NCBI RefSeq assembly: GCF_024704725.1
Contig: NZ_JALIQS010000002.1
Span: forward strand, 1-64,000
Length of the DNA: 64,000 nucleotides
Reading direction: 5' to 3'
From: Shinella sp. CPCC 101442
Lineage (GTDB): Bacteria; Pseudomonadota; Alphaproteobacteria; Rhizobiales; Rhizobiaceae
In this document: piece by piece, positions 1 to 64,000 of the stretch
Layout of the letters: the number at the start of each line of letters is the position of its first letter
Position numbering within the stretch: position 1 is the stretch's first letter
The notes under the pieces: model-generated
Database searches by the model: none
What the model was told of the DNA's origin: nothing
The model's input: only the letters and a program-made list of their open reading frames with translations
Translations under genes and position numbers: made by a program

Positions 1-18
1 CCGCGTGGATTTGGGCAT

Positions 19-44
19 GAGCCCTGTACGAAAACGTACGGTTC
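19..44 (+). other. hairpin resembling group II intron domain V (possible intron remnant)
   Basis: The outer stem pairs GAGCC (19-23) with GGTTC (40-44). The inner stem pairs GTACG (26-30) with CGTAC (35-39) around an AAAA loop, with a two-base CT bulge on the 5' side. The GAGC start and the CGTACGGTTC end match the usual domain V consensus. However, the element is 26 nt rather than about 34, and the bulge is on the wrong strand. No reverse transcriptase is visible, because it would lie left of the window. It may be a degenerate intron end or a chance hairpin. Confidence 0.25.
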
Positions 45-172
45 TTCGATGAGGCGTCGAAGGGTTCGACATCGTCGGGAGACGGGATATGAATTCCAAA
101 TGGACGGCAGTTGATGAGGGCGCCGTCTTGGATTGCTAAGGAGCTTTCGCCCCAATTGGAAAGGGGCAAGCT

Positions 173-409
173 ATGATATGGCACTCCACCGCTACTGGCT
201 CGTTTGCACCCGAAGACCTTTCTTCGCTGAAACAGATCTTCGACGACATTACCAGCCAACCATGGTTTGCAAAGGATCCAGCGACGCTGGAGAGCTTCGC
301 CAAGTACCTTCTCGAAACCTTTCCTGGTTCGGCATACGACCCCGCGAAGCATCGTGCTGTCGCTGAGGCGTCCGCGCGTATGTTCTATGGCATTGCCGAA
401 GGCGATTAA
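173..409 (+). CDS. small hypothetical protein (78 aa)
   Basis: This 78-residue protein is soluble and slightly acidic, with no signal peptide or membrane segment. It starts MIWHSTATG and contains a predicted helical stretch around residues 14-50 (EDLSSLKQIFDDI, then LESFAKYLLETF). I recognise no domain. The AAAGGGG about 8 bases before the ATG supports this start. It stands alone on the plus strand, outside the prophage block. Its composition fits the many small orphan proteins of rhizobial genomes; the function is unknown. Confidence 0.55.
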   Translation: MIWHSTATGSFAPEDLSSLKQIFDDITSQPWFAKDPATLESFAKYLLETFPGSAYDPAKHRAVAEASARMFYGIAEGD

Positions 410-649
410 GCAAAAAGACGCGACGATGTCGTTCAATAGTAGCGCAGGCCGCACATCTCTGCCGCGTTCGATGCCGTGGGCAGACTGTGTGTCGCGAGGC
501 CTCCTGGCGATGTGACCGGGCCGAATAGCATGTGGCGGGAACATCCGAGCGCGATGCTGGTTGTAACTTTATGAACAATTTAAAGTGGGTCCTGGATACC
601 GCCACGTTTCGCTCCAGGTCGATCCAACACGTTGTAGCTGGAGGCTGGA

Positions 650-823
650 GTGCATAAGGCGGATATCGCGAGGCTTGTTGAAATAGCTGCTTCGTTGGCA
701 GCTAAGGAAGATCGTCATTTGCTTGTTTTTCTCTTGCGAATGGCGCTGATCGAAAATGCCGACACACGGGCTGGAAACCGCACCGAGGTTGACGGCGTAG
801 AGGTTGCGGGAGACCAGCCATGA
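650..823 (+). CDS. small hypothetical protein, GTG start (57 aa)
   Basis: The GTG at 650 follows a GGAGG at 640-644 with 5-base spacing, a strong reason to accept this short frame. The product begins VHKADIARLVEIAASLAAKE and is an amphipathic helix for about 35 residues, followed by an acidic tail. The stop overlaps the next start as ATGA at 820-823, so the two are probably translationally coupled. No family is recognised. It could be one partner of a small two-protein unit, but nothing in the sequence shows an activity. Confidence 0.45.
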   Translation: MHKADIARLVEIAASLAAKEDRHLLVFLLRMALIENADTRAGNRTEVDGVEVAGDQP

Positions 824-1026
824 GTTATGACAAAACGCGTGCTCCTCACGGTTCGCTCTGGGGGGACCTCGACGAGAGCGCGCGATTTGCGAAACACCAA
901 GCAGAGGAAGAGCGAGTTGCGCGGGAGAAGAAAAATGCCCGACTGCGTAGCGCGCGGCTGGGCAGCGAAAGTATCGCATTACATTCAAAGGCGTCGACAC
1001 CAGACGATGGCCCAATTGTAGCATGA
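820..1026 (+). CDS. small basic hypothetical protein (68 aa)
   Basis: The 68-residue product is very rich in charged residues, with an Arg/Glu/Lys helix around residues 19-47 (ARFAKHQAEEERVAREKK). It has no hydrophobic core, suggesting a helical nucleic-acid- or protein-binding peptide rather than an enzyme. It is coupled to the preceding 57-residue frame by ATGA. The arrangement resembles a second ATGA-coupled small pair at 34581-34924 on the other side of the prophage, but I see no convincing residue identity between them. The function is unknown. Confidence 0.5.
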   Translation: MSYDKTRAPHGSLWGDLDESARFAKHQAEEERVAREKKNARLRSARLGSESIALHSKASTPDDGPIVA

Positions 1027-1142
1027 GCCTATTTCTGTCCACTATATGGTGTTGAAGCAGCTACCCGCGCTCAATGCCTCCAATCTGCCCCCCCCTCAAC
1101 TCGCTGAAGAAAAGCGGGTGCAATCCGATCGAAAACCCGAAC

Positions 1143-1174
1143 AAAAAGGCCCCCGGGGTTGATCCCCGGGGGCC
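1143..1174 (-). terminator. strong Rho-independent terminator, minus strand
   Basis: A perfect 11-bp stem (1148-1158 with 1164-1174) has a 5-base loop. The AAAAA at 1143-1147 becomes a T-tract when read on the minus strand. It lies 27 bases beyond the stop of the 42-residue secreted-peptide gene and probably ends transcription leaving the prophage. Confidence 0.85.
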
Positions 1175-1200
1175 GCCAACGCTGATTTGGCTTGGTCCGC

Positions 1201-1329
1201 CTAGACCGGCTTGCCGCCAGAGCAATGCGCGGGGTTTCCACCGCCGCAATGATTGGCACCGGCGAACGCCGAGGAACCCGTCGAAACGACAGCAAGCGCG
1301 AAAAGCGCAGAAACAATGTACTTAGCCAT
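1201..1329 (-). CDS. small secreted cysteine-containing peptide (42 aa)
   Basis: The start is supported by GGGAGAAGG just upstream on the minus strand. Residues 1-23 form a clean signal peptide: MAKYIV, a hydrophobic core, and a probable cleavage site after SAFA. The predicted mature peptide has about 19 residues and is rich in Gly and Asn, with one Cys in NHCGGG and one in AHCSGG; a disulfide is possible. The gene is monocistronic-looking and followed by a strong terminator. It may be a phage moron or a host gene at the phage boundary. I know no family for it. Confidence 0.7.
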   Translation of the reverse strand: MAKYIVSALFALAVVSTGSSAFAGANHCGGGNPAHCSGGKPV

Positions 1330-1446
1330 GCGTACCTTCTCCCAAATTGGACCGTTGGCATTCCTCGCTCACACGAGGGCGGCATATGCGCCGACAAAGA
1401 AAGTGAATCAATAATGAATGGCGGAAATGTGTCTCGATTAGGGGCA

Positions 1447-1701
1447 TCAGATTCCCCGGTGCCACCCGACTATTTTGACAATGCTCTCGTAGAGCATGAC
1501 TGCTCCGACGACGAAGCCGAGAAGTCCTACAATCAGCCATTTGAAGAAGGTGCCGACGGTCTTCACCGCATTAATCAGGCGAACGCCATCCTCGAGGGTT
1601 TCGAGATCATCCGGGCGAAGACGGGCAAGAAACTCCCGCGTTTCCTTCGGGAGTTCAGCCATGGCGCTTACCGGTTCCGCTTGCTCTTTCATGTACGTCA
1701 C
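1447..1701 (-). CDS. phage membrane protein, lysis cassette (84 aa)
   Basis: The product has a charged N-terminal half (PKETREFLARLRPDDLETL) followed by one hydrophobic segment of about 20 residues near positions 52-72 and a short tail. This fits a small tail-anchored phage membrane protein, such as a holin partner or spanin-like accessory. The GTG start overlaps the stop of the upstream holin-like gene; an in-frame ATG three codons later is the alternative start. It is the last gene of the lysis cassette. The exact role is inferred from position only. Confidence 0.6.
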   Translation of the reverse strand: MTYMKEQAEPVSAMAELPKETREFLARLRPDDLETLEDGVRLINAVKTVGTFFKWLIVGLLGFVVGAVMLYESIVKIVGWHRGI

Positions 1702-1874
1702 CCGGCGTTCTTGGGCGCAAAATAGGTGAGCAGTGTAGGTAACGCCGTGGTAATGGCGGCCATCAGCACATAGGCGTACCAGGGCGAGCCTTCTGGGAGA
1801 AAAACCGCGCCAGATACGCCGCCACCGATCGCGCCGCCTGCAGCCGCGGCGATCGCTTTCGAAATCTTATCCAT
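1698..1874 (-). CDS. putative holin (58 aa)
   Basis: This short protein starts MDKISKAIAAAAGG. It has an Ala/Gly-rich hydrophobic segment (about residues 6-25) and a second one (about 33-52), the two-helix pattern of small class II holins. I chose the ATG at 1874 because GAGAGGAA precedes it with about 8-base spacing; the ATG at 1880 is too close to that site. It follows the endolysin gene directly and overlaps the next membrane protein. No sequence family is recognised, so the holin call rests on topology and context. Confidence 0.6.
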   Translation of the reverse strand: MDKISKAIAAAAGGAIGGGVSGAVFLPEGSPWYAYVLMAAITTALPTLLTYFAPKNAG

Positions 1875-1899
1875 GGTCATTTCCTCTCTTGAGTTGGGA

Positions 1900-2559
1900 T
1901 CAGACGAGCGAGCCAAGCGCATCCTTGCGCACATCGAACGACGGGCAGGCCTTGGCGGCATATTGGTTGTGGCCGGCGACTTCCTTGATTGCCGGGTATT
2001 TGGCGATCAGCGCCTTTGCGAGGTCGAGCAGCGCCGACTTCTGGGCTGCCGTGCGGGTATCCTTCGGCGTCTTGCCATCCGCTGCGACGCCGCCTACGTA
2101 GACGATACCGATGGTTCCGCTATTGTGGCCGGCGACATGCGAACCAATCTGCGCTTCTGCCCGGCCGGGCCGCACCGTTCCGTCGAGGGCAACGACATAG
2201 TGGTATCCGATGTCCTTCCACCCATTGGCGAGGTGCCATGAGCGTATCGTGTCGACGGAGACCTCCCGCCCCTCTGGCGTCGCGGTGCAATGAACGATGA
2301 TCTCCGTGATCTTCCGCGTTGCCTCGGGCTGCTTCAGGATCACAGTCGAGGCGATCGATGAGGCGATGGGGTTGGACGAGGTGAGTGGGAAAAGCAGAGC
2401 AATCGTACGGGGGCCGACGATTCCGTCCGCTGTCACGCCTTTGTCACGCTGGAATGCCTTCAAAGCTTCCCGCGTCTTCGGCCCGTCGATACCGTCGGCC
2501 AGTCCCGGTTTGTAGCCGAGCGCAATCAAGCGCTCCTGCACCTGCAGGGTCGTGGTCAT
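1900..2559 (-). CDS. endolysin: peptidoglycan-binding domain plus N-acetylmuramoyl-L-alanine amidase
   Basis: This 219-residue lysis enzyme is predicted to cut the amide bond between N-acetylmuramic acid and L-alanine in the host wall. Residues 1-60 form a peptidoglycan-binding-1 repeat (VQERLIALGYKPG, DGIDGPKTREALKAFQ). Residues 83-215 are an Amidase_2 (T7 lysozyme-like) domain. Likely zinc ligands are His90 (IIVHCTA), His197 (VAGHN) and Cys205 (KACPSFD), with Tyr121 and Lys203 in the expected catalytic places. No signal peptide is present, so release depends on a holin. The binding domain comes first. Confidence 0.93.
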   Translation of the reverse strand: MTTTLQVQERLIALGYKPGLADGIDGPKTREALKAFQRDKGVTADGIVGPRTIALLFPLTSSNPIASSIASTVILKQPEATRKITEIIVHCTATPEGREVSVDTIRSWHLANGWKDIGYHYVVALDGTVRPGRAEAQIGSHVAGHNSGTIGIVYVGGVAADGKTPKDTRTAAQKSALLDLAKALIAKYPAIKEVAGHNQYAAKACPSFDVRKDALGSLV

Positions 2560-2636
2560 GGAGGTTTCCCATCTCCGTTAATGATGTTCGCGGAATGAGA
2601 TTGTCGGGGCTTTGACAATCCCGATAAAGTTGCGCA

Positions 2637-2792
2637 CTATATTGCCACCGTGAAATTCCCCAAACATTCTCGGTGCGCCTCGATCCGGTTTTCCAGACCC
2701 TGCCGGATCGAGTTGCCGTGCACTCTGTCCCTGCCCGGAGGCGTGGCAGTGACGTGCACGACCCCAACCGCGGTGCGCTTGCGGTTTGCCAT
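2637..2792 (-). CDS. small basic phage protein (51 aa)
   Basis: The ATG at 2792 is preceded by AAGGGG at good spacing. The 51-residue product begins MANRKRTAVGVVHV, is basic, and has no membrane segment. It sits between the tail/receptor genes and the endolysin, 24 bases after the stop of the upstream gene and on the same strand. I do not recognise it. Position suggests a minor late protein. Confidence 0.45.
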   Translation of the reverse strand: MANRKRTAVGVVHVTATPPGRDRVHGNSIRQGLENRIEAHRECLGNFTVAI

Positions 2793-2816
2793 GGTGACGC
2801 CCCTTGGATTGCAGCC

Positions 2817-3602
2817 TTAGAAGGTGATGCCGTAGTAGTCGGCAAAGTCACCGCGGAGATAGTTGTAGATGGCGGTCACGCCCGCCTCGTCGAGCACGAC
2901 GGGCGCGATGCCGAGCAGGCCGGAGACCGCTTTTCCGGTATAGCTGCTCGCGTGCTTGTGATAGCCGACACGCAGGTTCGTTCCGGTGTTGGAGTTCGGG
3001 CGGCTGGCAATCGCCGAAGGCGCTGGACTGGTAACAGACCCCCCGTAGCCCCGATAGATCGTAACGCCGGCCGCCACAGACCCGGTCGCCGCCCAAAACA
3101 TCCAGGCACTTTCCGCGATATCGTTGACGGCAATGGATGACGTGATCGTCCCGGTCCCAGCGCCGAGCGACGCAAGCACCTTGAGAACGTCCGCATTATC
3201 AAAGAGGACAAGGTCCCCGATGCCGTTCGAGCCCGTGTCAACGTTGTTGTAGTTGCCGAGAAGGGACATCTTGGTATTGTTGGCAACCACGCCCGTCTTC
3301 TTCTGAACGACGCCGAAGTAGGTAAAGGCCGAGGGTGAATCCACGCCTGCGTTGATATACGAGCCCGCCCCGAGCAAGGCGCCGAGATCGGCGTCGTAGT
3401 ATACAGGGTCGCCCACCACCACGCCGGGGACGGCGACATTGACGTAGTTCCGCAGCGCCGCCTCGTTGGAGCGCTGCGGAACGAAAAGACGAAGCAGACT
3501 GGGCGGGAATGCTGTCATGTCGAACGGGAAAGGCTGTGCGACCGAAAGCGGGAGGTGCCCACTGCCCGGGATAATCAGGTTGTTCCGGATGACGTTGACC
3601 AT
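2817..3602 (-). CDS. phage tail-associated protein downstream of fibre (261 aa)
   Basis: The 261-residue protein has no signal peptide. It is rich in Gly, Ala, Asn and Ser, with many short beta-type segments, as seen in phage adhesion or virion decoration proteins. The C-terminal third (TGTNLRVGYHK, GLLGIAPVVLDEAGV, IYNYLRGDFADYYG) resembles the end of a lectin-like sandwich fold, but this is only an impression. A GAGGAGG site precedes the ATG. It lies 12 bases after the fibre gene and is probably a second receptor-binding or fibre-assembly component. Confidence 0.6.
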   Translation of the reverse strand: MVNVIRNNLIIPGSGHLPLSVAQPFPFDMTAFPPSLLRLFVPQRSNEAALRNYVNVAVPGVVVGDPVYYDADLGALLGAGSYINAGVDSPSAFTYFGVVQKKTGVVANNTKMSLLGNYNNVDTGSNGIGDLVLFDNADVLKVLASLGAGTGTITSSIAVNDIAESAWMFWAATGSVAAGVTIYRGYGGSVTSPAPSAIASRPNSNTGTNLRVGYHKHASSYTGKAVSGLLGIAPVVLDEAGVTAIYNYLRGDFADYYGITF

Positions 3603-3614
3603 GGTGTGGCCTCC

Positions 3615-6215
3615 TCAGAAAAGGTGACGGTGCTGGTGGAAGGCGAGGCTGCGCGCGCCGCCGTCGTTGAGATGGTTGACGTCCAGCCAGAGGCCATCGG
3701 CCGATGTCTCCGAGTAGGGACCGATGATGGCGCTGTCGAAGAATGCGCAGTTGTTGGCCTTCGCGACCTCGAGCATCGCTTCCGCATAAACGCCTCGAGA
3801 TGCCGCGCCGGCCCCGCCGCTCTCCGGGCACATGCACAGCAGGATTTCGACCCCCGGCCACGCAGCGCGGGCATTGGTGACGTAGGTGGTCAGGTGCGTC
3901 TTGAAATTGGCAATCGGCGTGTTCTGGTTGACGTCGTTGATCCCGAGACGGAGTTGCAGCAGATCCGGCACGATCGAGGCAGCGATGTCAGCAAAGTTGG
4001 CGCTAATCCAAGCCCATTGCTGCGCGTTAGTCCCGCTGTTGCCCGCCTTGCAATAGGCGACGCCAAGCGTCGAGCTGAAGAAAAACACGTCCGTGATGGA
4101 GACCTCGCCCGTGTTGCCGACGGTGTCGAGAGCGAACACCCGTGATGCGCCACCTGATGCGCTGGTGATATGGGCAACGCCGCTGGTAGCCGTGCCGTTG
4201 CCGACAACTGTCGAAACCACCGTGCCGCCGATCTTGGTGCGGAACGTGCCGGATCCGGAGTTGTCATAGAAGACAAACACCTCGTCGAAATCCATGGTGC
4301 CATAGACCCATGTGTCCGTGTCGAGGCTGGTGTGCATCGCATAACCATCGACCCCAAGTCTGCGCGTGGGGGCCGCCAAATCTATGTCCGTCAGCGTCCA
4401 GCCACCGGAGAGGGCTTGCGTTACTCCGTTGATCCCTGTCGTGCCACGCGCGGTCATATGCCCCTGCGCGCTCTTGCCGAATCGCGCGTAGAGGATATCG
4501 GCTTGCGCCTGCGGGATGGCCAGAGAGTCTTCCCAACTCTCGCCATTCCCAAGAATGACGACCGGAGAGACCTTTGCCGCCAAGGCATTGTAGACCCGGC
4601 GCAGCTTTGTGCCGTCCGTATATTGGCCGCCGATGTTTTCGGCGATGTAAGCCATCAGATCCGGGTCGAGACCCGTCGCGCCCAAGAGGCCGTTTCTGAG
4701 ATAGACCGGCATGACTTCGACGCCGCTACCATTTTTGAAAACCCATAGCGGCAGGAATTCGCTGGTCAGCACATCGACGTCGCCGACCGGCACGAGAGGC
4801 TCGAATTGATCCCAGATGTAAGACAAAAAGTCAGAAGTGAGACCAGTGGCGCCGAAAAGGCCACCCTTGAGGTATGTCGGCATCACCCACCGACCGGCAG
4901 AATTCTTGAACATGGACAACGGGGTGATTGTGTTGTCCCAGGCCTGATCCATGAGGACGACTTCCCGAAGTGATATGTTGTCGACGTTGCCAAGACCGAC
5001 ATCGCTCTTGTTGGCAGCCTGCCACGCCTGCGACCCGGCAGTCATTCCGGCCATCAGGAACTTGCGGTTGTTGACCGTGCCTGTGGCCGGAACGTGGGAA
5101 TTGCCATCGCCCGACGGGTGGATGTAGTTGTTTGCGCCGTCCTCGACGTTGATCATCGTGCGGACCTGCGCGGGCGTCAGGTCCGTCGGCGTGCCAGTTC
5201 CACCGCCTGCGACACGCCCCTTGATCGTGGCCTGCGCCATATCAGCAAGGCCGATCTGCCCCGAGCCCGAGAAGGCCAGGCTATTGTGGAGTGCAATAGC
5301 CTCAAGGTTGCCCGTGCCCGCGGTATCACGCCCGAGGAGCCGGTCAGTGGCAATGGTCTTGCTCGGATAAAGTCCATCCGTGACGACCTTGACCGCCGCC
5401 ATCAGGTTCGCGATGGTCATGCGCTTAGGGGCATTCGCATCCTGGCTGTCGAAATACCCGATGCGGTCAGCGTCTACGGGTGTGTCCTTCGTTGACACAT
5501 TATAATTCAGGTACAGCCCGTCAAAGTAAGCCTTAAGAGCCGTCTTGACGTTTCCCCAAGTCAGGCGCTTGGGGGCGTTCGCCGCCTCGCTGTCGAAGTA
5601 TCCCACCCGGTCGGCGTCTACGGGGGTTGCCTTCGTCGACACACCCACGCTGGGGTACAGCCCGTCAAAGTAAGCCTTAAGAGCCGTCTTGATGGACAAC
5701 CAGGTCACGCGTTTGAGCACATTGCTGGACTCGCTGTCGCGGATCGGCAGGGTGTCTGCGTCAGCCGGAGAGCCAAGCGTGGTGGCGGTTCCAAGAAGCG
5801 TAGAGAGCGCAGCCAGCGTGCTGTCGAGCTTCCCCTCAATGTCGGCTTCGAAGCCAGCGATAGCGGCCAAGGCTGCGGCAAGCTCTGCGGCGAACGTCGA
5901 TGGCAACATGAGATTGGTGAGCGTCCATGCCCCCGATCCCGTCCCGCCATTGGTGACATATGCGCCGTTATAGGCGGCGGTGCTGTCGTTGTAGACAATA
6001 CCGATAGAGCCGGACGGACGGGCCGCAGCCGCATACATCGCCGAACGCGTCGCATAGAGCGCGGCATTCCCGATAATCAAGCCCGAAAGCGTCGTGCCAA
6101 CAATGTTTTCGATAAGCGAAAACAGTGCGATAATCTCGGCCTTCTTCGGCTTGTCCGGATTTGCCGATGGGCCGGCCGAATAGGTGACCTTGGCAGAATC
6201 GAAAAGTGCGCCCAC
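3615..6215 (-). CDS. tail fibre with C-terminal SGNH hydrolase domain (866 aa)
   Basis: This long fibre starts at GTG 6215 behind GGAGAAACG. Residues about 150-290 carry two near-identical repeats and a third divergent one (TALKAYFDGLY, PVDADRVGYFDS, APKRLTW). The middle has fibre-type segments and a paired motif (LKGGLFGATGL / LRNGLLGATGL). From about residue 540 an SGNH/GDSL-like hydrolase follows: block I as GNGES (about 555), the G-x-N-D block as LGIND (about 755), and the D-x-x-H block as DVNH (about 843). Such domains deacetylate or de-esterify surface polysaccharide, so it probably modifies the host receptor glycan. Confidence 0.8.
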   Translation of the reverse strand: MGALFDSAKVTYSAGPSANPDKPKKAEIIALFSLIENIVGTTLSGLIIGNAALYATRSAMYAAAARPSGSIGIVYNDSTAAYNGAYVTNGGTGSGAWTLTNLMLPSTFAAELAAALAAIAGFEADIEGKLDSTLAALSTLLGTATTLGSPADADTLPIRDSESSNVLKRVTWLSIKTALKAYFDGLYPSVGVSTKATPVDADRVGYFDSEAANAPKRLTWGNVKTALKAYFDGLYLNYNVSTKDTPVDADRIGYFDSQDANAPKRMTIANLMAAVKVVTDGLYPSKTIATDRLLGRDTAGTGNLEAIALHNSLAFSGSGQIGLADMAQATIKGRVAGGGTGTPTDLTPAQVRTMINVEDGANNYIHPSGDGNSHVPATGTVNNRKFLMAGMTAGSQAWQAANKSDVGLGNVDNISLREVVLMDQAWDNTITPLSMFKNSAGRWVMPTYLKGGLFGATGLTSDFLSYIWDQFEPLVPVGDVDVLTSEFLPLWVFKNGSGVEVMPVYLRNGLLGATGLDPDLMAYIAENIGGQYTDGTKLRRVYNALAAKVSPVVILGNGESWEDSLAIPQAQADILYARFGKSAQGHMTARGTTGINGVTQALSGGWTLTDIDLAAPTRRLGVDGYAMHTSLDTDTWVYGTMDFDEVFVFYDNSGSGTFRTKIGGTVVSTVVGNGTATSGVAHITSASGGASRVFALDTVGNTGEVSITDVFFFSSTLGVAYCKAGNSGTNAQQWAWISANFADIAASIVPDLLQLRLGINDVNQNTPIANFKTHLTTYVTNARAAWPGVEILLCMCPESGGAGAASRGVYAEAMLEVAKANNCAFFDSAIIGPYSETSADGLWLDVNHLNDGGARSLAFHQHRHLF
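5511..5692. repeat. direct repeats within the fibre gene
   Basis: A 38-bp stretch at 5511-5548 recurs exactly at 5655-5692, 144 bp away. It encodes the TALKAYFDGLY module. The bases between the copies are also partly repeated (VSTK..PVDADR..YFDS), giving a 48-residue protein repeat. This looks like recent tandem duplication of a fibre shaft or neck unit. Confidence 0.85.
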
Positions 6216-6278
6216 GGCGTTTCTCCATGCGGAAGCGCCCCGCCAATGGCAGGGCAGAGTTCTCGGATTTTTGGGTCG

Positions 6279-8861
6279 TCAGATGATGGTTACGGTGATC
6301 GGGCCACTGGTTGGGCCAGGAACACCAGAACCGTTGCGCGGCACGGCGTAATAATCCCACACGCCTTGGGGCGCGCAGGTGACGGACGATTTGTAGAGGA
6401 CTGCGTCGTCAACAGACCCGTCCCACGGCGCTCCGGCGGCCAGCGCGAATGCGTTGTTGCCACTGACCGACGTGAGCGAGCCGCGAAACGTCCCATTCGT
6501 CGACAGCGACGGCCCGCCGACGGTTGTCCCGCCGGTCAAGCGCGGGACGAGGATGTTTGCCGTCATGCCGGAGATAGTCACAGACCACCGCCAGAATGAA
6601 CCGACATCGTCACCGGGCGCCGGGCTTAGCGATTGTGACAAGGTGCCTGCGTTTCCGGTGGCATGCGTTGCCTTGTGGGCTGCAATAGACCAGCCAGGCC
6701 CCTTTGACCAATCCGTATCCGCAGCAAAGTTACCATTGGCGAGCGCATTCACACGCGTCGTGTCGCCGTCCGTCCAGCCGTACGTGGTGGAGGCAACGGC
6801 GACTTGCGTGAAGACAGGCGTCAGGAGAGCAGGATTGAAGCTCGCACCCGTTGCGACCCGGTAGATATCGACAGTCTTTACACGCGGATCGTTCTTCGTT
6901 TTGAACGAAAACACCGCGTTGCCGAGATGAGGCGCGGAAGCGGTCTGGGTGAACGTATCCAGCGCCTGCGGTGCCACGGGGTCGGCGGTCGAAAAAATCT
7001 CGGAAACTGGCGACCAATTGCCATACTTCCCCTTTGAGGTGATGTATGCCGACTCAACCTCAAGCAGATAATCCGGTGGAACGGGAGCAGAGTTCACCTT
7101 TATGAACCCCGCAGAAGGGGAAGCGTCATTAAATATCTGCTCGACCCATTCTCCCGGAGATCCTGCGCCTGTATCTTTGATCCGATACCTGACAGAGAGC
7201 GACAGGTCATTGTGATCAGGGTCCACGATTGACAGCGCCAGATAAACACCACCGCTTTTGGCTTTAGCCACGATTGAATCGATATCTGGCGTTGGGATGT
7301 TCGCTATTGCCGGCTTTGGCGGGACAGGGGGCGCGGAGCCTTCGTCGGTTGCCGGATTCCACGCATCTATATCAACGGGATGCTTCACAAAATCCATCGT
7401 AAAGCCGCCCTTCGTCAGGGCGAGAACAGACCGACGGTTTTCAACGACCGCGCCGTCCAGAGACGGCAACCCCATCGGAGTTTCCATCCTGTTCCAGCGC
7501 TTGTAGACCGCATTGATGCCTGACAGCCTTACGTCTAAAGCCCCCTTCTTTTTCTCCTTGAACCTACGCCAATCGCGAATGCCAAGGCGTCTTCCCTGCC
7601 TCCACTGTGTGCACCACCCGTAGTCGGCCTCCTGCGCCAGGATTCGACCAGCAACCAATTGCGCAGCTGTATCTTCAAAGAAGTCAGTATCAGTGGTTGT
7701 GTAGTCGGTCAGGGGATGGGTAATCTTGGGGATGAGGCGGTTGCATTCATCCTTGAACAAAACATCATGCTGAAGTTGATAACCCGTGATGTCACGGTCT
7801 TTCAGGACCCCGCAATATTTCTCGCGGAACTTCCCGACGACAAAAAGAAGCGCGCCATCCCCGCGCTCGCAAAGCCAGCCATCGCAGGTGGCGAGAATAG
7901 CGTTTGTGCCGACTTTAGGGTCATTTTCCGCCGTAGCGAAACCGTCGCACAGGTAGCGCTTTTCTGTTCCGCCCCCGTTGAGCGCCACATCTTCATCGCA
8001 AACGTCGGCTTCTTCCTTCCACATGTCGATGACAGGCAAGATCGCTCGCGTGTAGTCTCGACGGTGGCCAAATTCCGAGAAGCACTGATGCCAAAGCATG
8101 ATGAGTGCTGCGTTGCGGGAATAGGTCCATGTCGACGGAGAACTCGGACTCTGGGCTGGATCGCGCGGATCCCAGACTTTTGCGCCTTCGACCTCAACGG
8201 AATACCGCGGCGCGCCGTATGGAAACTTAGTGGTGAATTCCTTCGCTTTGGGTGTCTTTGCGATGAGCGACAGAGAGGCTTGTCCGTCGCCTCGATGATT
8301 ACTCGTCCACACGGCGTCCGCCGACAGGTCGGCTACAATCGGAGCGTAAGCCGTTTCGGTGGGCAACCCGATGCGGTGGTCAAGTGCTATGAGATCGTAT
8401 CCATAGCGACCGTCCGCCAGAGGCTGAACGTTGCCGCCACCGTCGATCGTCACAACGTCGTCATGCAGCCAACGCTTTGTAATGGCGTTAATGCGGTGGC
8501 CAGCGATTGCTTGAACCGCATAGAGCTTCGAGCCCTTCGCCTCCCAAAGCATAAATGCACCAGCGACGCGACGGCGACCGACTACCCACTGCCGATACGG
8601 GATGGCCTGCGTTACAGGCTGCTTGCCGTCATCCGGCTTCGGAGGCTTCGGTGCAAGGAGATATTGCAGACCGATGGACAGCGCGGTCGTCGCGATGGCT
8701 GAGGCGATTGTTGCGGCAGAAATACCAGCTATAGTTATATTGCCGAGCACCGTTCCCGCAAAAATCGGCGTGAAGATCGGGTCGAATACGACTTGGCTAT
8801 AGAGAGATGTCGTGTGCCCCAGGCCGTAGCGCTGAAGCATCATTCGGCTGTGAAAACTCAA
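6279..8861 (-). CDS. phage tail-tip protein J / host specificity protein (860 aa)
   Basis: This is the large central tail-tip protein. The N-terminus has a hydrophobic segment (residues about 20-45) and the sequence KQPVTQAIPYRQWVVGRRRVAGAFM, typical of the J/baseplate-hub family. The middle is a tail-hub-like region, and the C-terminal third has fibronectin-III-like strands. I chose TTG 8861 because GGAGGG lies 6 bases upstream; longer starts would run far into the preceding gene. It overlaps the DUF6950-like gene by 65 bp and is followed by the fibre, the normal order of lambda-like tail tips. Confidence 0.85.
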   Translation of the reverse strand: MSFHSRMMLQRYGLGHTTSLYSQVVFDPIFTPIFAGTVLGNITIAGISAATIASAIATTALSIGLQYLLAPKPPKPDDGKQPVTQAIPYRQWVVGRRRVAGAFMLWEAKGSKLYAVQAIAGHRINAITKRWLHDDVVTIDGGGNVQPLADGRYGYDLIALDHRIGLPTETAYAPIVADLSADAVWTSNHRGDGQASLSLIAKTPKAKEFTTKFPYGAPRYSVEVEGAKVWDPRDPAQSPSSPSTWTYSRNAALIMLWHQCFSEFGHRRDYTRAILPVIDMWKEEADVCDEDVALNGGGTEKRYLCDGFATAENDPKVGTNAILATCDGWLCERGDGALLFVVGKFREKYCGVLKDRDITGYQLQHDVLFKDECNRLIPKITHPLTDYTTTDTDFFEDTAAQLVAGRILAQEADYGWCTQWRQGRRLGIRDWRRFKEKKKGALDVRLSGINAVYKRWNRMETPMGLPSLDGAVVENRRSVLALTKGGFTMDFVKHPVDIDAWNPATDEGSAPPVPPKPAIANIPTPDIDSIVAKAKSGGVYLALSIVDPDHNDLSLSVRYRIKDTGAGSPGEWVEQIFNDASPSAGFIKVNSAPVPPDYLLEVESAYITSKGKYGNWSPVSEIFSTADPVAPQALDTFTQTASAPHLGNAVFSFKTKNDPRVKTVDIYRVATGASFNPALLTPVFTQVAVASTTYGWTDGDTTRVNALANGNFAADTDWSKGPGWSIAAHKATHATGNAGTLSQSLSPAPGDDVGSFWRWSVTISGMTANILVPRLTGGTTVGGPSLSTNGTFRGSLTSVSGNNAFALAAGAPWDGSVDDAVLYKSSVTCAPQGVWDYYAVPRNGSGVPGPTSGPITVTII

Positions 8862-9273
8862 GTGGAACCCTCCATGCCGCGACCATTTCGGCGCGGCGGG
8901 CGATAACTCCTGCAGGAGAGATCGACGCCCAAAGCGGGCCAAATCTTATTGCCCCAACATCCGTCACGACGACTTCGCCCGCGTCATCGCCGGCCAACAT
9001 GCGGACGAGGCCGACGTCTCCATCTTCCGGAGCGTCCGTGCGCGTGGCGCCAATCGGCAGCAGGCGGCCGTCCATGAACGCCACCGCACCGCCCGCAATG
9101 GTCATGATTGCGTTGGCGCCCGCACGTGTACTGTAGGAGCCGCGAAGATCCGACGCCGGGTCGATCCCTGACCGCTCGGCTATCCAGGTGGCGCAAAACG
9201 TCATGCAGTCGTCGCCGACTGCCCCGCCCCATCGAAACCGATGCGGCAAGCTTAGAAAGCTCTTGATGTCCAT
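8797..9273 (-). CDS. DUF6950-like tail assembly protein (158 aa)
   Basis: The start at 9273 (MDIKSFLSLP) is 14 bases after the previous stop; longer frames run antisense through that gene. Around residue 20 is a Cys motif (WGGAVGDDCMTFCATW) that resembles the NlpC/P60-type DC motif. A PEDGDVGLV segment follows, like the second conserved strand of that fold. It sits where lambda K or GTA-type peptidase genes lie, just before J. It may be a cell-wall-cutting tail component or a structural relative without activity; no clear catalytic His is visible. Confidence 0.65.
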   Translation of the reverse strand: MDIKSFLSLPHRFRWGGAVGDDCMTFCATWIAERSGIDPASDLRGSYSTRAGANAIMTIAGGAVAFMDGRLLPIGATRTDAPEDGDVGLVRMLAGDDAGEVVVTDVGAIRFGPLWASISPAGVIARRAEMVAAWRVPLEFSQPNDASALRPGAHDISL

Positions 9274-9287
9274 GAGTTCTCGCGAAA

Positions 9288-9890
9288 TTAGTAGTTCGGC
9301 CAAACCGGCGACACGCCGCGAGCCATGCGGGAAGTGTTGTCGCAAAAGAGGTCTGTCAGCGAGATTGCCTTTTGCTGAGCAGCAGACCAGATCGAGCGCG
9401 CTGGGCGACTTCGCGTTTCGCTGCCAGCCGCGATTACCAGTCCAAGCGTCAGGGTTCGGTTCTCCACGCCCATCACGGTCGGACTGGACTCTGTCGGGTG
9501 GCTGGCCGTGCCGCGCCATAGCGGCACGATTTGGCTCATCGGCTGGTAATAGTTATCGAGCGTCGTGATGCCGACAAACACGTCGGCTCCTCGCACTGGC
9601 GGGATGCTCGCCAAAACCCGCGCACCACTTGTCGGGTCGACACCTGAAATCGCGAACTCGACGCTATCCGCAGTACCGTTCACCAGCGTCTCAAGTGTCG
9701 GGACGCCAATGAGGCGTCCGCCACCAAGGTAGACCGCGCCGCTTTCGTCAACGCTTTCGATCTGTATCGGAATGTCGTTGACGCCGAGCCAAACCCGTAG
9801 CGGCGGCGACGTGGATATGTGAAGAAAAATTCCAAGCTGGTGGCTTTCGGCCAGCGCGTCGGTGACGTTGGATGGAACCCAATCGCTCAT
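9288..9890 (-). CDS. phage distal tail protein (200 aa)
   Basis: This 200-residue protein has alternating strands (RVWLGVNDIPIQI, GAVYLGGGRLIGV) and a conserved-looking C-terminus ending ARGVSPVWPNY. The position between two tail proteins fits a GTA-like or DUF2163-neighbour distal tail component. ATG 9890 is preferred over the TTG one codon earlier because a GGAGG lies 4 bases upstream of it. The start shares one base with the previous stop (TGATG), implying coupled translation. Confidence 0.6.
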   Translation of the reverse strand: MSDWVPSNVTDALAESHQLGIFLHISTSPPLRVWLGVNDIPIQIESVDESGAVYLGGGRLIGVPTLETLVNGTADSVEFAISGVDPTSGARVLASIPPVRGADVFVGITTLDNYYQPMSQIVPLWRGTASHPTESSPTVMGVENRTLTLGLVIAAGSETRSRPARSIWSAAQQKAISLTDLFCDNTSRMARGVSPVWPNY

Positions 9891-10612
9891 CAAGCCTCCA
9901 CGAAGCGCATGTCCTGCTTAATCGAGAAGAATGCCTCGGTCACGGACGGAAGAGTAAAGTCGGCCGGGAAACGCCCGACGAAACGAGGGCGGGCGAACTC
10001 GACACGTGTCTCAGCAGTCACCGCTTCCCGCAAAGGTGGGTTGATCGCCAGCGTATACGTACCGTTGGTGCTCGACGGAGCGGAGATGACCTCCCAGTAT
10101 CGATAGGCTCGCCATCCTTTTGTCGGGTGGTAAATCGAGAACCAATCACTGTGCCGAAGTCGGCGGGATAGACCTGTGGTCGTCAGCGACAGAACGCCGG
10201 CATTCAGCGATGCATCGGTCGATACTTCGCCCCATACGGTGGCCTGGCTATAGCCGGCTCCATCACTGAAAAGCCCGCCATCTGAGTGAGGAATACCAGT
10301 CAAGTACGGCGCGCTTAGTCCGCCAATCTTAGGAAAGGGGCCCCACCAGTCTGTGGGGATTGGCACGTTGATGAGCCGGAAGCTACCATTCAGGCGCGCA
10401 CTGAGCATATTGACATATTCGTGCTGCTCCTCTGTGGTGATCCTGCAGCTCTCATAGGATGCGGAGATGAGCCCGCCGCCGGACAATTCCGAAGCGGCGG
10501 GCTCGCCGGCTATTGGTCGGCCCCCCTCAAGCGCGGCACCTCTAACGTCGACTGGCACCCTTTCAGGCGCAAGGAAGTCAATGTCGACAGTCGGCAAGCC
10601 GATGAATGCCAT
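9890..10612 (-). CDS. phage tail protein, unknown (240 aa)
   Basis: The 240-residue protein is rich in Gly, Pro and aromatic residues, with many beta segments (WWGPFPKIGGLSAPYLTG, GWRAYRYWEVISAP). The C-terminus (RFVGRFPADFTLPSVTEAFFSIKQDMRFVEA) looks like an oligomerisation strand. It follows the tape measure by two bases, where lambda M/L-type tail-tip proteins are found. No catalytic motif is visible. It is probably the distal tail protein, by position. Confidence 0.6.
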   Translation of the reverse strand: MAFIGLPTVDIDFLAPERVPVDVRGAALEGGRPIAGEPAASELSGGGLISASYESCRITTEEQHEYVNMLSARLNGSFRLINVPIPTDWWGPFPKIGGLSAPYLTGIPHSDGGLFSDGAGYSQATVWGEVSTDASLNAGVLSLTTTGLSRRLRHSDWFSIYHPTKGWRAYRYWEVISAPSSTNGTYTLAINPPLREAVTAETRVEFARPRFVGRFPADFTLPSVTEAFFSIKQDMRFVEA

Positions 10613-10614
10613 AG

Positions 10615-13596
10615 CTAACCCTTGTCTGTTTGGTAACTCGCCTGCACAGAGCCAAATCCACCGCGCCGCATCTGGTCATTCTGACCAGCAAGCGCTTCAT
10701 TGACACCCTGCCGCACAAGCATGCGGACATGGTCGTCACCGTTGGCGCCTTGAATCTGAACGGTTAGAGCGGACTCGTTTCGAATGGTGCGCGGCCCACC
10801 TGACGGGGTGAGGCGGGGTGCGCGTGGGGCGTTGATCTTGGTGTGGTCTGTGACTGTTTCGCGTGGATGCATGAGCGCCAGAAAGCCGCCCTTTCCATCT
10901 AGGCCGCCCGATCTGGCGCCCATGCCTGTGTTGCCGCCGCCGTCGAAGCCAGGCATCCCTTTGAGGAAGTTCCCCAGCGTCGTGTTCGGCTTGAACGAGG
11001 AGGAGAACAGGCCAGAGAGGTCTATTCCTCCAGACGCACCCCCAATGCCAGATGTCAGGTTGGTCGCGAGTGAACTAAGGCCTTTGGTGGTTTCGGTAGA
11101 AGCCGAGGCCATCTTTTCGAGCGCAGCGGCAGCGGTGTCGGCGCCCTTCCCGATACCGTCCCAATTGCCGACACCGACCTTTGCAGCGCCGTACCACGCA
11201 CCCCATCCGCTCTTCTTTGCATTGTCGAGTGCAAAATCAACGCCAGCAGGGCCGTTAGCCGCAAGAGCCGGATCAAGCCCGGTCTGCTTCATCATGGCGT
11301 TGCCGAGTCCGCCGCCCTTGTAGAGTTGGAAAGGGCCAAACGACGGCTCGCGTACGCCATTCTTGACGAAGTTCGACTGGAGATTCCAGCTATCCAGGCC
11401 GCCCTCAGATTTGGCAACCTTGAGGGCAATAGCCGGGTCGATGCCGCGCTTAATAGCCGCCTGCGTGATATAGGAGGCAATGTCGCCAGTAGGCAGAGCA
11501 GCCGGCAACGCCGAACGGGAAACAGCGCCCACAGGGGCAGCAGCAGCGCCAAGCAGTTCACCCAGCGTAGTCGTCGCCGAAAACGACGCGCCGCTGGCTC
11601 CCCCGCCGAGTTTCGGCATCAGGGCAGATGCTAGCGCGCTATCGATCTGCGAGAACAGACTTTCCAGTGACTTTTGCATCGCGCTGGCGGCGGCACTCTT
11701 CACCGCATCCCCGAACGCCTCGCCTAAGCTCTTCCCTTCCGATATGAGTCCAGTAGAGAACTGCATCGCAAACGACTTGAAGCCGTCGGCGATCTCCTCC
11801 TGCTGCAACGACTGCCGGATCGCCTGCGCGTTGCTATCGGTGAGATCGTCGGAAAGCCCATACTGCCTTTTTGTCGTGATGACCTTCTGGTCCGTCTGCG
11901 ACAGGGAGTTGAAGCGCGCAGCGTTGAGCAGGTCTTGCTGTAGTTTGGTTTCGGACAGCGCCTGCGAGTATTTCTCGTACAGCGCGACCTTCTGCTCGAT
12001 TTCCGCACGCTGTGTCGGACTAAGCGACTTGCCCTTGTCTTCTGCCTGCTGAAGCAATTCGAGACGGAATCGCGCCGCATCCGTCGCCACACCGTACTGA
12101 CCAGTGAGCTCCATTTCGAGCTGCAATTGGCCGATGCGGTCGTTGGCAGACTTGATCAGATCGCGGTAAGCGTTGGCCGCTTTCTGTGCGGCTGTTTCCT
12201 GCTTCTTGCCGGCGTTGTCTGCGCCAGGCAAGCCATCTAGCTCAATCAGCGGACGGCGTTCCGGGGTGGGTCCATTGAAAGGCAAGACAGCCCCGATGCC
12301 ACCCATTGTGCCATCGGCAGTACGCTCCATACCGCCATATGTTCCGCGACTGGGGTGCCGGGAAGTCAACGCTATAGCGGCGTCACGATCAAACGTCTTC
12401 GCCTTCCCCGACGCATTGGCGATGGCTGCGGCCAATATATCAAACTGCTTCGCGAAGTCCGCGATCGTCGGAATGCCGGTTTCCGAGATGAACCCGGCGA
12501 GCGCATCCTGCACGCGTTTGGCGTCAGCGGCTGTGGCGGTTCCCTTGTCGATCCTTGACTGAAGATCGTTGAACGCCTTCTGGAGTGCAACGATTCCATC
12601 GACATTGTCGCTACTCTGCTGGATGTCAGTCTTCAGCGCCGTGAACTCAACATTCACGTCCGCCATTTGTTTCCGCAGATCATCCCATTGGGCGCTTTTC
12701 CCAACTTGGAGTGCTTCCGCAAGCTCCCTGTCTCCGGCTATCTTCTGACGTTCGTCGTTGTATGCTTTGAGGGCGGGGAGTGCATCCCCCCACTTAGCCA
12801 CCACACCAGCAACGAGTTCGGCTTCCCTCTTCAGAGTTTCCTCTGATTTGGCCCCACCCCATTCTAGAGCACTAAAATACTGAATTAGCGCTGCGCTCGC
12901 TGCAATCGACCCGATCGTAACGAGCGACATCGGGTTTATGATTTGAGCAAAAGCTCCGGCAACCGCTGGGCCGACAGATTGTCCACTTGCTTTGATGTCG
13001 TTGAAAACAGCCGCAACTTGCGGGCCCTGTTGAAGAGCCACCGTATACCACGGCATAAATGGGGCCGTGGTGATCGTATCAAACCCCTGAGCGGCAAGGT
13101 TAGACGCGTTAAACGCACCGCCTGAATTCCTTCCCCCAAGGGTATCTTTCAGCGCAGCGTTTCGCCCCTTGATCGCTGCAGTACTCGCGAGGGCTGCCTG
13201 CCTTTCGCGCTGGATGGCACTCGTCATCTCGTCGGCTGAGATTGCGCCGATAGCATGTGCGCGCCGAATGTCCGCCACCGCGGTCTTGTAGTTATTGATC
13301 GTCGCAAACAGCGGGCTGTACTTGGTGCGAAGGCGCTCGAGCTCCTTGCCCTGGTCGGCGAGCGCTCCGGTCCATTCCTTGGCGCCCTTCGTGCCGACGC
13401 CAACCATGGCATTGATGCGGTTTTGCATCGCCGTAGTCATGGCATTGTCGATGCCTCGGCCTAGGCTGTCGAACTGTTTCTGCACCTTGCTGGTGGAGGA
13501 ACCGATCTCCTGCTCGAGCTTCTTCATGCCCCGCCGGATCGTGGCGATGTCAACGCCAATGGCGATAATCATGTCGTCGTTGGAGTTGTCAGCCAA
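10615..13596 (-). CDS. tape measure protein with lysozyme-like segment (993 aa)
   Basis: This is the longest phage gene, as expected for the protein that sets tail length. Residues 1-170 are helical coiled coil (IRRGMKKLEQEIGSS). A hydrophobic region near 200-240 may be membrane-inserting. The middle resembles lambda gpH-type coiled coil (QLQLEMELTGQYG). Around residue 720 is a muralytic-like segment (YITQAAIKRGIDPAIALKVA, then SFGPFQLY), similar to transglycosylase/lysozyme folds with Glu in AKSEGG. This would help DNA entry through the wall. The Gly-rich C-terminus (GGNTGMGARSGG) is typical. Confidence 0.9.
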   Translation of the reverse strand: MADNSNDDMIIAIGVDIATIRRGMKKLEQEIGSSTSKVQKQFDSLGRGIDNAMTTAMQNRINAMVGVGTKGAKEWTGALADQGKELERLRTKYSPLFATINNYKTAVADIRRAHAIGAISADEMTSAIQRERQAALASTAAIKGRNAALKDTLGGRNSGGAFNASNLAAQGFDTITTAPFMPWYTVALQQGPQVAAVFNDIKASGQSVGPAVAGAFAQIINPMSLVTIGSIAASAALIQYFSALEWGGAKSEETLKREAELVAGVVAKWGDALPALKAYNDERQKIAGDRELAEALQVGKSAQWDDLRKQMADVNVEFTALKTDIQQSSDNVDGIVALQKAFNDLQSRIDKGTATAADAKRVQDALAGFISETGIPTIADFAKQFDILAAAIANASGKAKTFDRDAAIALTSRHPSRGTYGGMERTADGTMGGIGAVLPFNGPTPERRPLIELDGLPGADNAGKKQETAAQKAANAYRDLIKSANDRIGQLQLEMELTGQYGVATDAARFRLELLQQAEDKGKSLSPTQRAEIEQKVALYEKYSQALSETKLQQDLLNAARFNSLSQTDQKVITTKRQYGLSDDLTDSNAQAIRQSLQQEEIADGFKSFAMQFSTGLISEGKSLGEAFGDAVKSAAASAMQKSLESLFSQIDSALASALMPKLGGGASGASFSATTTLGELLGAAAAPVGAVSRSALPAALPTGDIASYITQAAIKRGIDPAIALKVAKSEGGLDSWNLQSNFVKNGVREPSFGPFQLYKGGGLGNAMMKQTGLDPALAANGPAGVDFALDNAKKSGWGAWYGAAKVGVGNWDGIGKGADTAAAALEKMASASTETTKGLSSLATNLTSGIGGASGGIDLSGLFSSSFKPNTTLGNFLKGMPGFDGGGNTGMGARSGGLDGKGGFLALMHPRETVTDHTKINAPRAPRLTPSGGPRTIRNESALTVQIQGANGDDHVRMLVRQGVNEALAGQNDQMRRGGFGSVQASYQTDKG

Positions 13597-13647
13597 GGCA
13601 GATTCATCCTAAAATGGAGAGGCCCGCGCAAGGCGGGCTTCAAGGGA

Positions 13648-13881
13648 ATGTGGTATGAAGAGGATGGCGTCTATATTTGCCGCGGCAGCCTTGCTGGTCG
13701 CGAGAGTCTCAGTGGCCAAAGACGAGAAATGACGATCAACCGCGGGAACTGGCTGCGCCACATCGACGATATTGCGACAAACCGCGTGGATTCCGACAAG
13801 CGGGAAGATTTGCGACGTTGCCTCATGGCGGGAGCTGTCGTTGACAGCGATCTAGACGCCGCTACTGCTCGCCATCGCTAA
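13648..13881 (+). CDS. possible small moron gene(s) on the opposite strand (uncertain)
   Basis: The gap between the tail chaperone and tape measure genes (13597-13877) has no credible minus-strand gene. On the plus strand, the frame at 13648 encodes 77 residues ending in an acidic, helical part (MTINRGNWLRHIDDIATNR) that could start on its own at 13729. An overlapping frame starting MKRMASIFAAAALLVARV at 13654 is signal-peptide-like, has AGGGAA upstream, and ends in ATGA with that inner start. A small two-gene moron is possible. Codon evidence is weak and both frames may be chance. Confidence 0.3.
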   Translation: MWYEEDGVYICRGSLAGRESLSGQRREMTINRGNWLRHIDDIATNRVDSDKREDLRRCLMAGAVVDSDLDAATARHR

Positions 13882-14482
13882 CCATACTTCGCCAACAACG
13901 TAGCCATTTCGCCCTTAGTGGGCGCCTTCGGCTTTTCTTCCGCCCCGTTCGCCTCGTTTCGACCGTGGATAGCCTGAAAGAACTCAGTGAGCGTGGCGTC
14001 CCAGAAATCCTGATGACGCCACTGCAGGCCGCCAAGTCCTAGACGCATCCAATCGCGCCACGGAAACGGGTCTTCTTTGCGCTTTATGCCGCCTGGACGA
14101 CGGCTTCCACGTTTCCCTCGTCACCATCATCGAAATGATGGGCCAGAGCCGCTGAAAACGCCGCTGCGCACGCTGGGAAGTGCTTCAATCTCAAACGGTC
14201 GATAGCCGCGAGACGATCGCCGGCCACTGTCATAAGCTCGATGCCGGCCAGCGTTGCGGCCGCCTCGACGCCGGACAGGCGCACGAACAGATCCTGGAAG
14301 CTTTTGCACTCCAGCCGCGTCGATACCGCGGACAGCCCACCCATTGTGGCGGCAATGACCAGCGGAACGTCGCCGATCCATAGGGGGATCTCCCCGCGTG
14401 CGCCATTGGCGGCAAGCGGGAAGGGTTTTTCTGCCTTGGGTGTTGCAGTTTCAGCCACGGGCTTTTTCTCCTCTTTAGCCAT
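13878..14482 (-). CDS. tail assembly chaperone, predicted -1 frameshift fusion (201 aa)
   Basis: Ribosomes reading the 132-residue chaperone gene meet GGGAAAC at 14117-14111, in the 0-frame phase G GGA AAC. Slipping back one base after codon 124 continues into a frame open to the TAG at 13878-13880. That adds 77 residues (RGSRRPGGIKRKEDPFPWRDW, then LGLGGLQWRHQDFW). The added part looks like the tail chaperone of gene-transfer-agent-type tails. It has no plausible start codon of its own before its conserved region, supporting fusion. This is the lambda G/GT arrangement. Confidence 0.8.
14084..14482 (-). CDS. tail assembly chaperone G-like / GTA-gp10-like protein (132 aa)
   Basis: The unshifted product of 132 residues has a Lys/Pro-rich N-terminal tail (about 1-30) and then a compact domain (GEIPLWIGDVPLVIAATMGG) of the type seen in gene-transfer-agent gp10 proteins. 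It follows the tail tube gene by 3 bases. In lambda-like phages this protein coats the tape measure together with the frameshifted longer form during tail assembly. The stop at 14084-14086 is used when no slippage occurs. Confidence 0.8.
   Translation of the reverse strand: MAKEEKKPVAETATPKAEKPFPLAANGARGEIPLWIGDVPLVIAATMGGLSAVSTRLECKSFQDLFVRLSGVEAAATLAGIELMTVAGDRLAAIDRLRLKHFPACAAAFSAALAHHFDDGDEGNVEAVVQAA
14111..14117 (-). promoter_or_regulatory. programmed -1 ribosomal frameshift slippery site GGGAAAC
   Basis: On the minus strand the heptamer is G GGA AAC in the reading frame of the chaperone gene, a perfect X XXY YYZ slippery sequence, close to lambda's GGGAAAG. The zero frame ends 24 bases later, and the -1 frame stays open for 77 codons. 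I did not identify a certain downstream stimulatory structure. Confidence 0.85.
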
Positions 14483-14485
14483 CGG

Positions 14486-14917
14486 TTATGCCTCCGCCGT
14501 GAAGGAGAGCTCGCCAGCTGCCTCAAAGGTGCCGTTGAACTGCAGGTCGTCTTCCATGCCGCCATCGAACGTGAAATTCGTAGCGAAATACGGGCCCTCG
14601 AACGTACCGAGACCGGGAACGACCACCTGCGCGTTGAACACGGTCGTATTGATGACCTTGCCCATGAACGCCTTCATAGCGGCGCTGGACACGAACGTAC
14701 CGGAACCGGAGAAGGTGCGGCTTGAAATGCCGGGACGGCCAGTTTTTTGCACCGGGCCGCCGGGGTTGGTGCAACTAGGCTTCGTGGTGTCGACCGTGTT
14801 GGCCGAAAGGTCGAAGCTACGATCCTTCAGGCCGCAGAGATTGGTAAATACTTCCGGCGTCGCTCCGTCGCCGAGTTTGATGAGCAAAAGCCTACCGAGC
14901 TGTTCGCCGTCTGCCAT
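14486..14917 (-). CDS. major tail tube protein (143 aa)
   Basis: This 143-residue protein has the alternating beta pattern and Gly/Thr-rich composition of phage/GTA tail tube subunits. The end DDLQFNGTFEAAGELSFTAEA is typical of the family, where the last strands complete the tube barrel. The length matches GTA-type major tail proteins. It lies directly before the chaperone pair, the standard place in siphovirus late operons. Confidence 0.85.
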   Translation of the reverse strand: MADGEQLGRLLLIKLGDGATPEVFTNLCGLKDRSFDLSANTVDTTKPSCTNPGGPVQKTGRPGISSRTFSGSGTFVSSAAMKAFMGKVINTTVFNAQVVVPGLGTFEGPYFATNFTFDGGMEDDLQFNGTFEAAGELSFTAEA

Positions 14918-14978
14918 AGTCTCTCCTTCGCCGGACGAGCCGGACGTTCTTCAGTTCGATTTTGAGGAATGCCCGGTC

Positions 14979-15395
14979 CTAGGACAGCGGCTTGTGTACT
15001 TTCGCACGCAGTTCAATGACGGCGTGGCTGGTCAGCCCGTCGGGGTCGCGGAAACTCCGCGTCCCTTGGTGCATGATGAATACGAGGTGCCACGACGCCA
15101 GCACCAACGGCGCCATATGCAGCGATCCAGAGACCGCAGACGCGATCTCCTTCACTGCCGGAAAGCCGACTTTGCGCGACCACGCATGCATTGTCAGGTA
15201 GACGTCGCCACCCTCGATGCACGTCGCATCGTCGCGGATGAATTGCGTCTCACCGAGCGTGACATAGCCAAGCTTTGGTTTGTCCCACCGACCATCAGGA
15301 GGCTGGTCATAGACCCCGTTGACGAGGTTCATCAGCTCCGTGTCGGCCTTCAGACGCGGCACAATGGCGTCCTGCAGTTCCAGTTCGGGACTCAT
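14979..15395 (-). CDS. tail completion/terminator protein, DUF3168 family (138 aa)
   Basis: The start MSPELELQDAIVPRLKAD and the phrase VYDQPPDGRWDKPKLGYVTLGE are hallmarks of the DUF3168 (gp17-like) family. These proteins form the ring at the head-proximal end of the tail. The later segments DVYLTMHAWSRKVG and LVFIMHQGTRSFRDPDGLTSHAVIELRA fit the rest of the fold. It overlaps the upstream HK97-gp10-like gene by 4 bases. Confidence 0.85.
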   Translation of the reverse strand: MSPELELQDAIVPRLKADTELMNLVNGVYDQPPDGRWDKPKLGYVTLGETQFIRDDATCIEGGDVYLTMHAWSRKVGFPAVKEIASAVSGSLHMAPLVLASWHLVFIMHQGTRSFRDPDGLTSHAVIELRAKVHKPLS

Positions 15396-15883
15396 TTCTT
15401 CATGGCCTCCCGAACACCTTTATTCACCGCCGCGCGGATGCGCTTCATGATCTTTGGACGCATCGCCCTATAGGTGGAGAAGATGTGTGGCTGTGCCGCG
15501 GTGCCGGGGTGCTGCGTTCCGCCGCCTTCGCGGTGGGTCGCTTGCCCCAAGACCGTGCCTCCGCCCTTGGCGGTGTTGTGCGGCGCGGTGCCAAATTCCA
15601 AGAAACGCCAAATGTATTCAGCGAACAGCCCGACTGCGGTCGGATCTTTGGCCGCAGCCTTGCTCACACGCTCCTGCTGCGGGCGGTTGGCGAGCTCGTC
15701 GGCCTCGATGCTCTCCATGTATTCCAGCGTCGCCCCCGTAGGAGCGCGGTGGCGGATCGCCTCAGCCAGTTCATCCCCGGCCTTCCGTTTCGCTTCGGTG
15801 GCGTACTTCGCCACGTTGGGAGCCACTTCTGTCAGGCGGCGAAACAGCGCGTCCTTGCCGATTGTCGTGGCTTTCAGCGCCAT
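15392..15883 (-). CDS. HK97-gp10-like head-tail joining protein (163 aa)
   Basis: The 163-residue protein has an N-terminal helix rich in Lys/Ala (residues 1-45). It then has the family-typical RHRAPTGATLEYMESIEA segment and a central EYIWRFLEFGTAPHNTAKGG motif with the conserved FLEFGT. The C-terminal helix (MKRIRAAVNKGVREAMKK) is basic. HK97 gp10-type proteins help join head and tail. It is coupled by overlap to the DUF3168 gene, as usual. Confidence 0.9.
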   Translation of the reverse strand: MALKATTIGKDALFRRLTEVAPNVAKYATEAKRKAGDELAEAIRHRAPTGATLEYMESIEADELANRPQQERVSKAAAKDPTAVGLFAEYIWRFLEFGTAPHNTAKGGGTVLGQATHREGGGTQHPGTAAQPHIFSTYRAMRPKIMKRIRAAVNKGVREAMKK

Positions 15884-15896
15884 GTCCTACCCCGCG

Positions 15897-16253
15897 TTAT
15901 GTCGCCACGCCATCGTCGACCATCATATCGAGCCAGGCGTTCGTCTGGTCTGGATCGGAGACTGATCGGATGTTGAGCTCGCGCCTCGAATTGCGGGCGT
16001 CTATGGCCCTCCAGGAAGGCGTCACCTCCCGACTTGCTGTGTGACTGCGAACGCGAACGATATACGGCTGCACGCCCGTCAGACGGGCCGCCAGCACGGG
16101 CTCTCCGCCCCTGAGCGGGATGAGCTCGGCAAAGTCGGTGAACTTGGTCTCCCAGTCTCCGGACTGTTCGTTACCGCGTCCATCATCGACCAGCGGCCGA
16201 ACCTGAAAGTGCAGCTTGACGCGCAAGGCGCCGCTATTCGGCTTCTTTGCCAT
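15897..16253 (-). CDS. phage head-tail adaptor (118 aa)
   Basis: I chose the ATG at 16253 (MAKKPNSGALRVKLHFQ), which has a GAAGGTGGCGG ribosome site. The 134-residue frame that starts further upstream would add an Arg-rich tail. The sequence WETKFTDFAELIPLRGGEPVLAARLTG resembles SPP1 gp16/head-tail-joining adaptors, as does VRVRSHTASREVTPSWRA. It would act as the stopper between connector and tail. Its start overlaps the end of the 55-residue gene by 20 bases. Confidence 0.8.
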   Translation of the reverse strand: MAKKPNSGALRVKLHFQVRPLVDDGRGNEQSGDWETKFTDFAELIPLRGGEPVLAARLTGVQPYIVRVRSHTASREVTPSWRAIDARNSRRELNIRSVSDPDQTNAWLDMMVDDGVAT

Positions 16254-16401
16254 CCGCCACCTTCTTTGTCCGTACCGCTTTGCCGGCCGCAACCGCCTCA
16301 TCAGCGCAGGTGCGCGTGACGTTCAGGTGCATGCCGGCCTTATACGCGATGGTGAAAGCCGGCTGCACCCAGTAGTAGTCGGCGGTAAATTTCACCCACA
16401 T
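16234..16401 (-). CDS. small phage head/connector-region protein (55 aa)
   Basis: This short gene begins ATG at 16401, two bases after the stop of the decoration-like gene. The product starts MWVKFTADYYWVQPAFTIAY and ends in a basic helix (AAGKAVRTKKVADGKEAE). The pattern (aromatic beta start, then CADEAVAAGKAVR) recurs, as I remember, in small genes at this place in rhizobial siphoprophages. It has no membrane segment and no catalytic motif. The role is unknown, perhaps a minor head or connector factor. Confidence 0.65.
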   Translation of the reverse strand: MWVKFTADYYWVQPAFTIAYKAGMHLNVTRTCADEAVAAGKAVRTKKVADGKEAE

Positions 16402-16403
16402 AG

Positions 16404-16808
16404 CTACAGCGTCACGCCCGGATCCTGGATATCAACGGCCAACACACTCGCCGACTTGGCGATGCCGATCAAAATCGGGTCCATGCCGCTCGCCAGGTCA
16501 GCAACCGGACAAATGCCGCCGGCCGTTCCGGACAGATAGTAGGCCGTGCCCGCAGTGATCGTCGCGCCGATTGTGATGTCGCCGCTCTTGTGGAGCGCAA
16601 CCGGCTGGTTGAGGCTGGCGCCATTCAACGCAATGCCGTGCACCGTGCGCGTGCCCGTGCCGTTGTTGTCCGAGAGCATCCACTTGTTCGTGGTCGCGTC
16701 GAGGAACACAGCCTTACCAGCCGCGATCGTCTCGCCTGACGTGCCGTGATCGCGCGTGGAATTCGTGCCCGCGACCACACTGGCCGCGGTGATTGTCAGG
16801 TCTGCCAT
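16404..16808 (-). CDS. capsid decoration/stabilising-like protein (134 aa)
   Basis: This 134-residue protein is Gly/Ala/Thr-rich and starts MADLTITAASVVAGTNST. It contains TIAAGKAVFLDATTNKWMLSDNN and ALHKSGDITIGATITAGTAYYLS. This style of strand-turn repeats is seen in DUF2190-type and other capsid cement proteins. It is found among the head-tail connector genes rather than next to the capsid gene, so a head fibre or decoration role is an inference. Confidence 0.65.
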   Translation of the reverse strand: MADLTITAASVVAGTNSTRDHGTSGETIAAGKAVFLDATTNKWMLSDNNGTGTRTVHGIALNGASLNQPVALHKSGDITIGATITAGTAYYLSGTAGGICPVADLASGMDPILIGIAKSASVLAVDIQDPGVTL

Positions 16809-16823
16809 GGGGTCTCCTGCGGC

Positions 16824-17357
16824 CTATCGCCGGTAATTTGTCAAAAGAGCGTCGAACGCCGTCCATTCTGGCGTTTCCGCGTTCTCGCGATTTAGGTAGG
16901 CTTCAGCGATCCAGAGCAGCATAGCATGTCGTATGGACGCTGGCAGAGTTTCGTATCCGGCTATCGCTGTCACGGTAATGCGTGAACCTGGGCGTGTCGC
17001 TGGCCAACTCTGACCGTACGCAGGAACGACAGACGCCTCGAGCCCATCGGCTCGCAAGTCATACGCCGCATCTGGCACAGTCTGGTCAGTACCGTCCGTC
17101 GCAACATACTCGATATCCACGTCGCTCACCGGAGCAATGGGAAGCCGCGCCATGTCGCAAAAACTGTCGCATTTGACTTCAACGGCCTGCTGCGCCAGAG
17201 GCGTGCCGCAACAGCGCTCGACATAGTCGCGCGCTGCGGAAATGAACCCCAACAGCAGCGCGTCATCGTCATCGTGTAGAACGTTGCACTGGCGCTTTGC
17301 TTCGGCGACTGAAACCGGGTCATTCCCCGGCGTTGTCACCTTCGGTGGGTACCACAT
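16824..17357 (-). CDS. head-tail connector protein, gp6-like (177 aa)
   Basis: With ATG 17357 (MWYPPKVTTPGNDPVSVAEAKRQC) the product has 177 residues. The pattern VSVAEAKRQCNVLHDDDDALLLGFISAARDYVERCCG is the classic start of HK97 gp6-like connector proteins, a helical adaptor under the portal. Later strands (RITVTAIAGYETLPASIRHAMLLWIAEAYLNRE) complete the family pattern. Its start overlaps the small upstream gene by 38 bases. Starts further upstream add only a low-complexity tail. Confidence 0.9.
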   Translation of the reverse strand: MWYPPKVTTPGNDPVSVAEAKRQCNVLHDDDDALLLGFISAARDYVERCCGTPLAQQAVEVKCDSFCDMARLPIAPVSDVDIEYVATDGTDQTVPDAAYDLRADGLEASVVPAYGQSWPATRPGSRITVTAIAGYETLPASIRHAMLLWIAEAYLNRENAETPEWTAFDALLTNYRR

Positions 17358-17547
17358 CCCTGCCCCGCTTTCCGCGCCTCTCTGGCGCTGACGCTTTGAC
17401 CGCGCGCTCAATCGGCTGCTCGACAACGGGAATGGCAAAGCCGGCGTCAATCAAACGCCCGGCTTCGTCATCGGGGAAATGAAACTCATCACCGGGGTCG
17501 AGTGTGTAAAATGGGCCCGAGATACCCACCAACATCTTGATCAGCAT
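17320..17547 (-). CDS. small phage protein in head-tail region (75 aa)
   Basis: The 75-residue product begins MLIKMLVGISGPFYTLDPGDEFHFPDDEAGRLIDAGFA, a short SH3-like or ferredoxin-like start. This recurs in small genes next to phage connector genes. The C-terminal 25 residues are charged and disordered (APERRGKRGRDVV). It shares one base with the upstream stop and overlaps the connector gene. I infer a structural or assembly role only from location. Confidence 0.7.
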   Translation of the reverse strand: MLIKMLVGISGPFYTLDPGDEFHFPDDEAGRLIDAGFAIPVVEQPIERAVKASAPERRGKRGRDVVPTEGDNAGE

Positions 17548-17750
17548 CAGCCGGCGCTCAGCGTCAGTACGCCACTGTTGCTCCAGAGCGCGCCAGCAAC
17601 GTTCGGGTTCGCGGTCGGAAGACCAGTAACAATCACGCGGCTGTTGGCGTCTACCGTGAAAATGGCGTTGCCAACCTTCAGGGAGCCGCCGGGCGCGATC
17701 GTCTGGCGGTTGCCGCCCTGTTCGGTGTAAACTTTCGTCGTGTAGCTCAT
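17547..17750 (-). CDS. small phage structural protein (67 aa)
   Basis: I chose ATG 17750 (MSYTTKVYTEQGGNRQTIAPGG), preceded by GGAGGTGGCG at good spacing; the longer frame start has no such site. The product is a small all-beta protein ending ANPNVAGALWSNSGVLTLSAG. It lies 45 bases downstream of the major capsid gene, where small head-decoration proteins are often encoded. No known family is certain. Confidence 0.7.
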   Translation of the reverse strand: MSYTTKVYTEQGGNRQTIAPGGSLKVGNAIFTVDANSRVIVTGLPTANPNVAGALWSNSGVLTLSAG

Positions 17751-17795
17751 CGCCACCTCCAAAGTGAAAGGCGGGCCGGAGCCCGCCAATTGTTG

Positions 17796-19073
17796 TTAGG
17801 CCTGGATGAGGTGCTTGACAGCCGCGGTGTCGCCGAGCTCGCCGTCGAAGTAGATCAAGCCGGCGACGCCGAGGTCGGGCCAGAAGCGCTCGCGCAGGAC
17901 GCCGATGAGCGGCGAGCCAACCTTGCGGACAAAATACTTGCCGAAGTCGCCGAACAGCATCGTCTTGTTGCCCGTGGTGATGTTCGCCATGGCCTGGTTG
18001 ATGCTGTAGTTGTAGCCTAGGAGAACATTCGGCACACCGGTCTGAACGCTACCCATCGTCCAGATGTAGCGGCCCTCACCATCCTTGAGCTTGCGGATAG
18101 CCGCCAGCGTCAGGTCGTTGAACATGAAGCGAACCTTCGGCGACTGGCGATAGGCCGGGTCGACGGAATGGATCAGGTCGATGATTTCGTCATAGGTGAT
18201 GGCGCCAGTCGCCACCGCGGTCTTGCCGAGCGAAGATGCGGTCACGACACCGTTCGGATCGCCAGTGCCGTCGCCTACCGTCAGCTCCTGGTTGGCAATG
18301 CGGCCAAGGCGCTCGCCGAGAAGCTGACCAAGCAGCGATTCCATGTTGAAGATGGAGTCGCGTGCAAGCTCCAGCGAGAACTTCACGAACTCGGTGTCAT
18401 AGCCGTAGGAATCCAGCGACTTCTGACCGAACGTGACGTCCTTGCCGCCGTCGTCCGTAAGAGCAGTGCCTTCGGTGTGCTTCTCGGCGGTAACAGCTGT
18501 GTCATCAACCGTCGGAACCTTGATCGGGTTGCCGCTGGCAGTGTTGAGCGTGGTGCAGATGTCCTCGTCATACATCGGACCCCAAGCCTTCATGGACTTG
18601 ATGATCTGATTCGAGAGCTCGGTCGGGACGGTGAAGCCGCCCGCGGTCGTGGTACCGACCGTCTGCATGCGCTTTTCCTTGTCGGCCTCGACATGGCCGG
18701 CGCGAAGAATCTTGCGCTCTTCCGGCTCAAGCTCACCAAGATCAGCGCCACTGGCAATGAACTTGTAGAATACCTCGCGGTATTCAAGCTTGGCCGCTTC
18801 TTCCTGGCCGCGCGTTTCGATGTCTTCGCCCTTCGGGCGCTTCTTGGCCCGCTCTTCTTCCTGCCGGACAGCGAAACGCGCCTCGACTTCGGCCATCTTC
18901 TGCTCACGCTCGATCGTGCGCTCGAGCTTGTCAAAGTCGGCCATGATCGTGTCGTGGCGGGCCTCGAGTTCGGCCGAGCGGGCCTCGTCGGTGTTCTTCT
19001 TGATTTCGTCGAGAGCCTCGCGAGCCTGCGTCATAAGGCGGCCGCGCTTCTCCTGCAGTTCCGTAACGGACAT
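17796..19073 (-). CDS. major capsid protein, HK97 family (425 aa)
   Basis: The first 105 residues form a charged coiled coil (ELQEKRGRLMTQAREALDEI), the delta/scaffold domain normally removed by the prohead protease. From about residue 135 the HK97 fold begins (VGTTTAGGFTVPTELSNQIIKSM). It continues with the E-loop, P-domain and A-domain strands (VPTVDDTAVTAEKHTEG, FVKFSLELARDSIFN, GDGTGDPNGVV). The end, FWPDLGVAGLIYFDGEL, is typical. It directly follows the protease gene. Confidence 0.95.
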   Translation of the reverse strand: MSVTELQEKRGRLMTQAREALDEIKKNTDEARSAELEARHDTIMADFDKLERTIEREQKMAEVEARFAVRQEEERAKKRPKGEDIETRGQEEAAKLEYREVFYKFIASGADLGELEPEERKILRAGHVEADKEKRMQTVGTTTAGGFTVPTELSNQIIKSMKAWGPMYDEDICTTLNTASGNPIKVPTVDDTAVTAEKHTEGTALTDDGGKDVTFGQKSLDSYGYDTEFVKFSLELARDSIFNMESLLGQLLGERLGRIANQELTVGDGTGDPNGVVTASSLGKTAVATGAITYDEIIDLIHSVDPAYRQSPKVRFMFNDLTLAAIRKLKDGEGRYIWTMGSVQTGVPNVLLGYNYSINQAMANITTGNKTMLFGDFGKYFVRKVGSPLIGVLRERFWPDLGVAGLIYFDGELGDTAAVKHLIQA

Positions 19074-19146
19074 ACTGGTCTCCAGTCTTCGATTTTAGGG
19101 GGAAATGGCAGGACGTCTGGTCCGGCCCTCCGGCAGTGCCGGGTGA

Positions 19147-19794
19147 CTACGAGGCGTCCTGCCTGTCGCCTAGCGACTGGATGCCTCGAAATTTTTGCTC
19201 CATAGTCGCGCGCTTCTCTGCGATGCGACGTTCAGCGGCATTTCTGTTTTCAACTCGCCGCTGTTCGGCTGTTTTTTCTTCTTCTGCCTCCGCCCGAAAT
19301 GCATCGAGCGACCGCTTGCCCAGAGTGGTGTCCTCGTAGGCCGGGATAGGCGTAGCTGTGACTTCGTAGAGTTCAGCCTCTAGAACGGTGCGTTGCGGCA
19401 TGTCACCGGTATCGTCCCATTCCTGCTTTGTGGCGCGGAACCCGAAAGACATGCCGCTGATGTCGCCGCGGTCGACGAGTTCCCACAGGTCATTCCCGTC
19501 AGTCGTGTTTGGCACATCGATTTCGACCTTCAGGCCGCGCTCGTCCTCTACCAGACGAAGAGTTTTGCTCTTAGTCCGTCCGAGTACGCGGCCTGAGTCG
19601 TGATTGACGAGCGCCAAAACGTCTCCGCGGATCGCCTTGGTAAAGGCTCCCGGCGCAATACGCTCAACGAAATAGTCGCCGATCGTCGTGTCGCTGTTCC
19701 AAACGACCGCATACCCCGTCAGGGTACGTTTGTCGCTGTCAGCACGAACTTCGACGCCAAGCGTACCGCCGCGTTTCTCAATGTCTTTGATCAT
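19147..19794 (-). CDS. prohead protease, HK97 family (215 aa)
   Basis: This serine protease matures the procapsid by cleaving the capsid delta domain. The family motifs are clear: LTGYAVVWNSDTTIGDY (24-40), LVNHDSGRVLGRT with catalytic His65, and DISGMSFGF with the likely catalytic Ser near 113-116. The C-terminal 50 residues are a charged coiled coil (EEEKTAEQRRVENRN), perhaps for scaffold contact. It overlaps the portal gene by 4 bases. Confidence 0.95.
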   Translation of the reverse strand: MIKDIEKRGGTLGVEVRADSDKRTLTGYAVVWNSDTTIGDYFVERIAPGAFTKAIRGDVLALVNHDSGRVLGRTKSKTLRLVEDERGLKVEIDVPNTTDGNDLWELVDRGDISGMSFGFRATKQEWDDTGDMPQRTVLEAELYEVTATPIPAYEDTTLGKRSLDAFRAEAEEEKTAEQRRVENRNAAERRIAEKRATMEQKFRGIQSLGDRQDAS

Positions 19795-21062
19795 GCGGCT
19801 TCCGCCTCACCCTCGTTGCCGTCTACCGGCGTATTGTCATTGGCAGAGGCCGGCACTTCGCCGGCCATATCAACAGGAACCGTCGCCTGCTGGATGAGCA
19901 ACTTCTCGCCACCCGGAAGCGGCGGTCGGTTGTCGAGCTCGCGAGCCTCATTCGGGGTCAGCTGCGCGGTCATGATCGCGCGGGCGTTGCCCTCCATGCG
20001 GGTCTTGTAGTCACCGCGAAGCAGGCCATCCAGATTGTGTTCGACATACCTGCTGCGTGCGGTACGACCGAATAGCTTCAGGTTCATCTCACCCTCAAGA
20101 GCCTCAGCCCACTGGCCGATGAGGTGCTTCACAAGGTGCAGATCCTGCTGCTCTGCATTGCTGAATGTCGCCTTCGACAAGTCCTGCAGAAACACCGGGG
20201 GCATCTGCCAAGCCCGCGCGATCTCTTCCACTTGAAAGCGTCGCGCCTCGACCATCTGACCCTTGGCTGGGTCCAGCCCCACCGGATTCAACTTGTAGCC
20301 AGGCGGAATCGGAAAGACGGACTCGCCGGCGCCCTTGGCGCCGTCGATCGCACGCTTGATATCGGCCTTGGCGCGGTTCATCGCGTCGCCGTTTGCCGGC
20401 AGTGGGCCTTCCAGCACCAGCGGAGGAACGCCCCCGCCAGCAAAGAAGTTTGATCCGTAGTCGTTCATGGCCAGCGCAAGCTGGATGGCTTTCGAGGCCT
20501 GCGCGATCGGCCCGTAATGCTTCAGTCCATCCGCCTTCAACATGAACGGGACGTCGATAACGTCCGCAGCAGAATATTCGATGCCATCGCAGGTGTAGAA
20601 CACCTTACCGGCGCGTCGCGAGATCGTAGTCTTGCCCGGATCCAGCGGCCAGATAGCATCAACGCCCTGCGGCGTGCGCTCAATCCATGCTAGACCGCGT
20701 CCGCCCGTGAATACTTGAGACCAAAACCAGTGCCAGAACTTGAATCGGTCCTGCGCTGGATTAGGCGCATCATGCACCACCGTTGCCAGCATGCCACTGA
20801 TACGCTCCGAGCCCGTCTTGGTCTTGCGATAGGCGTGCAGCGGCAGAGCCGCCAGCGTGCGCGACAGAAAGTTCACGGCCGCCCACACCGCGGGCACCGT
20901 GAGTGCGTTATCGATCGTCACCGCCGGAAGGTTCGCCGACTGCACGCCGAAGAATGCCAAGAAGTTCTCGGCGCTCACTGGAACCGTGGGATTTTCGATA
21001 GTTGTGCGCGTTTCCGCCGGTTCTTTGGCTTTTGGGCGGCCTAGGCCAAACTTCCAGTCCAT
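19791..21062 (-). CDS. portal protein, HK97 family (423 aa)
   Basis: The portal ring protein is recognised by DNALTVPAVWAAVNFLSRTLAALPLHAY near residue 50, a strong signature of the Phage_portal family. SKAIQLALAMNDYGSNFFAGGGVPPLVLE and EEIARAWQMPPVFLQDLSKATFSNAEQQ in the second half are also typical. The dodecameric ring is the packaging channel. The start overlaps the large terminase stop by one base, and the order TerS-TerL-portal-protease-capsid is standard. Confidence 0.95.
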   Translation of the reverse strand: MDWKFGLGRPKAKEPAETRTTIENPTVPVSAENFLAFFGVQSANLPAVTIDNALTVPAVWAAVNFLSRTLAALPLHAYRKTKTGSERISGMLATVVHDAPNPAQDRFKFWHWFWSQVFTGGRGLAWIERTPQGVDAIWPLDPGKTTISRRAGKVFYTCDGIEYSAADVIDVPFMLKADGLKHYGPIAQASKAIQLALAMNDYGSNFFAGGGVPPLVLEGPLPANGDAMNRAKADIKRAIDGAKGAGESVFPIPPGYKLNPVGLDPAKGQMVEARRFQVEEIARAWQMPPVFLQDLSKATFSNAEQQDLHLVKHLIGQWAEALEGEMNLKLFGRTARSRYVEHNLDGLLRGDYKTRMEGNARAIMTAQLTPNEARELDNRPPLPGGEKLLIQQATVPVDMAGEVPASANDNTPVDGNEGEAEAA

Positions 21063-22654
21063 TATGCCGCCTTACTGAGTTGGAATTCCGGGTCATCCCA
21101 AGGGGATGCCGTGTCTGCCGAGCCCTCATAAGTGCCGGCAACCGAAGTCGCCATCGCAAGCGCCACCGCGCCGTCGATACGGCCGCGTGACTTCTGCTTA
21201 TCGAGCTTGCGGTTGCCGGACGGGTCCGGCTTCACCGTGGCATTCATCATGCACATGGTCAGGACAGGATGAGCGCCATGGACGATCTTCCGGTTTAGGA
21301 TCAGGCTTTCGAGATCGCGAAGAGCCGGCGACATGGATTGAAAACCCTGCCCCATCGGCTCGAACACTGCATCATCGCCGTCAAGCTGCTCCTCGGTGAA
21401 GCCAACCTTCTGCAGCCACGGCTTGAAGTGCCGCCAGTTCCAGCGGTCGAAGGCGATTTTCCTGATATCCAGCGTATCGAACAGTTCGCGAAGGTGATGC
21501 GCGACGAACTCATAGTCGACGGTAGGACCGTCAGGTGCCTCAAGGAACCGGACACCATCCTCGTTCGGGGTATGCCAGACATCATAAGGCACGCGGTCGG
21601 CCTTGGCCTTCTCGCGAAGATTGTCGCCAGGCAGCCAGAACGTCGGCTTCACATGCCAGATGGTTCCCGTGTCTGCTTCCCTCGGTGCCATGAGCACCAA
21701 GGCAGTGAGGTCGGACACTTCCGAAAGGTCGAGGCCGCCGAAGACGGGAAGCCCTTTGAAATCATCAACAGGGCCGTCGCAAGCCCTCCAAACAGCAGGC
21801 GAGACGAATGGCGCGGACGCATCTATGCGCTGATTCAGGAAAAGCCAGCGGAAACTGGCTTCCTTCGTCGGCATGCGCTGCGCAAGCAGCGAAAAGTCCT
21901 CGACGTCTTTGATCGATCGGAAAAGACCAAGCGCCGGATTTGCTGCAGCCCATCCAGTTCGGTCGTCGAGTTCGCAGTCCTTTGGTGCCGTATAAATGTG
22001 GCTGACAATGCGCGGATCCTTTGAGGTTTCCGCATCGTCTATCCATCGGGAAAAAAGATCGTTGTCTGTCGCAGCCTGCGTCGAGATCGCGAAGAGCATC
22101 GCGCGCCCTTCATAGGCGCCCTGCGATGTCTCGATCGCCTCGACGAAGTCATCCGTCGGACCCTTGATCTGACCTACTTCATCAAGGATAGCCAGAATCG
22201 GCGAGCCGCCGTGTGCGCTCTTCGCTTCAGCGGAGCTTGCCTGGTACTCGACATTCTTGGCGTATCCCAAGATCGTCTTGCTGGACGGCGTAACATGCGC
22301 CAGCTTTTTGAGCTCTGGCGACATGTAGATCATTTTCGAGGCGTAGTTGAACACCTCGGCAGCCTGTTTGCGGGAGCGAGCGCCGGAAATGATGCGCCCG
22401 TTCTGATATGCCTCTGGACCGACAATGTGCGCCAGCAGCAGACAGGCTATAAGGCCGGTCTTGCCGTTCTTACGAGCGATAGACAGGTAGGCACGCGATG
22501 TCCCCGCCGGATTGTCATATACAGCCAGAATGAACTTGCGCTGGAATTCCAGCAGTTTTACCGGCTTGCCGAGCAGCGTCCCTTCTGGGACCAGACAGTA
22601 CCGCTCGATGAACGCGATAACGCGCTCGCCGCGGGTCATCGGCTTCTTTGCCAT
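21062..22654 (-). CDS. terminase large subunit (530 aa)
   Basis: This is the packaging motor ATPase and nuclease. The Walker A-like motif is SIARKNGKTG (58-67), as in the Terminase_1 family, and Walker B is ILAILDEVGQI with Asp158/Glu159. The nuclease domain begins after about residue 290, with an acidic GGLDLSEVSDLTAL motif and further acids near KIAFDRWNWRHF. The length is normal. It starts 8 bases after the small-subunit stop. Confidence 0.95.
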   Translation of the reverse strand: MAKKPMTRGERVIAFIERYCLVPEGTLLGKPVKLLEFQRKFILAVYDNPAGTSRAYLSIARKNGKTGLIACLLLAHIVGPEAYQNGRIISGARSRKQAAEVFNYASKMIYMSPELKKLAHVTPSSKTILGYAKNVEYQASSAEAKSAHGGSPILAILDEVGQIKGPTDDFVEAIETSQGAYEGRAMLFAISTQAATDNDLFSRWIDDAETSKDPRIVSHIYTAPKDCELDDRTGWAAANPALGLFRSIKDVEDFSLLAQRMPTKEASFRWLFLNQRIDASAPFVSPAVWRACDGPVDDFKGLPVFGGLDLSEVSDLTALVLMAPREADTGTIWHVKPTFWLPGDNLREKAKADRVPYDVWHTPNEDGVRFLEAPDGPTVDYEFVAHHLRELFDTLDIRKIAFDRWNWRHFKPWLQKVGFTEEQLDGDDAVFEPMGQGFQSMSPALRDLESLILNRKIVHGAHPVLTMCMMNATVKPDPSGNRKLDKQKSRGRIDGAVALAMATSVAGTYEGSADTASPWDDPEFQLSKAA

Positions 22655-22662
22655 GCAATTCC

Positions 22663-23127
22663 CTAACCGGGTCGCGCCAGCAAATCGTCATCCAGCGGAT
22701 TGTCGCCCTCGATGCCCTTGGCCGCGTCTCGACGCTTCGCAACGTCCCTCGCCTCGCCCGCTTGCGCACGCGCGTGAAGCGACAACGATCGACGGAAAGA
22801 CAAGATGGAACTGGCGTGCATCTGCACGATTGATTTGCGCGGGTTGGCGACCGGCGTCCCTTTTTCAGTGCGCGCCACGCCGCCCTCATCGCGCAGCAAT
22901 TTCTGCTCGCGCGTCAGGTCTGCCATCGTCCTGGCCAGCATCGCCGCGAGCTCCAGCTGGTGCGAAGACCACTCCGAGCGCGCGTATTCCGCTATGACAT
23001 TTCGGAAAAATGGGATGTCTTCTTGATCGAGCGGCACATTGGCCGGCTGCTTGATTTCCGCAACCGCTTTGGCCATCACGCGGACAGCTTCGGCAGCGCT
23101 ATCGATACGCGCCTTCCGCTTCGCCAT
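22663..23127 (-). CDS. terminase small subunit (154 aa)
   Basis: The position immediately before the large subunit and the helical, charged sequence identify it. It includes DIPFFRNVIAEYARSEWSSHQLELA and LARTMADLTREQKLLRDEGGVA, resembling P27-like small terminases. It also has NPRKSIVQMHASSILSFRRSLSL, the oligomerisation helix. It should bind the packaging start site. The 228-bp AT-rich gap upstream (23128-23355) is a likely place for cos/pac, though I cannot point to the exact site. GAGGTGAAG precedes the ATG. Confidence 0.85.
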   Translation of the reverse strand: MAKRKARIDSAAEAVRVMAKAVAEIKQPANVPLDQEDIPFFRNVIAEYARSEWSSHQLELAAMLARTMADLTREQKLLRDEGGVARTEKGTPVANPRKSIVQMHASSILSFRRSLSLHARAQAGEARDVAKRRDAAKGIEGDNPLDDDLLARPG

Positions 23128-23355
23128 GGCTTCACCTCATAGAAATTTCTGTATTAGCACTAACGCTGAACCCCGACGCCGGTACCCATTCGGACGGGTC
23201 CAGACATCGACCCACCCCCTCCGGGGCAACCAACCATTATATCACAACCGAATCCGTCAGTCAAGCACAAAATGCAAAATAATATCGTTTTTTTTCAATG
23301 ACATTTCGACTTTTCTTTGCCTGTTTCATGAGCAAATTCCAATAGACCATTGATA

Positions 23356-23652
23356 TTACCCAATCTCGATCGGATACCCATCAACCCCGATCACAACAGC
23401 CTTGCTGCCGCGCTCAATGCGCTGTTTGTGCCCATTGTGGCATGGAGCGCATAGCGATTGCAGGTTGGATGGGTCATAGAACAGCTCCAGATCGCCCTTG
23501 TGAGGCTTCCGATGGTCAACAACCTCGGCTGCCGTCACCTCTTCAGAGATCAGGCAGAACTCGCATAGCGGTTGGACGGCCAACTGGTGCGCTCGTAGGC
23601 GTCTCCATGCGGCGCGCTGGTACAGGTGGTGCCATTCGCTCTTGTTGGCCAT
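23356..23652 (-). CDS. HNH endonuclease (98 aa)
   Basis: This small HNH nuclease has paired zinc cysteines (CEFC near 30 and CAPC near 68) and the core VVDHRKPHKGD, LFYDPSNLQSLCAPCHNGHK. The H-N-H order is visible: His of VDH, Asn of SNLQ, His of CHNGHK. In many siphophages an HNH protein next to terminase is needed for specific DNA cleavage at packaging. It directly precedes the small terminase, supporting that role over a homing nuclease. Confidence 0.93.
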   Translation of the reverse strand: MANKSEWHHLYQRAAWRRLRAHQLAVQPLCEFCLISEEVTAAEVVDHRKPHKGDLELFYDPSNLQSLCAPCHNGHKQRIERGSKAVVIGVDGYPIEIG

Positions 23653-23664
23653 GACACCTCGATA

Positions 23665-23741
23665 TGGTCAGTGTGGCAGGGCTCGAACCTGCGACCCCGT
23701 GAGCCCAAGTCACGTGCGCTACCAGGCTGCGCTACACACTG
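23665..23741 (-). tRNA. tRNA-Pro(UGG), phage-encoded
   Basis: The 77-nt cloverleaf has acceptor CAGTGTG/CACACTG, a D stem GCGC/GCGC, and an anticodon stem CGTGA/TCACG with loop CTTGGGC (anticodon TGG). The T arm is GCAGG-TTCGAGC-CCTGC, with encoded CCA. It is 4 bases after tRNA-Thr and in the same direction. Both lie inside the prophage, between the GrlR-like moron and the packaging genes. Confidence 0.93.
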
Positions 23742-23745
23742 GTGA

Positions 23746-23821
23746 TGGAGCCGACAGCCGGACTTTTACCAGCCACATCCTGCCTACAAGGCAGGCGCTC
23801 TACCTGATGAGCTATGTCGGC
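23746..23821 (-). tRNA. tRNA-Thr(UGU) with atypical T-loop, phage-encoded
   Basis: The 76-nt cloverleaf has acceptor GCCGACA/TGTCGGC, D stem GCTC/GAGC, anticodon stem CCTGC/GCAGG with loop CTTGTAG (anticodon TGT), T stem GCTGG/CCGGC with one G-T pair, and encoded CCA. The T-loop reads TAAAAGT rather than TTCRANY: T54 and A58 are kept, but positions 55 and 56 are A, so the usual contacts with the D-loop GG are lost. It may be a working but unusual phage tRNA or a decaying one. Confidence 0.85.
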
Positions 23822-23922
23822 GTAGATGGGCGCCAGTTGGAAAACCAACCGCAACGACAGATGGTACTTTACGCGATTAGATTGCGTGATACCGTGTCAA
23901 CTCACATTAGGGAGGATCAAAA

Positions 23923-24249
23923 ATGAGAAATGGTCTCTATCGCGTTCACTTCACAACGCCGCTCGGAATGGGTGCGGGTGTGGTCCATGCCGTCGATGGC
24001 GAGATGTGGGGTGGCGACGCCGGCATTTATTACAGGGGCACCTATAGCGTCGCAGGAGACACGCTGAAAGCCACCGTCACAACAGGGCGCCATACCAATC
24101 TCGGCAACATAGTCTCTGTTTTTGGAAAGGACCAGGTTACGATCAACATCGTTGGGCAGATCCAAGGCGACAGCGTAAAGGCAAAAGGTTCGTCGCCCGA
24201 GGCTCCCGGCCTAAGCTTTGGCGCCGACCTTGCCTTCGTCTGCGACTGA
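23923..24249 (+). CDS. GrlR-family regulatory protein (108 aa), moron
   Basis: The start MRNGLYRVHFTTPLGMGAGVV and the phrases GGDAGIYYRGTYSV, VTTGRHTNLGNIVSVFGKDQ and EAPGLSFGADL match the GrlR family. That lipocalin-like beta-barrel is known in pathogenic E. coli as a negative regulator of type III secretion. GGGAGG lies 8 bases before the ATG. The gene is on the plus strand, against the phage operons, upstream of the tRNAs, so it is probably a lysogenic-conversion or moron gene. Its target here is unknown; no GrlA-like partner is seen. Confidence 0.85.
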   Translation: MRNGLYRVHFTTPLGMGAGVVHAVDGEMWGGDAGIYYRGTYSVAGDTLKATVTTGRHTNLGNIVSVFGKDQVTINIVGQIQGDSVKAKGSSPEAPGLSFGADLAFVCD

Positions 24250-24342
24250 GTGCTTGGGCGGTTGAGAGTTTACGGGCGGTTCTGGCGTCACGCCCTTCCT
24301 CTTCCGATGGGTCCTGCGGACGGAAAGCTCTTGGTAGGACAT
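24211..24342 (-). CDS. possible small basic phage protein (43 aa)
   Basis: The ATG at 24342 has GGAG 8 bases upstream. The product, MSYQELSVRRTHRKRKGV followed by a Pro-rich part, is basic and probably disordered. It overlaps the end of the GrlR-like gene antisense, and a terminator lies just upstream, so it would need readthrough or its own promoter. Doubtful. Confidence 0.3.
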   Translation of the reverse strand: MSYQELSVRRTHRKRKGVTPEPPVNSQPPKHSVADEGKVGAKA

Positions 24343-24360
24343 CGTGTTTCTCCGCGCATT

Positions 24361-24400
24361 GAAAACAAAAGCGGCGACCTCAACCCGTAGGGAGGCCGCC
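24361..24400 (-). terminator. Rho-independent terminator, minus strand
   Basis: A 9-bp stem (24392-24400 with 24373-24381, one G-T pair) has a 10-base loop and is followed on the minus strand by TTTTGTTTTC. It begins at the stop codon of the 44-residue gene and ends that transcript. Confidence 0.8.
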
Positions 24401-24534
24401 TAGTCGTAGTCGCATGTGATCGCAACTGGGCCAAGGCAATACCAACGCCCGATGATGCGGCCATCATCCTCGACGGCGTCACAAGCACCCAGGCGCCACT
24501 CTGCTGGCCAGATGCTGAAAGCGATACCCCACAT
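24400..24534 (-). CDS. small phage protein rich in Trp and Cys (44 aa)
   Basis: The ATG at 24534 is preceded by AAGGG. The product is protein-like throughout: MWGIAFSIWPAEWRLGACD, then EDDGRIIGRWYCLGPVAITC, with three Trp before residue 15 and three Cys. It has no signal peptide. The stop lies inside the terminator stem directly behind it, which supports a real transcription unit. Small Trp/Cys proteins of this sort occur in rhizobial phages, but I cannot give a function. Confidence 0.6.
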   Translation of the reverse strand: MWGIAFSIWPAEWRLGACDAVEDDGRIIGRWYCLGPVAITCDYD

Positions 24535-24677
24535 TGGCAATACCCTTGAAAACTTGAGCAATCTTGATTTATTCTACCAGCGGTTGGCGCTGGCAGGACC
24601 TATCTGAACTCGTATGGGGAAAGGGCATTTCGCCCTAGAGCGGTGGAATCCATCCACCTAAGATAGGAGAAGCAATC

Positions 24678-24800
24678 ATGAAAGCGTTTGCGTCAAAGTT
24701 GGTGAATGTTCGAGCTTACGTTCGTATGCGGTTCGGTCGTCTGGAATACGTCTGTGCGCATATGAGGTCGTGGCCTCGACAACTTTCCTTCGACTTCTAA
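24678..24800 (+). CDS. small basic protein (40 aa)
   Basis: The ATG at 24678 has a good AGGAG ribosome site (ATAGGAGAAGCAATC). The product, MKAFASKLVNVRAYVRMRFG followed by LEYVCAHMRSWP and a Phe-rich end, is Arg/aromatic-rich and probably one amphipathic helix. Two short hairpins (near 24624-24636 and 24644-24660) lie in its leader. It is on the plus strand within the prophage, next to the GrlR-like gene, and may be another moron. The function is unknown. Confidence 0.5.
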   Translation: MKAFASKLVNVRAYVRMRFGRLEYVCAHMRSWPRQLSFDF

Positions 24801-24846
24801 TCCCAGCGTCATAACCTGGGCAGCTGGCGCCAACCGCCAATCATAA

Positions 24847-24892
24847 GAAACAAAAGCGCCTGCTCGACCCAGCATGGCCGGGGAGCAGGCGC
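24847..24892 (-). terminator. Rho-independent terminator, minus strand
   Basis: A perfect 10-bp stem (GCGCCTGCTC at 24856-24865 with GAGCAGGCGC at 24883-24892), with a GC-rich loop, is followed on the minus strand by TTTTGTTTC. It ends transcription arriving from the replication block, although no clear gene lies directly before it. Confidence 0.85.
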
Positions 24893-25414
24893 ACGATCAC
24901 CCATGCAGCGAGAGGAGGCGCGCAAGGGCAATGGGAAATTGGCAGCCACCGCAGGACCAAGACCGGTCAACGAGGCGATGTAGCGGGCCAGGCCCTAGAA
25001 CTGCCAATGAGGTGCATCCAGCCACTGCACGTCTGCAGCGCCCTCCTGTTACTTCAGGACGTTGGGCATATGACCAAGAGTGCCACGGTACGAAACCCGG
25101 TGCGAAACCAGCCACAGAGGACCAGGATGCTCATGAGGAACGAAGATGGACACACGCGCAAGTCAACGTGCATCGATAGCGGCGTCCGCGCTTGCACTGC
25201 GGCTGATAGCCCATAGCGGCAACCATCACTGGTCCGCGGCATCTTCGTTGGCGATGGCTGGTTTACAACGCCAGCACCGCTTGTAGTTAGGCCCGACTCA
25301 TCTCTGGCCGAGCCTCCGTCGCAAACATAGGCGCGCCCGGAAAGGTGTGGGGCGCGCAACGTAGTTGCGACAGCCCTTCACCTCTTAGGGGTGGTGAGGT
25401 GCGAAAAACTTCCC
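24893..25414. other. 522-bp stretch without a convincing gene
   Basis: Both strands were read. Minus-strand frames of 72 and 101 residues here have shadow-like composition and no ribosome sites. One plus-strand frame (25146-25286) is listed separately as doubtful. The minus-strand transcript from the replication genes would cross this stretch and stop at the strong terminator at 24847-24892, so it may hold a long 3' untranslated region or a small RNA. Confidence 0.4.
25146..25286 (+). CDS. doubtful small protein (46 aa)
   Basis: GAGGAACGAAG precedes this ATG. The product starts MDTRASQRASIAASALALRL and has a plausible helical Ala-rich half and a second Ala-rich part. It is on the plus strand in the otherwise empty stretch. 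No family is recognised and the codon pattern is not decisive. Confidence 0.25.
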   Translation: MDTRASQRASIAASALALRLIAHSGNHHWSAASSLAMAGLQRQHRL

Positions 25415-26560
25415 TCAACCTTCTGCGGCGTATTTAGCAAGTCCCATCGCTGCCTCGAAATTGTCGTTCGCGGCAACAAGTAAGCGGCGACCTGCGTCTA
25501 TCGCGTGTCGCCCCTTGAAACCACGCGCAGCGCCAAGTTCACCGAGACTCTTCGCCGTCATCGCTTCGGTGAGTACTCGCACGTGCTCATCCGCCATCGC
25601 ATCGAGCCCACGCTGGAATTGGTCGCGGTTTTCCTTCGCGGTGTAAATGTCCTGCCACGCTTGTGATCGGCTCTCGCCATTTTTTCCTTTTCTCCCCCCG
25701 ATGAAAAGCTGGCGGAGGTTGGCTGGGCTGGCCGGGAAGCCGTCAGGATATCGCTTGATCTCTGGCAGGACCGGGGTGTTGGCGAAGGCTTCCGCCAGCA
25801 TTCTCTTCGATTCTTCGTTTGAGAAAACGAGACGTTCACCTTTCTTGGGCCGCAGCTTTGGGGTTGTAGCAACCCTGCCGGGGACCATCCATCGATAGTG
25901 CGCGTTGGTTGATGAGACCTCTGCCTCCGCCCCCTTGTCGCGGGTAGCCTTCTCTCTGCAACCGAGCAGAGCGCCGACCGGCATCTCGATGTCGGTTTCG
26001 ATGACCTTGTCCATGGAGAGCTTGTGGCCGCGTTCTGTCTGCGTCCCATCGCTGAAGCGCAACTTCCCGATACGAACGATCACGCGGTGGGGCTTGCCTT
26101 CGTCATCGATGTGGGTGCCGAACTCAACCTCCCCGTCGGCGGGTATCGCTTCTATTTCCCTGCTGGCTCGGCGCCCCTCATGTCGGCCACCTGCGAACAT
26201 CATCGGCGCCGCGCGATACACCATCCTGACCTTGGCCATTGCAGCTTCGATCGCGTCGATTGACGGCACATATTCGACCGCTACCTCTGTGCCGAAGCCG
26301 TCCTCGGGCGGTTGGTTGTCATTGGCGGGTGCCAGTCGCCAATTGGTTGACACGACGGGCAGAGGCTGGGCCTGTCCCTCCTCCGCGATCCCGGCTGGAC
26401 GGTTTCGCATGGCGAGCAGCGCTGAAAGCTCAGAGAGATCGCGATGTCTCGGCTTCTCGGCCTTCAGCTTTCGCCCGAAAATGTCGCTGTCGTTTTTTGG
26501 TGCCGTTGCCCGCCAAGCTTCAACTTCTGCGCGGTGTTCTTCGGTAGTGCGTGCGGTCAT
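25415..26560 (-). CDS. phage hypothetical protein (381 aa)
   Basis: This 381-residue protein lacks signal peptide and membrane segments. Residues 1-110 are charged and probably partly disordered. Two motifs, LAPANDNQPPEDG and LLVAANDNFEAA, share the AANDN phrase common in rhizobial phage proteins. A central basic, strand-rich part (GVFGTHIDDEGKPHR-type; RVIVRIGKLRFSDG, YRWMVPGRVATTPKLRPKKG) could bind nucleic acid. The C-terminal 100 residues are helical. It ends the early replication block and overlaps the next upstream gene by 4 bases. I do not recognise it. Confidence 0.7.
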   Translation of the reverse strand: MTARTTEEHRAEVEAWRATAPKNDSDIFGRKLKAEKPRHRDLSELSALLAMRNRPAGIAEEGQAQPLPVVSTNWRLAPANDNQPPEDGFGTEVAVEYVPSIDAIEAAMAKVRMVYRAAPMMFAGGRHEGRRASREIEAIPADGEVEFGTHIDDEGKPHRVIVRIGKLRFSDGTQTERGHKLSMDKVIETDIEMPVGALLGCREKATRDKGAEAEVSSTNAHYRWMVPGRVATTPKLRPKKGERLVFSNEESKRMLAEAFANTPVLPEIKRYPDGFPASPANLRQLFIGGRKGKNGESRSQAWQDIYTAKENRDQFQRGLDAMADEHVRVLTEAMTAKSLGELGAARGFKGRHAIDAGRRLLVAANDNFEAAMGLAKYAAEG

Positions 26561-26781
26561 CGTATTCTCCTCGCGTAGAATTTTGCCAGCGCGGCGTCGC
26601 CCTTCGGCGATGGAACTAAGAAAAACTCCCCGTCACCGCCGTGCCTCCACATAAACATCCGACGAGCGGACAGAATTAATTCCGTCCTGTCGTTAATTCC
26701 TTGATGCACCGAGGCATCGTGCCGCCGCAAATACTCCGCCTGGACGCGGGTTAGTCGTAGTTCCTTCGCTGGCCATTTCAT
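26557..26781 (-). CDS. phage hypothetical protein (74 aa)
   Basis: The 74-residue product is basic (MKWPAKELRLTRVQAEYLRR). A helical first half suggests a small nucleic-acid-binding protein, followed by strand-like FMWRHGGDGEFFLVPS. It is joined to both neighbours by 4-base overlaps, so it belongs to the early operon. No family is recognised. Confidence 0.6.
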   Translation of the reverse strand: MKWPAKELRLTRVQAEYLRRHDASVHQGINDRTELILSARRMFMWRHGGDGEFFLVPSPKGDAALAKFYARRIR

Positions 26782-27176
26782 TGCAGCAGACCCTTCAACG
26801 GAGGTAACGGCATTTCGTCGATTTCGACGCTAGTTTGCGTAGGCACACCCGGCCCGTCTTCGAAGAGAGCGGCGATACCATTCCGGACGCGCTCGCCGTA
26901 CGCTTGGAGCGCTTTCTCCGCGTCTTCCGTCGTGATGCTGCTCTGCCGAAGAGGAACCAAGAGGTTGTCGTGACACGCCTCGAAGCCGCGGCGAAAGGCG
27001 TCATCTGCGACAAACCGGAGTGCGTCGCGTGCAGCTTCCGCGATCGACACGTCAGGATCCAGTTCCGGACCCGTTGCCAGCATTTGATCGAAGGCGCGGA
27101 GATAGCGGGCGGTGTCTGTCTCGTTTTCGATGTGAGGGATGTTCCAAAGATGGTGCTCGAAGTTCTCGACGGCCAT
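26778..27176 (-). CDS. phage hypothetical protein (132 aa)
   Basis: This acidic, all-helical 132-residue protein contains TARYLRAFDQMLATGPELDPD, EAARDALRFVADDAFRRGFEA and SSITTEDAEKALQAYGERV. It has no recognisable domain or catalytic motif. It sits between other small early genes with a 4-base overlap downstream. A role in replication or host takeover is possible from position only. Confidence 0.6.
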   Translation of the reverse strand: MAVENFEHHLWNIPHIENETDTARYLRAFDQMLATGPELDPDVSIAEAARDALRFVADDAFRRGFEACHDNLLVPLRQSSITTEDAEKALQAYGERVRNGIAALFEDGPGVPTQTSVEIDEMPLPPLKGLLQ

Positions 27177-27186
27177 CTATTCCTCC

Positions 27187-27432
27187 TCAGTTTACCGGCG
27201 ACGCAGCCACCCACTCGGTGCCCCGACGTTGGTAGGTCGTATCGTCCCGTCCGCCGGCAATGGTCGCGATGGTTTTTACCAAGGGATCGATGCGAGAGAA
27301 GAATGCGATCGTGCCGGCCATGTCGCAGCAGTTCATTTCACCCATGGCAAGCGTGCCGGTTCGGGACGCGAAGTCATATGCGAGGCCATGAACGGTGCAC
27401 TGGAGTTCTGGGTGGTAGCTAGGTTGGTTCAT
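27187..27432 (-). CDS. phage hypothetical protein (81 aa)
   Basis: I chose ATG 27432 (MNQPSYHPELQCTVHGLAYD) because GAGGAGGG lies directly upstream; the longer frame would begin in the G-rich repeat zone. The strands HGLAYDFASRTGTLAMGEMNCC and three Cys suggest a small beta protein. It is the first gene after the G-tract cluster. No family is recognised. Confidence 0.6.
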   Translation of the reverse strand: MNQPSYHPELQCTVHGLAYDFASRTGTLAMGEMNCCDMAGTIAFFSRIDPLVKTIATIAGGRDDTTYQRRGTEWVAASPVN

Positions 27433-27594
27433 GTTGGCCCTCCTCAATCCGGTGAAAGACGGGGTGAAATCTCGCGCACGCGAATAGACACCCCTCAAAG
27501 ACATGCTGGAATCGATCTCGGGGGTATACCCCACTGTATGCTGCACCCCTCCTTTCACTATCTATATGTAATAACTATATTTTCTTACGTTTAA

Positions 27595-27719
27595 GAGGGG
27601 GGGGTAAAGAGGGGGGTAAAGGCCGGTCCAAGAGGGGGTGCAAAAATTCATATCCTCTTGCAAAATCCGAGATCTGCACCCCGGCTTTAGCCCCGGCTTT
27701 GGCACCCCCTTTCGCCCCC
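27595..27719. repeat. G-tract/C-tract cluster beside the replication gene (possible origin or G-quadruplex zone)
   Basis: The plus strand has G-runs at 27597-27604, 27611-27616 and 27634-27638 with TAAAG-type spacers. The C-runs at 27679-27682, 27691-27694, 27705-27709 and 27715-27719 are four G-runs on the minus strand, with loops of 5-10 bases. An 8-bp inverted repeat (GGGGTGCA at 27635 and TGCACCCC at 27675) joins the halves. It lies immediately after the primase-polymerase stop. Confidence 0.7.
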
Positions 27720-30098
27720 TCACTCGAGCGGTATGACCTCGGCGCCTGCAGGCAGGCTTTCCCAATCCCAGAACCGCATTTTCGTCTGACCGCTAGGGGA
27801 GAGCAGTTTCGCGAAGTGGACGCTGCCAGACTGCCGCAGCATCGCGAGGATATCGTCGAGGCGGCGACCGTCCAGGGAGCCGCGAAGCGCCTTGAGGATG
27901 CCCTTCAGAGTTATCCCCTCCCCCTGCTTCCGAGCGATGACCTGCCGGACGCGCAGATACTCCGCGGCCTTCTCGTTGTCTGCGATATGTTGCTCGGCGC
28001 CGCGGAGAATGACGTGCAGCGAATGCTCGGCCACCATGTTTGCCCATTCCTGGACATCCTGGGTGATGACCGGCTCCTTGGGATCGACGCCAACGGCGAC
28101 GATCATTGCAAGCCGCGCGGCGTTCTCGCCCACGCGGTTCAAGATTGGCCGGTACTCGGGATTGACGCTGCGCTTCATGCCACGAATGCGATCGTCGAAT
28201 TCTTCGAAGAGATCATCAACTCCGGGCGCCCACTCAACCGTCATGATGGGATACGGCTTCTCATCGGACTTAGCGGTTAGAGCGCAAAAGGAGCCGGTGT
28301 ATTTCCCCGCTGATAGTCCGAGCAACGTTGCCACCTGATCCGACAGAGCGGATGGGATGTCCTCCACCGAGTTCGGCGGGCGCCGCACCTTCACGGGTTC
28401 CGTATCGCCCACATCGACGAGCACGAGGCGACCGAGGAGGCCCTCGCTAATGTTCCCAGAGGATAGGGCATTCCAAAATGTTGAAGGCGTGGAGACGCCG
28501 TGGATCGTAAGGCATGGTGAAACGATGCGCGGAATATTTCCGCCCGCCTTCTCCATGCCGCCCCAAAAGCCAGCAGGTGCGCCCGTTAATTCCATGAGTG
28601 CGGCTGTGATCTCCGCGCGGTGGGAGGCAACGTTCCGGCCAGTGTGTTCCGCCAACCAGCGGCCGAACTCGTCCTGGATCACGACAGCGGACGGCGACTT
28701 TCGGAGCTTGCCAGCAAGGCCCGGCAGGCTTCGGATCTGATCCGCGAATAGCATCTCGCTGACCTTGGCGCCCCACGAGGTGCTGTCGGCGAGAGCCGCT
28801 GTGGCCCGAATCGTGATGTCTTTGCCGAAGCCAGATTCCGCTAGGCCGACCACGTACAGATTGCTCCGAAGCCCGGTTGGCCCCTTGTAGCGGCGGCCAA
28901 CAAGGCCCGCGGTGAACGCGAGGGAGGCTACCAGCGAGAGGTGGGCCGATGGAAATCGCGAGCACCCCGCGATGAAGCGGGCGAAGTCTCCGACTGCGCC
29001 CGGCGGGTAGCAAAGAGCCTCGGGCAGACCGCCGTCGGAGGGTGCGGGTGTGGTCGCAAGGTCCAACTCTTCATCATCGTTAGCGGCAACCGGCGCTCCA
29101 CGTAGCGAGCCCAGGGTCATCCGAATGCCGAGATCCTGCCGCTGCCAGCCGAAGTCGGAGGGATCGCGGCCAAGGCGTTCGCAGAGCCAAAACGCCGCAT
29201 CTCTTGGGCTGCTTGCGCCGCCCCACTTCCGGACAATACTGATCGGGGTTTCCGTTTCCTCCGTTCCGAAGTCGCGGACGCCATCTGCGTGGATCGAGAT
29301 GTCTTCCTGAAGTCCGCGACCAAGGTCCGCAGAGGACACCCGCCACGCGCCTGTGCCGGGCTCCTGCTTCGCGCTCGGGAAGACGTCGCCAACCCAGTGA
29401 TCGGGCTCGGCAAGCGCGGCGGAATTGACGCGCCGCCAGAACGTTTCTCGGGCTATGGTCGCTTGTGCCCTCAGGGCTGGCGCGCGGGTCGGAGTGCCGG
29501 CCGCGGCGAGGATATCTTCGGCATCCAACAAAAAAGCGTCCAGATCAGCGGCACCGATTTCTGGGAGGTCAGCAAAGCGGATGGAAAGAAGGTCACCGCC
29601 GGACCATACGTACGTCTGTTGGATGTCGGGATGGATGCCGAATGCGACAAACTGTTGTCCCGCGCCCAGCACCTCCACCTGGCATTTTTGCCCATCCACG
29701 AGGTATTCGCCCGTCTTCCTCTTCTGTCGGGGTGTCTCGCTCCTAAAGACGAACAGCGTTTTCGGCGCCATACCTGTTCGGCACGGAGCAAGGCCAGCGT
29801 CCGGAAGCTCCAGCAGCCGGTCGACCAGTTTATCGCAGGTAGCGGGGTCGAGCGCGTCAATGTCGACCGCCACCACATGGCCGGTTAACACGCCGGTATT
29901 TTGATGGTCAGCATGACCCCGCTCCCACGCGTCGATGGCCGCGGGAGTCGGATGGAGGGTCGACCAACCGGAAATCCGAGGCCGCTTGCCGTCGACGGGA
30001 ATCGGTTGATAGCCATTGGCGAGGAGACGTAGGCGAATTTCAGTGGGCGTAAGTTCAGGCTGATCGGCGGTGCTGTTCTGCGGCAAAGTGGCCCCCAT
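27720..30098 (-). CDS. primase-polymerase / ATPase replication protein (792 aa)
   Basis: Residues about 18-200 form a bifunctional primase-polymerase (Prim-Pol) domain: NGYQPIPVDGKRPRISGW, GVLTGHVVAVDIDALDP with the acidic DxD, and CQVEVLGAGQQFVAFGIH. A linker follows. From about 360 a DUF3987-like ATPase/helicase domain has Walker A GLAESGFGKDITI and Walker B AVVIQDEFGRW. Such fusions prime and unwind phage or plasmid DNA. ATG 30098 is used; the TTG one codon earlier is equally possible. It overlaps the preceding gene by 44 bases. Confidence 0.9.
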   Translation of the reverse strand: MGATLPQNSTADQPELTPTEIRLRLLANGYQPIPVDGKRPRISGWSTLHPTPAAIDAWERGHADHQNTGVLTGHVVAVDIDALDPATCDKLVDRLLELPDAGLAPCRTGMAPKTLFVFRSETPRQKRKTGEYLVDGQKCQVEVLGAGQQFVAFGIHPDIQQTYVWSGGDLLSIRFADLPEIGAADLDAFLLDAEDILAAAGTPTRAPALRAQATIARETFWRRVNSAALAEPDHWVGDVFPSAKQEPGTGAWRVSSADLGRGLQEDISIHADGVRDFGTEETETPISIVRKWGGASSPRDAAFWLCERLGRDPSDFGWQRQDLGIRMTLGSLRGAPVAANDDEELDLATTPAPSDGGLPEALCYPPGAVGDFARFIAGCSRFPSAHLSLVASLAFTAGLVGRRYKGPTGLRSNLYVVGLAESGFGKDITIRATAALADSTSWGAKVSEMLFADQIRSLPGLAGKLRKSPSAVVIQDEFGRWLAEHTGRNVASHRAEITAALMELTGAPAGFWGGMEKAGGNIPRIVSPCLTIHGVSTPSTFWNALSSGNISEGLLGRLVLVDVGDTEPVKVRRPPNSVEDIPSALSDQVATLLGLSAGKYTGSFCALTAKSDEKPYPIMTVEWAPGVDDLFEEFDDRIRGMKRSVNPEYRPILNRVGENAARLAMIVAVGVDPKEPVITQDVQEWANMVAEHSLHVILRGAEQHIADNEKAAEYLRVRQVIARKQGEGITLKGILKALRGSLDGRRLDDILAMLRQSGSVHFAKLLSPSGQTKMRFWDWESLPAGAEVIPLE

Positions 30099-30339
30099 CA
30101 AATGCTTCGGACGCTGCTGCTGTGATTTTCTCGGCCATGTCGCGTCGGAAGGTAGCTACATGCTGGCCGCCAAGGTTCGGTGCGACTGTTCGCCTGCTCC
30201 CGTCGGGAAGTTCGCGCAGGAAAAGACCGAATAGGCGGATACCGTCGACATCCACGACGAAGTGCGCAATCGTCCGAGCGCCGCTCACTGACGGCGGCCT
30301 TTCGACCGCCGTCAGTGACTGGATGACCGGTTCAGGCAT
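30055..30339 (-). CDS. phage hypothetical protein (94 aa)
   Basis: The 94-residue protein has a core of strands (ARTIAHFVVDVDGIRLFGLFLRELPDG, TVAPNLGGQHVATF) and a C-terminal helix. The VDGIRLFGLFLRE part faintly recalls SpoVG-like small RNA/DNA-binding folds, but the match is too short to name. It sits between two early genes, sharing one base with the upstream stop. Confidence 0.6.
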   Translation of the reverse strand: MPEPVIQSLTAVERPPSVSGARTIAHFVVDVDGIRLFGLFLRELPDGSRRTVAPNLGGQHVATFRRDMAEKITAAASEAFDGGHFAAEQHRRSA

Positions 30340-30761
30340 CAGGCGGCCAACGCGTGTGTGAGGGGGCCGAAGTCCCGCGCCGTCTCCCCGCCATCTCGGG
30401 TCGAAAAATATCGACCGACGAGCTCGCGGTCATCGTCAATACGGTCACGAATGCCGCACGCTTTGAGTAGAGCCTGGAAGCGTACCGACGGTCGATCGAC
30501 GGAGCCCATGATAAAGTGGAACGAGCACTCCTCACGATAGCCGGCGCCGACTGGAACGGCTTGCACGGTGAAGCGAACCATATCGTCCGTTTCTTCCTTG
30601 AAGCGGACGGCCGCAATGCGCCAGCCCACCCAACCGCGGACCTTCGCCATACGAGCGGACGCGGCGCGCTCCAAACGGGCGACGTCTGCCGCCGGTTCAA
30701 TGATGCAGAAAGCGAGCGCGTCGACGAGTGACGGGCCATTTAGATTCTGAGATTTGAGCAA
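30339..30761 (-). CDS. phage hypothetical protein, possible ssDNA-binding-type (140 aa)
   Basis: The 140-residue protein has a helical N-terminus (DVARLERAASARMAKVRG), a strand-rich middle (WRIAAVRFKEETDDMVRFTVQ) and FQALLKACGIRDRI, VGRYFSTRDGGETARDFGPL near the end. The last part resembles the end of DUF669-type phage single-strand-binding proteins. This is only an impression. It is the first gene of the replication set. Confidence 0.55.
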   Translation of the reverse strand: MLKSQNLNGPSLVDALAFCIIEPAADVARLERAASARMAKVRGWVGWRIAAVRFKEETDDMVRFTVQAVPVGAGYREECSFHFIMGSVDRPSVRFQALLKACGIRDRIDDDRELVGRYFSTRDGGETARDFGPLTHALAA

Positions 30762-30875
30762 AACTCCTCCTCCCAGCGATGATGCCGGTTCAATTTGATT
30801 GTGCTGGTGATTGTTGGTGTGCGCTAAGCGACGCTCAGTTCATTAACTGCATTGCCCAGAAAATCGTCAAGGAGA

Positions 30876-31094
30876 TTAAGCGGCAGCCCGCGCCACCCTC
30901 GCCGCGATTCGTTCATCAAGGAATTTGTCGACCTCCGCTCGCACGAAAACGATGCGGCCCTCGGTTAAGGGTACAGCAAGGGGAAACCTCCCGCCCGCGC
31001 GCAGTTTGTTGACCATGGCTCGGCTCAGGGAGGTGATCTCGCAGACCTCCGCCATGGTGATTAAACGAGGAAGGTTCTGATTGGCGTGCTCCAT
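30876..31094 (-). CDS. AlpA-family / excisionase-like regulator (72 aa)
   Basis: The product has a MerR/AlpA-type winged helix-turn-helix: MAEVCEITSLSRAMVNKLRAGGRFP, followed by GRIVFVRAEVDKFLDERIAARV. AlpA-like proteins bind att or promoter DNA and usually act as excisionases or activators next to an integrase. It lies between the integrase and replication genes with its own upstream gap holding an inverted repeat. It is the only DNA-binding regulator recognisable in the prophage. Confidence 0.85.
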   Translation of the reverse strand: MEHANQNLPRLITMAEVCEITSLSRAMVNKLRAGGRFPLAVPLTEGRIVFVRAEVDKFLDERIAARVARAAA

Positions 31095-31153
31095 TATCGT
31101 CCTCCATTGTTTCGGATGACTATAATGTAGTAATATGCCGGCACTCTCGTAAT

Positions 31154-31176
31154 GCGATTAAATCTAATTTAATCGC
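31154..31176. repeat. 10-bp perfect inverted repeat, possible operator
   Basis: GCGATTAAAT (31154-31163) and ATTTAATCGC (31167-31176) flank a 3-base spacer. It lies at the stop codon of the 124-residue gene and about 60-80 bp upstream of the AlpA-like start at 31094. It has no T-tract, so an operator for a regulator is more likely than a terminator. Confidence 0.5.
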
Positions 31177-31543
31177 GGTTGGCTTCGTCCGCCGCTGCTT
31201 TCGCGTCGTTGTACTCAGTCACGGCCTTACGAATGTGCGTTTCCGAGTATCCAAATTTCTTTGCCAGAGCGACGAGGGTATCCTCGTACGTTTCCCCGAC
31301 GGAGCGCATAGAGTGGAATCCCTCGCCAATCTCAAACCAATGCCGAGTATGTGCGGCTCGCCTTCCCCTCTTCCGCTTCGGTGGTTTGATTAGAGAAGCC
31401 GCCAACCTTTGGACAATTGCGTCCGCCTTGCCGGCATTAAGTAGCGCGCATATTGCCGTCTTGGCGTCCTCGGTCCGCCCTTCCGACAATGCCGCCTCGA
31501 TCGGCAGCGCTTGCAAGCTAAAGCCGTCAGGTAGCCGTGCCAT
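31169..31543 (-). CDS. phage hypothetical protein next to integrase (124 aa)
   Basis: The 124-residue protein has an Ala/Leu helical N-terminus (DAKTAICALLNAGKADAI), a basic patch (KPPKRKRGRRAAHTRHWFEIGEG), and a C-terminal helical part (DTLVALAKKFGYSETHIRKAVTEYND). That last part looks like a helix-turn-helix: AKKFGYSETHIRKAV. It may therefore bind DNA. Its start overlaps the integrase stop by 17 bases, so it is cotranscribed with the integrase. Confidence 0.65.
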   Translation of the reverse strand: MARLPDGFSLQALPIEAALSEGRTEDAKTAICALLNAGKADAIVQRLAASLIKPPKRKRGRRAAHTRHWFEIGEGFHSMRSVGETYEDTLVALAKKFGYSETHIRKAVTEYNDAKAAADEANRD

Positions 31544-32717
31544 GTTTGCCCTCCAAGAAAGCGGCCCAATCGTCCATCAATTTCCGGCGCTTTGCCAGCG
31601 CGTCTCCGCGGCGATACGCACGCTCTACCGAATCGCCAACGGAATGCGCCAGCGCAGCCTCGGCCACCTCCCTTTGATGCCCGGTTTCTTCGGCGGCCCA
31701 ATCACGGAATGCGCTTCGAAAACCATGCACGGTAAAAGCCGACGCACCCACGTCGTCGAGAACGTTCGCCAGCGCTACGTCGGACAGCGGCCTCTTCAGC
31801 TTTTTACCTGGAAAAACCAAATCGTTTATCGCGTTCTCCCGCATCTCTTCCACAATCTGCAGGGCACGCGCGCAAAGAGGGACGCGATGCTCGCGCGGCT
31901 CCTTCATTCGTTCCTTCGGCACGGTCCACACCGCTTTCCCAATGTCGAATTCAGCGATCGGCGCTCCGCGCGTCTCCCCGCTCCTTGCGGCAGTCAAAAT
32001 AGTGAATTCCAGTGCTCGCGCGACAACACCAGGAACCGCGCGGAGCTTCTTCATGAAGGCAGGAAGCTCGGAGTACGGAATTGCGGCATGGTGCCCCCGT
32101 ATCAGTTTTTTGGGCCTAGGAAGTATCTGATCTAAATGGCCAGCCCATGCCGCCGGATTGTCTCCGCTTCGGAGACCCCTCGCCTTCGCGTGGTCGAGCA
32201 CCAATTTAATCCGCTCGCGGGTTTTAGTCGCAGTCTCGGGTTTTGATCCCCATAGGGGCGTCAGCACTCGAACAACCGCGTCAGTGTCGACGTCGGCTAC
32301 AGGGATCTTTCTCAGCCCTTTAGCGTATGTCGCCGCAAATCGCTCCCACGCCGGCAAGGTCTGCTTTCCACGCCACTTAGGCGACATTGTCTTGATGTAT
32401 TCGTCGGCCAGCGCTCCGAACAGGACCGGTTTCACGTTCCTCTGCCGCTCTTCCATCTCGGCAAACGGGTCACCGCCCCGCCCAAGGATCGTCCTTATCT
32501 CGTCGGCCTTCTGCCGGGCAGCAGCGAGAGACACCTGCCCGGTCCCGCTACCGAACGGTCCGAGTCCCATCTCTCGCCGTCGGCCGTGCCGCACGAAGAT
32601 GAAAACCCAGTTACGGTTTCCACTTTTGGATGTGTGGAGCCATAGCCCATCGCCGTCGCGGAGCTTAGGCTTCGCAGCGGCCTTAATCTCAGCCACCGTC
32701 AGCAGATTCCTCGCCAC
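31527..32717 (-). CDS. tyrosine-type phage integrase (396 aa)
   Basis: This has an N-terminal DUF4102-type arm-binding domain (residues 1-90: LRDGDGLWLHTSKSGNRNWVFIF), a core-binding SAM-like domain (95-190) and the catalytic domain. The catalytic set is Arg245 (LTAARSGE), a Lys near 269-272, His331 and Arg334 (VHGFRSAFRDW), His358 (LAHSVG) and Tyr368 (VERAYRRGD). It catalyses site-specific recombination at att. It is the outermost phage gene on the right, so the right attachment site should lie between 32718 and about 32890. Confidence 0.95.
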   Translation of the reverse strand: MARNLLTVAEIKAAAKPKLRDGDGLWLHTSKSGNRNWVFIFVRHGRRREMGLGPFGSGTGQVSLAAARQKADEIRTILGRGGDPFAEMEERQRNVKPVLFGALADEYIKTMSPKWRGKQTLPAWERFAATYAKGLRKIPVADVDTDAVVRVLTPLWGSKPETATKTRERIKLVLDHAKARGLRSGDNPAAWAGHLDQILPRPKKLIRGHHAAIPYSELPAFMKKLRAVPGVVARALEFTILTAARSGETRGAPIAEFDIGKAVWTVPKERMKEPREHRVPLCARALQIVEEMRENAINDLVFPGKKLKRPLSDVALANVLDDVGASAFTVHGFRSAFRDWAAEETGHQREVAEAALAHSVGDSVERAYRRGDALAKRRKLMDDWAAFLEGKHGTAT

Positions 32718-32888
32718 TCTAATCCTAACCTCACTCCTAATATGCCGGGTGCGCTACATATGTATGCGGGTAGACGCCGATCACTCGTATATATAATGAA
32801 ATTAGGAGCAAAGCCCAAGTGGGTGACGAGAAAAGACAGGAGTTTCAGCAACTTACATCCGGCCCGGGGAGCCAAATTCCAAGCTAAG
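32718..32888 (+). other. prophage-host junction region; possible attR and end of an interrupted host gene
   Basis: Upstream of the integrase, a plus-strand frame opens after a TAG near 32768 and runs to TAA at 32885-32887 with coding-like end sequence (KAQVGDEKRQEFQQLTSG). It has no start. A strong terminator begins one base after that TAA. This would fit the 3' end of a host gene cut by integration. No matching repeat was found in positions 1-1200, so the left attachment site may lie outside the window. Confidence 0.3.
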
Positions 32889-32932
32889 CGCCTGTTGCCG
32901 TCGAGAAATCCGGTAACAGGCGTTTTCCTTTC
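32889..32932 (+). terminator. strong Rho-independent terminator, plus strand
   Basis: CGCCTGTTGCCG (32889-32900) pairs with CGGTAACAGGCG (32911-32922), with one G-T pair and a 10-base loop. TTTTCCTTTCC follows. It insulates the host side from the prophage. Confidence 0.9.
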
Positions 32933-33224
32933 CACACTTCCTCCCGCTTGTGAAATCCGCTTCGTCCGATGCCGGAGCCGACCCTCGATGCGGTTTCGCC
33001 AAGTCGCCTATGGCGACAGGCTCTGCCTGTTGCTGTGGTGGCTCGCCGAGAAGCCGGCATTGCTGCACCGAAGAGCCTGCCTCCAGGCCGGCAGCCACAA
33101 ACGTCCGGCGGCTCGACGGCACGAAGCATCGGTAAAGCCAGCAAGAACTCACTTGCCAAGATCGAACCGCGCCATATTTACTGCATCGAGCCTCGACAGG
33201 AGGCCAGCGACAAAAGGATTGGCA
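32933..33224. other. gap without a recognisable gene
   Basis: The plus frame that runs into DUF3597 through this region has no ribosome site, and its composition is like noise before 33225. The minus frames are Arg/Ser/Ala-rich shadows. The only feature I see is the AAAGGA ribosome site of DUF3597 at the right end. Confidence 0.4.
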
Positions 33225-33683
33225 ATGGGAATCTTCAGCTCCATCAAAGAAAAGCTATTAGGCAAGGCGGCAGAACCGGCCGCGGTTGAAACTGCATCGA
33301 CGAGGACCATCGTGGCCAGCGATGTGAAGCCAGCGACCGCAGACGTGGCGGCAACGCCGAGCCTGGACAAGGAGGTCGGCGCAACACCGGCAGGGGCCAA
33401 CGCGGAACAGGTACGCCAGACCGCTCCCGTCGACGTTGCGGCCATTCTCGATGAAGCAGTCAAGAAGAACGGCCAGAAACTCGACTGGCGCCGCTCTATC
33501 GTCGATCTGCTCAAGGCGCTTGGTCTCGACGCAAGCCTTGCAGAGCGCAAGGAACTCGCTGACGAGCTGGGCTACACTGGCGACAAAAGCGATTCCGCCA
33601 CCATGAATATTTGGCTGCACAAGGCGCTGTTGAAGGCCCTGGCCGAGAACGGCGGCAAGGTACCTGCCGAACTGCTCGACTGA
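33225..33683 (+). CDS. DUF3597 protein (152 aa)
   Basis: The ATG at 33225 (MGIFSSIKEKLLGK) has AAAGGA upstream; longer in-frame starts are not supported. Residues 1-70 are an Ala/Thr-rich flexible part. The C-terminal DUF3597 domain begins about residue 75: VDVAAILDEAVKKNGQKLDWRRSIVDLLKALGLDASLAERKELADELGY. It is a small helical domain with similarity to LysM-neighbour stress proteins in proteobacteria. The function is unknown; the context (DUF892 next door) suggests stress response. Confidence 0.88.
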   Translation: MGIFSSIKEKLLGKAAEPAAVETASTRTIVASDVKPATADVAATPSLDKEVGATPAGANAEQVRQTAPVDVAAILDEAVKKNGQKLDWRRSIVDLLKALGLDASLAERKELADELGYTGDKSDSATMNIWLHKALLKALAENGGKVPAELLD

Positions 33684-33712
33684 CACGCAAAGCCCTCGCT
33701 CATTGAAGATCG

Positions 33713-33739
33713 CCGCTCGCCTGTCAGGGCGAGCGGTTT
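33713..33739 (+). terminator. probable weak Rho-independent terminator
   Basis: CCGCTCGCC (33713-33721) pairs with GGCGAGCGG (33728-33736), followed by only TTT. It lies 30 bases after the DUF3597 stop. Confidence 0.55.
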
Positions 33740-33934
33740 GCCGGCGCTCCGCAGCGGATGGCGCGGCGCCGACTTGCGGTGTGTTCCAATAGAAGGCTGC
33801 TCTCACCGGAGCCCGTCTGGAGTTGCAAGAACCATCCGGAAACACCCGGCTAGGCCTCCTCCCTCTCCGTGGCACCGGAACAAATGCGGCGCTGCCTCAT
33901 TGCCCTTCCGCCATTTGGCAATGAGGAGATCCCA

Positions 33935-34429
33935 ATGAAAACGCTATCCGATATTTTCGAGCATACGCTTCAGGACATCTACTACGCTGAAAACGCCATC
34001 ACCAAGGCGTTGCCGAAGGTTGCCCAAGCAGCCAGAAGTGCTGAGCTGAAGAAGGCCGCAGAGGAGCACCTCGCGGAAACGAAAGAGCAGATAAAAAAAC
34101 TCGAGCAGGTCTTCAAGTCGATCGGCAAGAAGGCATCGGGCGAAAAGTGCGATGCCATCGAGGGCCTGATCAAGGAAGCTGGTGGCCTCATGAAAGAGGC
34201 CGAAGGCACGGCGCTCGACGCCGGCCTGCTCGCCGCCTGCCAGGCCATAGAACACTACGAGATCGCACGGTACGGCTCGCTCCGCGAGTGGGCCAAGGAT
34301 CTTGGTCATGACGAGGCACACAAGCTTCTCAGCGAGATCCTCGACCAGGAGAAGGCCACCAACAACAAGCTGACGAACCTTGCTGTGACGTCGGTCAACA
34401 AGGTATCGGCCGCGAAGAAAGCGGCCTAG
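33935..34429 (+). CDS. DUF892 / YciF-family ferritin-like protein (164 aa)
   Basis: The start at 33935 (MKTLSDIFEHTLQDIYYAENAI) has GAGGAG upstream. The DUF892 four-helix pattern is complete. It has LQDIYYAENAITKALPKVAQAA, HLAETKEQIKKLEQVFKSIGKKA with an E-x-x-x-Q-type metal-binding helix, AGLLAACQAIEHYEIARYGSL with Glu-His-Tyr metal ligands, and DEAHKLLSEILDQEKATNNKLT. YciF-type proteins are stress-induced and ferritin-like. It ends in a clear terminator. Confidence 0.93.
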   Translation: MKTLSDIFEHTLQDIYYAENAITKALPKVAQAARSAELKKAAEEHLAETKEQIKKLEQVFKSIGKKASGEKCDAIEGLIKEAGGLMKEAEGTALDAGLLAACQAIEHYEIARYGSLREWAKDLGHDEAHKLLSEILDQEKATNNKLTNLAVTSVNKVSAAKKAA

Positions 34430-34453
34430 CTCCTGCGAAGTGATCCGAACGAC

Positions 34454-34484
34454 AAGCCGGCCGGTCTCTGGCCGGCTTTTCTTT
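34454..34484 (+). terminator. Rho-independent terminator
   Basis: AAGCCGGCC (34454-34462) pairs with GGCCGGCTT (34470-34478), followed by TTCTTT. It lies 25 bases after the DUF892 gene. Confidence 0.88.
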
Positions 34485-34580
34485 ACCAACGTGATGTGGC
34501 GGACAGAGCATGAGACCGTGATGGCGCCTTGACAAAATGCGCCAATGAGAACATATAGGGAACGTACACGGAGGTTACAG

Positions 34581-34748
34581 ATGCAGAACGATCCCGTCGC
34601 GAAGGCCCTCGCTGAGGTCGCCGCCAGCCGTGCCTGGCGCGAAAAGCGGGCAGAGCAGCGTGCGAAGCTCCTTGAAAAGGTCCAGGCCTCCAGCCGACCT
34701 CTCTACATACTCAAGAGCAAAAAGCAGCTGCAGCTGCACCTTCAATGA
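34581..34748 (+). CDS. small helical hypothetical protein (55 aa)
   Basis: I chose ATG 34581 (MQNDPVAKALAEVAASRAWRE) because GGAGG lies 9 bases upstream; the longer frame has no such site. The product is one long basic amphipathic helix (REKRAEQRAKLLEKVQAS) and a short tail. Its stop overlaps the next start as ATGA. The function is unknown. It is likely one of the small orphan regulators or structural peptides of rhizobia. Confidence 0.55.
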   Translation: MQNDPVAKALAEVAASRAWREKRAEQRAKLLEKVQASSRPLYILKSKKQLQLHLQ

Positions 34749-34924
34749 AACCGCAACTGCAAAACAAGGCGGACACCGAAGCCTTTGAGGTGCTCGCCCT
34801 TCATGATTGGGACGCGCTGGAGGCGATCCGCACACTCCTCGCCGAGCGTGACGCTGTGGAAGAGCGCTTGCGTATCGCGGTGATCGCAATGGGCCGCGGC
34901 TCTTCCAGAGGCTGGAAGCCTTAG
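34745..34924 (+). CDS. small hypothetical protein, ATGA-coupled (59 aa)
   Basis: This frame starts inside the stop of the 55-residue gene. The product begins MKPQLQNKADTEAFEVLALH, with a helical core (LEAIRTLLAERDAVEERLRIAV) and a basic Gly/Ser tail. The translation is coherent and acidic-helical, unlike shadow frames. The gene pair may encode a small two-protein complex. No family is recognised. Confidence 0.5.
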   Translation: MKPQLQNKADTEAFEVLALHDWDALEAIRTLLAERDAVEERLRIAVIAMGRGSSRGWKP

Positions 34925-35018
34925 TTGAAGGGCAACGGTGCCATTCGCAGAGCGTAGATTCACATTTGACGATTCAGCCAGCCCCATCAGCCAGGGGCTG
35001 TCTTGCAGCTGAGGCAAA

Positions 35019-35732
35019 TCAGGGTTTGACCACGACCTGTATTTGATTGCCGGAATAGCCCATCGTAAAGTCGTGCTCGACGCTTGACGCGAAGACATCA
35101 CTTTCTCCCGGTCCCCATAGCGCGATCTGTAGGGGCTGGCCGAAAAGACGAGCGGAGGCGCGGTACGTGCCAAAGGGGATTCCGGTAATGGCGAGGCCCT
35201 CGCCTGTCGAACGCACGGTCTTCACATAGACGGCGCCCGTCTCGGTGTTCACAAGCGTCACCTCGGTCGCGCTGAGATCCGTGTAGTCCATGATAGCGTT
35301 GTTCACGACGAAGATCCCGGCATTCCCGTAGGGCATGTCGTCAGAGCTTTCGACGATGCCCGTCGTAAAGTTTCGGACCGTGTCGCTGATCCCCGCAAAG
35401 GTAGAGGGATCACGAGCGACGGCATCGATGTTTGTTTCCCGGCCACCATTCACAACACGCTGGTAGGCATGGGCGGAATATTCGCCCGGCGGCAAATGAG
35501 CGGTGTCGATAAGATAACGACCATCGCCACCCGTCACCGTTTCGACCTTGATGCTTTCACCATGGCCCATGAGTTGGTCGGCGTTAAACGTCTGATACAC
35601 GACCTCGACATGCACGCCACCGAGCGGCTTGCCTTGATCGTCCACGACGATGCCGCTGACCGAGCCTGCGAAGGCGTATGATGGTCCCAAAAGACAGGCT
35701 GCAAGAACAAGCCCGGTTCGCTTCAGATACAT
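35019..35732 (-). CDS. secreted carboxypeptidase-regulatory-like domain protein (237 aa)
   Basis: I chose ATG 35732 (MYLKRTGLVLAACLLGPSYAFA), giving a clear signal peptide cleaved near residue 22; the longer frame adds an antisense-like Arg/His-rich tail. Residues 24-110 are a carboxypeptidase regulatory-like beta sandwich (SVSGIVVDDQGKPLGGVHVEVV, GRYLIDTAHLPPGEYSAHAYQ). A second similar fold appears near 165-210 (VTLVNTETGAVYVKTV, GIPFGTYRASARLFG). It is probably a periplasmic or surface adhesion/transport accessory. It is monocistronic. Confidence 0.75.
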   Translation of the reverse strand: MYLKRTGLVLAACLLGPSYAFAGSVSGIVVDDQGKPLGGVHVEVVYQTFNADQLMGHGESIKVETVTGGDGRYLIDTAHLPPGEYSAHAYQRVVNGGRETNIDAVARDPSTFAGISDTVRNFTTGIVESSDDMPYGNAGIFVVNNAIMDYTDLSATEVTLVNTETGAVYVKTVRSTGEGLAITGIPFGTYRASARLFGQPLQIALWGPGESDVFASSVEHDFTMGYSGNQIQVVVKP

Positions 35733-35824
35733 AACTCTCTCACTGGATTTTCTCGGCAAGCAGGTTCGACGGTCGCCACCTCGCCGGGCAAGCCAGGCTC
35801 TCAGCCCTGGCTGCTTCATGTCCC

Positions 35825-35992
35825 TCAGCATGGACTGTCGAGCCAACCGCGCCTCGCGCATTCGTCCATCGCCGCACTCATGGCTTTGGTGCGCGACGCA
35901 AACGGTCCCATCAGCATGATGACGTCTCCATCGAACATGATGGCGACCGTTCTGGTGGGCACGTCGAAAATTATCTGTGGTCGTGGCGGCAT
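35825..35992 (-). CDS. small hypothetical protein (55 aa)
   Basis: The ATG at 35992 follows GGAGG at about 10 bases. The product starts MPPRPQIIFDVPTRTVAIMF and continues DGDVIMLMGPF, KAMSAAMDECARRGWLD. Two strands followed by a helix suggest a tiny alpha/beta fold. It is 92 bases upstream of the secreted protein and on the same strand, perhaps cotranscribed. The function is unknown. Confidence 0.55.
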   Translation of the reverse strand: MPPRPQIIFDVPTRTVAIMFDGDVIMLMGPFASRTKAMSAAMDECARRGWLDSPC

Positions 35993-36045
35993 GTGGCACC
36001 GTCCTCCATCGTTCCGATCCTGCGATGACCGTCAGCTACACGTCC

Positions 36046-36198
36046 TCACCGCGCAGGAGGTGTGACCTCGGTGACAGGGAGGAAGACCGGAATGTGCTCG
36101 GAACGAGAGAGATCGACACCGTGAAGGATGTCGTTTGCAAGGCGCGCTAGACGATCCGGCCGGCTCTGAGGCGCGGCTTGCCTTGCGGGGTTTCTCAT
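36046..36198 (-). CDS. small hypothetical protein (50 aa)
   Basis: ATG 36198 (MRNPARQAAPQSRPDRLARL) is taken; a start at 36264 is also possible. Neither has a good ribosome site. The C-terminal part LARLANDILHGVDLSRSEHIPVFLPVTEV is coherent, so this is more than a shadow. The function is unknown. Confidence 0.4.
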   Translation of the reverse strand: MRNPARQAAPQSRPDRLARLANDILHGVDLSRSEHIPVFLPVTEVTPPAR

Positions 36199-36274
36199 GA
36201 GCTTGGACGCGGCGTGAACTGCCGTAGCTGTCGTAGCCTGTGTGGGCGGGGAAACAGGCCCCATAAGCTACTGA

Positions 36275-36436
36275 GGTCTGAAATGGCGAGGCGACGGTTC
36301 AGTCGCCGTATCGACGCGCACCGACGAATTCAAGCGGGAGGCGACCAAAGCCCCCGACCGGATTGCCGCGCACGTTTCTATCAACGCGAGAGGCACAGAC
36401 TATCGCAACAAAGGCGCCCCGAAGGGCTACCGATGA
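36275..36436 (+). pseudogene. possible remnant of a small gene
   Basis: After an in-frame TGA, a plus-strand frame encodes 53 residues ending at 36436. It has protein-like composition (STRTDEFKREATKAPDRIAA, then HVSINARGTDYRNKGAPKGYR) but no ATG, GTG or TTG start. It could be the C-terminal remnant of a small host gene that lost its start. Confidence 0.3.
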
Positions 36437-36458
36437 AAATCTTCATTGCCCGAACGGC

Positions 36459-36650
36459 TCACGCCCCGTGCCGCGGCGGAAGCTTTGTGTTCATCTGCAG
36501 TTCGTGACGAGTGGCGAAGCGGCCGAAGAGGAGGAGCAGCTTGCGCTCCTGCGCCTTGTCGAGCCCGTTCTTGCGGCAATGTTCCACCACATCGTGAATG
36601 GGACGGATCTGGCGGGGAATGAAATGGCGATTGTCGATATGGTGGGTCAT
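36459..36650 (-). CDS. small hypothetical protein (63 aa)
   Basis: GGAGGAG lies just upstream of the ATG at 36650. The product is basic and His-rich: MTHHIDNRHFIPRQIRPIHD, then VEHCRKNGLDKAQERKLLLLFG. It is mostly helical after residue 15. It follows the 69-residue gene, behind a terminator-like hairpin. No family is recognised, but it resembles small regulatory peptides that are common in rhizobial genomes. Confidence 0.6.
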   Translation of the reverse strand: MTHHIDNRHFIPRQIRPIHDVVEHCRKNGLDKAQERKLLLLFGRFATRHELQMNTKLPPRHGA

Positions 36651-36671
36651 GGATCTCCTCCGTAAGAACAG

Positions 36672-36712
36672 AGAAGAAATGCGCCGGACGAAACCTTGTT
36701 CCCCCGGCGCAT
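36672..36712 (-). terminator. probable terminator, minus strand
   Basis: ATGCGCCGG (36679-36687) pairs with CCGGCGCAT (36704-36712), and the minus strand then reads TTCTTCTCTGTT. It lies just after the stop of the 69-residue gene. Confidence 0.6.
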
Positions 36713-36719
36713 GGACTTT

Positions 36720-36929
36720 TCAGGGAACAAGCCCCGCGCCCATCTGGCCGGCCATGCGGACGGCACCGTAGTCGCGGTCATACGCATTGCGCCGGAAGGT
36801 CTTGCTGCGCTCGCGCGGGCGCGCGGAAGGGTCGGACAGCGGCGTGCCGATCATCCCGTCGGCAAAGGTGCCGGTTGCGACATCGTCTTCATTTTCGGTC
36901 GACTTCGTCTGAAACAATCCGAAAAACAT
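36720..36929 (-). CDS. small hypothetical protein (69 aa)
   Basis: The ATG at 36929 has GGAG upstream. The product starts MFFGLFQTKSTENEDDVATG and continues with a Gly/Pro/Ser-rich middle and a basic SARPRERSKTFRRNAYDRDYG, ending GQMGAGLVP. It has no domain and is probably disordered. It is monocistronic, upstream of a terminator-like hairpin. The function is unknown. Confidence 0.55.
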   Translation of the reverse strand: MFFGLFQTKSTENEDDVATGTFADGMIGTPLSDPSARPRERSKTFRRNAYDRDYGAVRMAGQMGAGLVP

Positions 36930-37156
36930 CTTGGTATCTCCAGTTTGCGCCCAAACGGACAGACAGGGAATTCCGTTCCCATTCCCCGCCGGATAGACGC
37001 AAAATTAACCATGCTTGCTAACAACTCGTTAAAGCCCCGTCATTTTTCGACCGCGCGACTGCATCCTTGTGATCCGACTTCCAAAGATTCACGTCTTGGC
37101 GTTGAGGAGCAATGGCGTTAGCCTACCCTCACGTCGGGTTGGCAAAGGGACAATCG

Positions 37157-38422
37157 ATGACGATTGAATTGATTTCAGAAAAGGCATTTTCCGAAGGCGT
37201 GCATCTGACGCCGGACAATATTGCGGAGCGGACCCGGGGCTTGCCCTTCAAGGCGCAGCTTGTTCTGCGTGGTCTGATCAAGCTCGAAGCCGGCACGCTG
37301 GCCATGACGATCCCCGGCGGGCGGACATTCGTGATATCCGGCAAAGTGCCCGGTCCGCATGCGACCGTCACGCTTCACAACTGGAAACTCGTGCACCGCG
37401 CGATCGGGGGCGGCGCGATCGGCGTTGCGGAAAGCTACATGGACGGCGACTGGGAAAGCCCGGATGCCGGCGCCTTCATGGAGCTCATCCTCGTCAACAC
37501 CGATGTGGTGCGCCACTATTCGAACGGCCCGCGCGGTCTCTTCCTGCTGGTGGAGAAATTTCGCCACTGGCTGAACGCCAACACGCGGCGTGGATCGCAG
37601 CGCAATATCTCCGCCCATTACGACCTCGGCAACGCCTTCTATTCGCAATGGCTGGACCCGACGATGACCTATTCCTCCGCGCTCTATTCCAACGGCGCGA
37701 ACGACCTCACCTCCGCCCAGCTTGCAAAGTACCGGGCGCTCGCGGAGGCGACAGGCATCGGCCCGCACGACCATGTGCTGGAGATCGGCTGCGGCTGGGG
37801 CGGTTTTGCGGAGTTTGCGGCAAGCGAGATCGGCTGCAAGGTCACGGGCCTCACGATCAGCCGCGAGCAACTCGCCTTCGCCCGCGAGCGCATTTCGAAG
37901 GCCGGGCTTGCCGACCGGGTGGAACTGAAATTCCAGGACTACCGCGACGAGACCGGCACCTATGACCGCATTGTCTCCATAGAAATGTTCGAGGCGGTCG
38001 GTGAAAAATACTGGCCGGATTATTTTTCCAAGCTCAACGAATGCCTGAAGCCCGGCGGACGGGCGGGCCTGCAGATCATCACCATTCTACAGGAGGCCTT
38101 CGAGGACTACCGGGCGAACCCGGATTTCATCCAGAAATACGTCTTTCCCGGCGGCATGCTGCCGACCCGCGAGCATCTTGCCGCGCTCGGCCGCCAGTTT
38201 GGCCTCTCCATGGCCTCGGACATGGGGTTTGGGCCGGACTATGCCCGCACGCTCGCGGAATGGCGCCATCGCTTCTGGGCGGCCTGGGAGCGCATCGTGC
38301 CGCTCGGCTTCGACGAGCGCTTCCGAAAGCTCTGGGAGTTCTATTTCTATTATTGCGAGGCGGGCTTTCGGGCGCGCAATATCGACGTGCGCCAGGTCGT
38401 TTACACGCGACCCGCCGGCTAA
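37157..38422 (+). CDS. cfa: cyclopropane-fatty-acyl-phospholipid synthase family protein (421 aa)
   Basis: This SAM-dependent enzyme adds a methylene bridge to unsaturated fatty acids of membrane phospholipids. ATG 37157 (MTIELISEKAFSEG) has AAGGGA upstream. Residues 1-110 are the N-terminal lipid-binding part. The methyltransferase core follows, with the SAM motif HVLEIGCGWGGFAEFA near 206 and LTISREQLAFARER after it. IVSIEMFEAVGEKYW and the C-terminal FYYCEAGFRARNIDVRQVV are typical of the CmaA/Cfa family. It is probably monocistronic, and the family is often stationary-phase induced. Confidence 0.92.
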   Translation: MTIELISEKAFSEGVHLTPDNIAERTRGLPFKAQLVLRGLIKLEAGTLAMTIPGGRTFVISGKVPGPHATVTLHNWKLVHRAIGGGAIGVAESYMDGDWESPDAGAFMELILVNTDVVRHYSNGPRGLFLLVEKFRHWLNANTRRGSQRNISAHYDLGNAFYSQWLDPTMTYSSALYSNGANDLTSAQLAKYRALAEATGIGPHDHVLEIGCGWGGFAEFAASEIGCKVTGLTISREQLAFARERISKAGLADRVELKFQDYRDETGTYDRIVSIEMFEAVGEKYWPDYFSKLNECLKPGGRAGLQIITILQEAFEDYRANPDFIQKYVFPGGMLPTREHLAALGRQFGLSMASDMGFGPDYARTLAEWRHRFWAAWERIVPLGFDERFRKLWEFYFYYCEAGFRARNIDVRQVVYTRPAG

Positions 38423-38549
38423 CACCCGCAGCGATGGAAAAAATCCCTCTTGAAGCCTTTCTGCGGGGAACACGATTTCTTGCAAAGTGCTGCTCGCCGG
38501 CCGAAAAGACGGTTCCAAATCTAGGCACATAACGCGAGGCTCGTCTCCC

Positions 38550-39590
38550 ATGTCCATTCTTCCGTCCGTTCTGGATGCAATCGGCAACACGCCGCTGATC
38601 CGCCTCAAGGGCGCCTCGGCGGCGACGGGCTGCGAAATCCTCGGCAAGGCGGAGTTCCTGAACCCCGGCCAGTCGGTGAAGGACCGTGCGGCGCTGTCGA
38701 TCATCCGCAAGGCGGAAGCGGCCGGGCAACTGCGGCCGGGCGGCGTCATCGTCGAGGGCACGGCCGGCAATACGGGCATCGGTCTTGCGCTCGTCGCCAA
38801 GGCGCTCGGCTATCGCGCTATCATCGTGATCCCGGAAACCCAGAGCCAGGAAAAGAAGGATGCCATCCGCGGCCTCGGCGCCGAACTCGTCGAGGTGCCG
38901 GCCGTTCCCTACAAGAACCCGAACAACTACGTGAAGCTTTCCGGTCGCCTTGCCGAGCAGCTCGCGAGGACGGAACCGAACGGTGCCATCTGGGCCAACC
39001 AGTTCGACAACGTCGCCAACCGCGATGCCCATATCGAAACCACGGCACCTGAAATCTGGCGCGATACGAACGGCAAGGTGGACGGTTTTGTCTCGGCTGT
39101 CGGCTCGGGCGGCACGCTGGCGGGTGTTGCTGCCGGCCTTCGCGCGAAAAACCCTGCGATCAAGATCGCGCTTGCGGATCCGGATGGCGCGGCACTCTAC
39201 AGCTACTACTCCAATGGGGAATTGAAGTCGTCGGGCAGCTCGATCACGGAAGGCATCGGCCAGGGCCGCATCACGGCGAACCTCGAAGGCTTTACGCCTG
39301 ACTATTCCTACAACATCCCGGACACCGAGGCCGTTCCGCTGGTCTTCGATCTCATCGAGAACGAGGGAATCGCCGTCGGCGGCTCGTCGGCCATCAACAT
39401 TGCGGGCGCGATCCGTCTTGCCAGGGATCTCGGCCCCGGCCACACGATCGTGACGATCCTCTGCGACTATGCTAACCGCTATCAGTCCAAACTCTTCAAT
39501 CCGGACTTCCTCGATTCGAAGGGCCTGCCCGTTCCGGCATGGCTGAAGGCGAAATCGGCGATCAAGGTCCCCTATCAGCCAGTCGAATAG
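38550..39590 (+). CDS. cysK: cysteine synthase / O-acetylserine sulfhydrylase-type PLP enzyme (346 aa)
   Basis: This beta-family PLP enzyme makes cysteine from O-acetylserine and sulfide. The PLP lysine is Lys44 in NPGQSVKDRAA. The substrate loop is EGTAGNTGIG (near 72), and the phosphate-binding motif is GSGGTLAG (about 188). It ends with ITEGIGQGRITANLE and VGGSSAINIAGAI, typical of CysK/CysM. At 346 residues it is longer than E. coli CysK. I chose ATG 38550, beside a GGCTCG leader; a longer frame adds only noise. The gene opens a four-gene unit of sulfur and alanine functions. Confidence 0.9.
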   Translation: MSILPSVLDAIGNTPLIRLKGASAATGCEILGKAEFLNPGQSVKDRAALSIIRKAEAAGQLRPGGVIVEGTAGNTGIGLALVAKALGYRAIIVIPETQSQEKKDAIRGLGAELVEVPAVPYKNPNNYVKLSGRLAEQLARTEPNGAIWANQFDNVANRDAHIETTAPEIWRDTNGKVDGFVSAVGSGGTLAGVAAGLRAKNPAIKIALADPDGAALYSYYSNGELKSSGSSITEGIGQGRITANLEGFTPDYSYNIPDTEAVPLVFDLIENEGIAVGGSSAINIAGAIRLARDLGPGHTIVTILCDYANRYQSKLFNPDFLDSKGLPVPAWLKAKSAIKVPYQPVE

Positions 39591-39595
39591 GTCTC

Positions 39596-40339
39596 ATGTC
39601 CCTTCCCACCACTGCCCTCTTCCGTGACGATTTCTATCTCTCGACACATGAGGCCGTGGTGACGGTGGTGCACGAAGACGGCGGCATCGAGCTCGATCAG
39701 ACCTGCTTCTATGCCACGTCAGGCGGACAGCCGGGCGATACCGGCTTCCTCGAACGCTCAGATGGCAGCCGCATCGCGCTCGGGCCGGCCGTCACGGGCG
39801 CGACAAAGGACATCATTATTCACCGCCCGCTGGAGGGCGAGACGACACCGATCGTCGGCGAGACGGTCGTCGCCCATATCGACTGGGCGCGCCGCTACAA
39901 GCTGATGCGCATGCACACGGCCTGCCACCTGCTTTCCGTCGTCTGCCCCTACCCGATCACGGGTGCCGCGGTCGGCGAGGATGACAGCCGCGTCGATTTC
40001 GACATGACAGACACGATCGACAAGGACGAGGTGACGGCGAAGCTGATGAAGCTCGTTGCGGAAAACCATCCGATCTTCGTCCAGTGGATCAGCGACGAAG
40101 AGCTGGCCGCCAATCCCGGTCTTGTGAAATCCAAGAACGTACGGCCGCCAGTGGGTCTTGGCCGCGTCAGCCTCGTCTGCATCGGCGAGAATTCTTCCAT
40201 CGACAGCCAGCCCTGCGGCGGCACGCATGTGTCGGAAACGCAGGAAGTCGGCGCCATCCACATCGCCAAGATAGACAAGAAGGGCAAGGAGAACCGCCGG
40301 TTCCGCATCCGTTTCGGTGCGCCGGGTTCCGAGGCCTGA
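39596..40339 (+). CDS. AlaX-type alanyl-tRNA editing protein (247 aa)
   Basis: This removes Ser or Gly wrongly attached to tRNA-Ala, like the editing domain of AlaRS. The family zinc-type motif is complete: His107 and His111 in MHTACHLL, Cys207 and His211 in SQPCGGTHV. The upstream fold (ELDQTCFYATSGGQPGDTG) is the usual AlaX N-domain. ATG 39596 is 5 bases after the cysK stop. Its place after cysK fits cotranscription with amino-acid supply; the tRNA target is inferred. Confidence 0.92.
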   Translation: MSLPTTALFRDDFYLSTHEAVVTVVHEDGGIELDQTCFYATSGGQPGDTGFLERSDGSRIALGPAVTGATKDIIIHRPLEGETTPIVGETVVAHIDWARRYKLMRMHTACHLLSVVCPYPITGAAVGEDDSRVDFDMTDTIDKDEVTAKLMKLVAENHPIFVQWISDEELAANPGLVKSKNVRPPVGLGRVSLVCIGENSSIDSQPCGGTHVSETQEVGAIHIAKIDKKGKENRRFRIRFGAPGSEA

Positions 40340-40351
40340 CAGGAGAAGACC

Positions 40352-41206
40352 ATGTCCAACGACAAGAGCAGGTTCGTCGTCTCGGCGGATTGGGTGCAAA
40401 AGCAGCTTGGCGCGCCGGAATTCCGCGTCGTCGACGCCTCCTGGTATCTGCCCGCGCAGAACCGCAACGGCGCTGTGGAATATGCCTCCGGGCACATCCC
40501 CGGTGCCGTCTTTTTCGATCAGGACGTGATCAACGATCACACGAGCGGCCTGCCGCACACTATCCCCTCGCCCGAATTCTTCGCCGCAGAAGTCGGCAAG
40601 CTCGGGATTTCCGACACGGATACGATCGTCGTGCATGATGGTCCCGGCATCTTCACCGCGCCGCGTGTCTGGTGGCTGTTCCGCACGATGGGGGCTAAAA
40701 ACGTCTTCGTCATGGATGGCGGCATCGATGGCTGGAAGAAGGAGGGACGACCGCTTTCCACAGACCTGCCGGAACCGGCGCCCGCCGTCTTCCACACCAA
40801 CTTCAATCCCTATGCCGTCACGTCTTTCGAGGAAATGCGCGGCATCGTGACGACGGGTTCGAAGCAGATCGCCGACGCCCGCGGCGCCGGACGCTTCACC
40901 GGCGAGGAAGCCGAGCCGCGCGCCGGCATGCGCTCCGGGCATATGCCGGGCGCGAAAAGCATGCCATCGGGCACCTTCTCCGTCGATGGCAGGTTCAAGG
41001 ACCTCTCCAGCCTGCGCAAGCACTTCGAGGATTCCGGCATCGACCTCACCAGGCCCGTCGTCACCAGTTGCGGTTCCGGCGTCACGGCGGGCATCATCTC
41101 GCTTGCGCTCGCCTCCCTCGACCATGAGGACAATACGCTCTATGACGGTTCCTGGTCGGAATGGGGGAGCCGGCAGGATACCCCCGTGGTGACCGGAAAG
41201 GACTGA
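40352..41206 (+). CDS. sseA: 3-mercaptopyruvate sulfurtransferase (284 aa)
   Basis: This tandem-rhodanese enzyme transfers sulfur from 3-mercaptopyruvate to a thiol or cyanide acceptor. The first domain (1-150) is inactive. The second carries the catalytic loop VTSCGSGVTAG with Cys240, and CGSGVTA is the mercaptopyruvate-type loop rather than the CRKGVTA-type of thiosulfate enzymes. GGAGAAG lies before ATG 40352. It is in the same unit as cysK, so sulfur donors and cysteine are handled together. Confidence 0.93.
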   Translation: MSNDKSRFVVSADWVQKQLGAPEFRVVDASWYLPAQNRNGAVEYASGHIPGAVFFDQDVINDHTSGLPHTIPSPEFFAAEVGKLGISDTDTIVVHDGPGIFTAPRVWWLFRTMGAKNVFVMDGGIDGWKKEGRPLSTDLPEPAPAVFHTNFNPYAVTSFEEMRGIVTTGSKQIADARGAGRFTGEEAEPRAGMRSGHMPGAKSMPSGTFSVDGRFKDLSSLRKHFEDSGIDLTRPVVTSCGSGVTAGIISLALASLDHEDNTLYDGSWSEWGSRQDTPVVTGKD

Positions 41207-41208
41207 GC

Positions 41209-41799
41209 ATGGCAAGGAAAGTCCAGTCCGCCCCCATCGCGGTCCATATCACCGCGCTCGAAATGACCGCGCCGCCGAAACAGAGCCTGCCGGTGCCGGT
41301 CAACGTGCACACGGCCATTCTCAGCGCGCCGGAAATCCCGCTGGCCTTCTACCGTTTTCTCTACCGGCAGGTCGGCAGCCGCTGGCATTGGGTCGAACGT
41401 CTGCGCATGGATGACGAGACGCTCGCCGCGACGCTCAACAACAAGCGCAACTCCGTCACCGTGCTTTACGTCAATGGCGCACCCGCCGGCTTCTTCGAGC
41501 TTTTGCAGGTTGATGACGACACAATCGAGCTGTCGCATTTCGGCCTGCTCGAGCGCGCGCTCGGCCTCGGCATCGGCAAATGGTTCCTGCTCCAGACGCT
41601 CTATGCCGCCTGGGCGCTCGGCCCCAAGCGCGTGACGGTCACGACGAACAATCTCGACCATCCGCGCGCGCTCCAGCTTTACCAGATGTTCGGCTTCTCG
41701 CCGGTGGGTACAAGCGACGCCGAACTGGTGCCGCTCTCCGACGCCGAGCTGCTGGCGCTTGCGAAACGGGACTGTCTGATGCCGGCCGAACCCCGTTAA
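41209..41799 (+). CDS. GNAT-family N-acetyltransferase (196 aa)
   Basis: This acetyltransferase starts two bases after the sseA stop and closes the four-gene unit. Residues 60-165 carry the GNAT fold: VTVLYVNGAPAGFFELLQVDDD, ELSHFGLLERALGLGIGKWFLLQ with the acetyl-CoA loop LGLGIGKW, and RVTVTTNNLDHPRALQLYQMFGF. The substrate is unknown. Its closeness to cysteine synthase and mercaptopyruvate sulfurtransferase suggests a small amino-acid or thiol metabolite, but this is inference. Confidence 0.88.
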   Translation: MARKVQSAPIAVHITALEMTAPPKQSLPVPVNVHTAILSAPEIPLAFYRFLYRQVGSRWHWVERLRMDDETLAATLNNKRNSVTVLYVNGAPAGFFELLQVDDDTIELSHFGLLERALGLGIGKWFLLQTLYAAWALGPKRVTVTTNNLDHPRALQLYQMFGFSPVGTSDAELVPLSDAELLALAKRDCLMPAEPR

Positions 41800-41899
41800 T
41801 CAATCTGAACGGGAGCTAAAGGCAGGGTTCAGGTCTCCTTCAGATCGCAAATGGCACTTTGGCGCCAACAGACGATCAAAGACCCAAGGAGACCGCCCC

Positions 41900-42460
41900 A
41901 TGCAACGCCGCGCTTTTCTGACCGCGCTTTCCGCCGCCCTCGCCGCTCCCGTTTTCTCGAACCTTGCGATGGCGCAGGAAACCCCCTCGGCAGAAATCAT
42001 CCTGCGGCGCCTCGATGCCGCCCCTTCGCGCCGCCTGCGCAACGAGGAGCGCGTGACGGTGCGCGAGTTCAAGCGCCGGCCGGATCTGCGGGGCGCCGCC
42101 CCGTCGATCAACATCCAGTCGATCAATTTCGCCTTTGGCTCGGCGGAAATCCCGCATTCGGAGTACCGCAAGGTGCGCCAGATCGCGCGCGCCATGGAGC
42201 AGTTGCTGCGCCGCCGCCGCAACGCCGTTTTCCTGATCGAAGGCCACACGGACGCCGTCGGCTCTTTCGAAGCGAACCAGATCCTGTCCGAACGCCGCGC
42301 CGAATCGCTGAAGCGCGTGCTGGTGCAGGAATTCCTCCTTCCCGCCCGCGCGCTTGAAACGGTTGGTTATGGCGAGGAATACCTGCTGGTTCAGACCCAG
42401 TATGAGGAATGGCGCAACCGCCGCGTCACGCTGCGCCGTATCGACGAATTCGTGCGCTGA
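41900..42460 (+). CDS. OmpA-family periplasmic protein (186 aa)
   Basis: MQRRAFLTALSAALAAPVFS is a signal peptide with a twin-Arg-like N-terminus, cleaved after about residue 26. Residues 70-183 are an OmpA/MotB peptidoglycan-binding domain: INFAFGSAEIPHSEYRKVRQIARAMEQ, FLIEGHTDAVGSFEANQILSERRAESLKR, GYGEEYLL and NRRVTLRRI. It lacks a beta barrel and a lipobox, so it is periplasmic and non-covalently bound to peptidoglycan. A terminator follows 13 bases later. Confidence 0.9.
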   Translation: MQRRAFLTALSAALAAPVFSNLAMAQETPSAEIILRRLDAAPSRRLRNEERVTVREFKRRPDLRGAAPSINIQSINFAFGSAEIPHSEYRKVRQIARAMEQLLRRRRNAVFLIEGHTDAVGSFEANQILSERRAESLKRVLVQEFLLPARALETVGYGEEYLLVQTQYEEWRNRRVTLRRIDEFVR

Positions 42461-42472
42461 TATTATCTCCAG

Positions 42473-42497
42473 CCGCCGGCATCGCGCCGGCGGTTTT
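42473..42497 (+). terminator. Rho-independent terminator
   Basis: CCGCCGGC (42473-42480) pairs with GCCGGCGG (42486-42493) around ATCGC, then TTTT. It ends the OmpA-like gene. Confidence 0.88.
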
Positions 42498-42576
42498 GCT
42501 TTCCGCGGCAAGTATCGGGTGTCGCCGGATGCGGGAGTAACGAAAATGGCTCCATATCCAATGATCGGAGCCGCAC

Positions 42577-43044
42577 ATGTCCATCCGCTTTCTGCCCATG
42601 CCCACCGAAACCGCTGCCGCTTATTGGAACGGTGGCAATGATGCCTATGGCCTGAAACCGGAACGGCAGGTGTCCGATGGCGACGGCGTGCCCTGCCGTC
42701 ACTGCCTGCGTCTCGTCGGCGCGGGCGAACCCTACCTCATCCTTGCCCATCGCCCCTTTCCGACGCTCCAGCCCTATGCCGAGACCGGCCCGATCTTCCT
42801 GCACGCCGAGCCCTGCACGGCGCACGAGCCATCAGGGACGATGCCGCCCATGCTGACAAGCCGGGACTACATCGTGCGTGGCTATTCCACGGAAGACCGC
42901 ATTCTCTACGGTACTGGCGCCGTGGTACCCAATGCCGGCATCCCTGCCTACGCGCAGGACCTTCTAGCCCGCGAGGACGTCGCCTACCTGCACATCCGCT
43001 CCGCCCGCAACAACTGCTTCCAGTGCCGCGTCGAGCGGGCATGA
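42577..43044 (+). CDS. DUF1203 protein (155 aa)
   Basis: The 155-residue soluble protein matches the DUF1203 pattern. It has PCRHCLRLVGAGEPYLILAHRPF with a conserved CxxC, GPIFLHAEPC and YIVRGYSTEDRILYGTGAVV near 100, and RSARNNCFQCRVER at the end. The cysteines near 40/43 and the final CFQC suggest metal binding. No function is known for the family. The gene stands alone between two terminators. Confidence 0.88.
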   Translation: MSIRFLPMPTETAAAYWNGGNDAYGLKPERQVSDGDGVPCRHCLRLVGAGEPYLILAHRPFPTLQPYAETGPIFLHAEPCTAHEPSGTMPPMLTSRDYIVRGYSTEDRILYGTGAVVPNAGIPAYAQDLLAREDVAYLHIRSARNNCFQCRVERA

Positions 43045-43047
43045 AAA

Positions 43048-43079
43048 AAGGCCCGGAGCGATCCGGGCCTTCTCTTCTT
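43048..43079. terminator. bidirectional terminator between DUF1203 and ald
   Basis: AAGGCCCGG (43048-43056) pairs with CCGGGCCTT (43063-43071), with a T-rich tail on the plus side and A-run 43044-43049 serving the minus side. It separates convergent genes. Confidence 0.88.
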
Positions 43080-43091
43080 CACGTCACAAAA

Positions 43092-44210
43092 TCAGGCGAC
43101 GTTCAGGACCGCTTCCGGCGCGAAGGCGTCGTAGCCGAGGGCTTCTGCCACCGGGGCGTTCGTGACGCGGCCCTTGTGCACATTGAGACCAGCGCGAAGG
43201 TGTCGGTCCTCGGCGATGGCTTTCAGGCCCTTGTCCGCCAGTTGCAGTCCGTAGTGCAGCGTCGCGTTGTTGAGCGCGTGGGCCGAGGTGACCGGTACAG
43301 CACCCGGCATGTTGGCAACGCAATAATGCACCACGCCGTCGACTTCGTAGGTCGGCTCGGAATGTGTCGTGGCATGCGACGTCTCGAAGCAGCCGCCCTG
43401 GTCGATGGCAACGTCGACAATGACGGCGCCCTTCTTCATGCCCGAAAGCATTTCGCGCGTGACCAGCTTCGGCGCAGCCGCGCCAGGGATGAGCACAGCA
43501 CCGATGACGAGATCCGCGGAGAAGACTTCCTCTTCCAGCGCATCGATCGTCGAATAACGCGTATGGATGCGGCCGCCGAAGAGATCGTCGAGCTGACGAA
43601 GGCGCGGGATCGAGCGATCGAGAATCGAAACGTCGGCACCAAGGCCGGCCGCCATCTTCGCTGCATGCAGACCGACGACGCCGCCGCCGATGATCGCGAC
43701 CTTGGCCGGCAGCACGCCGGGCACGCCGCCAAGCAGGATACCGCGGCCGCCATTGGCCTTCTGGAGCGCCGTCGCGCCCGCCTGGATGGAGAGACGACCG
43801 GCCACCTCGGACATCGGCGCCAGGAGCGGCAGACCACCCCTGTCGTCCGTCACCGTCTCATAGGCGATCGCCGTGACGCCGGAGGCGAGCAGACCCTTGG
43901 TCTGCTCCGGATCGGGCGCAAGATGCAGGTAGGTATAGAGAATCTGCCCGTCGCGGAGCTGCGCCCATTCGGCGGGCTGCGGTTCCTTGACCTTCACCAC
44001 CATGTCGGACTTCTGGAAGATATCCGCGGCGGTGGGAACAATCTTCGCGCCAGCGGCGCGGTAGGTATCGTCGTCTGCGCCGATGCCGGCGCCGGCCTTG
44101 GTCTCGATGATGACCTCATGGCCATGCGCCACATATTCGCGAACGGCGCCCGGCGTCAAACCCACCCGGTACTCGTGATTCTTGATTTCCTTCGGACAAC
44201 CGATACGCAT
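43092..44210 (-). CDS. ald: alanine dehydrogenase (372 aa)
   Basis: This NAD-dependent enzyme interconverts L-alanine and pyruvate plus ammonia. The family start [20 protein letters not shown] is complete. Known catalytic residues are visible at their usual numbers: Lys75 (VKVKEPQ) and His96 (YLHLAPD). The NAD motif is [22 protein letters not shown], and the [32 protein letters not shown] segment is diagnostic. It faces the lrp-type regulator across a 163-bp gap that contains an AT-rich palindrome, so that regulator probably controls it. Confidence 0.96.
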
Positions 44211-44328
44211 GCGCGTTCCTTTCCCAGTCGTGTTCCCGTTTATTGCCGCCGCTCTTGGCGGGGATCACAATGGAACCAGAGGATGAGAGCAATGTCCTTG
44301 CAAAGCGGGTTTGCGAAAGGCCTCCTTA

Positions 44329-44354
44329 TCGAATATTCTTCGAATATAAGAAGA
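44329..44354. promoter_or_regulatory. AT-rich palindromic operator between ald and lrp (candidate)
   Basis: GAATATTC (44331-44338) is a perfect palindrome, and CGAATAT-type half-sites overlap around TTCGAA at 44339-44344. It sits 20-45 bp before the lrp start and about 120 bp before ald. Lrp/AsnC proteins bind such AT-rich inverted sequences, so it may control both genes. Confidence 0.55.
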
Positions 44355-44373
44355 TTTTTCGCAGGAAATTCGA

Positions 44374-44835
44374 ATGTCGCAGCTGGATGCAATCGATACC
44401 GCTATCCTGAAGGTGATTCAACAGAACGGGCGGATTTCCAATGCGGAACTGTCCGAGCGCGTCGGCCTGTCGCCGTCCGCCTGCTCGCGCCGCCTCGACA
44501 TCCTGGAAAAATCCGGCGTCATCAACGGCTATTACGCACGGGTCTCGCCGAAAGCACTCGACTACAAGATGATCGCCATCGTGCACATCTCGCTTTCGGG
44601 CCAGTTCGCCAAGACGCTCGCCGAATTCGAATCGGCGGTAAAGCTCTGCCCCAACGTGCTCGTCTGCTACCTGATGTCCGGGGAATACGACTATATCCTG
44701 CGCGTCGCCGCCAAGGACCTCGAAGACTACGAGCGCATCCACCGCGACTGGCTTTCGGCGCTGCCCCATGTGGTGAAGATCAATTCGAGCTTCGCGTTGC
44801 GCGAAATCATCGACCGGCCCAATGTCGGAATCTAG
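44374..44835 (+). CDS. Lrp/AsnC-family transcriptional regulator (153 aa)
   Basis: The N-terminal helix-turn-helix is LDAIDTAILKVIQQNGRISNAELSERVGLSPSACSRRLDIL (4-45). The C-terminal RAM ligand-binding domain (70-145) holds IVHISLSGQFAKTLAEFESAV, VLVCYLMSGEYDYILRV and LPHVVKINSSFALREI. It is divergent from ald, the position of AldR-type regulators that activate alanine catabolism when alanine is present. The stop overlaps that of the CorA-like gene on the other strand. Confidence 0.93.
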   Translation: MSQLDAIDTAILKVIQQNGRISNAELSERVGLSPSACSRRLDILEKSGVINGYYARVSPKALDYKMIAIVHISLSGQFAKTLAEFESAVKLCPNVLVCYLMSGEYDYILRVAAKDLEDYERIHRDWLSALPHVVKINSSFALREIIDRPNVGI

Positions 44836-45842
44836 AATCTGAGATTGATGCCCGCGCGGCGCAGCAGCCAGTAAAATAGCGCGGTCGCGCCGATGCCGAG
44901 CATCATCGCCCAGACGAAGCCGGTTTCGCCGACACTGAACGGCAGGCCTGCCGTGTTCATGCCGAAAACGCCGACGACCAGCGTACCCGGCAACAGAAGC
45001 GCGCTCATCACGGCCATCGCCTTCAGGCTGCGGTTTGATTCGTCCGCCAGTTCCGCCGCCATTTCTTCCTGGAGCAGGCGTGCGCGGTCATTGACCATGA
45101 CGATTTCCCGGTCGAGCCGTTCGAGCCGCATCGAGAGGCGCCGGAGAACCGCATGGGCGTTCCCGGAGAGCGTCCAGTCGTCCCGGTCCTCCTCCTCGAA
45201 CAGCGCCACCATGCCGGCGATGGGCCGGTGAAGCGATACCGCGAGGCGACGCACCTCTTTGAGGCTTCGGCGCTCGTCGCTCAACCGCTCGGTGACAAGC
45301 CGGTCCTCGACCGCATCGAGCATCTCGGCGGCTTCCTTCAGCTTGATCGCGGTGTTCTTGCAGAAGGCCGCAACGATCGCCTCGAAGAGTTCATAGGCCG
45401 TCGCCGGGCAAAAGCCGTCGGCGAAGGAGCGGCGGACACGGTTCACGGCCTCCACGGGGTGGCGCCGTCCTGTGACGAGCAAACGCTCCGTCAGTGCGAA
45501 ATGCAGCCGGCCGACCGATGTGGAGGCCCGTTCCGTCTCCTGCTGCTGGAGATCGGCAATGACCCCATGGGTCATCCCGGCGTCATGTCCAAGGACAAGG
45601 CTCTCGTCATGCCCTTCGAGGACGGCGCGCGCCGCCGCCGGCAAGGCACAACGACCCGGCAGCCAGTTTTGCGTCCGCTGGTCGACGAGATCGACATGCA
45701 GCCAGACCCAGCCATCGCCGGCCGCAAGCGCCGCATCGATATCCTGCGGCGCGACGGGCACGACCGGCCCGCCGGGCACGGCCCGGTAGGCGCCGACGAG
45801 GCCCGGCGTCAGGCCCCGCTCCGTCTGGTCGAGAAGGTTCAA
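44832..45842 (-). CDS. CorA/ZntB-family metal ion transporter (336 aa)
   Basis: The long cytoplasmic N-terminal part has the ZntB/CorA beta-alpha domain (WVWLHVDLVDQRTQNW) and long helices (LKEVRRLAVSLHRPIAGMV). Two C-terminal membrane helices flank VFGMNTAGLPF, the family GMN gate motif. It would carry Zn2+, Mg2+ or Co2+ across the inner membrane. The start is near 45842 and PPK2 begins in the same direction upstream. ZntB (zinc) is slightly more likely than CorA by overall length. Confidence 0.9.
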   Translation of the reverse strand: MNLLDQTERGLTPGLVGAYRAVPGGPVVPVAPQDIDAALAAGDGWVWLHVDLVDQRTQNWLPGRCALPAAARAVLEGHDESLVLGHDAGMTHGVIADLQQQETERASTSVGRLHFALTERLLVTGRRHPVEAVNRVRRSFADGFCPATAYELFEAIVAAFCKNTAIKLKEAAEMLDAVEDRLVTERLSDERRSLKEVRRLAVSLHRPIAGMVALFEEEDRDDWTLSGNAHAVLRRLSMRLERLDREIVMVNDRARLLQEEMAAELADESNRSLKAMAVMSALLLPGTLVVGVFGMNTAGLPFSVGETGFVWAMMLGIGATALFYWLLRRAGINLRF

Positions 45843-45857
45843 GTGCCGATGCCGGGA

Positions 45858-46766
45858 TCAGTAGACATCCGGCACGTACATTTCATCCGGCGGCTCATGA
45901 CGGATATAGTCGTCGTGGCGCACGCGCTCCGGCAGGTCGATCGAGGGCTTCGGTACGTCTTCATAGGGCACCTGGGCCAGAAGATGGGCGATGCAGTTGA
46001 GGCGCGCCCTCTTCTTGTCGACCGCCTCGACGATCCACCACGGCGCTTCGGAAATGTGGGTGCGCGAGAGCATCTCTTCCTTGGCCTTGGTGTAGTCTTC
46101 CCAGTGAACACGGCTTTCGAGGTCCATGGGCGAAAGCTTCCACTGCTTCAACGGATCGTGGATGCGCATGCGGAACCGGAATTCCTGCTCCTCGTCGGTG
46201 ATCGAGAACCAGTACTTGATGAGGATGATGCCCGAGCGAACGAGCATGCGCTCGAACTCCGGCACCGATCGGAAAAACTCTTCCAGCTCGTCCGGCGAAC
46301 AGAAGCCCATGACGCGCTCGACGCCGGCGCGGTTGTACCAGGAGCGGTCGAACAGCACCATTTCACCGGCCGAAGGCAGGTGCGCGGTGTAACGCTGGAA
46401 GTACCATTGATTGCGCTCGCGCTCGGTCGGCGCCGGCAGGGCCACGACGCGGCAGACGCGCGGATTGAGGCGTTGCGTCACGCGCTTGATGGCGCCGCCC
46501 TTGCCGGCGGAATCGCGACCTTCGAACAGCACGACGACCTTGAGCTTCTGGTGTTGCACCCAGTCCTGAAGCTTTACCAGTTCGTGCTGCAGGCGGAACA
46601 GTTCGCGGAAATAGACCCGGCGCTCCAGCGTCTGCGCCGGCACTTCGGACATGCCCTCCGCGACGAGTTCGTCCAGACGTTCCTCTTCGATCTGCATTTC
46701 CAGCTCTTCATCGAAGCTGTCGGCGATTTCGGCCTTGATGCGGTTCAGATGGTGGTCTTCGAACAT
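45858..46766 (-). CDS. ppk2: polyphosphate kinase 2 (302 aa)
   Basis: This transfers phosphate between polyphosphate and nucleotides. I chose ATG 46766 (MFEDHHLNRIKAEIADSFDE). Walker A is FEGRDSAGKGGAI (81-93). Walker B is EMVLFDRSWYNRAGVERVMGF, the signature of the class I PPK2 proteins in Agrobacterium and Sinorhizobium. SRTHISEAPWWIVEAVDKKRARLN near the end is also family-typical. A terminal arginine-rich stretch is absent. The gene lies between a metal transporter and a diguanylate cyclase; no operon link is obvious. Confidence 0.93.
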   Translation of the reverse strand: MFEDHHLNRIKAEIADSFDEELEMQIEEERLDELVAEGMSEVPAQTLERRVYFRELFRLQHELVKLQDWVQHQKLKVVVLFEGRDSAGKGGAIKRVTQRLNPRVCRVVALPAPTERERNQWYFQRYTAHLPSAGEMVLFDRSWYNRAGVERVMGFCSPDELEEFFRSVPEFERMLVRSGIILIKYWFSITDEEQEFRFRMRIHDPLKQWKLSPMDLESRVHWEDYTKAKEEMLSRTHISEAPWWIVEAVDKKRARLNCIAHLLAQVPYEDVPKPSIDLPERVRHDDYIRHEPPDEMYVPDVY

Positions 46767-46883
46767 GATCGATATCCGTCCATGGGAGAGGCTACCCTGC
46801 CCGTATAGGAAGCGTATATGAACCTTTTGTGACGGTCGATTGTTCACGTGCCGGGAGCCGGCGGTGTCCGGCGTCGCCGCTGC

Positions 46884-48131
46884 CTATGCCGCTATCACGC
46901 GGTTACGGCCGGCATTCTTGGCGGCGTAGAGCCGGGAATCGGCAGTCGAGAGCAACGCATTCAGCGTCGTGCCATCGACATAGCTGTTGGCAACACCGAT
47001 GCTGACCGTGATCGGCAGGCCATCCGGCCGCCGAATCTCGGCCTCGACGGTCTCGCGCAGGGTCTCGGCGCGCTCGGCTCCCGCCAGCGGCGGCAGGTCC
47101 TCGCAGATGATGACGAACTCCTCCCCGCCGAAGCGAAAGAGACGGTCACTGCTGCGCAGGGACCGTTGCAGACAACCGGCCACCGCCTTCAATACCCCGT
47201 CGCCCGCAAGATGCCCGAACTGGTCGTTGACGTCCTTGAAGCGGTCGGCGTCGATGATCATCAGCGTCATCGGCTTGCCCTGCGCCAGCATGGCGGAAAG
47301 CACGCGCGGCGCCTCGAACTCCAGCCGGCTGCGGTCGAAGACACCGGTCAGCGCATCGCGGCCGGACCGGTCGAGCAGGTCCTCGTAGCGCTCGCGGAAC
47401 GTCAGATCGGCGAAAATATCGGAGATCGGCCGGGGCGAGACGGGAATGGCCGAAATACGCGAATAGTGCAGGTAGATGGTGATCAGCACCGCGTAGGCAC
47501 AGGCGGCAAGCATTTTTGCAATCCAGCCACCCCAGAAGACCGCGACCGGCGCACCGTTCAGGAAATGCAGGGCCGCGAAAAAGCCGATCTGGTCGAAGGT
47601 CAGCACCGCGACGCCGGAAACGAAGAAGCGCATCGCGGTGCTTTTCTTGAAGACCCGCCCGAGCCGCTCGTAAAGCAGGATGATGGCGATCGCATCGATA
47701 TAGAGCAGCATCGTGCCCCAAAGCATCAGCCAGCCCATCTCGTCGATGAAGGCAAGATCGGCCACGCGGCCCGGCACCGCGCTGACCGTCTGGTGGTGAC
47801 GCAGGAACAGACTGAGCCCGACCGTCAGGAAATTGCCGGCGAGCAGGCCGTAGATCGGCGCGCGCACGACAGCCGCATCCTCCTTCACATAAAGAAGGAG
47901 GATCATCATCAGCTTGCCGGAGAAAAGCACCGAGGACCCCGGCGAAATCACGCCGAAGGGCAGCTCCACATAGAAGACGGCGGCGAGATAGGTCTCGAGG
48001 AAATGCATGACGCCGAGTGCGGCGACAAAAACACCGATGCCGAGTTGATGGCGCAGGTGCAGCAGGCTCACCATGAAAACGAAATAGAACCCGGCCTCGA
48101 CAAGAAGCAGGATCAGATTTTCAGCACCCAT
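46884..48131 (-). CDS. membrane diguanylate cyclase (GGDEF, 415 aa)
   Basis: Residues about 1-235 form seven or so hydrophobic helices, a membrane sensor of unknown signal. The GGDEF domain begins near 270 (RDALTGVFDRSRLE) and has the active loop RFGGEEF. An RxxD inhibitory site (RSSD) lies exactly five residues before GGEEF, so product inhibition by c-di-GMP is likely. The signal end is VSIGVANSY and ADSRLYAAKNAGRNRV. It is standalone on the minus strand. Confidence 0.93.
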   Translation of the reverse strand: MGAENLILLLVEAGFYFVFMVSLLHLRHQLGIGVFVAALGVMHFLETYLAAVFYVELPFGVISPGSSVLFSGKLMMILLLYVKEDAAVVRAPIYGLLAGNFLTVGLSLFLRHHQTVSAVPGRVADLAFIDEMGWLMLWGTMLLYIDAIAIILLYERLGRVFKKSTAMRFFVSGVAVLTFDQIGFFAALHFLNGAPVAVFWGGWIAKMLAACAYAVLITIYLHYSRISAIPVSPRPISDIFADLTFRERYEDLLDRSGRDALTGVFDRSRLEFEAPRVLSAMLAQGKPMTLMIIDADRFKDVNDQFGHLAGDGVLKAVAGCLQRSLRSSDRLFRFGGEEFVIICEDLPPLAGAERAETLRETVEAEIRRPDGLPITVSIGVANSYVDGTTLNALLSTADSRLYAAKNAGRNRVIAA

Positions 48132-48293
48132 GATCGGTCCGCAGAATCCCTCGACTGCCGATAGCTAACAACACCGGCAGGGTCGCAACAAGTCACTTTT
48201 GCTGCGCATACAGGCATTCGCGCCGGTACTCCAGCGCCTTGATGCTGTTTGTATGACTTTTCAGGAGGCCAAAGCGGTTTTATCGCAACCGGA

Positions 48294-48608
48294 TCAGACC
48301 TGCCGGCTATCCACGCCGTCGCCGAACAGCGATGCGCCGTGCTGGTCGGCGATCTGTCTGGCCTTGCGGAAGGTCGACGCGACCGTGTCGTCCCGCGAGG
48401 AGAAGAGATCGGCGCGGATGAAGGTGCGGATCAGCACCCGGTCGCCATCCCGCTTTTCGATCCGCCCGGCGAGACGGTACTGGCCGCCCTCCGGAATGGG
48501 GGCTGCAACGAGGAGAAGGTCGTTATAAGCCTCGGTTTCCTCTGCGACTTTCGCCGGAGTTGCCGAATCGCCGCCGCGACCGAAGAGTTTTGATAAGAAC
48601 GATGCCAT
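48294..48608 (-). CDS. HlyU family protein (104 aa)
   Basis: The 104-residue protein starts MASFLSKLFGRGGDS and has the HlyU pattern EAYNDLLLVAAPIPEGGQYRLAGRIEKR and VLIRTFIRADLFSSRDDTVASTFRKARQIADQHG. In Vibrio, HlyU is an activator of haemolysin genes, but most rhizobial relatives lack a DNA-binding domain and are of unknown role. It is small and alone, between the diguanylate cyclase and ilvA. Confidence 0.85.
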   Translation of the reverse strand: MASFLSKLFGRGGDSATPAKVAEETEAYNDLLLVAAPIPEGGQYRLAGRIEKRDGDRVLIRTFIRADLFSSRDDTVASTFRKARQIADQHGASLFGDGVDSRQV

Positions 48609-48672
48609 GGACGATTGCTAGCACAGGCCGGCACGCCCTCCAAGAGGCGAGCGCACCGGGCCACGTCTGCCC

Positions 48673-49920
48673 CTAGATGATGAGATTTGCGAGAATTTCG
48701 TTCTCGGTGATGTCCTGGTAACCCATGCCCGCGCCGTCGAAAGCCTTCTTGAGCGCGACGAAATTTTCAGGCGCCTTCGTTTCGAGGCCGATGAGGATCG
48801 AGCCGAAGTTGCGTGCGGATTTTTTCAGGTACTCGAAGCGGGCGATGTCGTCGTCCGGGCCGAGCAGGTTGAGGAAATCGCGCAACGCGCCGGGACGCTG
48901 GGCGAGGCGCAGGATAAAGTACTTCTTCAGCCCCTTGTGGCGCATCGCGCGCTCCTTGACGTCGGGCAGGCGCTCGAAGTCGAAATTGCCGCCGGAGACG
49001 ACGGCGACGACCGTCTTGCCTTCCAGCGCCTCGCGGCCGAGCGCTTCCAATGCCGCCAGCGACAGCGCGCCCGCCGGTTCCAGCACCACCCCTTCTACAT
49101 TGAGCATATCCACCATCGTCACGCAGATCGCGTTTTCCGAAAGCAGCATGACCTGATCGGCGGAAAAGCGGCTGAGCGCCGCAAAATTCAGGGCGCCGAT
49201 CTGGCCGACAGCAGCGCCGTCGACGAAATTGTCGACCGTTTCCAACGTCACCACCGCGCCGCTTTCAAGGCTGCGCTTGAGGCTCGGCGCGCCCGCCGGC
49301 TCGCAGAACAGGAAGCTGGAGGGAGCAATCGTTCCGTCGAAATAGCCAGTGACGCCGGAAGCGAGGCCACCGCCGCCAACCGGCAGCACCACGAGATCCG
49401 GCAGCTTGCCCTCGCCGAGCTGTGCGACGATTTCGGCCGCAACGGTCGCCTGCCCCTCGATGATATCCTCATGGTCGAAAGGCGGCACCATCAGCGCGCC
49501 GGTCGCCTCGGCATGGTCGCGGGCCGCCTTGTAGCACTGGTCGAAGAAGTCGCCGACGAGCTTGATGGTGACGAACTCGCCGCCGAACATGCGCGTCTTG
49601 TCGATCTTCTGCTGCGGCGTCGTCACCGGCATGAAAACCACACCCGGCACGCCGAAATGGCGGCAGACGAAGGCAAAGCCCTGTGCATGGTTACCGGCCG
49701 AGGCGCAGACGAAGCTGCGCGCGCCGTTTTCCTTCGCCAGCACCTTGCGGAAGAAGTTGAAGGCACCGCGGATCTTGTAGGAACGCACGGGCGAAAGGTC
49801 TTCGCGCTTCAGGTAGATCTCCGCGCCATAGCGGGCGGAGAGGTGTTCGTTCAGTTGCAGCGGCGTTTCCGGAAAGAGACCGCGCAGGGCCTCCATGGCT
49901 GCATCGACGTCGGGTTTCAT
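48673..49920 (-). CDS. ilvA: threonine ammonia-lyase (415 aa)
   Basis: This PLP enzyme makes 2-oxobutanoate from threonine, the first step to isoleucine. The PLP lysine is Lys49 in VRSYKIRGAFN; the substrate loop SAGNHAQGFA and phosphate loop VGGGGLASG are complete. The C-terminal 95 residues (KKYFILRLAQRPGALRDFLNLLG to the end) form a single ACT-like regulatory domain, as in the shorter IlvA type that may be less sensitive to isoleucine. A divergent trkH lies 250 bp upstream. Confidence 0.95.
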   Translation of the reverse strand: MKPDVDAAMEALRGLFPETPLQLNEHLSARYGAEIYLKREDLSPVRSYKIRGAFNFFRKVLAKENGARSFVCASAGNHAQGFAFVCRHFGVPGVVFMPVTTPQQKIDKTRMFGGEFVTIKLVGDFFDQCYKAARDHAEATGALMVPPFDHEDIIEGQATVAAEIVAQLGEGKLPDLVVLPVGGGGLASGVTGYFDGTIAPSSFLFCEPAGAPSLKRSLESGAVVTLETVDNFVDGAAVGQIGALNFAALSRFSADQVMLLSENAICVTMVDMLNVEGVVLEPAGALSLAALEALGREALEGKTVVAVVSGGNFDFERLPDVKERAMRHKGLKKYFILRLAQRPGALRDFLNLLGPDDDIARFEYLKKSARNFGSILIGLETKAPENFVALKKAFDGAGMGYQDITENEILANLII

Positions 49921-50169
49921 GCTCTGGTCCGTGTTCGATAGGGATAGGGTTCAAAAAGCTGCGTGTCGCGCCTTCAAATAGAAGGACAGAGGCAAGGCAA
50001 ACCGATCATTCCTCAAACCTTTCCAGCACGCTCAGGACCGCATTGGAGCCTATCCTTGAGTTTGGGCGATGCAAACGCTATTGCATATCGCAGCGACGGA
50101 CACCACCCGTCCCGGCCGCGCGGCCTTTCGAGACCAACTTGAGCCCAGCCGGCACGCAGGACACTTCCG
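49921..50169. other. divergent intergenic region between ilvA and trkH
   Basis: I see no gene here. It must hold the promoters of both neighbours. No clear operator, T-box or riboswitch was recognised. Confidence 0.4.
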
Positions 50170-51624
50170 TTGAACGCCACCATTTTCCGGTCCGCCATCA
50201 ACATTGCCGCCATCAGCGGCATCTACCTTTCCGTCGCGATGCTTCTGCCGGCGCTGGTCGACGTGTACTATGGCAACCCAGACTCGGAAGTCTTTTTCCT
50301 CTCGGCCTTTTTCACGGGCGCGCTCTCGCTTGCAACGGCGGCGGCGACACGGGCCGGACCGCCGCCTTTCAACAAGCGCATGGGCTTTCTCGTCGTCAAC
50401 ATGCTCTGGCTCTCGGGCAGCATCATCGGCGCCATCCCGCTGTGGCTTTCGTCTCTCGATCTCACCTTCGCGCAGGCCTTCTTCGAATCGGTCTCGGCGA
50501 TCAGCACGACGGGCTCTACCGTCATCGTCGGCCTCGACCATGCGCCGCCCGGCGTCCTGATGTGGCGCTCGCTGCTGCACTGGCTCGGCGGCGTCGGCAT
50601 TCTCGCGCTCGGCCTCTTCATCATGCCCTATCTCCGGGTCGGCGGCATGTCCTTCTTCAAGCTCGAATCCTCCGACACCGCCGACAAGCCCTTCGCTCGC
50701 ATCGCGAGCTATACGCGCGCCTTCCTCGCCATCTATGTGGCGATCACGCTGATCTGCGCCATCGTCTATGCCGCGCTCGGCATGAGCCGTTTCGATGCGC
50801 TGAACCACGCCATGTCGACCGTCGCGACGGGCGGACTTTCCACCCACGACGCCTCCTTCGGCTATTTCAAGAGCCTGCCGCTGCTCTGGGCCGCCACCTT
50901 CTTCATGACGCTGTCGAGCCTGCCCTTCTCGGTTCTGATTCTTTTCGTCGTACGCGGCCGCATCGATGCCTGGCGCGATCCGCAGATCCGCGTCTTCCTC
51001 GGCTACCTCGTGCTGTTTGCCGTGGCGGCAAGCGTCTTCCAGCGCCTGCAGAACGGCGTCGATTTCCATGAGGCGCTGGCGCATTCCTTCTTCACCGTGT
51101 CCTCGATCCTCTCGACGACGGGTTTTGCCAGCGACGACTATACCCAATGGGGTCACTTCATCGTGGCGCTCGCCTTCGTCGCGACGTTCATGGGCGGCTG
51201 TTCCGGCTCGACGGCCGGCGGTCTCAAGGCCTATCGCCTCATCATCCTGTTCAACTTCATCCGCACCGGCCTCTATCGCCTCATCTACCCCGACGGCATC
51301 CATGCCGTGCGCTACGGGACGATGACCGTCGATATGGACCTCCAGCGCAGCGTCTTCCTGTTCTTCATCACCTATGTGGCGCTCTCGGCCTTTGGTGCGA
51401 TCCTGCTCGGGTTGATGGGCTACGACGTGCTGACGGCGATTTCGGCTGCGGCGACGTCGCTTTCCAATGTCGGCCCCGGTGTCACGCAGGCGATCGGTCC
51501 CGCCGGCACCTTCGCCGGCTTCCACGATGCGGCCCTCTATCTCCTCTCCTTCCTCATGCTGCTCGGGCGCCTGGAAATCCTCACGGTCCTTGTCATATTA
51601 ACTCCACTCTTCTGGAAGAGTTGA
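50170..51624 (+). CDS. trkH: TrkH/KtrB-family potassium transporter subunit (484 aa)
   Basis: This polytopic K+ channel-like subunit has four repeated pore loops: SAISTTGSTVIVGLD, MSTVATGGLSTHDASF, SSILSTTGFASDD and AATSLSNVGPGV. These supply the four selectivity filters, each with the central glycine. About ten hydrophobic helices surround them. The TTG start at 50170 gives the full N-terminal helix; no in-frame ATG lies close. The cytoplasmic TrkA partner is not in the window. A secreted protein gene follows. Confidence 0.93.
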   Translation: MNATIFRSAINIAAISGIYLSVAMLLPALVDVYYGNPDSEVFFLSAFFTGALSLATAAATRAGPPPFNKRMGFLVVNMLWLSGSIIGAIPLWLSSLDLTFAQAFFESVSAISTTGSTVIVGLDHAPPGVLMWRSLLHWLGGVGILALGLFIMPYLRVGGMSFFKLESSDTADKPFARIASYTRAFLAIYVAITLICAIVYAALGMSRFDALNHAMSTVATGGLSTHDASFGYFKSLPLLWAATFFMTLSSLPFSVLILFVVRGRIDAWRDPQIRVFLGYLVLFAVAASVFQRLQNGVDFHEALAHSFFTVSSILSTTGFASDDYTQWGHFIVALAFVATFMGGCSGSTAGGLKAYRLIILFNFIRTGLYRLIYPDGIHAVRYGTMTVDMDLQRSVFLFFITYVALSAFGAILLGLMGYDVLTAISAAATSLSNVGPGVTQAIGPAGTFAGFHDAALYLLSFLMLLGRLEILTVLVILTPLFWKS

Positions 51625-51676
51625 CTGTTGTCACGCTTCTTCGCATCCTGCGCCCATCGGGCTGGAGGTTGAGTGT

Positions 51677-52255
51677 ATGGTCGTGTCGAAGTCCCTGTTG
51701 CGAATGCTCTTTATCGCCGCGCTCCTGCCGGCGCCCGCCTTTGCCGGCCCGCTTGCCGATGCGGCGAAGAAGGCGGAGGAACAGGCCGCCAAGGGCGACA
51801 CGGTCGGCGCGCACAACACCATCCGCGACGCTTTCGGCGCTTTTGCCGCGACGCTGCCCTTCTCCATCGGCAAAGCCGTCTTCGTGTCGGCACCGCCGGA
51901 AGGCTACGGCATGTTCACCACACGGCCGGAATCGAATTTCAAGGCGGGGGAAGCCCTGATCTCCTACGTCGAGCCCGTCGGCCTCACCTGGCGACCGGGA
52001 AACGGGGGCGCACTGGAATCGCATTTCACCGTCGATCTCGAACTCCTTGATCCCAAGGGCACTGTTCTCGCCGAGCAGAAAGCCTTCGGCTCCTTCGACT
52101 TCAAGGGAACCGTGCGCAATCAGGAAATCTTCGCCAAGCTGACGCTGAATCTCAGCGGTCCACCCGCCGGCGACTATGTGCTTCGATACCGCTTCCGCGA
52201 CGCCGCCAGCGGCGCCGTCGCCATCAGCGAGCAGCCGTTCAAGATCGTCCAGTAG
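51677..52255 (+). CDS. secreted hypothetical protein (192 aa)
   Basis: Residues 1-23 are a signal peptide (MVVSKSLLRMLFIAALLPAP, then AFA). The mature part is a beta-rich domain: AGEALISYVEPVGLTWRPGNG, ESHFTVDLELLDPKGTVLAE, FDFKGTVRNQEIFAKLTLNLSGPPAGDYVLRYRFRD. It may be an Ig- or transport-like fold; it has no lipobox. It is likely periplasmic. It follows trkH by 52 bases and may be transcribed with it. No family name is offered. Confidence 0.75.
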   Translation: MVVSKSLLRMLFIAALLPAPAFAGPLADAAKKAEEQAAKGDTVGAHNTIRDAFGAFAATLPFSIGKAVFVSAPPEGYGMFTTRPESNFKAGEALISYVEPVGLTWRPGNGGALESHFTVDLELLDPKGTVLAEQKAFGSFDFKGTVRNQEIFAKLTLNLSGPPAGDYVLRYRFRDAASGAVAISEQPFKIVQ

Positions 52256-52337
52256 CGCCCACCGACGTATTTACCGAGCGCCAAGAGAATTGTGACAAGC
52301 GCAGAATCAGCGCTTTCCAGCGCGTCCTCCCTCAATT

Positions 52338-52355
52338 ATGACAGCCGCATGACAA
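52338..52355. promoter_or_regulatory. Pho box upstream of DUF47-pit (candidate PhoB site)
   Basis: The minus strand reads TTGTCAT-GCGG-CTGTCAT, two direct 7-mers separated by 4 bases, the spacing of a Pho box (CTGTCAT n4 CTGTCAT). It lies 24 bp before the DUF47 start. That closeness fits repression by PhoB, as known for the orfA-pit genes of Sinorhizobium meliloti. Confidence 0.75.
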
Positions 52356-52378
52356 CCCCAGCCACGTAAGGGGCACAC

Positions 52379-53023
52379 ATGCTCTCGCTGTTTCGTAAAC
52401 TCATGCCGCGTGAAGACCGCTTCTTCGATCTCTTCGAGCAGCATTCCCGCACCGTCGTCGGCGCCGCCGAAGCCCTGCAGGCGCTTCTCGCCGGCGGGCC
52501 GGACATGGAAAAACATTGCAACCGTATCGTCGCGCTTGAAAACGAGGCCGACGCCATCACGGCCGAGGTCCTGCTCGCCGTGCGCCGCAGCTTCATCACG
52601 CCCTTCGACCGCGGCGACATCAAGGACCTGATCCAGTCGATGGACGACGCCATCGACATGATGCACAAGATGGTCAAGACGATCCGCCTCTACGAGCAGA
52701 CGAGCTTCCAGCCCGGCATGCAGGAAATGGGCGTCACCGTCGTCAAGGCCGCGCATCTCATCGCCGAAGCCATTCCGCTGTTGGATAAAGTCGGCGTGCA
52801 TGCCGACCGCCTCAGCGCCATCGCCCAGGAAGTCACCCGCGTCGAAGGCCGCTCCGACGAACTTCACGACCAGGGCGTCAAGGCCCTGTTCAAGGAATTC
52901 GGCAAGACCGACCCGATGGCCTATATCATCGGCAGCGAGATCTATGGCGAACTCGAAAAGGTCGTCGACCGCTTCGAGGACGTGGCGGATGAAATCAGCG
53001 GTATCGTGATCGAGAACGTCTGA
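52379..53023 (+). CDS. DUF47 family phosphate transport regulator, OrfA-like (214 aa)
   Basis: This helical PhoU-like protein (FRKLMPREDRFFDLFEQHSRTVVGAAEALQAL, GDIKDLIQSMDDAIDMMHKMVKTI, RVEGRSDELHDQGVKALFKEF) is the usual partner of Pit transporters. In Sinorhizobium it is called OrfA and is required for Pit function. It probably regulates or couples phosphate uptake. It ends in TGATG with the pit start, so the two are cotranslated. A Pho box lies 24 bp upstream. Confidence 0.92.
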   Translation: MLSLFRKLMPREDRFFDLFEQHSRTVVGAAEALQALLAGGPDMEKHCNRIVALENEADAITAEVLLAVRRSFITPFDRGDIKDLIQSMDDAIDMMHKMVKTIRLYEQTSFQPGMQEMGVTVVKAAHLIAEAIPLLDKVGVHADRLSAIAQEVTRVEGRSDELHDQGVKALFKEFGKTDPMAYIIGSEIYGELEKVVDRFEDVADEISGIVIENV

Positions 53024-54030
53024 TGGACGCGACACTCGCCTTTCCGCTGCTGATCGCGCTCGTCGGCATCGCACTGCTGTTCGACTTCCTGAACGGCCTG
53101 CACGATGCGGCCAACTCCATCGCCACGATCGTCTCGACGCGCGTGCTGCGCCCGCAATATGCGGTCATGTGGGCGGCGTTCTTCAATTTCATCGCCTTCC
53201 TGTTCTTCGGCCTGCATGTCGCCGAAACGATCGGCAGGGGCATTATCGATCCCTCCATCGTCAGCCCGCTCGTCATTTTCGCGGCGCTGATGGGCGCGAT
53301 CATCTGGAATGTCGTCACCTGGATTTTCGGCATCCCGTCGAGTTCCTCGCACGCCCTTATCGGCGGCCTGGTCGGCGCCGGCCTTGCCAAGACCGGCTTC
53401 GACGCCGTCGTCTGGAGCGGCCTCATCAAGACGGCAAGCGCCATCTTCCTGTCTCCGGCAATCGGCTTCTTCCTGGCATTGGTCCTCGTACTTGTCGTCT
53501 CCTGGCTCTTCGTGCGCCAGACGCCCTTCGCCGTCGACCGGACGTTCCGCGTCATGCAGTTCATCTCGGCCTCGCTCTATTCGCTTGGCCACGGCGGCAA
53601 CGATGCGCAGAAGACCATGGGCATCATCGCCGTGCTGCTTTATTCGCAGGGCTATCTCGGTGGTGAGTTCTACGTGCCGTTCTGGGTGGTCATCACCTGC
53701 CAGTCGGCGATGGCGCTCGGCACGCTGATGGGCGGCTGGCGCATCGTGCACACGATGGGCTCGAAGATCACGCGACTCAACCCGATGCAGGGGTTCTGCG
53801 CCGAAACCGGCGGCGCCATCACGCTGTTTGCCGCCACCTGGCTCGGCATCCCGGTCTCCACCACCCACACGATTACCGGCGCCATCATTGGCGTGGGGGC
53901 CGCCCGCCGCGTCTCCGCCGTCCGCTGGGGGCTTGCCGGCAACATCGTCTGGGCCTGGATCATCACCCTGCCCTCGGCAGCGGCGATTTCGGCGCTGTTC
54001 TACCTCGTGTTCAACGCGTTTTCGGGCTGA
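53023..54030 (+). CDS. pit: inorganic phosphate transporter, PiT family (335 aa)
   Basis: This is a low-affinity phosphate/metal symporter. About ten membrane helices are present. The PiT signatures are FDFLNGLHDAANSIATIVSTRVL near residue 24 (with the conserved NGxxDAANS pattern) and SLYSLGHGGNDAQKTMGIIAVLL near 190. GIPVSTTHTITGAIIGVGAARR is the second substrate loop. It overlaps the OrfA-like gene by one base. Confidence 0.95.
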   Translation: MDATLAFPLLIALVGIALLFDFLNGLHDAANSIATIVSTRVLRPQYAVMWAAFFNFIAFLFFGLHVAETIGRGIIDPSIVSPLVIFAALMGAIIWNVVTWIFGIPSSSSHALIGGLVGAGLAKTGFDAVVWSGLIKTASAIFLSPAIGFFLALVLVLVVSWLFVRQTPFAVDRTFRVMQFISASLYSLGHGGNDAQKTMGIIAVLLYSQGYLGGEFYVPFWVVITCQSAMALGTLMGGWRIVHTMGSKITRLNPMQGFCAETGGAITLFAATWLGIPVSTTHTITGAIIGVGAARRVSAVRWGLAGNIVWAWIITLPSAAAISALFYLVFNAFSG

Positions 54031-54042
54031 TATCCGCCTGAA

Positions 54043-54080
54043 ACGACAGGGCGGAAGCGACGACGCTTCCGCCCTGTCGT
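54043..54080. terminator. long hairpin after pit (bidirectional terminator candidate)
   Basis: ACGACAGGGCGGAAGCG (54043-54059) pairs perfectly with CGCTTCCGCCCTGTCGT (54064-54080), a 17-bp stem with a 4-base loop. There is no T-run, so termination may be Rho-assisted. It separates convergent pit and the RTX gene. Confidence 0.7.
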
Positions 54081-54100
54081 GCCATCTTGCCCGGTACCGG

Positions 54101-55489
54101 CTACAGGATGAAATCACCCGCCTTGAGCTTCAGCGAATGGTCGATTTCGATGGAAAAGTCGGCTCTGCCGTCCCCGTTGGTATCGCCATAGATGAACGTG
54201 TCGCCGTTCTTTTTCTGATAGCGCAGCTCGCCGGCATCCTTGTTGAACTTGTGGGTGCCGATGAATTCGAATTTCTGATTGTGCTTTACGGTGCTGTCGG
54301 CGTCGATCAGCTTGAGATCGATATGGTCGCCCTCCTTGCGTGAAAAATCCAGGATCGTGTCGCGACCGCTGGTTTTCGTCGTAGAGTCCTTGATGGACCT
54401 GAAGATGAAGAGATCCGCGCTGGTACCGCCCCACAGGACGTCGGCGCCTGTTCCGCCGATCAGCCTGTCCCTTCCCGCTCCGCCGCCGAGCTGATCCTTC
54501 CCGCTCTCGCCGAAGAGACTGTCGTTTCCGGCCGAGCCGAAGGCAAGATCGTCACCTCGTCCCAGGACGATCTTGTCGGAGGCCCGTCCTCCGACGAGCG
54601 CATCGTCTCCGGCGCCGCCCTTGAAAGTCCCCTTGACCGGCGAAATCGTCAACGAGAAACCGTCGGTGTCGGCACCAGCGGCGCGGTGAACGCCGTTCGC
54701 GTCACCAGAATCGTCATCGCCAAAAATGCCGGATCCGATTCTTTCCAGAACGCTCTTGACGCTACCCTTGATGTCGAGAATGTCCCCGATCCCGTCACGG
54801 GTCACGTCATCCATGCGCTCAAACACCACTTCCGCATCATCGACCTTGCCGGAAACGCCATCCTCGATGATGGAAAAGAGGTTCGTATGGAAATTCGTCA
54901 GCTTATCGCGAAGCTCCAGGGAATCCTCTACCTGCTGGTAGAAGCGCCCCAAGCCATTCGATTCCAGCAGCGAGCGGACATAGTCCTGCGCGCTGTCGAA
55001 CAACGAATCGTAGGTTTTCGCGACAAGGAACTCCTTGATGGCATCGCTGCTCCACTCCGACGGCAGGCCAAGGTCGTTTTCCCAGATGTCCTTCAGCTCG
55101 TTATAGTCGATACCATAGGATTCGAGCTGGTCCTTGATGCCACTCCAGGTGTCGCCCCACTCGAGATCCGACGGTCTCGAAACGTCGTCCGGCAGGATCT
55201 CCGCATAATCGACTGTTTCCGAAGAGAAATAGTCCTCCAGCGCCTCGGAAAAAAGCATGCTGCTCGGATATTCCGCGGCGATGGTGTCCAGCATCTCGAG
55301 GCCGCGGAAAAGCGTATTGAAATTGCCGCTCGCGAACTCGTCGATGACAGCAGCCACTTCGGGCGTGTAGAGGCCGGAACTCTCGAGAAAGGAAATGACC
55401 TCTCCCCAGTCGACCGTGCTGAAATCGAACGCACGGACCATGCCGATGTAGCCCGTAAGCTCTCCGATCGTGAAATTGGTATATGACAT
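54101..55489 (-). CDS. RTX-type secreted calcium-binding protein (462 aa)
   Basis: The first 290 residues are acidic and helical with no known enzyme motif (ISFLESSGLYTPEVAAVIDEF, DYAEILPDDVSR, YVRSLLESNGLGRFYQ). From about 290 RTX nonapeptide repeats follow: FKGGAGDDALVGGRASDKI, GRGDDLAFGSAGNDSLFGESGKDQLGGGAGRDRLIGGTGADVLWGG. The C-terminus, DTILDFSRKEGDHIDL and ADFSIEIDHSLKLKAGDFIL, is a serralysin-type M10 C-domain with a type I secretion signal. No signal peptide is present. It is exported by an ABC system elsewhere. Confidence 0.9.
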   Translation of the reverse strand: MSYTNFTIGELTGYIGMVRAFDFSTVDWGEVISFLESSGLYTPEVAAVIDEFASGNFNTLFRGLEMLDTIAAEYPSSMLFSEALEDYFSSETVDYAEILPDDVSRPSDLEWGDTWSGIKDQLESYGIDYNELKDIWENDLGLPSEWSSDAIKEFLVAKTYDSLFDSAQDYVRSLLESNGLGRFYQQVEDSLELRDKLTNFHTNLFSIIEDGVSGKVDDAEVVFERMDDVTRDGIGDILDIKGSVKSVLERIGSGIFGDDDSGDANGVHRAAGADTDGFSLTISPVKGTFKGGAGDDALVGGRASDKIVLGRGDDLAFGSAGNDSLFGESGKDQLGGGAGRDRLIGGTGADVLWGGTSADLFIFRSIKDSTTKTSGRDTILDFSRKEGDHIDLKLIDADSTVKHNQKFEFIGTHKFNKDAGELRYQKKNGDTFIYGDTNGDGRADFSIEIDHSLKLKAGDFIL

Positions 55490-55705
55490 GTCCTTCTCTC
55501 CCCTAGCCGCTCTGCAGGGAAGGCAAACACGTGCTTATTTAGCAGTCAAGAAGATTGAGCAGCGCGCGCAAGAACACCCAAACTCTTCTTGCCGTCCAGA
55601 CTGAAAGACTACTGCGGGAGGGAGGGCGCGGTTTTTCGAAATCGGCAAGAAATGCTGCAAAACAATCCTTGACGTTCCCGTCCAAGCGATTGAAAAGCAA
55701 GCTAG

Positions 55706-55790
55706 GCGGGCGTGGCGAAACTGGTAGACGCAAGAGACTTAAAATCTCTCGGCCTTGGCTGTGCGGGTTCGATCCCCGCCGCCCGCACCA
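55706..55790 (+). tRNA. tRNA-Leu(UAA)
   Basis: The 85-nt tRNA has acceptor GCGGGCG/CGCCCGC, anticodon arm AGAGA-CTTAAAA-TCTCT (anticodon TAA), a long class II variable arm, T-arm GCGGG-TTCGATC-CCCGC, and encoded CCA. It stands alone on the plus strand between the RTX gene and wrbA. It shows no sign of a phage att repeat here. Confidence 0.95.
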
Positions 55791-55875
55791 AAGTCCAAGC
55801 AAACTCCGGACAATAAAAAGGGCGCGGCCCTGACGCAGGCCGCACCCTCTTTTTCAGCGACGTTTCAGGAGAACG

Positions 55876-56475
55876 TCAGGCTGAAAGTTTTGCCGCGATC
55901 TTGGCGACATGGGCGCCCTGGAAGCGGGCGGCGTCCAGTTCGACCTGCGAAGGCTGGCGCGAGCCGTCGCCGTCGGTGATCGTGGAAGCGCCGTAGGGCG
56001 AGCCGCCCTTGATTTCATCCACGCCCATCTGGCCCTGGAAGGCATAGGGCAGGCCGGCGACGACGAGGCCATGGTGCAGCAGGGTCGGGATGAAGCCGAG
56101 AATGGTCGATTCCTGGCCGCCATGCTGGGTGGCCGACGACGTGAAGACAGAGCCGACCTTGCCGACCAGCTTGCCGGCGGCCCACAGGCCACCCGTCTGA
56201 TCCCAGAAATTGCGCATCTGCGAGGCGACCGTGCCGAAGCGCGTGCCGGCACCGACGATGATGGCGTCGTATTCGGCGAGCTCGTCGGTCGTGGCGATCT
56301 CGGCCTTCTGGTCCATCTTGTAGTAGGAAGCCTTGGCAACGTCGTCGGGAACCAGTTCGCGAACGCGCTTGACGGTCACGTCGGCACCTTCAGACTTTGC
56401 GCCTTCCGCCACGGCATAGGCCATCGCTTCGATATGGCCATAGGCCGAGTAGTAGAGAACCAGTACTTTCGCCAT
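55876..56475 (-). CDS. wrbA: NAD(P)H:quinone oxidoreductase WrbA (199 aa)
   Basis: This flavodoxin-like enzyme reduces quinones by two electrons. ATG 56475 ([20 protein letters not shown]) gives the FMN loop [12 protein letters not shown]. Other family segments are [30 protein letters not shown] and [37 protein letters not shown] lies upstream. It is monocistronic, and protection from oxidative stress is the usual role. Confidence 0.94.
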
Positions 56476-56642
56476 CGTCGTCTCCTGTTCGAAAAGGCTT
56501 TCCGCTTGATCGCGGCGTCGGCTTGGATGTAGCACGTTGGACAGGCGGCGTCAGAAGCTGCCCGGTCGACAGACTGTTCACCCGCCATTGACAATGTCCG
56601 CCCAACCGGTCGGCATTTCCGTACGAAATACAGGAAACGCCC

Positions 56643-57398
56643 ATGAATTCCACGCAGATCGCCACCGCCGCCATGCTTGCCATCGGCGACGAACTTCTTT
56701 CCGGGCGCACCAAGGACAAGAATATCGGCCAGCTCGCCGATATGCTCCTCCTCGCCGGCATCGATCTCAAGGAGGTGCGCATCGTCGGCGACGAGGAGGA
56801 CGATATCGTCTCGGCGCTGAACGCGCTGCGCGCCCGCTACACCTACGTCTTCACTTCAGGCGGTATCGGCCCGACGCATGACGACATCACGGCGGACGCG
56901 ATCTCCAAGGCCTTCGGCGTGCCCTGCCTGCACGATCCGCTCGCCATGCAGCTGCTCGGCGCGATGTACGAGAAGCGCGGCGTGGAGTTCAACGAGGCCC
57001 GCCAACGCATGGCGCGCATGCCCCAGGGTGCGGTGCATATCGAAAATGCCGTTTCCACGGCACCGGGCTTCCACATCGGCAATGTCTATGTGATGGCCGG
57101 CGTGCCGCAGGTCTTTACCGCCATGCTTGGCAATGTCGTGCCGCAGCTTGAAGGCGGCAAACCGATGCTGTCGCGCTCCGTCGCCTCGCCCTTCGGCGAG
57201 GGCGATATCGGCAGCGCGCTGGCGGCGATCCAGAAGAATCATCCGGAAACCAGCATCGGCTCCTATCCACGCTTTTCGGAAAACCGGTTTTCGACGGAAA
57301 TCGTCATCCGCAGCCGGACGGAAGCGCCCGCGGAAGCGGCCGAACGTGATATCATGGCGATGATCGCCGAAATCGCCGCGGCCAAGGCCGCGTCTTGA
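56643..57398 (+). CDS. CinA/MoaB-type molybdopterin-binding-fold protein (251 aa)
   Basis: The fold is that of competence/damage-inducible protein A and MoaB/MogA (AAMLAIGDELLSGRTKDKNIGQLADMLLLAGIDLKEVRIVGDEEDDIV, FTSGGIGPTHDDITADAISKAFG). It lacks the C-terminal nicotinamide-amidase domain of full CinA, so the short form may act on molybdopterin or ADP-ribose pyrophosphate only. It precedes a UspA gene by 64 bases. The name is a family name, and no substrate can be read. Confidence 0.88.
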   Translation: MNSTQIATAAMLAIGDELLSGRTKDKNIGQLADMLLLAGIDLKEVRIVGDEEDDIVSALNALRARYTYVFTSGGIGPTHDDITADAISKAFGVPCLHDPLAMQLLGAMYEKRGVEFNEARQRMARMPQGAVHIENAVSTAPGFHIGNVYVMAGVPQVFTAMLGNVVPQLEGGKPMLSRSVASPFGEGDIGSALAAIQKNHPETSIGSYPRFSENRFSTEIVIRSRTEAPAEAAERDIMAMIAEIAAAKAAS

Positions 57399-57462
57399 TC
57401 CGGATCAAGGTTTTCCGGCCTCGGCGAGGGGATGCTTGCGCAGAACCAGACAGGAGGCCGAA

Positions 57463-58317
57463 ATGACCTACAAGACCATCGTGGCGGTGCTGAGTGCTGC
57501 CGAGGACGCCGGAAAAGTCACGGATCATGCGCTGGCGCTGGCGCGCCGCATGGGCGGCCCTGCCAACGCTCATGTCATCGGGATCCATGCGGAGGCGCCC
57601 GTCATCGTGACGCTCATCGCGCCGATGGAGTATCCCGACCCGAACGCCGTGCTCCAGCTCCAGGAACGCGCGCGCGAACAATCCCGGGCGGTCGAGCAAG
57701 CGTTTCGTTCACGCTGCGAACGTGATGATATCTCTTATGAATGGCGGCTTTTCACGGGCACTGCCGGCTATGCGTCGGCCGGTATCATCGACAGTGCCCG
57801 CGCTGGCGACATCGTCCTTGCCGGCCAGTTCGATCCCGATCTGGACGGCCCGGCCCGCGAGGACATCGAGGATCTGCTCTATGAAAGCGGCCGCCCGGTC
57901 TATCTCGTCTCCAACGCGCCTGCCGGCCCCGAGCCTGTCGACCGCGTGCTGCTGGCCTGGAACGGCTCGCGCGAGGCGACGCGCGCTGCCTTCGACGCCC
58001 TGCCTTTCCTGACAGCGGCGAAAGAGGTCGAGATCTTCACCATCGATCCGCCCGACAACAACATGCAATCGGCCGATTTCTGCGGCGCGGAACTGGCCGC
58101 CACCCTCGCCCGCCACGGCGTGAAGATTTCTGTCGCATCCGGCTCTTCGGCCCACCACTCGGTCGCCGAAACGCTGAACCGCCGTGCCACGGATATCGAT
58201 GCAGGCCTCATCGTCATGGGCGCCTACAGCCATTCGCGGCTACGCCAGCGCCTGTTCGGCGGTGTCACCAGCGCCATGATGCGCGGCGCCCGCGTTCCGG
58301 TGCTGATGTCGCGATAG
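57463..58317 (+). CDS. double-domain universal stress protein (284 aa)
   Basis: GGAGG precedes ATG 57463 (MTYKTIVAVLSAAEDAGKV). Two UspA domains follow: residues 1-145 (KTIVAVLSAAEDAGKVTDHALALARR, GDIVLAGQFDPD) and 155-284 (RVLLAWNGSREATRAAFDALPFL, GLIVMGAYSHSRLRQRLFGGVT). The ATP-type G-x-x-G near the C-terminal GAYSHSRLRQRLFGGVT fits the nucleotide-binding UspA kind. It is likely transcribed after the CinA-like gene. Confidence 0.93.
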   Translation: MTYKTIVAVLSAAEDAGKVTDHALALARRMGGPANAHVIGIHAEAPVIVTLIAPMEYPDPNAVLQLQERAREQSRAVEQAFRSRCERDDISYEWRLFTGTAGYASAGIIDSARAGDIVLAGQFDPDLDGPAREDIEDLLYESGRPVYLVSNAPAGPEPVDRVLLAWNGSREATRAAFDALPFLTAAKEVEIFTIDPPDNNMQSADFCGAELAATLARHGVKISVASGSSAHHSVAETLNRRATDIDAGLIVMGAYSHSRLRQRLFGGVTSAMMRGARVPVLMSR

Positions 58318-58431
58318 ACCGACTTGCCTGTGGATCGCCCGGTTTCCATTGCCGGGTGATCATTTTCTTGACGGGCGAAGTGCATTAGAGAGAAGGAATC
58401 TTCTTTTTTTCCGCCTATCAGGAGTCCCGTC

Positions 58432-58929
58432 ATGTCGCTGCCCGACAAAGCCTTCCCCGTATCCTGGGACCAGTTCCACCGCGATGCGCGCGCGCTCGCC
58501 TGGCGCCTGGCGGATGGCGACCGCGAATGGAAGGCGATCGTCTGCATCACCCGTGGCGGCCTCGTGCCGGCCGCCGTCATCTCACGCGAACTCAACATCC
58601 GTCTGATCGAGACAGTCTGCGTCGCCTCCTATCATGACTATGTCTCGCAGGGTGACATGCATGTCCTGAAGGGCATCGCACCGGAGCTGGCCCAGAACGG
58701 CGGTGAAGGCATCCTTATCGTTGACGACCTCACCGATACCGGCAAAACCGCTGCCCAGGTGCGTGCCATGCTGCCGAAGGCGCATTTCGCCGCCGTCTAT
58801 GCCAAGCCGAAAGGTCGTCCGCTGGTCGATACGTTCGTCACCGAAGTCAGCCAGGACACCTGGATCTACTTCCCCTGGGACATGGGCTTCACCTACCAGG
58901 AGCCGATCGCCAAGGCGGCGCGCGACTGA
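58432..58929 (+). CDS. gpt: xanthine phosphoribosyltransferase (165 aa)
   Basis: This salvages xanthine and guanine with PRPP. The PRPP motif is [22 protein letters not shown] (residues 93-114), with the acidic pair DD. The pyrophosphate loop [16 protein letters not shown] is near 40, and [13 protein letters not shown] near the end is diagnostic of bacterial Gpt. CAGGAG precedes the ATG. It stands alone, with a terminator 70 bp downstream. Confidence 0.94.
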
Positions 58930-58996
58930 CGTGCCGAGGAGTTGCAGCGCGCCGATCATAGGTTGCGCCACACGGCTTTGATTGACGAATCGTGAT

Positions 58997-59043
58997 AAAA
59001 AGCCGGCGGAAGGCATGCGCCCTTTCGCCGGCTTAATCTTTCC
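58997..59043 (+). terminator. Rho-independent terminator after gpt
   Basis: AGCCGGCGGAAGG (59001-59013) pairs with CCTTTCGCCGGCT (59021-59033) with one G-T pair, followed by TAATCTTT. AAAA precedes it, so it may work in both directions. Confidence 0.75.
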
Positions 59044-59110
59044 GAAATCCCTGCAAAAGATAGTCCTTATGTTCACCGCTCGGAGGCGGTGATGGGAGGC
59101 GCGGATCATC

Positions 59111-59692
59111 ATGTCCTGGAGACGGCCGGCATTGGCGGCGGTGCTTGTGGTTGGCCTCCTGTTTGCGGGACCGACCGGCGCACAACAGGATGTCCGGGTC
59201 ACCGCCATCGCCGACTATGTCGAAGCCAATGTTCGCCCCTGGCTTGCCGAACCTGCCATCGTCAATGCGGTCATCGCGCAGAACGCCGTGCATTCCCGCC
59301 TGAACCAGGCCGAAATCCAGGATCTCGATGCGCGCTGGCGTGTCGAGCTTCTGAGCGGAAAGCGACCGCTTATCGATGCGACACTGTCCAACCCGCTGTC
59401 GCTCTACCTGAAAGGCCGGCAGCGAGCGGCCGAGGGGCTGATCACCGAAATCTTCGTCATGGACAATCGCGGGCTCAATGTCGGCCAGAGCGACATCACC
59501 TCCGACTACTGGCAGGGCGACGAAGCCAAATGGCTGAAGAGTTTCGGCGCCGGCATGCTGGTAGTAGAGGAAGCTGAGCGGGACGAGTCAACGCAACTGA
59601 TGCAGTCGCAGGCGAGTCTTCCCATCCGCGATCCCCGCAGCGGTGCGGTCATCGGCGCCATCACAGTGGGTGTCAATCTGGACGCGCTTTGA
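59111..59692 (+). CDS. secreted PDC-like sensor-type protein (193 aa)
   Basis: Residues 1-24 are a signal peptide (MSWRRPALAAVLVVGLLFAG). The mature part is a single PDC/Cache-like domain: VEANVRPWLAEPAIVNAVIAQNA, LITEIFVMDNRGLNVGQSDITSDYWQGDEAKWLKSFGAG, IRDPRSGAVIGAITVGVNLD. These match the N-terminal helix, central strands and final strand of periplasmic ligand-sensing domains. It has no membrane anchor or output domain, so it may act as a periplasmic binding protein for a separate receptor. It is monocistronic. Confidence 0.75.
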   Translation: MSWRRPALAAVLVVGLLFAGPTGAQQDVRVTAIADYVEANVRPWLAEPAIVNAVIAQNAVHSRLNQAEIQDLDARWRVELLSGKRPLIDATLSNPLSLYLKGRQRAAEGLITEIFVMDNRGLNVGQSDITSDYWQGDEAKWLKSFGAGMLVVEEAERDESTQLMQSQASLPIRDPRSGAVIGAITVGVNLDAL

Positions 59693-60145
59693 CGCCGCGT
59701 GAGGGAATCACTTTATCCACGGATCACATGTCGTCCCGGATGGCTATTGCTTGAAGTCGTGACGCTAAAAAAACCCGCTTTTTTACCAGTGATTTTTTTC
59801 GTTTTTCCACAGCGGCGTGTCCCGCCACCTTACCTTTCGGCGCGAAGCCGCTGATTTTTCAGGCATCCCGGGATGTCCCCATTTTCCACAGGCGGCAGGC
59901 ACAAGATATAGGGTTCAAACTTCGTTCACAAACCAGCCCTTGACGGGAATCGCCCGGATGAGGTTAATGAAATCCAAGTTGCGGCGGCGGCTGGACCGTA
60001 TTGTTACGAGGTCGGTTCTCATCACGAAATCGCGTACCTATGCGCATGTGGCCGGGTGGATGATCCGCTCGCTGCACGAGGGTATTTGCGCACGATTTCC
60101 TGACACGTCATCGCGGTCAATGGGACTGGAAAAAAGAAGCTGTTG
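59693..60145. other. long gap upstream of nrdJ without a recognisable gene
   Basis: Both strands lack credible frames. An A7/T6 hairpin near 59766-59785 may be the end of the PDC-like gene's transcript. The rest is a long leader or promoter region for nrdJ. I looked for a cobalamin riboswitch and saw none of its consensus boxes. Confidence 0.5.
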
Positions 60146-60193
60146 ATACTATATTTAGTGTTTGCAGCTAAACTCAGCACAAGATACAGGATC
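60146..60193. promoter_or_regulatory. NrdR-box pair upstream of nrdJ (candidate)
   Basis: ATACTATATTTAGTGT (60146-60161) is close to the palindromic NrdR box (ACACnAtATnnTGTGT). A weaker second site, GCACAAGATACAGGAT (60178-60193), keeps the left half. The centres are 32 bp apart, the usual three-turn spacing. NrdR, a repressor of ribonucleotide reductase genes, probably acts here. Confidence 0.6.
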
Positions 60194-60314
60194 CCGAAAT
60201 CAATCGGGTTTCCCGCACGGACTGAAGATTTGAGCTGGCTGCAAGGCATTGCGGCCGGACGGGGATAATTGCGCCCTGTTTTGAAGGCAGGCTGCGGCAC
60301 AGAGGACAACGGAC

Positions 60315-63300
60315 ATGCGCATAGAACGTCGTTTCACCAAACCCGGCCAGTCGGCCTATGCGGAAATCGAATTCCGCAAGGCCACGAGCGAGATCAAGAA
60401 CCCGGACGGTTCCATCGTCTTCCGCCTCGCCGATATCGACGTGCCCGCGCAGTTCTCCCAGGTCGCCGCGGATATCCTCGCCCAGAAGTATTTCCGCAAG
60501 GCCGGCGTGCCCGCGCGCCTGAAGAAGGTCGAAGAGAACGACGTTCCCTCCTTCCTGTGGCGCTCCGTGCCGGATACCGAAGCCTTGAAGGCGCTCCCCG
60601 AGGATGAGCGCTTCTGCTCGGAAACCGATGCGCGCCAGGTTTTTGACCGTCTCGCCGGCACCTGGACCTACTGGGGCTGGAAGGGCAAGTATTTCGCCTC
60701 CGAGGAAGACGCTGCCGCCTTCAAGGACGAGCTTGCCTATATGCTCGCCACCCAGCGCGTTGCCCCGAACTCGCCGCAGTGGTTCAACACCGGCCTGCAC
60801 TGGGCCTATGGCATCGATGGTCCCGGCCAGGGCCATTTCTATGTCGACCCCTTCACCGGCAAGCTGACCAAGTCGAAGTCCTCCTACGAGCACCCGCAGC
60901 CGCATGCCTGCTTCATCCAGTCCGTGGAAGACGATCTCGTCAACGAGAACGGCATCATGGACCTGTGGGTGCGTGAAGCCCGCCTCTTCAAGTATGGCTC
61001 CGGCACCGGCTCCAACTTCTCCTATCTGCGCGGCGAAGGCGAAAAGCTTTCGGGCGGCGGCCGTTCCTCCGGCCTGATGAGCTTCCTGAAGATCGGCGAC
61101 CGCGCCGCTGGCGCCATCAAGTCGGGCGGTACGACGCGCCGCGCGGCCAAGATGGTCGTGGTCGACATCGACCACCCGGATATCGAGGCCTACATCAACT
61201 GGAAGGTCAAGGAAGAGCAGAAGGTGGCGGCCCTCGTCACCGGCTCGAAGATCGTCGCCAACCACCTCAAGGCCATCATGAAGGCCTGCGTCAATTGCTC
61301 GGCCGACGGCGACAAGTGCTACGACGCGGCTGAAAACCCGGCGCTCAAGCGCGAAATCCGCGCTGCCAAGAAGAGCCAGGTTCCGGAAAACTACATCAAG
61401 CGCGTCATCCAGTTCGCCAAGCAGGGCTACAAGGACCTCGAGTTCAAGACCTACGACACGGACTGGGATTCGGAAGCCTACCTCACCGTCTCCGGCCAGA
61501 ACTCCAACAACTCCGTCTCGCTGAAGGACGACTTCCTGCGCGCTGTGGAGAACGACGGCGACTGGAACCTGACCGCCCGCAAGGACGGCAAGGTCATGAA
61601 GACGCTGAAGGCCCGCGACCTGTGGGAGCAGATCTCCTACGCCGCCTGGGCATCGGCCGATCCGGGCCTGCACTTCAACACGACGATGAACGACTGGCAC
61701 ACCTCGCCGGCCGCGGGCCCGATCCGCGCCTCGAACCCGTGCTCGGAATACATGTTCCTCGACGACACGGCCTGCAACCTCGCTTCGCTGAACCTGCTTC
61801 AGTTCAAGGATGCCGCCACCAAGAACATCAACATTGCCGACTACGAACACGCCGTCCGCCTGTGGACCATCGTGCTCGAAGTCTCGGTCATGATGGCGCA
61901 GTTCCCGTCGCGCCAGATCGCCGAGCGCTCCTACGAGTACCGCACGCTCGGCCTCGGTTACGCCAACATCGGCGGCCTGCTGATGTCCTCGGGCATCCCC
62001 TACGATTCGACGGAAGGCCGCGCCATTGCCGGCGCGCTGACCGCCATCATGACCGGCGTCTCCTATGCCACCTCGGCCGAAATGGCAGGCGAACTCGGCC
62101 CGTTCCCGGGCTTTGCACCGAACCGCGACAACATGCTGCGCGTCATGCGCAACCATCGCCGTGCAGCCTATGGCGAAACGACCGGCTACGAGCAGCTCTC
62201 GGTCAACCCCGTCGCGCTCATTCATGACGAGTGCCCGGACCAGACCCTGATCGTCCACGCCAAGGCCGCCTGGGACAAGGCCGTGGCACTCGGCGAAAAA
62301 CACGGCTACCGCAACGCCCAGACGACCGTCATCGCGCCGACCGGCACGATCGGCCTCGTCATGGACTGCGACACGACCGGCATCGAGCCCGACTTCGCGC
62401 TGGTGAAGTTCAAGAAGCTCGCCGGCGGCGGTTACTTCAAGATCATCAACCGCGCCGTTCCCGAAGCACTGCGTACGCTCGGCTATTCCGAAAGCCAGCT
62501 CGCCGAGATCGAGGCCTATGCGGTCGGCCACGGCAACTTCAACCAGGCACCGGCCGTCAACCCCGGCTCGCTGAAGGCCAAGGGTTTCCCGGACGACAAG
62601 ATCGAAGCCGTCAATGCCGGTCTCAAGGCCGCTTTCGACATCAAGTTCGCCTTCAACCAGTGGACGCTCGGCGCCGACTTCCTGAAGGATGTGCTGAAGG
62701 TTTCCGATGCGCAGCTCTCCGACATGTCCTTCAACCTCCTGGAGCATATCGGCTTCTCGAAGAAGGATATCGAAGCCGCCAACATCCACGTCTGCGGTGC
62801 GATGACGCTGGAAGGCGCGCCCTTCCTCAAGGCCGAGCACCTCGCCGTGTTCGATTGCGCCAATCCGTGCGGCAAGATCGGCAAGCGCTACCTGTCGGTC
62901 GAAAGCCACATCCGCATGATGGCGGCCGCCCAGCCGTTCATCTCGGGTGCCATCTCCAAGACGATCAACATGCCGAACGAGGCGACCGTCGAGGATTGCA
63001 AGAACGCCTATATGCTCTCGTGGAAGCTCGCGCTGAAGGCCAACGCGCTTTACCGCGATGGTTCCAAGCTCTCCCAGCCACTCAACGCCTCGCTGATCGA
63101 GGATGAGGACGACGAGGACGATGCAATCGAGGCGCTGGTCGCAGCCCCCGCCGCCGCCCAGGCCGTCACGGTCACGGAGAAGATCATCGAGCGCATCATC
63201 GAACGGGTCTCGCGCGACCGTGAGAAACTCCCGAACCGCCGCCAGGGCTACACCCAGAAGGCTGTCGTCGGCGGGCACAAGGTCTATCTGCGCACCGGCG

Positions 63301-64000
63301 AATTCGGCGATGGCCGCCTCGGCGAGATCTTCATCGACATGCACAAGGAAGGTGCTGCCTTCCGTGCGATGATGAACAACTTTGCCATCTCCATCTCGCT
63401 TGGCCTGCAGTACGGCGTGCCGCTCGAGGAATTTGTGGAGGCCTTCACCTTCACCAAGTTCGAGCCGGCCGGCATGGTCCAGGGCAACGACGCGATCAAG
63501 AACGCCACGTCGATCCTCGACTACGTCTTCCGCGAACTCGCCGTCTCCTATCTCGGCCGTCATGACCTCGCGCATGTCGACCAGTCGGACTTCTCCAACA
63601 CCGCGCTTGGCAAGGGCATCCAGGAAGGCAAGACCAACCCGTTCTCGACCGGCTGGACGCGTGGCCACAAGCCGACGCTCATCCAGGGCGGCCAGACCGA
63701 GCGTCAGCTCTCCGAACCCAAGGGTTCTGCCACCGCAGCCCCCGCCAAGGCCGCCTCGACGGGTAACGTAACGGCCTTTGCCGGCAACGCCGCCCGCAAG
63801 CTGGAACCGACCGTCGCCGTTTCCACCCACGAAATCGTCGCCTTCAAGCGCGATTACGAGGAACGCGCTGCCGAACTCGCCGAGGCAATGGCCGACGACG
63901 TTGCCGACGAAGCCGAAGAACAGGGCATCACCGCCCTCTTCTCCGACAAGGCCGCCGCCGAAGCCGCAAGCGCCAAGGCCGACGCCAAGAAGCTGGAAAA
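60315..64000 (+). CDS. nrdJ: vitamin B12-dependent ribonucleotide reductase, class II (partial, 1228 codons in window)
   Basis: It reduces ribonucleotides to deoxyribonucleotides using adenosylcobalamin. The start [20 protein letters not shown] fits alphaproteobacterial NrdJ. The catalytic barrel carries [38 protein letters not shown] (active-site Cys and Asn/Glu) and [22 protein letters not shown]-terminal region with [20 protein letters not shown] follows. The reading frame is open to the right edge, so the final residues with the redox cysteine pair lie outside the window. The 1218-residue minus frame here is a shadow. Confidence 0.95.

Follow-up and report, generated by a model that had tools for sequence, protein, structure and literature searches.

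Organization of the tail operon

The window, a stretch of 64,000 nucleotides from the genome of Shinella sp. CPCC 101442, carries on its minus strand a siphophage-type prophage tail operon with the order tail terminator, tail tube, a 132-codon gene, an extension in the -1 frame and tape measure (Table 1). The extension is a second open reading frame (ORF) that overlaps the end of the first between the tail tube and tape measure genes. The 132-codon gene stops at a TAA (14086..14084), and shortly before it the letters GGGAAAC stand in the X_XXY_YYZ phase of the 0-frame (...GAG GGA AAC GTG...), as the first-pass annotation had read them. The open stretch of the -1 frame is confined to 14120..13878 and ends at a TAG (13880..13878). 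Because this frame is closed by a TGA just 5' of the heptamer, a slip into it must fall between 14120 and the stop at 14084, an interval with no X_XXY_YYZ heptamer other than GGGAAAC.

Table 1. Features of the tail chaperone junction and its neighbours in the window.
Feature	Coordinates	Strand	Basis
Tail tube protein (GTA gp9-like, Phage_tail_2)	14486..14917	-	Domain and PHROG matches
Tail chaperone 1 gene (GTA gp10-like), 0-frame, 132 aa	14084..14482	-	ORF; phrog_13724; gp10 profile match
TGA in -1 frame, just 5' of the heptamer; bounds the possible -1 shift	14121..14123	-	Sequence
Candidate slippery heptamer G_GGA_AAC	14111..14117	-	Phase and codon invariance
-1 frame extension, 77 codons plus stop, first codon CGT (Arg125 of the predicted fusion)	13878..14111	-	ORF reading
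6-bp stem with 5-nt loop	14088..14104	-	Fold of the window sequence
Phage_TAC_6 (PF09550) domain, -1 frame	13950..14066	-	Pfam
Tape measure protein, 993 aa	10615..13596	-	phrog_19914, E 6.5e-113

No ATG, GTG or TTG was found in the -1 frame of the window 5' of the conserved TAC_6 domain. The first such codon is an ATG, 69 nt past the heptamer start and 38 nt past the first base of the 0-frame stop, within a conserved W-M-R motif, and the window sequence thus confirmed a 77-codon -1 frame that has no start before its conserved part. A slip at the heptamer would join 124 residues of the first frame to the 77 of the second in a predicted fusion of 201 aa with the junction Asn124-Arg125, which matches the product and the AsnArg junction near residue 124 that had been proposed.

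Of 4697 codon positions in 14 window genes, 13 (0.28%) hold an in-phase heptamer of whatever letters, and the junction site is the only GGGAAAC among the 13. The overlap offers roughly 11 in-phase positions, which by our own arithmetic gives a chance of about 3% for at least one heptamer there. The motif itself is not rare, with 12 places anywhere in the window against 7.9 expected. The case for the putative slip site is carried by its conservation, not by its rarity.

The two protein halves

The second half matched Phage_TAC_6 (PF09550) with E 3.1e-7 and 31.2 bits, against a curated cut-off of 23.4, so that the GTA-type tail chaperone claimed for the -1 frame was borne out. The first half had been called similar to gp10 of gene transfer agents (GTAs). 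A direct Pfam search did not bear this out, as the 132-aa protein gave no match at E<=1 and did not reach the cut-off of Phage_TAC_11 / GTA gp10 (PF11836), a model that was matched by all 14 members of our GTA gp10 alignment. Profile comparison did: the family profile of the first half aligned with the GTA gp10 profile over 55 columns (hhalign 95.8%, E 7.5e-9). The protein also matched phrog_13724 (E 2.2e-27), and it appears to be distant kin of GTA gp10. When the predicted fusion was scanned against PHROG, no family covered both halves, and a PDB sequence search with the family profile gave two matches, the better with E 0.029. The structure model of the 132-aa protein was confident for about residues 21-118 and poor from 122 on, which places the slip residue 124 probably in a flexible tail.

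In the Rhodobacter phage RcapNL both halves lie in one frame of 190 aa, identified as TAC_11 by Pfam. Our own gp10 and TAC_6 profiles matched this frame consecutively with 18.8 and 21.1 bits, and Pfam's own TAC_6 gave no score at E<=0.1. Such a single-frame protein is consistent with the fused form being a functional protein. A run of seven A was also seen between the RcapNL halves (L164:3250-3275), possibly a slip site yielding a short form.

Conservation of the heptamer in the close family

Relatives were collected by a protein scan of viral contigs, which gave 24 contigs, some of them nearly identical, and by a search of 151 genomes, which gave seven matches in six genomes, the window's own included. 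All 24 viral contigs and five of the seven genome matches (the window's own among the five) share both the in-phase GGGAAAC and the -1 offset; whether homologous prophages keep the heptamer was a check that the first-pass annotation had proposed. The other two, the most distant matches, carry AAAAAAG and GGGAAAT. A codon alignment was made from 26 family sequences including the window, leaving out these two loci with other heptamers (L031 and L032). It contains 26 columns with a single residue and a degenerate codon, of which 24 vary in codon; the only invariant ones are GGA and AAC of the heptamer. Among the other Gly codons of this alignment GGA is used in 11 of 166.

The -1 frame opens 0-3 nt 5' of the heptamer in 23 of the 25 unique family junctions, the exceptions being L012 and L033. 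Of the 71 gap-free codons of the extension (25 sequences), read in the -1 frame, 67 vary at the third position, against 51 at the first and 47 at the second. As the third positions of the -1 frame are the most variable, the -1 frame is the frame under selection. The TAC_6 domain begins at an ATG in L018, L019, L022 and L034 and at a TTG in L024, and L014 has a TTG 15 nt 5' of the domain, so that separate starts are possible in these six loci.

In the window, a stem GCCGUC-GUCCA-GGCGGC begins 6 nt 3' of the heptamer. Over 18 distinct junctions its cells were paired in 87%, against 26-60% for slid versions of the stem, and no pair showed a double compensatory change. The stem is moved or absent in the L011/L013 group, L030 and L033. 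Covariation was considered as proof of the stem and set aside, as 127 of 500 column shuffles reached the covariation score, and we treat the stem as supporting evidence only. The 3' stretch of GGGAAA sites folded better than shuffled versions of it, with a mean z of -1.47 in the window family and -1.40 elsewhere; the gain was small for AAACCC (-0.29) and CCCTTT (-0.18) sites, and restart junctions had a mean of +0.17. An Rfam search found nothing at the site and gave a single match, on the other strand and far below the gathering score. We also observed that the heptamer and the letters following it can pair with the stretch coding for the TAC_6 start (14117-14060, minus strand).

Some observations were made on the surroundings of the pair. 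In the gap that separates the TAC_6 stop from the tape measure gene, the window has an ORF on the reverse strand (13648-13881, plus strand), and reverse-strand ORFs of 77-165 codons with a 4-nt overlap with the TAC_6 stop were present in 10 of the 24 family loci with both ends (the window, L005, L009, L010, L013, L014, L015, L017, L019 and L026). Their contents differ, and the gap between TAC_6 and the tape measure may be a cargo spot. One set of these ORFs has what we take to be a YbjQ-like look. The gap measures only 18-89 nt in L020, L021, L022, L025 and L033. The phage records L034, L164 and L165 have a reverse CDS annotated there, and our script found none in L034. A kinship of the reverse-strand ORF after the site to that of phage RHph_Y3_1 was weak (E 0.005) and is not claimed. 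Genes for tRNA-Pro and tRNA-Thr adjoin the end of the structural genes and one for tRNA-Leu lies farther away (23665-23821, minus strand; 55706-55790, plus strand); these are possible attachment sites.

Junctions in more distant relatives

When the family profile was run against the bacterial family (297 genomes), it matched 29 places in 24 genomes. Two of these were already in the collection, and the other 27 loci were read (L265-L291), some of them repeating earlier places. The offset was -1 in 25 of the 27 and +1 in two (L277 and L283), and 23 of the 25 loci with a -1 offset have an in-phase heptamer within the overlap. The remaining two, L285 and L286, have neither a heptamer nor an ATG or GTG near the stop. 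In one group the site starts at a constant distance of 22 nt ahead of the stop, its letters being GGGAAAC, GGGAAAG, GGGAAAT, AAAAAAG or AAAAAAA. Letters that change while slipperiness is kept are the strongest comparative sign here that these sites may serve frameshifting.

For a wider survey of gp10/TAC_6 junctions, PF09550 was searched in several samples, which were uneven and partly chosen by score. A class-wide draw was matched in 54 of 385 genomes, and the 30 best loci plus 15 further places were read; the window's own order was matched in 186 of 297 genomes, with the 30 best-scoring loci and 40 hand-picked across families being read; and the order of genome G480 was matched in 127 of 148, where reading was confined to the 30 top-scoring loci plus one taken over from the class draw. 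Titled genomes contributed the best 80 of 572 confirmed with a gp9 profile. After removal of 13 duplicates and of six loci without TAC_6 or a rightly spaced gp10 match, the 264 loci gave 245 unique junctions, with TAC_6 in the -1 frame in 220, in the +1 frame in 18 and in the same frame after the stop in seven. With a restart codon defined as an ATG or GTG at -12 to +15 of the stop, the 220 junctions in -1 divided by our own rules into 101 with a heptamer only, 84 with a restart codon only, 14 with both and 21 with neither. A broken heptamer with the frame offset kept had been named as the observation that would count against frameshifting: it was absent from the close family, but among the distant relatives these 84 junctions are of that kind.

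Without the window family, an in-phase heptamer was found in 90 of 195 junctions, and the other two phases gave 15 and 16. By this off-phase rate about 15 of the 90 may be due to chance, those of the GGGCCC or GGGGGG classes being the likeliest. A heptamer was present in 72 of the 93 junctions with no ATG or GTG within 30 nt of the stop and in 18 of the 102 that have one (Fisher p about 1e-17, uncorrected for relatedness). Heptamers and restart codons thus largely exclude each other. Of the first 135 junctions, the window family included, 83 have a heptamer, compared with a mean of 22 and a maximum of 36 in 300 runs of synonymous recoding; shuffles of codon order in this set gave a mean of 18 and a maximum of 30. 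AAACCCT alone occurred 18 times in the 135 junctions, with 0.4 expected. The CCCTTT class sits on the codons of a Pro-Phe motif in the second protein, and CCC TTT was used at this motif in 17 of 21 junctions with the gp10 frame open across it and in 15 of 65 with that frame closed (p 3e-6).

Seven of the 21 junctions with neither signal (L090, L115, L185, L186, L191, L253 and L262) have C_CCT right before a TGA that overlaps a TTG. These seven could slip on the tetramer at the stop or restart from the TTG.

Proposed mechanism and alternatives

The first-pass annotation had proposed a programmed -1 frameshift that joins two tail chaperone genes, and the conserved heptamer, its codon invariance and the -1 frame support that proposal. 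Judging from sequence comparison, we consider it very likely that ribosomes undergo programmed -1 frameshifting of the lambda G/GT type at this site of the prophage tail operon. The majority would stay in the 0-frame and stop at the TAA at 14084, making the 132-aa chaperone. In the rest, which the stem 6 nt farther on may slow down, both tRNAs would slip back one base on G_GGA_AAC (GGA-AAC to GGG-AAA), and these ribosomes would read on to 13878 and make the 201-aa protein with Phage_TAC_6 at its C terminus. By analogy with lambda, the short form would coat the tape measure and the C-terminal domain would recruit the tail tube protein. Lambda needs its two products at about 30:1, and the fusion connects tape measure and tube, according to the accessible text of PMC5009743. 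In the portion available of a study of heptamers in E. coli (PMC4066793), GGGAAAC ranks with the commoner heptamers of IS elements and has a low efficiency, as would suit a long product made in small amounts relative to the short one; CCCUUUC belongs there to a high-efficiency class, and CCN codons are on average less prone to slip.

The -1 offset alone proves little, because an ATGA or GTGA overlap itself forces that offset, and it is the heptamer that carries the case. The TAC_6 protein might instead be made separately, either because ribosomes restart after the stop of the 0-frame or because it has a start codon of its own. Restart is the likely mode in many relatives, namely the 84 of 220 junctions counted above, which are mostly ATGA or GTGA and have no heptamer; furthermore, a separate CDS is annotated in phage record MN988490. 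In the window, however, no start codon precedes the domain and the first ATG lies inside the W-M-R motif, and restart would leave the invariant codons of the heptamer unexplained, so that we regard separate synthesis of TAC_6 as improbable at this site.

A sequencing error or a decayed gene, with halves that were formerly one frame, would find a parallel in the single 190-aa frame of RcapNL, but many independent contigs and genomes share the offset and the heptamer, and the -1 frame is under selection; we give it hardly any credence. Equally little weight is given to transcriptional slippage in place of ribosomal frameshifting as the process joining the frames: L272, L278 and L282 do have runs of at least seven A at the site, but the longest homopolymer at the window site is three. 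Programmed ribosomal frameshifting at GGGAAAC is our preferred reading of the junction.

Relation to known systems and to gene transfer agents

The slippery heptamer of lambda G/GT is GGGAAAG. The likeness between lambda and the window would lie in the same kind of mechanism, a -1 slip in a tail chaperone pair, whereas the window has the heptamer GGGAAAC, the families TAC_11-like and TAC_6, and, in most relatives, a stem 6 nt downstream. In the HK97-like tail chaperone cluster of the GeneTack study, two tested genes showed 6% and 7% frameshifting in the available part of PMC3711429; this too is a frameshifted tail chaperone. The tail chaperone of the Vandenendeviridae, another phage group, has a different slippery motif, GTTTTT, with the -1 frame open in all alleles studied, as far as the accessible part of PMC12846349 states. 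Most phages described in PMC8601537 have the usual tail chaperone frameshift signal, as its excerpted text puts it. The window site would be an ordinary and very well supported member of a classic recoding mechanism; in two phage records, MN988490 among them, the halves are annotated as separate genes.

In the Rhodobacter capsulatus agent (RcGTA), g10 and g10.1 (g10.5 in PMC11409702) are tail chaperones 1 and 2 in the sections available of PMC11409702 and PMC9765227, and they have related domains and the gene order in common with the window pair. The RcGTA structure paper (PMC7296036) makes no mention of a frameshift, g10, gp10 or a chaperone, and a literature search, covering few subscription journals, found no paper on frameshifting at the g10/g10.1 junction. 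Frameshifting of the lambda G/GT kind is itself known; the alternation of slip and restart was absent from the papers found.

Downstream of the pair, 191 of 220 non-window junctions have a g12-like gene (class medians 652-809 nt), and by that one mark most of these junctions belong to RcGTA-like clusters. The 191 comprise 63 with a heptamer only, 76 with a restart codon only, 13 with both, 19 with neither and 20 in other frames. The window prophage has no DUF2460 (g12-like) match at E<=0.01 in the four genes read after the tape measure, and so lacks this mark. Its genome contains a second, RcGTA-like cluster elsewhere (G000:C2:513224-513744; L001, L065) with its own chaperone pair, AAACCCT at the junction and, in L001, a DUF2460 match.

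The first-pass annotation had suggested a survey of whether GTA-like tails use the slip widely, and the answer differs between lineages: heptamers are common in Hyphomicrobiales and rare in the Rhodobacterales and Caulobacterales loci read. In the window's order, 72 junctions divided into 33 with a heptamer only, 17 with a restart codon only, 13 with neither, one with both and eight in other frames. Among loci of named genomes, the 43 of Hyphomicrobiales comprised 19 heptamer only, 11 restart only, six both, four neither and three other; the 18 of Caulobacterales 13 restart only, two both (CCCGGGC and GGGGGGA), one neither and two other; and the five of Rhodobacterales two restart only and three other. 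In the order of G480 a Rhodobacterales locus was the nearest named relative for all 31 junctions, a set to which the R. capsulatus GTA junction does not belong. These junctions differ from that of the window in that 26 of the 31 have a restart codon without a heptamer; four are in +1, and one has GGGGGGG together with a restart codon. On a gp10 tree of 148 rows, which was poorly resolved with long branches flagged, parsimony gave 15 changes between heptamer-only and restart-only junctions, three of them forced by well-supported branches.

We think it reasonably probable that many RcGTA-like agents of Hyphomicrobiales frameshift to a fused gp10-gp10.1 with lineage-specific heptamers (AAACCCT, CCCTTTC, GGGAAAG), that those of Rhodobacterales, the order of the model RcGTA, and Caulobacterales make two separate proteins through a stop-start overlap, and that the modes switched several times, the fusion being dispensable. 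GTAs are kept by bacteria as their own, and in them this pair of genes appears to switch between a slip and a stop-start restart while retaining its -1 offset. This alternation makes the need for a fused chaperone testable, and the Rhodobacter agent, which is the best studied, may not represent other GTAs.
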